Virus record (IMG/VR): IMGVR_UViG_3300031825_000338
Span: 1 to 23,012 of that record
From: a virus
Length of the DNA stretch: 23,012 nucleotides
Reading direction: 5' to 3' (one strand)
In this document: positions 1 through 23,012 of the stretch, piece by piece
Position numbering within the stretch: position 1 is the first letter of the stretch
Layout of the letters: each line of letters opens with the position of its first letter
Notes under the pieces: generated by a model
What the model saw: the letters and a program-made list of their open reading frames with translations, nothing else
The model's database searches: none
What the model was told of the DNA's origin: nothing
Program-made: the position numbers and the translations under genes

Positions 1-48
1 GCAGGGGGCACCGGGGGGGCAGGGGGCACCGGGGGGGCAGGGGGCACC
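1..48. repeat. 18-bp tandem repeat inside a coding region
   Basis: The unit GCAGGGGGCACCGGGGGG occurs twice in full (1-18, 19-36) and once in part (37-48). On the minus strand it is in frame and encodes PPVPPA units. The repeat may extend past the window edge. Confidence 0.85.
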
Positions 49-128
49 GGGGGCACCGGAGGAGCGGCGCCTGCCCCCGGCGCGGGCGCGCCGGGGGCGG
101 GGGGAGTGTTCTTGCCGAAGATCGCCAT
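1..128 (-). CDS. Proline-rich protein, N-terminal part (runs off the window)
   Basis: An ATG at 128 follows GAGG with a 6-nt spacer, right after the capsid stop codon. The visible 42 codons read MAIFGKNTPPAPGAPAPG and then repeated PPVPPA hexapeptides, produced by an 18-bp tandem DNA repeat at 1-48. In Mu the gene after gpT is gp35, of unknown function; this may hold that position, but nothing after the proline-rich head is visible. A low-complexity Pro/Ala/Val start is compatible with an extended linker on a minor virion protein, which is inference only. Confidence 0.6.
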   Translation of the reverse strand, partial: MAIFGKNTPPAPGAPAPGAGAAPPVPPVPPAPPVPPAPPVPP

Positions 129-136
129 CATTCACC

Positions 137-1015
137 TCACAGCCACGGACAGATGAGGATGTCCACTGCGTTCTGATTGGTGTTGGTGGCGCCGCTGGCG
201 GTGCGCTCGGCCTTGATCACGGCATTGGCCGCGTCGCGCAGGCTGGGGGGGACCACCAGCAGGGTGGGACGGATGCCCAAGGGGCGGCCGTCGTCCGACT
301 TCTGGGCCAGCATGGCGGCGTAGGCGGCGTTGAAGCCGGCGGCATCCAGCACCGCCTTGCTGCCGTAGGCCATCTGCCAGAAGCCGAACCCGACGTTGCA
401 GCGGGCGTCCACGCCGTAGAGGAACTCATCCCGCAGGAAGACCTGGTCGTCCTCCAGGTTGACGATGCTGGTGAGCTTGTAGTCGCGCCGCTTCTGGAAG
501 ATCAGGGGCTTCAGGCTGCGGCTGGTGTCCAGCAGGAACCAGGGCGTGGCGGCCCCAGCGCCGAGGTTGCTGACCACGCCGCCCGCCACCGGGTGGTTGG
601 GGTCGAAGAAGTACTGGCCGTCGAAGCACTGCGTGGTGAAGCCCGCGGCGAGCAAGGTGAAGACCAGCTCATCGGGGTGCGTGGCGGCGCTGAAGCCCAG
701 CTCCTGGAAGAGGGGGGCGTAGACGCCATACTGGTCGTCGTCCAGGTCGTCCCGCTTCACGGCGATGGTGGACTCGAACTTCTTGTTCGTGATGCTGTAG
801 CTGGACTGCGACAGGTTCTTGACCTGCCGGTCCCCCAGCCACTCGCGCAGGCGGGGGAACTGCCCCAGCCAGGCATAGGTCTCGGTCTTCGTGGTGGAGG
901 GGACCAGGGTGGCCACCTTCGACCAGTGGATCTCGGTGTTGCTGCGGAAGCCGGTGTTGAAGGCGGCCTTGAACCCGGTGGTGAGGTTGGCCAGAGCGCT
1001 CGCGTTGAGGATCAT
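137..1015 (-). CDS. T: Major capsid protein, Mu gpT family
   Basis: This 292-residue protein matches the Mu-like major head subunit gpT in length (about 300 residues) and in recognisable segments: the N-terminal MILNASALANLTTGFKAAFN, the central AVKRDDLDDDQYGVYAPLFQ, and the FDPNHPV segment. It forms the icosahedral head shell after processing by the protease encoded two genes upstream. The ATG at 1015 has AAGGAG at 1023-1028 with a 7-nt spacer. It follows the protease/scaffold and decoration genes, the Mu order I-Z-T. No truncation is seen. Confidence 0.93.
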   Translation of the reverse strand: MILNASALANLTTGFKAAFNTGFRSNTEIHWSKVATLVPSTTKTETYAWLGQFPRLREWLGDRQVKNLSQSSYSITNKKFESTIAVKRDDLDDDQYGVYAPLFQELGFSAATHPDELVFTLLAAGFTTQCFDGQYFFDPNHPVAGGVVSNLGAGAATPWFLLDTSRSLKPLIFQKRRDYKLTSIVNLEDDQVFLRDEFLYGVDARCNVGFGFWQMAYGSKAVLDAAGFNAAYAAMLAQKSDDGRPLGIRPTLLVVPPSLRDAANAVIKAERTASGATNTNQNAVDILICPWL

Positions 1016-1027
1016 GTCGTCGGCTCC

Positions 1028-1441
1028 TTATCCGATTTCGACCCAGGCAGTGGCGGTCGCGCCGGTGCCTTCCAGGTCCTTGAGGGTTCCGCCAGCCGAA
1101 CGGGTGGCGGTGCCGTCCGTGGCGGCGAACGTCTGGTCGTCCACCACGTAGACGGTCTTGCCGATGTTGGCGCGGGTGAGGGTGCCGTCCGACTTGTAGG
1201 CGAAGACGCCGCGCTCGACCTTGACGGCCTTGGCGCCGGCGGCGCCGGTGAGGTTGTCCACCTGCTCTTCGGCGCGGCCCCGGGCCACCAGGCCCACGCC
1301 AGTGACGCCGGGCTTGGCGTTGCCAGAGGCATCCAGCATGACGATGGCCCCGGCGAAGATCTTCACGGCGGCGGCCACCGGATCCACGAACATCCGGTTC
1401 TCGCGGCGGGCGGTGTTGCGGTCAGCGGTGAGGGCGGCCAT
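1028..1441 (-). CDS. Head decoration / capsid cement-like protein
   Basis: A 137-residue Ala/Gly/Val-rich beta protein starting MAALTADRNTARRENR. It resembles the small DUF2190-like proteins encoded between protease and major capsid in many Mu-like phages: an early segment on uptake of the first residues (PVAAAVKIFAGAIVMLDASG), a VGLVARGRAEEQVDNL segment, and a VYVVDDQTFAATDGTATRSAGG segment. The role as a capsid-stabilising or decoration protein is inferred from that family and position. The start has AGGAGG with a 6-nt spacer, and the ATG overlaps the protease stop by one base (TGATG), suggesting coupled translation. Confidence 0.75.
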   Translation of the reverse strand: MAALTADRNTARRENRMFVDPVAAAVKIFAGAIVMLDASGNAKPGVTGVGLVARGRAEEQVDNLTGAAGAKAVKVERGVFAYKSDGTLTRANIGKTVYVVDDQTFAATDGTATRSAGGTLKDLEGTGATATAWVEIG

Positions 1442-2025
1442 CAGTCCACCTCCTTCTTGGCGGCGAGGTAGGCGTCAGCCGTCAGGCCCAGCGCATGGGC
1501 CACGGTCTCCTCCTCGGGGGTGAGGGTCTGGGCGCCAGAGCCAGCGGCCTGTCCCAGGTTGGCGTGAGCCGCTCCGGTGATCACCGGGGCGGACTCCACG
1601 TACTTGCGGAACCCCTCGGGGTCGCGGCTGGCGTAGAGGTTGGCCCACTCCTTCAAAGCCGGGGGGACCTTGCCGGCGCTCATGGCCTCTTCAACCAGGC
1701 GCTCAGTGGCGGCGGTCTTGGTGCTGCCCTGGAGCTCCGCCAGGGAATGCGCGACCTGGTCGTACTGCGCCTTGGGCACGTACTGGGCAGGGTCCGGGGC
1801 CTGGCCCAGCTCGGCGAGCTTGGCCTGGATGGACTGGACGGCGGTGGGCAGGGCCGTGCCCTCGGGCAGGCCCGCGAGCTTGACCAGGCTGATGGAGGCT
1901 GCGGCGGTAGCCTGGGCGTCCGCCAGCATGGCCTTCAGCTTGTCCAGCTGAGCCGCCATTTCCTCGGCCGTGGTGGTGAGGGGGAGGTTGAGCATGTAGC
2001 ACAGCCTCTCCAGGAGTTCGTTCAT
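1441..2025 (-). CDS. Z: Putative scaffold protein from an internal in-frame start (gpZ-like)
   Basis: Inside the protease gene an in-frame ATG at 2025 is preceded by AAGGAG (2031-2036) with a 5-nt spacer, a better ribosome site than the gene's own TTG start. It would give a 194-residue helical protein starting MNELLERLCYMLNLPLTT, equal to the scaffold half. In Mu the scaffold gpZ is made the same way, as an in-frame 3' part of gene I. Expression is inferred; the start signals are seen. Confidence 0.65.
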   Translation of the reverse strand: MNELLERLCYMLNLPLTTTAEEMAAQLDKLKAMLADAQATAAASISLVKLAGLPEGTALPTAVQSIQAKLAELGQAPDPAQYVPKAQYDQVAHSLAELQGSTKTAATERLVEEAMSAGKVPPALKEWANLYASRDPEGFRKYVESAPVITGAAHANLGQAAGSGAQTLTPEEETVAHALGLTADAYLAAKKEVD

Positions 2026-2499
2026 GGCGTCTCCTTGGCGGCTCGCGGCCGCCTGAAGTTGCAGGTTGGGAATGTTGGTGAGGGCAACCATCTTCAGGAC
2101 GCGGACGTCGCCTGTGGCGGAGTCGTAGCCGAAGACTGGCGAGAGGTAGCGGTACTCCTTGGCCTTCAGGGCGGCGGCTGCAGTGGCCGTCCACTCGATC
2201 CGCGCCCAAATGCCGTCAGCCCGGGCCTCGATGGCCTTGACCCAGCCCGCGGCGGGCACTGGCCCCGCCTTCTCGGCGGCAGTCAAAGTCTGATGCTCGT
2301 AGTCAACGCACAGGTCACCTCCCCAGGCGGCAAAAGCCTCGACCACGTCGCCTGGCGCCCTCAGCCGGTAGGGACCACGGCCATCCCGGCCACGGAACTC
2401 CCCCGCGGGCAGGACGTGGTACCAGTCCGGCAGGCCGCCCTCGGGGGTCGAAGGGGGGACCTGCACGGCGTGGCTGGTTTCCTGAAGGCGGCGAACCAA
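1441..2499 (-). CDS. I: Phage prohead protease, Mu gpI family
   Basis: A 352-residue protein of the Mu protease I family. The N-terminal half is the protease: LPDWYHVLPAGEFRGRDGR, then WGGDLCVDYEHQTL, whose D-x-x-H fits the catalytic region, then the WARIEWT and EYRYLSPVFGYD segments. The C-terminal half is helical and charged, as in a scaffold. The most likely start is a TTG at 2499 with GGAG at 2505-2508; the alternative is a GTG a few codons in. It lies just downstream of the conserved 41-bp element at 2519-2559, the position of Mu promoter PI. An internal start (2025) can give a separate scaffold protein. Confidence 0.9.
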   Translation of the reverse strand: MVRRLQETSHAVQVPPSTPEGGLPDWYHVLPAGEFRGRDGRGPYRLRAPGDVVEAFAAWGGDLCVDYEHQTLTAAEKAGPVPAAGWVKAIEARADGIWARIEWTATAAAALKAKEYRYLSPVFGYDSATGDVRVLKMVALTNIPNLQLQAAASRQGDAMNELLERLCYMLNLPLTTTAEEMAAQLDKLKAMLADAQATAAASISLVKLAGLPEGTALPTAVQSIQAKLAELGQAPDPAQYVPKAQYDQVAHSLAELQGSTKTAATERLVEEAMSAGKVPPALKEWANLYASRDPEGFRKYVESAPVITGAAHANLGQAAGSGAQTLTPEEETVAHALGLTADAYLAAKKEVD

Positions 2500-2518
2500 G
2501 AAGGCTCCGGAAAACCAG

Positions 2519-2559
2519 AACCTCGCCCGCCGGGCGGTGGGTCTCTTTCAAAGCGTTTT
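2519..2559 (-). promoter_or_regulatory. Late-promoter-like bipartite element, PI position
   Basis: On the minus strand the element reads AAAACGCTTTGAAAG, 15 unrelated bases, then CGGGCGAGGTT. The same two blocks with the same spacer recur at 10014-10054. It ends 19 nt before the protease start, the place of Mu late promoter PI. CTTTGAAAG is a short palindrome and contains TTGAAA, close to a -35 box. The block at -10 distance is GC-rich, which is unusual for a main sigma factor. The function is inferred. Confidence 0.7.
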
Positions 2560-2619
2560 TGGGATTTTTGGTCTTGGACCGCCGGTCCCGGGTGGCCAGG
2601 GACCCTGGACCGCCCCGGG

Positions 2620-2641
2620 AACCCGTTTAGAACCCGTTTAG
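2620..2641. repeat. Tandem 11-bp repeat AACCCGTTTAG x2
   Basis: Two exact adjacent copies in the intergenic region upstream of the protease gene. No function is evident. Confidence 0.9.
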
Positions 2642-2659
2642 TTTTCACGGGAGGGGCAA

Positions 2660-2685
2660 GGGGCGGGGGTGAGTGCCCCCGCCCC
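2660..2685 (-). terminator. GC-rich hairpin after MuF, possible weak terminator
   Basis: GGGGCGGGGG pairs perfectly with CCCCCGCCCC across a 6-nt loop, about 145 nt past the MuF stop. The 3' flank on the minus strand has only two T residues, so intrinsic termination would be poor. It may instead protect mRNA ends. Confidence 0.4.
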
Positions 2686-2830
2686 CCCTTCCCGTGCCTT
2701 TAAGGGCACTTCCCGGCGATTTGCGATTTCTGGGGTCGGGCGCATACTGGTACCGGCGCGGCGACACGGTGAACCTCCCGGCCGTGGCACGCTGTCCAAG
2801 CGGAGCATCATGTGAGGGACAAGGGAGTCC

Positions 2831-4006
2831 TCACCCGCGCCACCCCTCCCGCTCGAAGAGCACCTTCCCGGACCGGAGCTTCCGGGCGATGTCCTCCATC
2901 GTCGTCCGCCGCAGGCTGGTCACGAAGGTTTCCCGCTCCCCACCCTGGGCCGCTTTCAGGGCGGCCAGCCATAGGCTGCCTTCGGCGCGGACCAGCACCA
3001 GGGTGTTCTCCCCGTCCTGGATCACCAGGTCCGGCAGCAGCCCCATGCGTGGCAGGCGCCGGTAGTCCACCAGGCCCACTTCGGGGTGGGCTGCCGCCTG
3101 CTTGGCCACGGTCTCCGGGGACAACACCGCCACGGCGCTCTCAGCCTGGATGGCCTGCTGTAATTCCGAGGTGACCAGCAGCACGGGGTAGTCTCCTGCC
3201 GGCGCCTTCAGCCAGGCCTCGAAGGCCGGGCTGTCCACCAGGCCCTTCACCCCCGCCTGGCCAGCCTCAGGCAGGGCCGCCTCCAGCTTCTGCCGCGCCT
3301 GGGTGAGCAGCGCGGGTTGGGCCGCCTGGCCCACGTTGTAGGCCCAGCCCGGGTCGATGCCCGCGGGTACCGTCGTCACCTCGCCCGTGATCCGGTTGGT
3401 GAAGGTGCTCGTGCCGGTCGGCAGCGCGCCATCCGGCGTCACCTCGATGCCCTCGGCGGCCATCTCGTCCCGGCTGAGCTGCTCGACCGTGCATCGGCAG
3501 CGCCAACCATTGGGCGGGTAGTGGGTGCCCCAGAACGGATCATCCACGGGCCGGGTGATGCCCTCCCAGGCCCGGTGGGCGGGCCGCACCCGGGCATCCC
3601 CCATGGTGTTGTAGCGCAGGAATGGACGGCGCTTCTTCAGGCGCTGGATACGTCCCCATTTGGCGGCCATGTAGCTGGTGCGCAGGTTCGTGTCGTAGAT
3701 CAGTTGCAGGCGCTGGGGGCTCAGCGGCTTTCCTTCCGGCACCGGCTGATCCCACCAGCCCGCCGCCTGAAGCTTGGGCACCAGGCCCTTGGCGAAGGTC
3801 CGGTAGTCCTGGCCCTGCTGGATCGCCTCCGCCAGGGCGCCATGGATCTCCTGGAGCAGGTCCAGTCGCGCCAGGTTCGCCACCGTGAAGGCCCGGGCAT
3901 GCTCCGCCTCCCAGATCGACTGCCAGGAGCCCGTCACCAGCAGGCCCTTGCCCTCGAAGAAGGCCACCGCCTCTTTGGGTGGCTGGACCCTCAGCTCAAT
4001 CGGCAA
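2831..4006 (-). CDS. F: Head morphogenesis protein MuF with C-terminal PBECR-like domain
   Basis: A 391-residue protein. Residues about 1-225 match the Mu gpF / SPP1 gp7 family, minor head proteins bound to the portal: YDTNLRTSYMAAKWGRIQRL, then RVRPAHRAWEGI, then the YPPNGWRCRCTVEQLS segment with its two cysteines. The last about 120 residues (VLSPETVAKQAAAHPEVGLVDYRRLP... VTSLRRTT) resemble the PBECR (Barnase-EndoU-ColicinE5/D-RelE-like) nuclease domains that occur fused to MuF proteins; such fusions are considered effector domains injected with DNA. The TTG start at 4006 overlaps the portal gene by 11 nt and has a weak ribosome site, so it is probably translationally coupled. The nuclease assignment is from memory of the family and is less certain than MuF. 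Confidence 0.88.
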   Translation of the reverse strand: MPIELRVQPPKEAVAFFEGKGLLVTGSWQSIWEAEHARAFTVANLARLDLLQEIHGALAEAIQQGQDYRTFAKGLVPKLQAAGWWDQPVPEGKPLSPQRLQLIYDTNLRTSYMAAKWGRIQRLKKRRPFLRYNTMGDARVRPAHRAWEGITRPVDDPFWGTHYPPNGWRCRCTVEQLSRDEMAAEGIEVTPDGALPTGTSTFTNRITGEVTTVPAGIDPGWAYNVGQAAQPALLTQARQKLEAALPEAGQAGVKGLVDSPAFEAWLKAPAGDYPVLLVTSELQQAIQAESAVAVLSPETVAKQAAAHPEVGLVDYRRLPRMGLLPDLVIQDGENTLVLVRAEGSLWLAALKAAQGGERETFVTSLRRTTMEDIARKLRSGKVLFEREGWRG

Positions 4007-5591
4007 GGCCCACCCCGGTGTTGCCCGCCAGGCCCGCCACGAAGCCGGCCTGCGCGAGGCCTTCGGCCAGGGCTGCCGGATCCATGGCCTGGGCCGCGGT
4101 GGCCAGGGCCGCCTTCAGCTCGTCGTAGGTGGTGGCGGACTGGATGGCTTGGATGAGGGGGTCCACCAGTGGCTTCATCTGGGGCACCCAGGCCGACAAG
4201 GCGTCCAGGGTCAAGCGGTCCAGGGCATCCGGGATGATGGGAGCCTGGGCATGGGCCACCCCGCAGTGCGGGCATTGGGATTGGGTGGCAGTGGCGGGGA
4301 CAGCGGGAGGACCCGTCTGTGGTGCAGGGGGATTCGGCGCCTGTTTTGGCGCGACCAACAATTTCACATCCTTTCCCGCTGGGGGATCCGGCAGGCCGAA
4401 CTTGTCCCGGATGACGCTCTGCTCGACCTCCAGGCCCAGTGGCACCAACTCCTTCAGGGCGCTGGTGAGGGCCGCCAAGTCCTCAGGCTCGGCGATCTGG
4501 AGGCGGACCTTGGGGTAGGCCATCCGGGGGCCGAGGTTCAGGTCCACCAAGGGCCGCACCAGGTCGCGGTGCATGGTGGCCATGAGTTGGCGGGCGTCGG
4601 AGCGTTTGAGGTCCTCGCGGACACTCTCGTGGACCTTGCCCAGGGCCAGCGATCCGCCGCCGCCCTGGGTCTGCCCGCTGGTGAGGGTCTGCCCCAGCAC
4701 CGCCAGCGTCACGCGGCCATCCAAATAACGCAGCAGGCGCTCGTAGCCGTCGGCACTGCCCGAGATCTTCGTCTCGATGAACTCCAGCACCATGCTATCG
4801 GGGATCACTGCGGCCGCATCGGAGCCGATGTTGCGGACCGCCTTTTCCAGGACCGCCACCTGCTCGGGCCCGGCGCCCGCCGGGTACTTCCCCACCCGCA
4901 ACGGCTGCCCGAAGACCTCCAGGAATCCCACCCAGTCCTTGAGCGCGTAATTGGCGAAGAGATAGGCCCAGGCGCTGGCCCGCGCCAGGCCGCCGCGGAT
5001 GGGCAGGCCGGACTTCATCTTCGGCTGGTGGATGATGAACTTGAAGGGCGGCAGGTCCTGAAGTCCCCCGGCCTCCCACAGTTTCACGGTGCGGCCATCC
5101 GCCAGATCGAAGCCGAACCAGCGCGGGTCGCGCCAGAGGATCTCGCGCGGCACCCACTGCTTGCCGCTGGTCTCCCAGATCACCTCGCAGACACTGAAGC
5201 CCTTGCCCAGGGCATCGAGGGCATCCACCAGGATGTCCTCCATGTCCTCCCGGGCCATCACCTCGCGGACCAGATCCGCCGCCACCTGGTCGTCCTTGGC
5301 GTCGCTGGCGGCCTCCACCACCAGGGGCAGGCCCGCGCAGCCCAGCTTGCGGGTGCCGAGCTGGGCCCGATAGTGCAGATCCTTCTCCTCCATCTCCTCG
5401 GCCAGGCTCAGGTAGGCCGATGGGTCGCCCTGCTCGCTGGCCTTCAGCAAGGCGGCCAGGCGCTGCGGCGTGAGCCCCACGGCGACATGGTCGCTCCAGA
5501 CCTGGCGGACCGAGGTCAGGCTGGGGGCGGCCACTTCCTCCCGGAGGCGGCCCAGGTCCACCTTGTGCCCGTAGGCATCGTAGAGCGTCAT
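3996..5591 (-). CDS. Portal protein, Mu gp29 / DUF935 family
   Basis: A 531-residue protein with typical DUF935 segments: LLKASEQGDPSAYLSLAEEM, EKDLHYRAQLGTRK, ALGKGFSVCEVIWE, PKFKFI-like PFKFIIHQPK, WVGFLEVFGQPLRVGKY and LGQTLTSGQ. It forms the dodecameric portal at the head vertex through which DNA is packaged. Near the C-terminus (about residue 435) there is a CPHCG motif that could bind zinc. The ATG at 5591 has AAGGAG with a 7-nt spacer and shares one base with the terminase stop (TGATG). Length and order are as in Mu. Confidence 0.95.
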   Translation of the reverse strand: MTLYDAYGHKVDLGRLREEVAAPSLTSVRQVWSDHVAVGLTPQRLAALLKASEQGDPSAYLSLAEEMEEKDLHYRAQLGTRKLGCAGLPLVVEAASDAKDDQVAADLVREVMAREDMEDILVDALDALGKGFSVCEVIWETSGKQWVPREILWRDPRWFGFDLADGRTVKLWEAGGLQDLPPFKFIIHQPKMKSGLPIRGGLARASAWAYLFANYALKDWVGFLEVFGQPLRVGKYPAGAGPEQVAVLEKAVRNIGSDAAAVIPDSMVLEFIETKISGSADGYERLLRYLDGRVTLAVLGQTLTSGQTQGGGGSLALGKVHESVREDLKRSDARQLMATMHRDLVRPLVDLNLGPRMAYPKVRLQIAEPEDLAALTSALKELVPLGLEVEQSVIRDKFGLPDPPAGKDVKLLVAPKQAPNPPAPQTGPPAVPATATQSQCPHCGVAHAQAPIIPDALDRLTLDALSAWVPQMKPLVDPLIQAIQSATTYDELKAALATAAQAMDPAALAEGLAQAGFVAGLAGNTGVGLAD

Positions 5592-7216
5592 CAGAAGGCT
5601 CCTTTCCCACGCAGGCCGCTGCGGGAATCCCCGCGGTGGCCTACCGGCTTGTAGTCATAGGCGGCAGCCCCGGCCTGGGCCTGTTTCCAGAGCATCTCCA
5701 GCGCGTCAGGGCCGTCCTTATGATCCGCTTTGGGGAAATGACGGAGCTCCATCAACAAGGTTGAATGGTTTGGGTTAAAGCGAATCAAGCCGTTGGCGAC
5801 ATGAGGCTGGAGCGACTCAATGCGCAGATCCTTGTCGGAGTGAGGGGTCGTGGGATTGGCGGGCACGGGAATCCCGCGTGCGGCGGACCTTTTAACCAAC
5901 TCTGTCCGCAGGAATTCCTGGAACTGCACAGCTTCTACTACCCATGCGAGACAGTTCCATTTCTTCTGTGCCGTGATGACATCCTCGATGATCTTGTCGG
6001 GCAGGCGCTTGCAGATGCTGGCCTCTACCACATCCAGGATGCCGGTCTGGCGGTCGAACCCGCCGACCAGGATGGCCGAAGGATCTCGACCTTGACCGAA
6101 CTTGCCGAGAGATGGATCAACCGAACCGAAGAAGATCCACCGCGGATTCTCGGACACCCAGAAGGTCACCTTGGCGAACGGCGCGGCCTCATCGCTCAAG
6201 GGGTCATTCTGCAATTCCGAGTCGAAGGCGGAGTGCCCATCCCGCGCCCGGATGCGCATGAGCACCACAAGGGGCCGGGCGGCGGGCCAGGACACCACGG
6301 CGCCCCTGTCCATCTCGGCCTGACGCGCCAAATAGAACGCCTCAGCCTCGACCGCACCCTCATTGAGTAGCAGCTCCTCCCACTTGTCCCAGAGGTCCAT
6401 CCGGCCCGGCCACTCGATGACGGCCTTGAAGGTGCGGCGCTCCCAAAGGGCGTTCTTCAGGGTGCGGGCCAGCAGGCTGTCGTAGTGGAGCACCGTGCCC
6501 ACATAGATCACATCCATCGTGTCATCGGCTGCGCCGAGCTTCAGCACGGCCTTGGTGAGCCAGGACTGGAGCTTGTCCCGCTGCTCGGGAGACTTCACAT
6601 TCTCGTCGTTCTCGATGTCATCCAGCACCACCAGGTCAGGGCGATGGGGGCCATGGCGCATGCCGCGCAGCTTCTTGCCGCTGCCCGCCGCGCGGATCTT
6701 GCGGTTGTTCGCCGTCAGGATCACGCCCGCCTGCCACACCCGCCCCTGGCCCGTGGCCTCGGGGTAGTCCATGAGCAGTCGGGGGTTGGTTTCCAGCTCC
6801 GCCTTGATGGCCTCGAGCATCTCGGCGGCCTGCTCGAAGGTGTCCATGACGATGGGGATCATCCAGTACAGCTCAAAGACCACGCACCAGATCACGAAGA
6901 GCTGGGTGCAGATGGTGCTCTTGGCCTCACCGCGGGGTGCGGCCAGCGCCAGCTTCACGCCCCGCCGTTCGCGGGCCAGCCGCGGCAGGCGTTCGAAGAG
7001 CCACTCATGCAGCCGGCTGGGCTCGGCCTTGATGTAGTGCGGGAAATACTCACGGCAGAAGAATCCGAAGTCGGTTTTGGCGCGGGCCTTCCGCGCCGCC
7101 TGGGCCTCGAGCCCGGGGTCGAAGCCATCCACCTGGGCCTCGATGTCCCGCCGGAATCCATCCGCCAGGTCGCGCAGCCCCTCCAGGAAGGCCTTCTTGG
7201 AGAGGGGCTCAGCCAT
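5591..7216 (-). CDS. Large terminase subunit, Mu gp28 family
   Basis: A 541-residue packaging ATPase/nuclease. The ATPase part shows a Walker A-like APRGEAKST near residue 93 and a Walker B DLVVLDDIEND near residue 200. The nuclease part has FGSVDPSLGKFGQGRDPSAI and WVVEAVQFQEF, with acidic residues expected for the RNase H-like fold. It cuts and translocates DNA into the head; in Mu-type phages packaging takes host DNA flanking the element too. The ATG at 7216 overlaps the small terminase gene by 8 nt, and no strong ribosome site precedes it. Confidence 0.95.
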   Translation of the reverse strand: MAEPLSKKAFLEGLRDLADGFRRDIEAQVDGFDPGLEAQAARKARAKTDFGFFCREYFPHYIKAEPSRLHEWLFERLPRLARERRGVKLALAAPRGEAKSTICTQLFVIWCVVFELYWMIPIVMDTFEQAAEMLEAIKAELETNPRLLMDYPEATGQGRVWQAGVILTANNRKIRAAGSGKKLRGMRHGPHRPDLVVLDDIENDENVKSPEQRDKLQSWLTKAVLKLGAADDTMDVIYVGTVLHYDSLLARTLKNALWERRTFKAVIEWPGRMDLWDKWEELLLNEGAVEAEAFYLARQAEMDRGAVVSWPAARPLVVLMRIRARDGHSAFDSELQNDPLSDEAAPFAKVTFWVSENPRWIFFGSVDPSLGKFGQGRDPSAILVGGFDRQTGILDVVEASICKRLPDKIIEDVITAQKKWNCLAWVVEAVQFQEFLRTELVKRSAARGIPVPANPTTPHSDKDLRIESLQPHVANGLIRFNPNHSTLLMELRHFPKADHKDGPDALEMLWKQAQAGAAAYDYKPVGHRGDSRSGLRGKGAF

Positions 7217-7715
7217 AGTGCTTCACCAGCTCGTCCCCGAAGGGTTCCAGCACGTCCAGCAGGGCCGTGGCATGCTGCGGCGCCTTCTTCTGCACATAGC
7301 GGGCCAGCAGCTGCAGCACCTCGCTGGCCACCGCCAGGCGGTTCAACTCGGGCGCGCTGCGCTGGATGGCCCGGGTGGTCTTCGTGTAGGCGTCGGCCAG
7401 GCGGCTGATGGCCTCGGCCTTCTCGATGGGCTTCAGCTTGGTGCCCTTCTCGCCTTTCACCTCGGTCACCACGGTCTGGAACAGGTGCAGGAAATCCTCC
7501 AGCACGGCGCGGCTGACCGCCTCGGCACCCTCCCCCGCCAGGTGGTGGGCGGCCCGGGCCTTGTCCCAGTCATCGCCTTGGGCCTCGGCCTCCTGTTTCC
7601 AGCGGCTCGCGGTGCGCGGGCTCAGGATTAGGCGCTGGGCCGCATGCTCCAGCCCCAGCCCCTGGTGGACGTAGAGGGCGCGGAGCTTGGATCGGGTTTC
7701 GGGCGGGTGAGCCAT
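7209..7715 (-). CDS. Small terminase-like protein, DUF1804 family
   Basis: A 168-residue protein starting MAHPPETRSKLRALYVHQGL, followed by a helix-turn-helix (LEHAAQRLILSPRTASRWKQ, residues about 22-41) and the WDKARAAHHLAGEG segment, all typical of DUF1804, which precedes gp28 in Mu-like phages. It probably recognises the packaging start. The C-terminus PQHATALLDVLEPFGDELVKHYG is also typical. The ATG at 7715 has GTGAGG at a 5-nt spacer. Confidence 0.88.
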   Translation of the reverse strand: MAHPPETRSKLRALYVHQGLGLEHAAQRLILSPRTASRWKQEAEAQGDDWDKARAAHHLAGEGAEAVSRAVLEDFLHLFQTVVTEVKGEKGTKLKPIEKAEAISRLADAYTKTTRAIQRSAPELNRLAVASEVLQLLARYVQKKAPQHATALLDVLEPFGDELVKHYG

Positions 7716-7725
7716 CAGCGCCTCA

Positions 7726-7968
7726 CTATTTCAGCCGGGCCTTGAGCACGTCGATGCCCACCGCCACCAGGATGGCGGCCACGGCTCCGGCGATGGCGCC
7801 CCGGTTCTCCTGGCTGCGCAGGCGGCCATCCAGCGCATCAAGCTTCGCGCCATGGGCCTCTTGGGTTTTAACGATCTGGCTCACGGTTCCCTTGATCTCC
7901 CCCAGCAACAGCTCGTTGTTACAGCCCGGGCAGGGCGAGGCGGGGCGGCGGCGGCGCGGGTCGGTCAT
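7726..7968 (-). CDS. Small protein with one C-terminal membrane segment
   Basis: An 80-residue protein. A basic head (MTDPRRRR) is followed by CPGC near residue 13, a helical middle (EIKGTVSQIVKTQEAHGAKLDALDGRL) and a hydrophobic helix AIAGAVAAILVAVGIDVL near the end. Proteins of this kind stand between the lysis and packaging genes of many Mu-like phages; a holin-like or accessory lysis role is possible but not shown. The ATG overlaps the upstream stop as ATGA, and AAGGAG precedes it by 5 nt. Confidence 0.75.
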   Translation of the reverse strand: MTDPRRRRPASPCPGCNNELLLGEIKGTVSQIVKTQEAHGAKLDALDGRLRSQENRGAIAGAVAAILVAVGIDVLKARLK

Positions 7969-8252
7969 TTGGGCTCCTTGGGGGGCTCGGGGGGCAGGTA
8001 GGCCTTCAGTCGGATCTCCAGGTCCAGGCCCCAGGCGGCCAGGGCCTCACGGTCCGCCAGCAGGGCGCGGAGGAGATCGCGCAGGGTGGAATCAGGGCCC
8101 AGCTGGGCCGAGGGGAGCGCGGGACGCGCCGGGATGGCGGGCGGAGGACACGGCACGGGGACCAGCTCCCGGACGACCACCGGATTTGCAGCTGGTTTGA
8201 CACAGCCAATGGTGGCCACCAGGCAGGCGAGGATGACGACCAGGCACTTCAT
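7965..8252 (-). CDS. Putative outer-membrane spanin lipoprotein (Rz1-like)
   Basis: A 95-residue protein with a lipoprotein signal: MKCLVVILACLVATIGC, lipobox ending at Cys17. A proline-rich region follows (VPVPCPPPAIPARPALP), as is usual for o-spanins. The gene directly follows an i-spanin-like gene and overlaps it by 4 nt. Together they would fuse inner and outer membranes in the last step of lysis. GGAGG precedes the ATG with a 7-nt spacer. It is separate from, rather than embedded in, the Rz-like gene. Confidence 0.72.
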   Translation of the reverse strand: MKCLVVILACLVATIGCVKPAANPVVVRELVPVPCPPPAIPARPALPSAQLGPDSTLRDLLRALLADREALAAWGLDLEIRLKAYLPPEPPKEPK

Positions 8253-8644
8253 CGAGGCACCTCCAGGCGGTGGTTGAGGCCCTGGGCCTGGGAGGACGCC
8301 CAGCGCACCAGGTCCCGGGTGTCGTCCCCCTTCGGCTCAGGCGCCGAGGCCATCAGGAGGGCCTGCACCCGGGCCTCGCCCTCACGGCGAGCCTGGGCCG
8401 CGGTGGACTCTGCCTGGTGCAGCCGCGTGTCCTGGGCCTGACGCTCACCCCGAAGGGCTTCCAGACCGCGCTGCTCGGCCTCCAGGGCGGCCTTGAGCTG
8501 CCCCTGGGCCTGGACAGCCAGGGCCAGGCTCTGCTCGGCCTGGGTGGCCCTTGCCGCCTCGTGGCGGCCATAACGAAGGGCCATGCCAGCGGCCGCCGTT
8601 GCCAGCGCCAGGAGGATGGCCAGGATGCGCGTCGTGAGGCTCAT
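8249..8644 (-). CDS. Putative inner-membrane spanin (Rz-like)
   Basis: A 131-residue protein. An N-terminal hydrophobic helix (residues about 5-24, TRILAILLALATAAAGMAL) precedes a long Ala/Gln/Glu-rich coiled coil (residues about 30-105), the layout of i-spanins. The ATG at 8644 is chosen because it overlaps the upstream stop as ATGA and has GGAGG 10 nt before it. The frame remains open further upstream, but that extension has no fitting start. Assignment rests on architecture and lysis-cassette position, not on sequence identity. Confidence 0.75.
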   Translation of the reverse strand: MSLTTRILAILLALATAAAGMALRYGRHEAARATQAEQSLALAVQAQGQLKAALEAEQRGLEALRGERQAQDTRLHQAESTAAQARREGEARVQALLMASAPEPKGDDTRDLVRWASSQAQGLNHRLEVPR

Positions 8645-8964
8645 ACGGTGATGACCTCCCCATTGGTGATGTAGCCGTGCCAGCCGCAACCCAACAGGAC
8701 GGAGGGCGTGAGCGTTAGATCCGAGTAGCCGGACCCGGTCATGGGCCACCTGCCCGGTCCAGGTTGCACCTCTGATGGGATCTGCGGCTTGTAGCAGAGA
8801 ACCGAGTGGACGCCAGGCCGCGCCCCCTTGGCCTGGAAGCACCCAGGGCAAACGAACATCAGGCCGTCGGCTTCAGCCAAGCTACCCACGGGAATGTAGA
8901 CTTCCCGCCCCCCTTCCCGGATCTCTCGCCGGACGAACTTGGGTTCAAGTTCAACGAGGCGCAT
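8641..8964 (-). CDS. Conserved phage protein, possible zinc-binding, unknown function
   Basis: A 107-residue protein, MRLVELEPKFVRREI..., with CPGC near residue 39, then HSVLCY, GPGRWPMTGSGYSDLTLTPS and a CGWHGYITNGEV tail. I recognise this as a recurring phage protein, often near lysis genes, without known function. The Cys/His pattern suggests a metal site. The ATG at 8964 has GGAGG with a 5-nt spacer, which favours it over an upstream GTG at 8970. It overlaps the end of the transglycosylase gene by 14 nt. Confidence 0.8.
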   Translation of the reverse strand: MRLVELEPKFVRREIREGGREVYIPVGSLAEADGLMFVCPGCFQAKGARPGVHSVLCYKPQIPSEVQPGPGRWPMTGSGYSDLTLTPSVLLGCGWHGYITNGEVITV

Positions 8965-9514
8965 GCCCACCTCCCAGCTCGATCCGGTACCGAAGGTTGC
9001 GGGCCAGATAGCCCCGCGTGATGGAGGCGTTGCGCTCCCCGGTCACCCGGGGAAGCGCCTGCAGCCAGGCCGCCTGCCCCTGCAGGCCCAGCTGGGCGGC
9101 CAGCAGCTGGGCCTTGCGCACAGAGCCGAGCCCAGCGTTGTAGGCGCCCAGGGCCGGATCCAGCCCCCCACCGGTCCTGGACTCCAACCAGGTCATGTAG
9201 GCGTGCTGGGCCGTGATGGCCGCTGTGGGCTCGTAGGCGCTGGCTCCACGGGCCACCCAGCCCTGGGCCTGAGCCCACGACCAGGTCGCGGGCATGAACT
9301 GGGCGAGGCCCATGCCGCCGTCCGGGGCGGTGACCCCGGGGCGGAAGAGGCTCTCCGCCTTGACCTGCGCCGCCCGGTCCACCCAGCGGTGGGGCCCAGC
9401 CACAGCCCGGAAGGTGCTCTCGTAGGGGACCTGGCCAAAGGCGCAGGAGGTGGCAAGGATGAAGACCAAGCCCAGCAGGGTGGCAATCAGGATCCGCCGC
9501 CACAAGGGAGTCAC
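8951..9514 (-). CDS. Endolysin: lytic transglycosylase (SLT family)
   Basis: A 187-residue muramidase-type enzyme cutting the glycan strands of peptidoglycan at lysis. An N-terminal hydrophobic segment (residues about 5-24) is a signal or signal-anchor, so export by the host Sec system is likely. Catalytic features are the KAES motif with Glu54, GLAQFMPATW (69-78) and ALGAYNAGLG (121-130). The GTG start at 9514 overlaps the upstream stop as GTGA with AGGTG five bases before it. It follows the putative holin. Confidence 0.9.
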   Translation of the reverse strand: MTPLWRRILIATLLGLVFILATSCAFGQVPYESTFRAVAGPHRWVDRAAQVKAESLFRPGVTAPDGGMGLAQFMPATWSWAQAQGWVARGASAYEPTAAITAQHAYMTWLESRTGGGLDPALGAYNAGLGSVRKAQLLAAQLGLQGQAAWLQALPRVTGERNASITRGYLARNLRYRIELGGGHAPR

Positions 9515-9996
9515 CGGATCACCTGACCAGCCAGATAAGTGAAGGCTAGCAACAGTGCGGCGAAGGCGATGCCGGCCGAAAGGGTCTTGGCGCCAGAGGT
9601 GATGGCAGAGTCCATACCCGGAGACCAGTGCCACAGCCGCTTGCCCAGGCGCGTGCGGTCGAGGACCTGGAAGGTGCCCCAGGTGAGCAGCAGCACACCC
9701 AAGGCCAAACCTAGGGCTGTTTTGGCACGGAAGATGGCCAGGCGGGCCTGCAAGGCCAATTCCCATGCCGGATTGTCTGGCGTGGGCTGCAACACGGCCC
9801 AGGCCACCAGGGCCCGGGTGGTTAGCCAGCCGCCGAATGCGGCGACGACCAGGAAAGCGGTCGCCATGCGGGTGCGGGCGTCCTTATCGAGCTCAAAGTC
9901 GCTCCCTCCCACCAGGAAGCGCACGAGAGCCGAGAATGCCACCAACAACCCGTTGAGCAGGCGGCGCCAGAGTGAAAGCGCGGGGGAAGCGTCCAT
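9511..9996 (-). CDS. Multi-pass membrane protein, putative holin
   Basis: A 161-residue protein with hydrophobic segments at about residues 13-30, 46-70, 90-112 and 132-158. It is the first gene after the activator gene and directly precedes the transglycosylase, the usual place of a holin. No family motif is recognised, so holin is inferred from topology and position. The ATG at 9996 follows GGAGG by 4 nt. The 41-bp element at 10014-10054 lies immediately upstream. Confidence 0.75.
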   Translation of the reverse strand: MDASPALSLWRRLLNGLLVAFSALVRFLVGGSDFELDKDARTRMATAFLVVAAFGGWLTTRALVAWAVLQPTPDNPAWELALQARLAIFRAKTALGLALGVLLLTWGTFQVLDRTRLGKRLWHWSPGMDSAITSGAKTLSAGIAFAALLLAFTYLAGQVIR

Positions 9997-10013
9997 GGGA
10001 CCTCCAATACCCC

Positions 10014-10054
10014 AACCTCGCCCGCGCGGGGCTCTGCTGCTTTCAAAGCGTTTT
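10014..10054 (-). promoter_or_regulatory. Late-promoter-like bipartite element, Plys position
   Basis: This is the second copy of the element at 2519-2559: AAAACGCTTTGAAAG, a 15-bp spacer, then CGGGCGAGGTT on the minus strand. Here the palindrome is longer (GCTTTGAAAGC). It ends 17 nt before the first lysis gene, directly after the Mor/C-like gene, exactly where Mu has Plys. Confidence 0.72.
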
Positions 10055-10064
10055 CAGGACCGGA

Positions 10065-10427
10065 TCAGCCCACGTCTTCGACGGGGAACAGCCCGCCAAC
10101 GTCAACACGCTGGCGCCGCTGTTGCCGCACGCGTGCCAGGATCTGGCGGATGCGCATCTCCGTCAGGCTGTAGGTCTTCGAGAGCAGGGTGTAGCTCCAG
10201 TGGTCAAAGACGAAGTGGTGGTGGATCTCCAGGTCCCGCGCCCGCAGCTCCACGCCCCCGGCCTTGGGGATGTAGATGGGCTGCCCGCCCCAGATGGTGG
10301 GCTGCCGCAGCCAATCCACCGACTCCCAGGCCACCGTGGCCGCCAGATCCTTCTCCACCCCGCGCTTCACCAGGGCCTCGCCCAGGTGCGCCGCCAGGTC
10401 CTCCAGGATCTCCGGGTAGTCCGCCAT
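10065..10427 (-). CDS. mor: Mor/C-family transcription activator
   Basis: A 120-residue protein with the Mor/C pattern: VAWESVDWLRQPTIWGGQPIYIPK (residues about 32-55), then a C-terminal helix-turn-helix (LSKTYSLTEMRIRQILARVRQQ, about 84-105). In Mu, Mor switches on middle and C late transcription. Only one family member is present; its place directly before the lysis operon is that of C. The ATG at 10427 has a GGGGGGA ribosome site. An intrinsic terminator and a 22-bp inverted repeat lie just upstream, so the gene probably has its own regulated promoter. Its likely targets include the 41-bp elements. Confidence 0.88.
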   Translation of the reverse strand: MADYPEILEDLAAHLGEALVKRGVEKDLAATVAWESVDWLRQPTIWGGQPIYIPKAGGVELRARDLEIHHHFVFDHWSYTLLSKTYSLTEMRIRQILARVRQQRRQRVDVGGLFPVEDVG

Positions 10428-10456
10428 GGTCCCCCCCGCTGGAATCTAGGCCAGAT

Positions 10457-10478
10457 CGTGCCCGAATGCTCGGACACG
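10457..10478. promoter_or_regulatory. 22-bp inverted repeat upstream of the activator gene
   Basis: The arms CGTGCCCGA and TCGGACACG match at 8 of 9 positions around a 4-bp centre. It lies between the terminator and the Mor/C-like gene, about 30 bp before its start. It could be an activator site for the middle promoter; no T-run follows, so a terminator is unlikely. Confidence 0.5.
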
Positions 10479-10502
10479 AAAAAGCCCCGCGTGGGCGGGG
10501 CT
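10479..10502 (-). terminator. Intrinsic terminator ending the upstream operon
   Basis: An 8-bp stem (AGCCCCGC with GCGGGGCT) and 4-nt loop are followed on the minus strand by TTTTTC. It lies 20 nt past the stop of the last small gene and before the activator gene. Confidence 0.85.
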
Positions 10503-10521
10503 GGAAAGCTCGCAGAGAAGA

Positions 10522-10749
10522 CTAGTCCACCGGACTGGGTGGGTGGCCCTCATTGAGATATTCATCCACGCGAAGATCATGCTCCGACATCACATGGAGC
10601 GCCTCAAGGTGCTCCACATGGCGGGAAACGAATTCGGGGATAGGACCAGCTGCCTCAGCCAACCACCCCCAATCCCTATCGGTAGCATGGCCAACAAAGG
10701 GCCTCATGACCCTGCATTTGCCACAGCCGAGGTAGAAGTAAACACTCAT
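10522..10749 (-). CDS. Small hypothetical protein with CGKC motif
   Basis: A 75-residue protein, MSVYFYLGCGKCRVMRPFVG..., with Cys-x-x-Cys near residue 9 and an acidic C-terminal half. No family is recognised. The ATG at 10749 overlaps the upstream stop as ATGA, which supports it over a GTG at 10755. It is the last gene before the terminator. Confidence 0.7.
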   Translation of the reverse strand: MSVYFYLGCGKCRVMRPFVGHATDRDWGWLAEAAGPIPEFVSRHVEHLEALHVMSEHDLRVDEYLNEGHPPSPVD

Positions 10750-10952
10750 GGCCACCCCTGAAGCCCGTATTCGGCGGTTCGAGCGTCGTCAGCCACAAGC
10801 ACTTGGGCGCCCCCAGCCACTGCCGCGATGAATGCGAATTGGTTGAGCCAGGGGTTTGCCCTGCATAGGTCTGCAGCACCTTCCTGGGGATCGCCATCGA
10901 CATGGAAGGTTTGCACGCTTCCATCGAGTGAAAAAATTAGGGTCCAACCCAT
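10746..10952 (-). CDS. Small hypothetical protein
   Basis: A 68-residue protein, MGWTLIFSLDGSVQTFHVDG..., with a hydrophobic middle (FAFIAAVAGGAQVLVADDA). Not recognised. AGGTGA lies 3 nt before the ATG, and the gene follows the lipoprotein gene by 3 nt, so the three small genes form one operon. Confidence 0.65.
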   Translation of the reverse strand: MGWTLIFSLDGSVQTFHVDGDPQEGAADLCRANPWLNQFAFIAAVAGGAQVLVADDARTAEYGLQGWP

Positions 10953-10955
10953 AGA

Positions 10956-11336
10956 TCACCTGCTCATGTAGCGCTTGGACGCTTCTGGGGAAATGGTGTT
11001 GTAGTGAATGGCACGGCTGAGATAGGCCATGTTGTAGGTTGAAATCAGCTCAAGCATTTTGACGAGGGTTTGGTATTTCGGCATGTTGCCGCTCCGCAAG
11101 GCCTCCTCCTTCTGCTTCGTGGCGAGGTCCCGGAGGAATTCCAAGCGTTGGAGGTGATCCTTCTCAAGCTCATTAAAGAGCCTGCGATCCTCGGAACTCA
11201 TGTTGATCAGGCCGAATTGCATGATCGTGCCGATCTGTTCTTTCTCCATCTCGGTCAACTCATTCGGCTTGCATCCGGGGATCAACAACAGAGAGCAGAT
11301 GGCAACAGTTTGAATGCTTTTCGTCGGAAGGTTCAT
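10956..11336 (-). CDS. Small lipoprotein, unknown function
   Basis: A 126-residue protein with a lipoprotein signal peptide ending LLIPGC (Cys22), then a soluble helical domain rich in Glu, Lys and Met (EKEQIGTIMQFGLINMSSEDRRLFNELEKDHLQRL). AAGGAG stands 7 nt before the ATG. Base composition is visibly lower in GC than the neighbours and codons are more mixed, which suggests recent acquisition. It lies outside the lysis cluster; a surface role in the lysogen (for example exclusion) is possible but not shown. Confidence 0.75.
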   Translation of the reverse strand: MNLPTKSIQTVAICSLLLIPGCKPNELTEMEKEQIGTIMQFGLINMSSEDRRLFNELEKDHLQRLEFLRDLATKQKEEALRSGNMPKYQTLVKMLELISTYNMAYLSRAIHYNTISPEASKRYMSR

Positions 11337-11366
11337 GTCACATCTCCTTGATAGGGCGAATCAACT

Positions 11367-11795
11367 CTACCGCCCATGCCGCTTGGCATCATAGGCCAGG
11401 GCCGCCACGACCTTCTTCAGCTCGTCCGGTTCGCAGAGCTGGACCTGGGCTCGCTTGAACATCTTCCAGGCCATGCCGTGGACATAGGCCCAGGGGCGCC
11501 CGGCCTCGGCCAACTGCGCTTCGATCTTGCCCAACAGGGCCTGCTTGTCGATGGAGACGATGGCGGGCTTGCCGGGGTAGGTCCTGGCCGCCGAGGCCGC
11601 CCCCAGGCGCCCCAGCTCCAGCAGCACCTTCCAGCGCTCGCCAGGACCCATCGCCGCCGCGCTGTCCTTGCCCGTGGTGGCCTTCAGGAGGGCGCGGTAG
11701 GTGTCCTCCTCCAGGCCCAGTTCCTTCTTGGCCAGGTGGATCCGGGCCAGGTCCTTGGCGCGGCGAGGGTCACGGGGTTTAGGCTGTGTTTGCAT
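11367..11795 (-). CDS. gemA: GemA-like regulatory protein (Mu gp16 / DUF1018)
   Basis: A 142-residue protein matching the GemA/DUF1018 family: RRAKDLARIHLAKKELGLEEDTYRALLKATTGKDSAAAM, then PWAYVHGMAWKMFKR, then EPDELKKVVAALAYDAKRHG. In Mu GemA affects host gene expression and DNA topology and is encoded just before mor. The ATG at 11795 is used; a TTG at 11819 would add 8 residues. Neither has a clear ribosome site. The upstream DNA is the worn end of the cassette array, so GemA is the first backbone gene after it. Confidence 0.88.
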   Translation of the reverse strand: MQTQPKPRDPRRAKDLARIHLAKKELGLEEDTYRALLKATTGKDSAAAMGPGERWKVLLELGRLGAASAARTYPGKPAIVSIDKQALLGKIEAQLAEAGRPWAYVHGMAWKMFKRAQVQLCEPDELKKVVAALAYDAKRHGR

Positions 11796-11840
11796 TTGGT
11801 AGGCCCACGGGTTTCTCAACAGTTAGGCATTTCCAAGCGT

Positions 11841-11881
11841 GATTAGGCGGCCTACGTGGTATGCCTAATCTAAAGTTAGGC
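11841..11881 (-). other. attC-like site S0 (worn or incomplete)
   Basis: R'' GCCTAAC (11875-11881) complements the start of its cassette (GTTAGGC at 12119-12125) and contains the gene's stop codon. An inner stem GATTAGGC/GCCTAATC (11863-11870, 11841-11848) is perfect. The closing R' is not where expected; the nearest candidate, GTTGAGA at 11814-11820, is 20 nt away. Confidence 0.6.
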
Positions 11882-12172
11882 CTCTTCCAGCGCCTTCTGA
11901 ATGCGGCAAAGGCCACACGTTCCAGGCTCGTCGGTTCCGCAATCACACCCGTCTTCTGCCATCCAGACGGCCGCTTCCATGAGCAGATCCTGAAGGGACT
12001 CACATCTCGACTGGATGCGGGCAAGTTCTTCTTTTCCATTGGGTCCATCACACTTCATTTCGTGGCATTCCAATATGCCCAAGATCACCTGGAGAGATCC
12101 CCTTAGGTCGCTCCCCTGGCCTAACCCGCCGTTCAAGCGGACCTCGCCGCCCGTGCCTTGTGCTTCGCTCAT
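11876..12172 (-). CDS. Cassette gene: small Cys-rich protein, unknown function
   Basis: From the ATG at 12172 it encodes 98 residues, MSEAQGTGGEVRLNGG..., ending in a cysteine cluster (CDCGTDEPGTCGLCRIQ). Not recognised; the Cys pattern suggests zinc binding. AAGGA stands 5 nt before this ATG, but both lie inside attC site S1, belonging to the previous cassette. The reading frame crosses the recombination point at 12124/12125. An alternative start within the cassette itself is the GTG at 12088 (70 residues) with AAGGGGA upstream. The stop codon is in the R'' box of S0. Confidence 0.72.
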   Translation of the reverse strand: MSEAQGTGGEVRLNGGLGQGSDLRGSLQVILGILECHEMKCDGPNGKEELARIQSRCESLQDLLMEAAVWMAEDGCDCGTDEPGTCGLCRIQKALEEA

Positions 12173-12215
12173 GTAGTTCCTTTCTGCGGCGATGCCGCTT
12201 AACTGGTTGTTGGGC
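12119..12215 (-). other. attC site S1
   Basis: R'' GCCCAAC (12209-12215), L'' GTTAAGCGG (12195-12203), L' CCGCTTGAAC (12131-12140), R' GTTAGGC (12119-12125), minus strand. L'' and L' pair over nine bases with one unpaired G in L', as in classical attC sites. It is 97 bp long and of a different sequence type from S2-S4. It also carries the start of the next gene. Confidence 0.88.
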
Positions 12216-12216
12216 G

Positions 12217-12405
12217 CTACCCCAGCGCCGCGATGTCTTCATGGTCAAGCCCCTGGGTGCGGGGATCTTCGACGCCGATGGCCCCCAGCTTCGCGGCTAG
12301 GCCACAGGTGCATTTCAGGTGGTCGTGTTCTGCAATGCTCACCACTCGACAGTTGGGCTTGTGCCAGATCCAGGATTTCCATTCCTGATAGGTCGCATCC
12401 TTCAT
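12217..12405 (-). CDS. Cassette gene: 62-residue hypothetical protein
   Basis: MKDATYQEWKSWIWHKPNCRV..., with CTCG near residue 32 and an acidic tail. Not recognised. AGGAG stands 6 nt before the ATG, and only about 20 nt separate the cassette start from the ATG. It lies alone between attC sites S2 and S1 in a cassette of 300 bp. Confidence 0.75.
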   Translation of the reverse strand: MKDATYQEWKSWIWHKPNCRVVSIAEHDHLKCTCGLAAKLGAIGVEDPRTQGLDHEDIAALG

Positions 12406-12418
12406 GGTTCACTCCTGC

Positions 12419-12505
12419 GCCCAACCAGGCGCTCAACCTTCACTCGCTTCGCTCGTCGGACCCGTCAGGCTGCGCCTGCCGGCCCGGGTTAGCTTTCCGT
12501 TAGCC
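12419..12505 (-). other. attC site S2
   Basis: R'' GGCTAAC (12499-12505), L'' GCTAACC (12487-12493), L' GGTTGAGC (12431-12438), R' GTTGGGC (12419-12425), minus strand; 87 bp. L'' and L' pair with one unpaired base. The methyltransferase stop codon lies in R''. The inner arms match S3 and S4 closely. Confidence 0.92.
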
Positions 12506-13207
12506 AGCCTTCATCAAGCGGCCCGTGAGCCTTTCAAATGCAAGGTGAGCCACCGCTGGAAGCTGGATGTTCCCAAGGGCGACACGCTCGCCCATCCCGC
12601 GGGGATACCCACGAACCACTCGCACCACCTCGGGTTCAACGGCCCACCAAGCAGGTCCGACAAGGACCGGCTCTTCCCGTGGTGCTTGCCGGGTTGCTTC
12701 GCATCGGCAGCCAGCAGTGTGGGCAACAATCCAAGTGCGTTTTCGACGGTGGGGAGCGCCAACCTGGTCCGCGCTGAAACAGCCCCATTCCGCATCGAAC
12801 CCCATCTTGGCCAGGTCCCCGAGAACGCCGTCGAGTCCCCGAACAGGGAGATCAACGGTGTTTTCCACGAACACGAAATGTGGTCCCACCTGGCGAATGA
12901 TCCGTGCCATTTCCCGCCAGAGGCCGGAGTGTTCGCCTTCAAGTCCGGCCCTGTTGCCTGCGGATGAGATGTCGGTACAAGGGAATCCCCCCGCCACGAT
13001 GTCAACTCGTCCTCGCCATGGTGTTCCGTCAAAGGTTCGCACGTCGTCCCACACGGGGAACCAGGGCAGGATCCCGTCTCGCTGCCGCTGGAGCAGGACC
13101 TGGCGGCAGTGTGGGTCCAGCTCGACGGCGCCAACGCAGACATTTCCTCCCAGGACTCCGCCGAGGATTCCTCCCCCGTTCCCAGCAAAAAGGTGTAGCT
13201 CACGCAT
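12500..13207 (-). CDS. Cassette gene: DNA cytosine C5-methyltransferase
   Basis: A 235-residue enzyme that methylates cytosine at C5 using S-adenosylmethionine, probably to protect phage DNA from restriction. Motif I is LHLFAGNGGG (4-13), motif IV GGFPCTDIS with catalytic Cys77, motif VI FVFVENT (111-117; usually ENV), motif VIII GAPHRRKRTWIVA (150-162), and the closing motif LGNIQLPAVA (211-220). The target-recognition region is very short, as in other compact phage enzymes. The ATG at 13207 has AAGGAG five bases before it; an upstream extension runs into the attC site and is rejected. The cassette spans 12425-13242. Another frame within it is also open and conserved in appearance. Confidence 0.93.
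   Translation of the reverse strand: MRELHLFAGNGGGILGGVLGGNVCVGAVELDPHCRQVLLQRQRDGILPWFPVWDDVRTFDGTPWRGRVDIVAGGFPCTDISSAGNRAGLEGEHSGLWREMARIIRQVGPHFVFVENTVDLPVRGLDGVLGDLAKMGFDAEWGCFSADQVGAPHRRKRTWIVAHTAGCRCEATRQAPREEPVLVGPAWWAVEPEVVRVVRGYPRGMGERVALGNIQLPAVAHLAFERLTGRLMKAG
12514..13203 (-). CDS. Overlapping +1-frame gene inside the methyltransferase (WPRxG-type phage protein)
   Basis: A 229-codon frame opens with a GTG four bases after the methyltransferase ATG and closes 14 bases before its end. Residues 110-204 carry motifs I know from a phage protein family found beside C5-methyltransferases: SCSWKT (110-114), FSGTWPRWGSMRNG (127-140), LPTVENALGLLPT (150-162), AADAK and LNPRWCEWFVGIPAGW (189-204). 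The first 100 residues are low-complexity Ser/Thr/Gly and look uninformative. Function is unknown. Translation could use the methyltransferase ribosome site. It could also be a passive shadow of conserved methyltransferase motifs, so confidence that it is expressed is moderate. Confidence 0.5.
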   Translation of the reverse strand: MSYTFLLGTGEESSAESWEEMSALAPSSWTHTAARSCSSGSETGSCPGSPCGTTCEPLTEHHGEDELTSWRGDSLVPTSHPQATGPDLKANTPASGGKWHGSFARWDHISCSWKTPLISLFGDSTAFSGTWPRWGSMRNGAVSARTRLALPTVENALGLLPTLLAADAKQPGKHHGKSRSLSDLLGGPLNPRWCEWFVGIPAGWASVSPLGTSSFQRWLTLHLKGSRAA

Positions 13208-13236
13208 TTTTCTCCTTCGATTTTCAGTCGGCGGCT

Positions 13237-13321
13237 GGCTAACCATCTCGCTCAACCTGCGCTCGTTTCACTCGCCGGACCCGGGCGCAAGCGCCCGGCC
13301 CGGGTTAGCTTTCCGTTAGAC
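13237..13321 (-). other. attC site S3
   Basis: R'' GTCTAAC (13315-13321), L'' GCTAACC (13303-13309), L' GGTTGAGC (13250-13257), R' GTTAGCC (13237-13243), minus strand; 85 bp. The stop codon of the 73-residue gene lies in R''. A central hairpin GGGCGC-TTGC-GCCC forms the tip. Confidence 0.92.
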
Positions 13322-13537
13322 CGCCTTCACCCGATCCAGCAGGTAGCACCCAGAAATGCCCTCCAGCCAAATCACGGCGCTATGCCCGCTCAGTAATTCT
13401 GCGTTGGAGCGAGTCTTGGTTATTACGACCTCACCAGAATCTTTTTCCAGGGACACCTCGGTTCCCACTGGGAACCTCATGTTCCAGGCGTCTACCTGCG
13501 CTCGCAGCGATCGCAACTTCTTGGTGTTTGGCTTCAT
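13316..13537 (-). CDS. Cassette gene: 73-residue conserved phage-type protein
   Basis: MKPNTKKLRSLRAQVDAWNMRFPVGTEVSL..., with TRSNAELLSGHSAVIWLEGISGCYLLDRV. This VDAWN-x-RFPVGT / HSAV-x-LEGISG layout recurs in small phage proteins of unknown function, so it is probably a real conserved protein. AGGAG stands 5 nt before the ATG. It is the only gene of the cassette 13243-13568, and GC content is lower than in the phage backbone. Confidence 0.82.
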   Translation of the reverse strand: MKPNTKKLRSLRAQVDAWNMRFPVGTEVSLEKDSGEVVITKTRSNAELLSGHSAVIWLEGISGCYLLDRVKAV

Positions 13538-13562
13538 GTTGTCTCCTGTTGGTTGTGGGGCG

Positions 13563-13639
13563 GTCTAACTTGTCGCTCAACCTGCGCTCCCTGCGGTCGC
13601 CGGACGCCTGCGGCGCCGGGTTAGCTCGGGGCGTTACGC
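13563..13639 (-). other. attC site S4
   Basis: R'' GCGTAAC (13633-13639), L'' GCTAACC (13619-13625), L' GGTTGAGC (13575-13582), R' GTTAGAC (13563-13569), minus strand; 77 bp. The stop codon of the upstream gene lies in R''. No matching GTTACGC cassette start is visible upstream of that gene. Confidence 0.9.
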
Positions 13640-14014
13640 CTTGTCATTCTTTATTTTCCGCAGGGTCAAGTCTGTGTATTCAACCCCGTCCACAAAATAG
13701 CGATATCCGACGAGCACTTTCACCTGCCACCGCGCCCTCTCGCGAGCGTAAACGTGGGGCCACCAGAACCGCTTATAGACAGGGATGATCTCCAATTTGT
13801 TGGCCGGGCCTAACCCAGCGGCAAGGGCATCAAGAAGGGACTTTGCCCTTTCGATCTGATCCCGCACCAATGCCGCGTCTCGCATGTGATGAAGGTCATC
13901 GTTAATGTCGGTGATGGCATCGAGGACCTCGGCCAATTCGGTGCTGAAAACAGCTCCGCCATATCGGGTCAATTGACCACAGGCGTTTCTTGTTCTGAAT
14001 GCCAGGTCCGCCAT
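13634..14014 (-). CDS. Hypothetical protein upstream of attC S4
   Basis: A 126-residue protein, MADLAFRTRNACGQLTRYGG..., with a helical middle (LDAITDINDDLHHMRDAALVRDQIERAKSLLDAL) and a C-terminal half with WWPHVYARERARWQVKVLVGYRYFVDGVEY. Not recognised. GGAGG precedes the ATG at 14014 by 5 nt. Its stop is in the attC R'' box, as for cassette genes, so it is probably the first cassette. Its upstream edge is unclear. Confidence 0.75.
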   Translation of the reverse strand: MADLAFRTRNACGQLTRYGGAVFSTELAEVLDAITDINDDLHHMRDAALVRDQIERAKSLLDALAAGLGPANKLEIIPVYKRFWWPHVYARERARWQVKVLVGYRYFVDGVEYTDLTLRKIKNDKA

Positions 14015-14071
14015 CACGTCCTCCGTTTATTGGGTGTGCTCAATGAATTATTCCAGAGGGCGGGCGTGGGC

Positions 14072-14293
14072 TCACCCCGCCTTGGCCAGCGCAGCCTTGC
14101 AGGCGGCGCAGTCGTGGAAGTCGCTGTCGAACTGCCAGGGGCTGCCTTCAGGAACCTCAGCGCCACAGACGGCCACCCGGGGGGGCGCCGGGGCGAGGCA
14201 CTGGAAGGGTTGGTCCTCCAGCACCACGGCGTGTGCCTGGCGCTTCGCGGGGACCTCGTACCAGATGGCGTAGGTGAAGCGGCGCGCGGTCAT
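14072..14293 (-). CDS. Small Cys-containing hypothetical protein
   Basis: A 73-residue protein, MTARRFTYAIWYEVPAKRQA..., with four cysteines (QCL, VCG, CAAC) that may bind zinc. Not recognised. GGAGG stands 4 nt before the ATG, which overlaps the upstream stop as ATGA. It ends the contiguous early operon before the cassette region. Confidence 0.75.
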   Translation of the reverse strand: MTARRFTYAIWYEVPAKRQAHAVVLEDQPFQCLAPAPPRVAVCGAEVPEGSPWQFDSDFHDCAACKAALAKAG

Positions 14294-15108
14294 GCGACCT
14301 CCGCATGGTGTTCCGCGATCTGGCGGGCGGCGCCGGCGGTGGCTTCAAGGAGCGACAGGTTCTGGGCGAACTGGCGCCACACCTCTGACGGGGCCTGTTG
14401 GCCTTCCAGGAGGAGGAGGTTGGCCAGCAACGCGCGGGGCAGGCCGTTCAGGTGCTCTGAAGAGAGTGGGCCGTTCAGCTGCCACCGCTTGAGCCCCACC
14501 ACCCAGACCTCCACGGTGGTTTTGTCTCCAAACACTGTGGAAGGTGAGTGTGGAGACCCCAGTGGCTCATCCACGGGTTGCGGGGCGGCCCCTGGCCCCT
14601 TGGTCCGGCGCCCAATGGCCTCCGAGGGGACCTCCAGGCCATGGGCTCTGCAGAGATCCCTGATCTCCTGCTGGGCCCAGTAGCACTTCTCGCCCTTCTG
14701 GGCGGCTGCCTTGATGCGCTCCGTCAGGTGCTCGACGCGGGCCTGGGGATTGTGGTGGCTGGCTGGATTGGCTCGGGGCATGGGGACCTCGCTTAGGAGC
14801 GCGCCTGGCGCCCCGGCTTTCCCGGGGCTGTCGGCATGGCGCACCTCCTGGGTTGAAGAGGATTTGGCCTGGCGCAGCCGCAACAGGGGCTGCACGGGGT
14901 GTTCGATGGGCTGGGGAGGGACGGTGATGAAGAAGGGCTTCTGGCTGGCCTCGGCCTCCTTCAGTTCGATGGCAAAGAGGAGCCTGTCCTTGGTCTTCAT
15001 CCAGGTCTGCATCTCTTTGCCAAAGAGGTCCACAGGGCGGGTGGCTTTGTGCTCCTCCAACCGGCGGCGCAGCTCGGCCAGGTCGAGAGCGAGGAATTCG
15101 CCGCTCAC
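14290..15108 (-). CDS. Hypothetical early protein
   Basis: A 272-residue protein. The N-terminal 60 residues are helical and charged (LAELRRRLEEHKATRPVDLFG). A Pro/Ser-rich linker follows (about 70-120), then EKCYWAQQEIRDLCRAHGLEVPSEAIGRRTKG (about 145-175), and a Leu/Ala-rich helical C-terminus. No family is recognised. The GTG start overlaps the upstream stop as GTGA. It stands where Mu-like phages carry variable early genes. Confidence 0.75.
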   Translation of the reverse strand: MSGEFLALDLAELRRRLEEHKATRPVDLFGKEMQTWMKTKDRLLFAIELKEAEASQKPFFITVPPQPIEHPVQPLLRLRQAKSSSTQEVRHADSPGKAGAPGALLSEVPMPRANPASHHNPQARVEHLTERIKAAAQKGEKCYWAQQEIRDLCRAHGLEVPSEAIGRRTKGPGAAPQPVDEPLGSPHSPSTVFGDKTTVEVWVVGLKRWQLNGPLSSEHLNGLPRALLANLLLLEGQQAPSEVWRQFAQNLSLLEATAGAARQIAEHHAEVA

Positions 15109-15350
15109 GGCGCAGCCTCCAGCGCCTCGGACAGCATGATCACGGCCCAGCCGATGATGACGACCACCACGGCGAGCAGGACACCGAACACCACGGGGGG
15201 GGCATCGTCCACACGCATCTCGACCTGGCCTTCCCCTTTGCAGACGGCGCAGGGGATGGTGCTGGCCTTGGTGTCCTGGATCTGGCCCCAGCCCTCGCAG
15301 GCCGGGCAGGTGGTGAGCGGGCCACTGTCAGTGGGTGTGGTATCAGTCAT
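15105..15350 (-). CDS. Membrane protein with DnaJ-type zinc motif
   Basis: An 81-residue protein. Two CxxCxGxG repeats (CPACEGWG near residue 15, CAVCKGEG near residue 34) form one half of a DnaJ-like zinc centre. A hydrophobic helix follows (VVFGVLLAVVVVIIGWAVIML, about 53-73). The ATG at 15350 has GGAGG with a 6-nt spacer and overlaps the sigma-like gene by 8 nt. A role as a small membrane-bound chaperone-like or redox-sensing protein is speculation. Confidence 0.8.
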   Translation of the reverse strand: MTDTTPTDSGPLTTCPACEGWGQIQDTKASTIPCAVCKGEGQVEMRVDDAPPVVFGVLLAVVVVIIGWAVIMLSEALEAAP

Positions 15351-16245
15351 GGGCCACCTCCAGATCGAAGAGTGCTGGGCCCTTGGCGGCATCCAAGCGG
15401 GCCTGGCGGGCGGCCCTCGCTTGTTCTTTGGCTTGGCGGCGCTGCTGGGCTTCGGCCCGGTTCCGCTCGCGGATGCCGTCTTCGATGGTCATCTGAGTGC
15501 CGGGCCGGTGGTAGGGGGCCTTGGGAGTTGCAGCTGGCTTGGCGCCAGGGGGTGGGGCGGACTTGGGCATGGCGGTCTCCTGTAGGAGGGCGCGGAGCTT
15601 GGCCTCGGCCCGCAGCTGCAGCCGGCGAACGGGCTCACGCGTGCAACCAAGGCGGAGGCCTACGGACTCCAGGGATTCTTCTTGCCCCTTGAGACCGTAG
15701 CGATGGATGAGGACGGCGCGGTGGCGCGGGTCGAGCTGGGCCAGCGCGCGCCAGAGGCGAGCGGCGGATTCGGATTGCTCGGCCTGCTGCAGGGGATCGG
15801 CGATGGCAGAGGGCGGCAGGTCACTAAGGGCGGTGTCTTCGTCACGCAGGTGGGCATCAAGGCGGAGGACGGCAGGCAGGGTGTTGTCTTTGAGGGCCTG
15901 GGCGCGGGCCCGTTTGTCGAGGTAAACATCGTGGCTGCGCCCCAGGGCGGCCCGCATCGCCTGGCGGATCCAGTGGTCGGCATAGGACAGATAGCCTGTC
16001 CCGAAGGCTGGGTCGTAGTCGTGGGCGGCCCGCAGGGCACCGGAGCGGCCCTCCTGCAGAAGGTCGTCCCGGTCCAGGCCGCGCATGATGGCGGCCTGAA
16101 GATAAAGATTCGCCCGCCGCTGGATCCAGCCCTCCACCTGGGCCACCACGGCAACGTCGAGGCCATCGGCACGGGTCCAGTAGAAGGCCTGCCCGTTCAC
16201 CATGACGGGAACAGGCAGGATCTCGGCGGCAGCGGAGTCGCGCAT
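15343..16245 (-). CDS. Phage-encoded sigma-70-family RNA polymerase sigma factor
   Basis: A 300-residue protein. Region 2 is clear: DRDDLLQEGRSGALRAAHDY (58-77) and YLSYADHWIRQAMRAAL (85-101), matching the core-binding and -10 recognition helices. Region 4 is ALAQLDPRHRAVLIHRYGL... with a helix-turn-helix SLESVGLRLGCTREPVRRLQLRAEAKLRALL (191-221). Region 3 is short, as in alternative sigma factors. The last 75 residues form a basic Pro/Ala then Arg/Ala-rich coil not found in usual sigma factors. The ATG at 16245 shares a base with the upstream stop (TGATG). It may direct RNA polymerase to phage promoters such as the 41-bp elements, which is inference. Confidence 0.85.
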   Translation of the reverse strand: MRDSAAAEILPVPVMVNGQAFYWTRADGLDVAVVAQVEGWIQRRANLYLQAAIMRGLDRDDLLQEGRSGALRAAHDYDPAFGTGYLSYADHWIRQAMRAALGRSHDVYLDKRARAQALKDNTLPAVLRLDAHLRDEDTALSDLPPSAIADPLQQAEQSESAARLWRALAQLDPRHRAVLIHRYGLKGQEESLESVGLRLGCTREPVRRLQLRAEAKLRALLQETAMPKSAPPPGAKPAATPKAPYHRPGTQMTIEDGIRERNRAEAQQRRQAKEQARAARQARLDAAKGPALFDLEVAHD

Positions 16246-16685
16246 CAGGCCCGCGCTTCCGTTTGGGCGGGGAGAGGCACAGCCACGAGGTGGACAGCGG
16301 AATCGGCCCGCAGCTTGCGGTCCAGGGCGATGGCCGCCTCCACGGTGTAGACCACTGGGAGCCCCAGGTGCATGGCCACGGCCAGCTCGCGGCGGCAGCC
16401 GGGGCTGTGGTTCCAGTCGCCGGCCATGAGGATGTAGTTGCAGCGGCGCAGCACTTCCAGGTCCATGGCAATCCAGGATTCGTAGGAGACGTCCGTGGTG
16501 CCGACCTGTGGGCTGTTGCGGTGCGGGCAGTAGTGCAGGGCCTCGGCCTCCCACAGCCGGGCGGAGACGCCGAGGGCGGCCAGGTGGTGGTGAGTGCGCG
16601 TCAGGGCATCGGGGGCGCTCATGGGCGCGCTCAGGTAGCCCATGGGCCGAGGTGGCAGGCAGAGATCGTATTCCAACAGGTTCAT
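16245..16685 (-). CDS. DUF4406-like protein (nucleoside 2-deoxyribosyltransferase-type fold)
   Basis: A 146-residue protein with MGYLSAPMS (residues 15-23), SYESWIAMDLEVLRRCNYILMAGDW and NHSPGCRRELAVAMHLGLPVVY. This is the pattern of DUF4406 and related YtoQ/deoxyribosyltransferase-like proteins: a nucleotide-binding strand, a D-x-x-x-L...W-x-x-S-x-G-x-x-x-E block. It may act on nucleosides or nucleotides; the activity is unproven. The ATG has CGGAG with a 7-nt spacer. Confidence 0.8.
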   Translation of the reverse strand: MNLLEYDLCLPPRPMGYLSAPMSAPDALTRTHHHLAALGVSARLWEAEALHYCPHRNSPQVGTTDVSYESWIAMDLEVLRRCNYILMAGDWNHSPGCRRELAVAMHLGLPVVYTVEAAIALDRKLRADSAVHLVAVPLPAQTEARA

Positions 16686-16687
16686 GG

Positions 16688-17305
16688 CTAGACTCCGGTG
16701 AGGTCGAGGCTGATGGGGAAGTAGTCGCCACTCTCCGCACGCTCGTAGATGCGGAGATAGCTCTTGGAACCCACCACCTGGGTGGACTCGGAGATCGCGT
16801 CCATGGCCCTTTTCCAGTCCTTGTCGACGATGTCCAGATTGCGCAGGCCCATGACGCGGCGGATAGACACATTCCCCGCTTTGTCGACCTGGAAGGCATC
16901 ATTGACAAGCGCAAGAAGATTGGTGTCCGCGCCGTCGCTCCACTTCTTGATGCACTTGTCGATCAACGACTTGGCCACCTGGAGCCGCTCGTCGAAGCTG
17001 ATGTAGTCCTGCTGTGCCACCACGACTTTGAAGCGGCCGTCGAAGCTCAGAAGACTCAGGTTCCCCTTGACGCCGCCGAGCTTGGCCTTGAACCGCTCGG
17101 CGCTCGTGTGGACGAAGGTGTTGATCTCATCCATGACCGTGGATTTGTATTCGGCCAATTCGCCGGACTTCTCCCGGGCCCGGGCTGCGATGCCGACCAC
17201 CAGCTCGTCCCGCAGCAGGTCGATCTCCTTGATGTTGGCGATGAGGACCAGATCGCCATTGGCGTTCTGGCGGTAGCCCTCGGGGATCTTGAGATTCTTG
17301 GTCAT
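16688..17305 (-). CDS. DUF3164 family protein
   Basis: A 205-residue protein matching DUF3164, found in the early region of many Mu-like phages: GYRQNANGDLVLIANIKEIDLLRDELV, GVKGNLSLLSFDGRFKVVVAQQDYISFDERLQVAKSLID... and LRNLDIVDKDWKRAMDAISES. The cellular role is unknown. AAGGAG stands 7 nt before the ATG. Confidence 0.92.
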   Translation of the reverse strand: MTKNLKIPEGYRQNANGDLVLIANIKEIDLLRDELVVGIAARAREKSGELAEYKSTVMDEINTFVHTSAERFKAKLGGVKGNLSLLSFDGRFKVVVAQQDYISFDERLQVAKSLIDKCIKKWSDGADTNLLALVNDAFQVDKAGNVSIRRVMGLRNLDIVDKDWKRAMDAISESTQVVGSKSYLRIYERAESGDYFPISLDLTGV

Positions 17306-17326
17306 GCGGGTGCTCCTTGGATGGGC

Positions 17327-17716
17327 TTAGACGGCCGGGTCGAGGCGGGGAGAGGTGGCATGCACAGCGACGTAGAGCTGCCGCCAGGCGGTGAGGTAGC
17401 GGTTGGTCAGCTCGTAGACCGTCGGGATGGCGATCTGTTGGTGGAAAGCCCGGCCCAGGGCATCCAACTGCACGTCCGGAGGACAGTCCAGCAGGGTCTG
17501 CTCGTAGTGGAGGAGGGCCTGTGAGGCCGTCTCCAGGCTAGTGAGGTCATGGATGCGCTCGATGGCACCCTCTGCCGTGAAGACCGCATAGAGCAGCGCA
17601 TCCGGGGTGGTGGGCGGCGGCAGGTAGGGCACTTCCCGGCGGGCAGGCTGGGAGATCGGCCGGAAGGACCCCAAGCCGGTGAAGAGCGGCGGGGTGGTGG
17701 CGGTGGCGGTGTTCAT
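17327..17716 (-). CDS. Hypothetical early protein
   Basis: A 129-residue protein with a Thr/Pro-rich head (MNTATATTPPLFTGLG) and a helical body (DALLYAVFTAEGAIERIHDLTSLETASQALLHYEQTLL). Not recognised. AGGAG precedes the ATG by 5 nt, and the ATG overlaps the upstream stop as ATGA. Confidence 0.75.
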   Translation of the reverse strand: MNTATATTPPLFTGLGSFRPISQPARREVPYLPPPTTPDALLYAVFTAEGAIERIHDLTSLETASQALLHYEQTLLDCPPDVQLDALGRAFHQQIAIPTVYELTNRYLTAWRQLYVAVHATSPRLDPAV

Positions 17717-18027
17717 CGTGGCTCCTGGGGGGCGGGGTTGTGGGGGCAGGTCTTGCAGGCTTCCCAATGGCGCAGGGCCCAATGGGATGAGGTAGGGCCG
17801 TCGCAGGTCCGCCAGAATCGACAATCCGCGGCAGATAGATCGCGCTCTTCAAAGGGGCAGCGGATGGTTCCGTAGTGGTTCAGGACCTGTTTTTCGATCC
17901 GGGTGGTGCTGGCGTCGTATTTGTTGTTCAACACCAGGCTGATGGCGGATTTGCTGTAATCCAGCTCGATGGCCACGGCGCCTAAGCCACGCTGCGCAAC
18001 CTGGTGCCGCAACAGCTCACGCCACAT
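17713..18027 (-). CDS. Small HTH protein with C-terminal cysteine cluster
   Basis: A 104-residue protein, MWRELLRHQVAQRGLGAVAIELDYSKSAISLVLNNKY. Residues about 14-36 form a helix-turn-helix of Cro/LacI-like spacing, so it probably binds DNA. The C-terminal half holds five cysteines (RC, DC, TC, AC, TC), which may bind zinc or iron-sulfur. Similar small HTH-Cys proteins stand after MuB in Mu-like phages, function unknown. AGGAGG with a 6-nt spacer sets the ATG at 18027. Confidence 0.82.
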   Translation of the reverse strand: MWRELLRHQVAQRGLGAVAIELDYSKSAISLVLNNKYDASTTRIEKQVLNHYGTIRCPFEERDLSAADCRFWRTCDGPTSSHWALRHWEACKTCPHNPAPQEPR

Positions 18028-18562
18028 CGAAGGCCTCCTGGGTGTTGGGGTCGAAAACCCGGTTCTGCCGTTTGTTCCACTGTGGGGGGAGAGGGCCGGA
18101 GTCACGGACGAGGGCGTAGATGGTGCGGGTGCCCTCCTTGTAGGGCATGCGTTTCACGAATCCGGCCTTCACCAGCGCATCCAGGTACTTCTTGGCGCTC
18201 TCATAGGGATTGCCATCCGTGGGATTGGAGGCGGGCACCAGCAGCCCGTGGATAGTGGCCTTGCGCATCATCCGCAACGCCCGCCACAGGCGGGACCGGA
18301 AGTGGTGGGGCACGTCGGAGGTGGGCCTTGGGCCCGCAGGCCCGGATTTCACCTCCAACCCCTGACCGGCGGCCTCGGCACCCTTCGGCGTGAGTTTCCA
18401 GGTGCCACGCCAGGTCATGATGGCCAGGCCTCGCCCTCGGAGGGTCTTGAGCCCATCCCGAACCTGGAGGCGCGTCAGGCCGGTGTCTTCGACCAGAGCG
18501 CCGAAGGCGATGCGGCCAAGGCGCCCGGCCATGGCCTTCAGGATCGTCGTGCTGGGGCTCAC
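18017..18562 (-). CDS. Winged-helix DNA-binding protein, early region
   Basis: A 181-residue protein from a GTG at 18562 that overlaps the MuB stop as GTGA. Residues about 17-62 look like a winged helix (IAFGALVEDTGLTRLQVRDGLKTLRGRGLAIMTWRGTWKLTPKG). A second winged-helix-like section may follow near residues 125-165 (ESAKKYLDALVKAGFVKRM...GTRTIYALV). Its target is unknown. The open frame upstream of the GTG is a shadow of MuB and is excluded. Confidence 0.78.
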   Translation of the reverse strand: MSPSTTILKAMAGRLGRIAFGALVEDTGLTRLQVRDGLKTLRGRGLAIMTWRGTWKLTPKGAEAAGQGLEVKSGPAGPRPTSDVPHHFRSRLWRALRMMRKATIHGLLVPASNPTDGNPYESAKKYLDALVKAGFVKRMPYKEGTRTIYALVRDSGPLPPQWNKRQNRVFDPNTQEAFDVA

Positions 18563-19308
18563 GCCTGCCTCTGCAATTTGACCAGACGGGGGCGCTTGGA
18601 CTGCCAGTCGTGGATCAGCTCTTGGCCCTCCACATCGGCCAGGGCCAGCGCGGGCGCCTTGCGCTGGCGCGAGATGCGCTCGCAGTTGCCCAGCGCGTTC
18701 ATCACCAGGCGCATACGGCCTTCGCACTGGCGGTGGATCTCCTCCACCAGGTCCTCGGCCAGCTTCACGCCATCCAGCAGGGTGCTGGCGGACTTGGCCA
18801 CGTCCTCGCGGCTGACAGGCTGGAAGTAGACGATGACGGCAATGCGGCTGCTGATCTGGGGGTAGCGGCTGCGGATCCGGTCCTTCACCTGGTCCATGCC
18901 CACCAGGACCACGGGGATCTTGGTGGCATCACTGACGTCGCGGATGGCCTCCATCACGGCGTGATCCGCCAGGGCGTGCTCCACCTCGTCCACCACCACG
19001 GTGTAGGGACGGGCCTCCAGGGCGCTCACAGCCTGGCGGAACATGTCTTCGGTGAGGCGCTGGGGGCTCACGCCCAGGGACGCCAGTAGATCGTTGAGGA
19101 ACCAGTGGCGGGTCCAGCCGCTCTTGGCGCGGACATAGACCGCGTAGGGTTGCTGCGACACATACCAGCGCAGGGTCTCAGTCTTGCCGAAGCCGGGCTC
19201 GCTGGTGACCAGCATCATGCCGGCCTCCATGGCGCCGCGCTGGTGGACGATGGCCATGCCGGCCATCAGGCGCTCCACGTTGCTGACGAGGGCGAAGGTG
19301 GGTTTCAA
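18559..19308 (-). CDS. B: MuB-type transposition ATPase
   Basis: A 249-residue AAA+ protein. Walker A is TSEPGFGKTE (35-44) and Walker B YTVVVDEVEHA (102-112). The later part (VLVGMDQVKDRIRSRYPQISSRIAVIV) holds the sensor region. MuB-family ATPases bind target DNA, activate the transposase and give target immunity. The TTG start at 19308 has AGGAGG 4 nt before it; no ATG fits better. It follows the transposase gene by 34 nt. Confidence 0.92.
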   Translation of the reverse strand: MKPTFALVSNVERLMAGMAIVHQRGAMEAGMMLVTSEPGFGKTETLRWYVSQQPYAVYVRAKSGWTRHWFLNDLLASLGVSPQRLTEDMFRQAVSALEARPYTVVVDEVEHALADHAVMEAIRDVSDATKIPVVLVGMDQVKDRIRSRYPQISSRIAVIVYFQPVSREDVAKSASTLLDGVKLAEDLVEEIHRQCEGRMRLVMNALGNCERISRQRKAPALALADVEGQELIHDWQSKRPRLVKLQRQA

Positions 19309-19342
19309 GGGGCCTCCTGAAGGGGGAAAGGGTGGTGGGGGG

Positions 19343-21550
19343 TCAGGCGCCCAGGCCCAGCACGGCCTGGAGCGCGGGGTCCGCTTGGATGCGGAGGTGG
19401 ATCTCGCGGGCTTCCTGGTCATCCAGGGCCTCGGGGTGGGCGTGGGCCCAACGGTAGTACTCGATGTCATTCCGGAAGATCGGGCGGCCGCTGGGGGCCA
19501 GGGTTTCGGGCTCGGGGGCGGCCTCTTCGAGGGTTGGTGGATGGAAATCCGGGAGGCGGGAGAAACCCTCGGCGGCCAGCGCCCGCTGGGCCTCGGTCAA
19601 GTCCTGCACTTCGACCTGCTCCAGGGGCTCGCCGAGCTTGCGCTGGGCCTTGGCCTCCAGCCGCTGCCGCTGGCCCTCTACGCGCTTCTCGCGCAGGCTC
19701 TCGACATAAGGCTTCGGGAAGTAGGCGGACTTGTTGGCCTCGAACCCTGCCGCGCACACGAAAGTGCCATCCTGGCGGCTCACCCAGACGCGGGTGGCAT
19801 CGTGGATGTCGAAGGCTACGCGGACCTCTTCCCCGTGCAGCTCGGCCAGTTCCCGGCTGAAGTAGGTGTTGCCGAAGAGGGAGATTTCGCCCCGGCGCAC
19901 CTGGCGCAGCTCCTCAGGCCGGAAGTCGTCCAGGCTGATGGGCAGCCCTTCGGGTTTCCACCCCAGGGCCTCCGCCTGGGCCCAGGTTTGATCCGGGCTC
20001 AGGCGGCGCTGGCGGCCTGTTTCGGTGTCCAGCGCCTTGGGGCAGGCTTTGCTGGCCCGGGCGTTGTGGGCCACCACCACCATGTCCACGAAGGCCACGA
20101 AGGCCTGCCAGGAGGGCAGCACGGGCAAGCCCTTGCGGCTCGCCTTGAAGACAATCTGGCGGGCCTCGCGGTCCATGGAGGCGCCCACGTAGGTGCTGAA
20201 GGCCTTGGCCGCCAGGTCCACCCAGACGGTCTTCTGCATGTGCTCGATGACGCCGCGGGCCTGGGAGTTGTAGGGGATGCTGAAGTGATGCTCATAACCC
20301 AGGCGGGCCTTGAGGGCCTCCATGCGGTCGTTGCGGTAGCCCGGGCCGTTGTCTGTGTAGAAGATGAGGGGCACGCCCCCGCGGAGGACCGCCATGCGGA
20401 AGGCGTCCATCACCGACCAGGTGGATTCCTTCTCCCAGGCGGACCAGCCCATGATGCGGTTGGTGGCCACGTCCACCACCATGGTGAGCTCCGGCCGGAA
20501 GGGCCGCCCATGCTCGGGATGGGCGATCTCGGCGTCGAAGGTGTGGCCGTCCGCCGTGAGCACGTCGAAGGGGAAGTCGGGCTTCTCCCGGCGCCGGAAG
20601 GGCTTGATGGTCTTGAGTTCACGGGGCAGCAGGCGGCCACGCTCGCGCTCAATAGCTCCCACCTTGATCAGCCATCGGCGGGCGCTGTCGTAGCTGGGGA
20701 GCAGGGCTCCGTCTGGCATCTGCCCCACCAGGGTCTGGACGGCCCAGCTCAGGCTGGGTTTCTGGGGTTGGCGGTAGATGGCCAGCAGTTCCGGCAGCCA
20801 GCTGGGCATGGCGCGGTCACAGGACTTCGGCGCCAGGTGGTCCACACCCCGCTTGGCATCGGCAGCCCAGCGCTGGATGGTGCGGCGGCTGAGGGTGCGG
20901 TCGCCGGACTGCCCGGAGCGGGCATTGGCCAGGGGCAGTATCGCCCGCAGGTGCTCCGGTAGGCGGCCCGCCTCGGTATCGCCCAGCAGGCGGTTGATGG
21001 CCCGTTCGCGGGTGAGTCCGTCAGCCACCTGGCTGTCCAGGTGCCGGAGGAACGCCAGCCGCGCATCCATCCGCTGCCGCTGCCAGTCCTTCATGGCTGG
21101 GATGGCGGCGGGGTCTGAAGATGGTGCGATGGCGGGAGCAGCCTGGGCGATGGCCATGACGGCCAACTCGGCCTGGGCCTTCTGCTGGGCCTCCCAGACG
21201 CGGCGGGCGTCGGGGTAGACCTCGAATAGCGCCTCGGCGTTCATAACCTTCTCTGGCCGCCCCCTGTTGGGCCCACACACGGAGATCCGATCGTGGAGAA
21301 CGCCAGCGCGATCTAGCCGCCGAGAGAGAGGCTGGCGCTTCACGCCGGTCAACTCACAGGCCTCTGTGAGTGTCAGGATCGCTGCACCTGTCGCTGCACC
21401 CGCTGCACCCAGCGCCAAACCATCCGCAAAACACGAATTGAGGTTTTCCGGGGCTTCAGATGGGTGCAGCGCCCCCTGTGGGGGGTGCAGCGATACAGGT
21501 GCGAGCGCTGCACCTATCGCTGCACCTGGTTGGAGGTGATGGAGGGCCAT
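19343..21550 (-). CDS. A: MuA-type DDE transposase
   Basis: A 735-residue transposase that joins phage ends to target DNA for integration and replication. Residues about 57-120 hold a DNA-binding winged helix (ILTLTEACELTGVKRQPLSRRLDRAG). Further helical end-binding domains follow (about 155-300). The catalytic core has D334 (LTADGHTFD), D400 (FYTDNGPG) and E436 (ARGVIE), a DDx35E triad. Region III contains RPIFRNDIEYYRW. The ATG at 21550 is used; a GTG at 21565 overlaps the upstream stop as GTGA and is also possible. The first 56 residues are Ala/Gly/Pro-rich because the DNA there carries seven GCTGCACC repeats. Confidence 0.95.
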   Translation of the reverse strand: MALHHLQPGAAIGAALAPVSLHPPQGALHPSEAPENLNSCFADGLALGAAGAATGAAILTLTEACELTGVKRQPLSRRLDRAGVLHDRISVCGPNRGRPEKVMNAEALFEVYPDARRVWEAQQKAQAELAVMAIAQAAPAIAPSSDPAAIPAMKDWQRQRMDARLAFLRHLDSQVADGLTRERAINRLLGDTEAGRLPEHLRAILPLANARSGQSGDRTLSRRTIQRWAADAKRGVDHLAPKSCDRAMPSWLPELLAIYRQPQKPSLSWAVQTLVGQMPDGALLPSYDSARRWLIKVGAIERERGRLLPRELKTIKPFRRREKPDFPFDVLTADGHTFDAEIAHPEHGRPFRPELTMVVDVATNRIMGWSAWEKESTWSVMDAFRMAVLRGGVPLIFYTDNGPGYRNDRMEALKARLGYEHHFSIPYNSQARGVIEHMQKTVWVDLAAKAFSTYVGASMDREARQIVFKASRKGLPVLPSWQAFVAFVDMVVVAHNARASKACPKALDTETGRQRRLSPDQTWAQAEALGWKPEGLPISLDDFRPEELRQVRRGEISLFGNTYFSRELAELHGEEVRVAFDIHDATRVWVSRQDGTFVCAAGFEANKSAYFPKPYVESLREKRVEGQRQRLEAKAQRKLGEPLEQVEVQDLTEAQRALAAEGFSRLPDFHPPTLEEAAPEPETLAPSGRPIFRNDIEYYRWAHAHPEALDDQEAREIHLRIQADPALQAVLGLGA
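21381..21526. repeat. Seven 8-bp GCTGCACC repeats within the transposase start
   Basis: GCTGCACC occurs at 21381, 21393, 21402, 21507 and 21519, and inverted (GGTGCAGC) at 21463 and 21484. A copy of the left-end motif CCAGCGCCAAA stands at 21409-21419 among them. Repeats may be binding sites for transposase or repressor, like the Mu internal activation sequence; this is inferred. Confidence 0.8.
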
Positions 21551-21561
21551 GTCGACCACCC

Positions 21562-21900
21562 TCACGCTGCCGTGGTGGAGGTTCGGCCCCAGATGCGGTC
21601 GGACGAGGACTCCAGTCCTAGCGCGCGGGCGATGGTGTTCTCGATGGCCTCGTTCCGGTACTCCCGGTTGATCACCTGGTGGTACTGGGCATCCACATGG
21701 CCGCTCGATTTCGCGAGCGAACTGATGGTGATGTTCTTAAGCTTCAACAGAGAACGCAGGCACTCGGGGCTCAAACTTCCGTCGAGATTGATTCCGTGGG
21801 ACATTATTTGCTGCAAGCTCGCAGCAGTGGCGAGGATGGAGGGGACATGAGGAGCCAGGTCAGACGCGGCACCCCGTGGACGCGGACGTTTGCGGGTCAT
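21562..21900 (-). CDS. ner: Ner-like DNA-binding regulator
   Basis: A 112-residue protein, basic at the start (MTRKRPRPRG). The C-terminal half (about 48-103) resembles Ner/Nlp: LLKLKNITISSLAKSSGHVDAQYHQVINREYRNEAIENTIARALGLESSSDRIWGR, with a helix-turn-helix and the closing IWGR. In Mu, Ner is the first lytic gene and down-regulates early transcription. The ATG at 21900 has GGAGG with a 5-nt spacer, better than the in-frame ATG at 21918. Confidence 0.82.
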   Translation of the reverse strand: MTRKRPRPRGAASDLAPHVPSILATAASLQQIMSHGINLDGSLSPECLRSLLKLKNITISSLAKSSGHVDAQYHQVINREYRNEAIENTIARALGLESSSDRIWGRTSTTAA

Positions 21901-21941
21901 TCTTTCCTCCGGCGGCATCTTTGGTTCTTAAGCCGATGCAC

Positions 21942-21970
21942 CATGGTCGCTCTTTAAAAGAGCATGTCAA
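21942..21970 (-). promoter_or_regulatory. Candidate early promoter Pe with palindromic operator
   Basis: A perfect -35 hexamer TTGACA (21965-21970) on the minus strand is followed by a 15-bp perfect palindrome GCTCTTTAAAAGAGC (21949-21963) and a weak -10 (GACCAT). The palindrome lies between the two hexamers, where a bound repressor would block RNA polymerase. Confidence 0.6.
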
Positions 21971-22006
21971 GTCCAGAGTGCACTTTTTTATATCAACAGG
22001 ATGGCC

Positions 22007-22711
22007 ATGGAACCTAAAGAGCGCCTAAAACAAGTGAGGTCAGAGCTTGGGTTGTCTACAAGGAGTATCGCGGAGGCTCTTGGTGTGGGTGCTTCCGTCT
22101 ACTCGCAGTGGGAGACCGGCCAGGCGCCTGTCCGGAAACCGAACGCGCTCGCCATCCAGGCCATCTGGGGCTACCGCTGGGAATGGCTGATGACGGGCGA
22201 GGAGCCCAAGAAGCTGGGCCATGGCCCACGGCGGGTCCAGGAGGTTCCTTTGTTGGAGGGTCTGCCGTCCTGTGGTCCCTCGGGCGAGCTGCACGAGATG
22301 GGCCTGGCCCCTGAGACCATCCCCTTCAGCGCATCCTTTATTAGTGCGGTGCTCCACCAGGCCGGTGCCGGCACGGTGGACACTCTCTTCGCGGCCCACG
22401 TCCAGGGCGACTCCATGAGCCCCACCATCCAGGCCGGCGACACAGTCCTGGTGAACACGGCGCTGGCCCTGCGCCTTGAGCCCCGCAAGGGCGCCCTGCA
22501 CCTGGTGCGCCGGGCCCCTGACAGCATGGAGGCCCGCGTGAAGCGCTTGTTCTTCGATGGCTCGGCGCTGACCTTGCATTCAGACAACCGGACCTACCCG
22601 CCCGTGACCATCCCGATAGATGGCGTGCCCATCCAGGACCTGGTCATCGGCCGGGTCTGCTGGTACGGGCGGTCGGTCATGGACCAGGTGCCCGGGCACG
22701 GGGACTGGTAG
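22007..22711 (+). CDS. CI-like repressor: HTH plus S24 peptidase domain
   Basis: A 234-residue lysogeny repressor. Residues about 5-40 form an XRE-type helix-turn-helix (SIAEALGVGASVYSQWETG). Residues about 125-225 are the LexA/CI S24 domain with GDSMSPTIQAGDTVLV (Ser136) and Lys179 in RVKRLFFDG. Such repressors self-cleave on SOS induction; no canonical Ala-Gly is seen at the usual distance. It is the only plus-strand gene and faces the early operon across a shared regulatory gap. The ATG at 22007 has AGGA 6 nt before it; an in-frame ATG at 22001 is worse placed. Confidence 0.92.
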   Translation: MEPKERLKQVRSELGLSTRSIAEALGVGASVYSQWETGQAPVRKPNALAIQAIWGYRWEWLMTGEEPKKLGHGPRRVQEVPLLEGLPSCGPSGELHEMGLAPETIPFSASFISAVLHQAGAGTVDTLFAAHVQGDSMSPTIQAGDTVLVNTALALRLEPRKGALHLVRRAPDSMEARVKRLFFDGSALTLHSDNRTYPPVTIPIDGVPIQDLVIGRVCWYGRSVMDQVPGHGDW

Positions 22712-22900
22712 CGCCGCGGCATCCGGCCACACCAGGCCAAGCCAGCGCCAAAGCATCTGCATATTCTCGCCACTCTACGCCGCAAAGTGCAAAACGGCGT
22801 CAAATCAAGTGCATATCTACTACCCCGGCGCCGCCCACCCAAACCCGCGCCAATTATGGCTCCACGCCCCCGCGCCAATCCATCCGCCAGCGCCAAAACA
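22712..22900. other. Presumed phage left end with TTGGCGC repeats
   Basis: No gene fits here. On the minus strand the motif (A/T)TTGGCGC(T/G)GG occurs at 22742-22752, 22845-22855, 22869-22879 and 22887-22897. The outermost copy is preceded by TG, giving 5'-TGTTTTGGCGCTGG from 22900, the Mu-type terminal dinucleotide. The region also holds AAGTGCA twice and a 6-bp inverted repeat (22777-22782, 22795-22800). The boundary is inferred. Confidence 0.5.
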
Positions 22901-23012
22901 GTCGCCTCCCCACACCGGGCCAAGACGAAAGCCGGCGATTCTGTGATTTCGAATCCCCCTCTCTCCGCAAAAAAGCAAAGCCGCCTTTCGGCGGCTTTGG
23001 TGGCGGAGAGAG
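22901..23012. other. Presumed host flank with tRNA-like 3' fragment and terminator
   Basis: No gene is complete here. Positions 22948-22967 look like the 3' end of a serine-type tRNA (T-loop TTCGAAT, CCCCC, acceptor TCTCTCC, base G), without the rest of a tRNA before it. A terminator and an inverted copy of the acceptor end follow, up to the window edge. Confidence 0.45.
22969..22993 (-). terminator. Intrinsic terminator, minus strand
   Basis: AAAGCCGCC pairs with GGCGGCTTT across the loop TTTC, and the minus strand continues with GCTTTTTT. It would end a transcript entering from the right, such as a tRNA on the minus strand whose CCA end may be at 22998-23012. Confidence 0.8.

Follow-up and report, generated by a model that had tools for sequence, protein, structure and literature searches.

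A probable integrase-less integron with a host-type attI site and inverted cassette genes in a Mu-like phage

We describe a locus in a Mu-like phage that is, with good confidence, an integron lacking an integrase, built on an attI site of the host's type, with inverted cassette genes, and served in trans by the integrase (IntI) of the host. The window analysed here is the whole of IMG/VR record IMGVR_UViG_3300031825_000338, 23,012 bases in length, and its content is that of a Mu-like phage. Within it, the attI site and all of the attC sites share one orientation. All of the cassette genes have the opposite one: they point to attI and follow the direction of the phage operon, a feature absent from the preliminary description of this DNA.

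Profile searches recovered MuA- and MuB-like proteins, GemA, terminase, portal and head genes, and a repressor. The MuA-type transposase (19343-21565, minus strand; phrog_310, E 8e-126), the MuB-type transposition protein (18559-19470, minus strand; phrog_296, E 6e-54), GemA and the Mu-type head genes are held in common with the Mu-like transposable phages, from which this phage differs in carrying an integron array in its early region beside gemA. The array occupies a variable part of that region, between the GemA-like gene on the attI side, downstream in transcription (11367-11819, minus strand; PF06252, E 1e-14), and a conserved 73-aa phage gene at the opposite flank (14072-14293, minus strand). 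A 127-aa phage gene at 13634-14017 ends with a stop codon in the final attC box. Since a relative in L006 (9139-9309) is found downstream of gemA, the place of this gene differs between phages. The preliminary description spoke of a Mu-type prophage. The Mu-type assignment holds, but the record is a viral contig and shows no host DNA, so that ‘prophage’ is unproven for the window. Spread of the cassettes by transposition, also proposed there, would follow from the presence of MuA- and MuB-like genes.

A search for paired arms found four attC sites in the window, each with L'' and L' arms that pair at 7/7 positions and leave one base extra, whereas block-shuffled windows gave a mean of 0.22 fully paired sites each. 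They lie at 12119-12215 (attC1), 12419-12505 (attC2), 13237-13321 (attC3) and 13563-13639 (attC4), the last closing the array with a box, GTTACGC, in which the following phage gene has its stop codon. All four carry the extra base in L'' of the plus strand, which is the canonical orientation. Because an Rfam search gave no match, we built a local covariance model from chromosomal attC alone, 13 in number, belonging to other genomes of the host clade. With default filters (turning them off led to poor partial matches, probably from a length limit), its best matches in the window were attC3 (E 0.007), attC4 (E 0.009) and part of attC2 (at 12419, E 0.065), all on the plus strand; attC1, with arms GTTCAAGC/GCTTAAC, was missed by this model. 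Thus, of five attC-like sites described earlier between single genes, four are real attC, three of them matched at least in part by the model, and the fifth is of another kind. When the bottom strands of the integrated-state attC were folded, two of the four were no better than shuffles. The attC bodies in L122 and L126 and those of attC2-attC4 in the window resemble chimeras of exchangeable halves, as though the loops recombined independently of the boxes.

The four sites delimit four cassettes, each with one attC and one gene. Cut to cut on the plus strand, these are cassette 1 (11876-12209; boxes GTTAGGC/GCCTAAC), cassette 2 (12210-12499; GTTGGGC/GCCCAAC), cassette 3 (12500-13315; GTTAGCC/GGCTAAC) and cassette 4 (13316-13633; GTTAGAC/GTCTAAC), and in every case the first box exactly complements the cassette's own R'', just as the preliminary description had quoted. 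This signature extends to 29 of 33 cassettes in four phages (permutation mean 10.8, p about 5e-5), whereas R'' and R' of the same attC are complementary in only 8 of the 33. The cassette genes all lie on the minus strand. Cassette 1 encodes a 98-aa protein (11876-12172) with a distant relative in phage G095 (50% over 42 aa), cassette 2 a 62-aa protein with no family match (12217-12405), cassette 3 a C5 cytosine DNA methyltransferase of 235 aa (12500-13207; PF00145, E 4e-25; phrog_363, E 9e-54), and cassette 4 a 73-aa member of the phage family phrog_9165 (13316-13537; E 4e-13). Their stop codons, earlier placed in the R'' boxes, either fall in the first box or lie no more than 9 nt from it in each of the four cassettes. 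The ribosome-binding site and start codon of the first gene (11876-12172) sit within the loop of its attC, as do those of genes at L122 4632-4916 and L139 2091-2378, so that the N termini derive in part from an attC arm.

The leftmost site, at about 11840-11881 on the plus strand, had been counted as the fifth attC. It is instead an attI-type site standing at the start of the array (TGATTAGGCGG...GCCTAAT-CTAAA-G before TTAGGC), recognised by a matrix made from host attI only. This matrix scored 22.6 bits at 11840-11881 and 8.2 at the next best place in the window, and the best of 200 shuffled windows reached 20.1. The sequence there reads TGATTAGGCGGCCTACGTGGTATGCCTAATCTAAAG and then, beyond the predicted cut between 11875 and 11876, TTAGGC, while attI beside intI in the host clade reads roughly TAGGCG..CT...GTCYAATNCAAAG before the same TTAGGC. 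Four attC without intI would by themselves qualify as a CALIN (two or more attC, no intI); because the leftmost site is an attI, the locus is more than an attC cluster, and we regard it as an integron without an integrase. An attI-type site also starts the arrays of the phages L001, G095 and G096 and of a prophage fragment in bacterial genome G036. The host-attI matrix found none in the attC-free relatives L016 and L006, and none was found in L141, the contig of which leaves the locus within an attC. A pattern derived from the phage sites returned only its own source phages among viral contigs, and is thus uninformative on the spread of the site. Phage G095 has two attI-like sites (L123 19453-19471 and L122 1474-1492), each heading an array; part of an inner cassette recurs at the end of the contig, which implies either two array variants or a mis-join, and the contig may be mis-joined near 2963/41572.

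As the preliminary description had noted, there is no integrase in the window: TIGR02249 had no match and PF13495 was absent, so that the in-cis integrase of a complete integron is lacking. The contigs of L001, G095 and G096 likewise carry no intI, and we therefore infer that the host IntI acts in trans. The host clade is apparently a class of Acidobacteria, as judged from relatives in viral contigs and one collinear prophage, and the class is probably Holophagae. An integron integrase above the IntI cut-off occurs in 46 of 93 genomes of this clade. The suggestion that the cassettes were captured in an integron-bearing host agrees with a clade rich in integrons; against it, the nearest genome relative of the contig, G001, shows no intI above the cut-off, though it is a 2.3-Mb draft. 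Genome G036 has intI on one contig and, on another (L233, G036:C36, 4058-5321), the prophage fragment mentioned above, with two inverted cassettes and an attI; its layout is that of G095 and G096, and it has the same DUF3850 flank gene as the G096 array. The chromosomal integrons of the Acidobacteria hosts share with the phage their attI layout, the polarity of attC relative to attI, the box signature and one cassette type. They differ in possessing intI, in the length of their attC (about 124 b) and in gene direction, which is away from attI in 108 of 114.

That one cassette type is found in the phage array of G095, where the cassette at 40706-41012 is bacterial by its sequence. Over 122 bases its attC shares 95% identity with a chromosomal attC. 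Its 183-nt body, which holds no gene, can be aligned over its whole length, at up to 84%, with cassettes of several host-class genomes that likewise lack a gene and have attC on the same side. The polarity of the phage array is thereby tied to the bacterial one.

Comparison of relatives revealed gain and loss of whole cassettes, as the preliminary description had led us to look for. At the same position L001, the GemA of which is 85% identical to the window's, has three other cassettes, L141 has attC sites and a methyltransferase cassette, and in the related prophage L016 there are no cassettes, the 73-aa gene being followed directly by gemA. Cassettes are also found in phages of other kinds. 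G095 and G096 (the latter probably complete, because it has a 99-base terminal repeat) have ordinary tyrosine integrases and are unrelated to the window phage save for a few genes. They share with each other a stretch of 1,496 bases at 98.9% identity that ends at the attI box, beyond which their arrays differ. The methyltransferase cassette of the window recurs in G096 with different neighbours (94% over 863 bases). The edges of this common block fall inside attC bodies and not at the cut between G and TT, and it holds the whole attC downstream of the gene and only half of the upstream one, so that homologous recombination is the simpler account of this exchange and may also be moving these cassettes.

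Such edges, the chimeric attC halves and the lack of intI in these phage contigs are what one would expect if the cassettes had been captured once and the cluster were now dead, with IntI inactive and the attC repeats serving only as places for homologous recombination by a phage recombinase. We consider this unlikely, though it is the most serious of the alternatives. A dead cluster does not readily account for a box signature retained in so large a majority of cassettes, for near-identical flanks in G095 and G096 that part at the attI cut site, for a whole bacterial cassette in the correct polarity within G095, or for a genome, G036, that holds both intI and such an array.

Cassettes in bacteria usually, though not absolutely, have the gene in the same direction as attC. 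In the host arrays, where attC face away from intI, 108 of 114 cassettes have their longest ORF in the direction of attC and 6 have it in the opposite direction. Five phage contigs show the reverse, 26 of their 33 cassettes having the longest ORF opposed to attC and 7 having it aligned with attC (Fisher p 5e-17, for cassettes that are not fully independent), and in the window all four genes are opposite to their attC. A codon model trained on phage structural genes called 27 phage cassettes opposite and 7 same. The two methyltransferase cassettes are among the ‘same’ calls, one of them with the only score above 8 and the other with a weaker score; in both, homology puts the gene on the opposite strand. 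In nearly all cassettes the stop of the inverted frame falls in the first box or adjoins it; for the smallest ORFs, direction was judged from frame, stop position and ribosome-binding sites. All clear matches of the host-trained attC model in the other phages are on the strand opposite the genes. The inverted layout is thus found in the second Mu-like phage, L001, partly (attC only) in a third, L141, in the two unrelated temperate phages G095 and G096, and in the prophage fragment of the integrase-bearing bacterium G036. A pattern scan of IMG/VR returned 20 contigs with this attC type; where short arrays were inspected, the majority of inner ORFs were again opposed to attC and a few cases were ambiguous. 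In this sample of phages, selected for their attC type, inversion is common but has exceptions.

One could suppose that these are ordinary cassettes in which only the extra-base signature of attC is flipped, so that IntI recombines them in the gene-sense orientation and the genes are functionally not inverted. The box signature, which we rejected as evidence of polarity, cannot decide the matter because it is symmetric, and the block common to the window and G096, with its attC whole downstream of the gene and halved upstream, would suit this supposition. We nevertheless hold it to be quite improbable. The position of the extrahelical base sets strand choice and cut point experimentally (PMC2727003), attI stands at the end of the array that the extra base predicts, the bacterial cassette in G095 follows the extra-base polarity with its attC on the expected side, and the attC upstream of several genes must be their own, since it contains their start. 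A last alternative, that small phage genes are here separated by chance or terminator-like repeats and not by attC, can be excluded in practice: although the sites are palindromic and shuffles yield about 0.2 good arm pairs per window, four sites of one polarity in 1.5 kb have exact own-box pairs, include matches to a model from bacterial attC, and have an attI at the array end.

Clusters of attC (CALINs) and attI in phages have already been published, as the preliminary description mentioned for attC sites in a few phage genomes, and IntI1 was shown to use some phage attC (Qi et al. 2023, PMC9892861). The CALINs reported there resemble the window in having attC clusters without intI and methyltransferase cassettes; none of the phages is described there with genes systematically inverted relative to attC, and in the text covered here neither a Mu-like phage nor an Acidobacteria-type attI is named. 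Re-examination of the published phage TJE1 gave the canonical direction of genes and attC. In another, MW202573 (L225), the attC cluster at 2069-3739 is on the strand opposite the annotated genes, an inversion that the text of PMC9892861 leaves unmentioned. The phage contig G100 (L129, IMG/VR 3300042484_003364) is like the window in that its cassette genes are inverted, toward attI and in the direction of the phage operon, and unlike it in having its own complete intI directly after the cassettes, on the same strand. It is a temperate-phage contig in which intI and the inverted cassettes (9900-13524) are all on one strand. Since TJE1 is canonical, as opposed to G100 and MW202573, inversion is not universal. 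In the open literature (subscription papers being mostly outside the scope of our search) we found no phage arrays with systematically inverted genes and no integrons in phages of Acidobacteria, and the combination of systematically flipped cassette genes and a host-type attI in phages appears to be new.

Where the cargo has known relations it is phage-type: the C5 methyltransferase, phrog_9165, the DNA methyltransferase of L141 and a Lar-family restriction alleviation protein of G095. Among 79 viral relatives of the methyltransferase, only that of G096 clearly sits in a cassette, so that this is a phage family and its cassette form the exception; plasmid methyltransferases are distant relatives only. 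The benefit of such cargo is likely anti-restriction, as Qi et al. likewise suggested for methyltransferases in other phage cassettes (PMC9892861).

Based on these data we can offer a proposal for how the locus works. The locus is an integrase-less integron within the variable part of the early region; its attI, of the Acidobacteria-class chromosomal type, is followed by four cassettes in normal recombination polarity. As the genes are all inverted toward attI, they would be read from the far end by the phage operon, which, from the strand they occupy, is the likely source of expression that the preliminary description had proposed. Working in trans, IntI from the host chromosome would use attI and the folded bottom strand of attC as substrates to add, remove and shuffle cassettes. 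The phage-borne cassettes would form a pool of their own, of DNA methyltransferases, restriction alleviation and small phage genes, common to unrelated phages, which a bacterial cassette may enter now and then.

Integrons have been treated as bacterial devices, with cassette genes read away from attI, and a role for chromosomal integrons as reservoirs of anti-phage defence has lately been under discussion. In the phages described here, an attI is followed by an array whose genes point toward it, and unrelated phages have single cassettes in common. The exploitation of the host integron integrase in trans by phages thereby becomes directly testable. The findings also bear on the origins of cassettes, as attC is here at the 5' end of the gene and sometimes encloses its start codon. 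We are evenly divided on whether unrelated phages maintain a ‘mirror’ pool through their attI and a borrowed IntI, in which reversed genes, expressed by the phage operon and antisense to the bacterial integron promoter, allow an exchange of anti-defence functions beside the bacterial one. If this is true, chromosomal integrons would also be exchange hubs for phage counter-defence.
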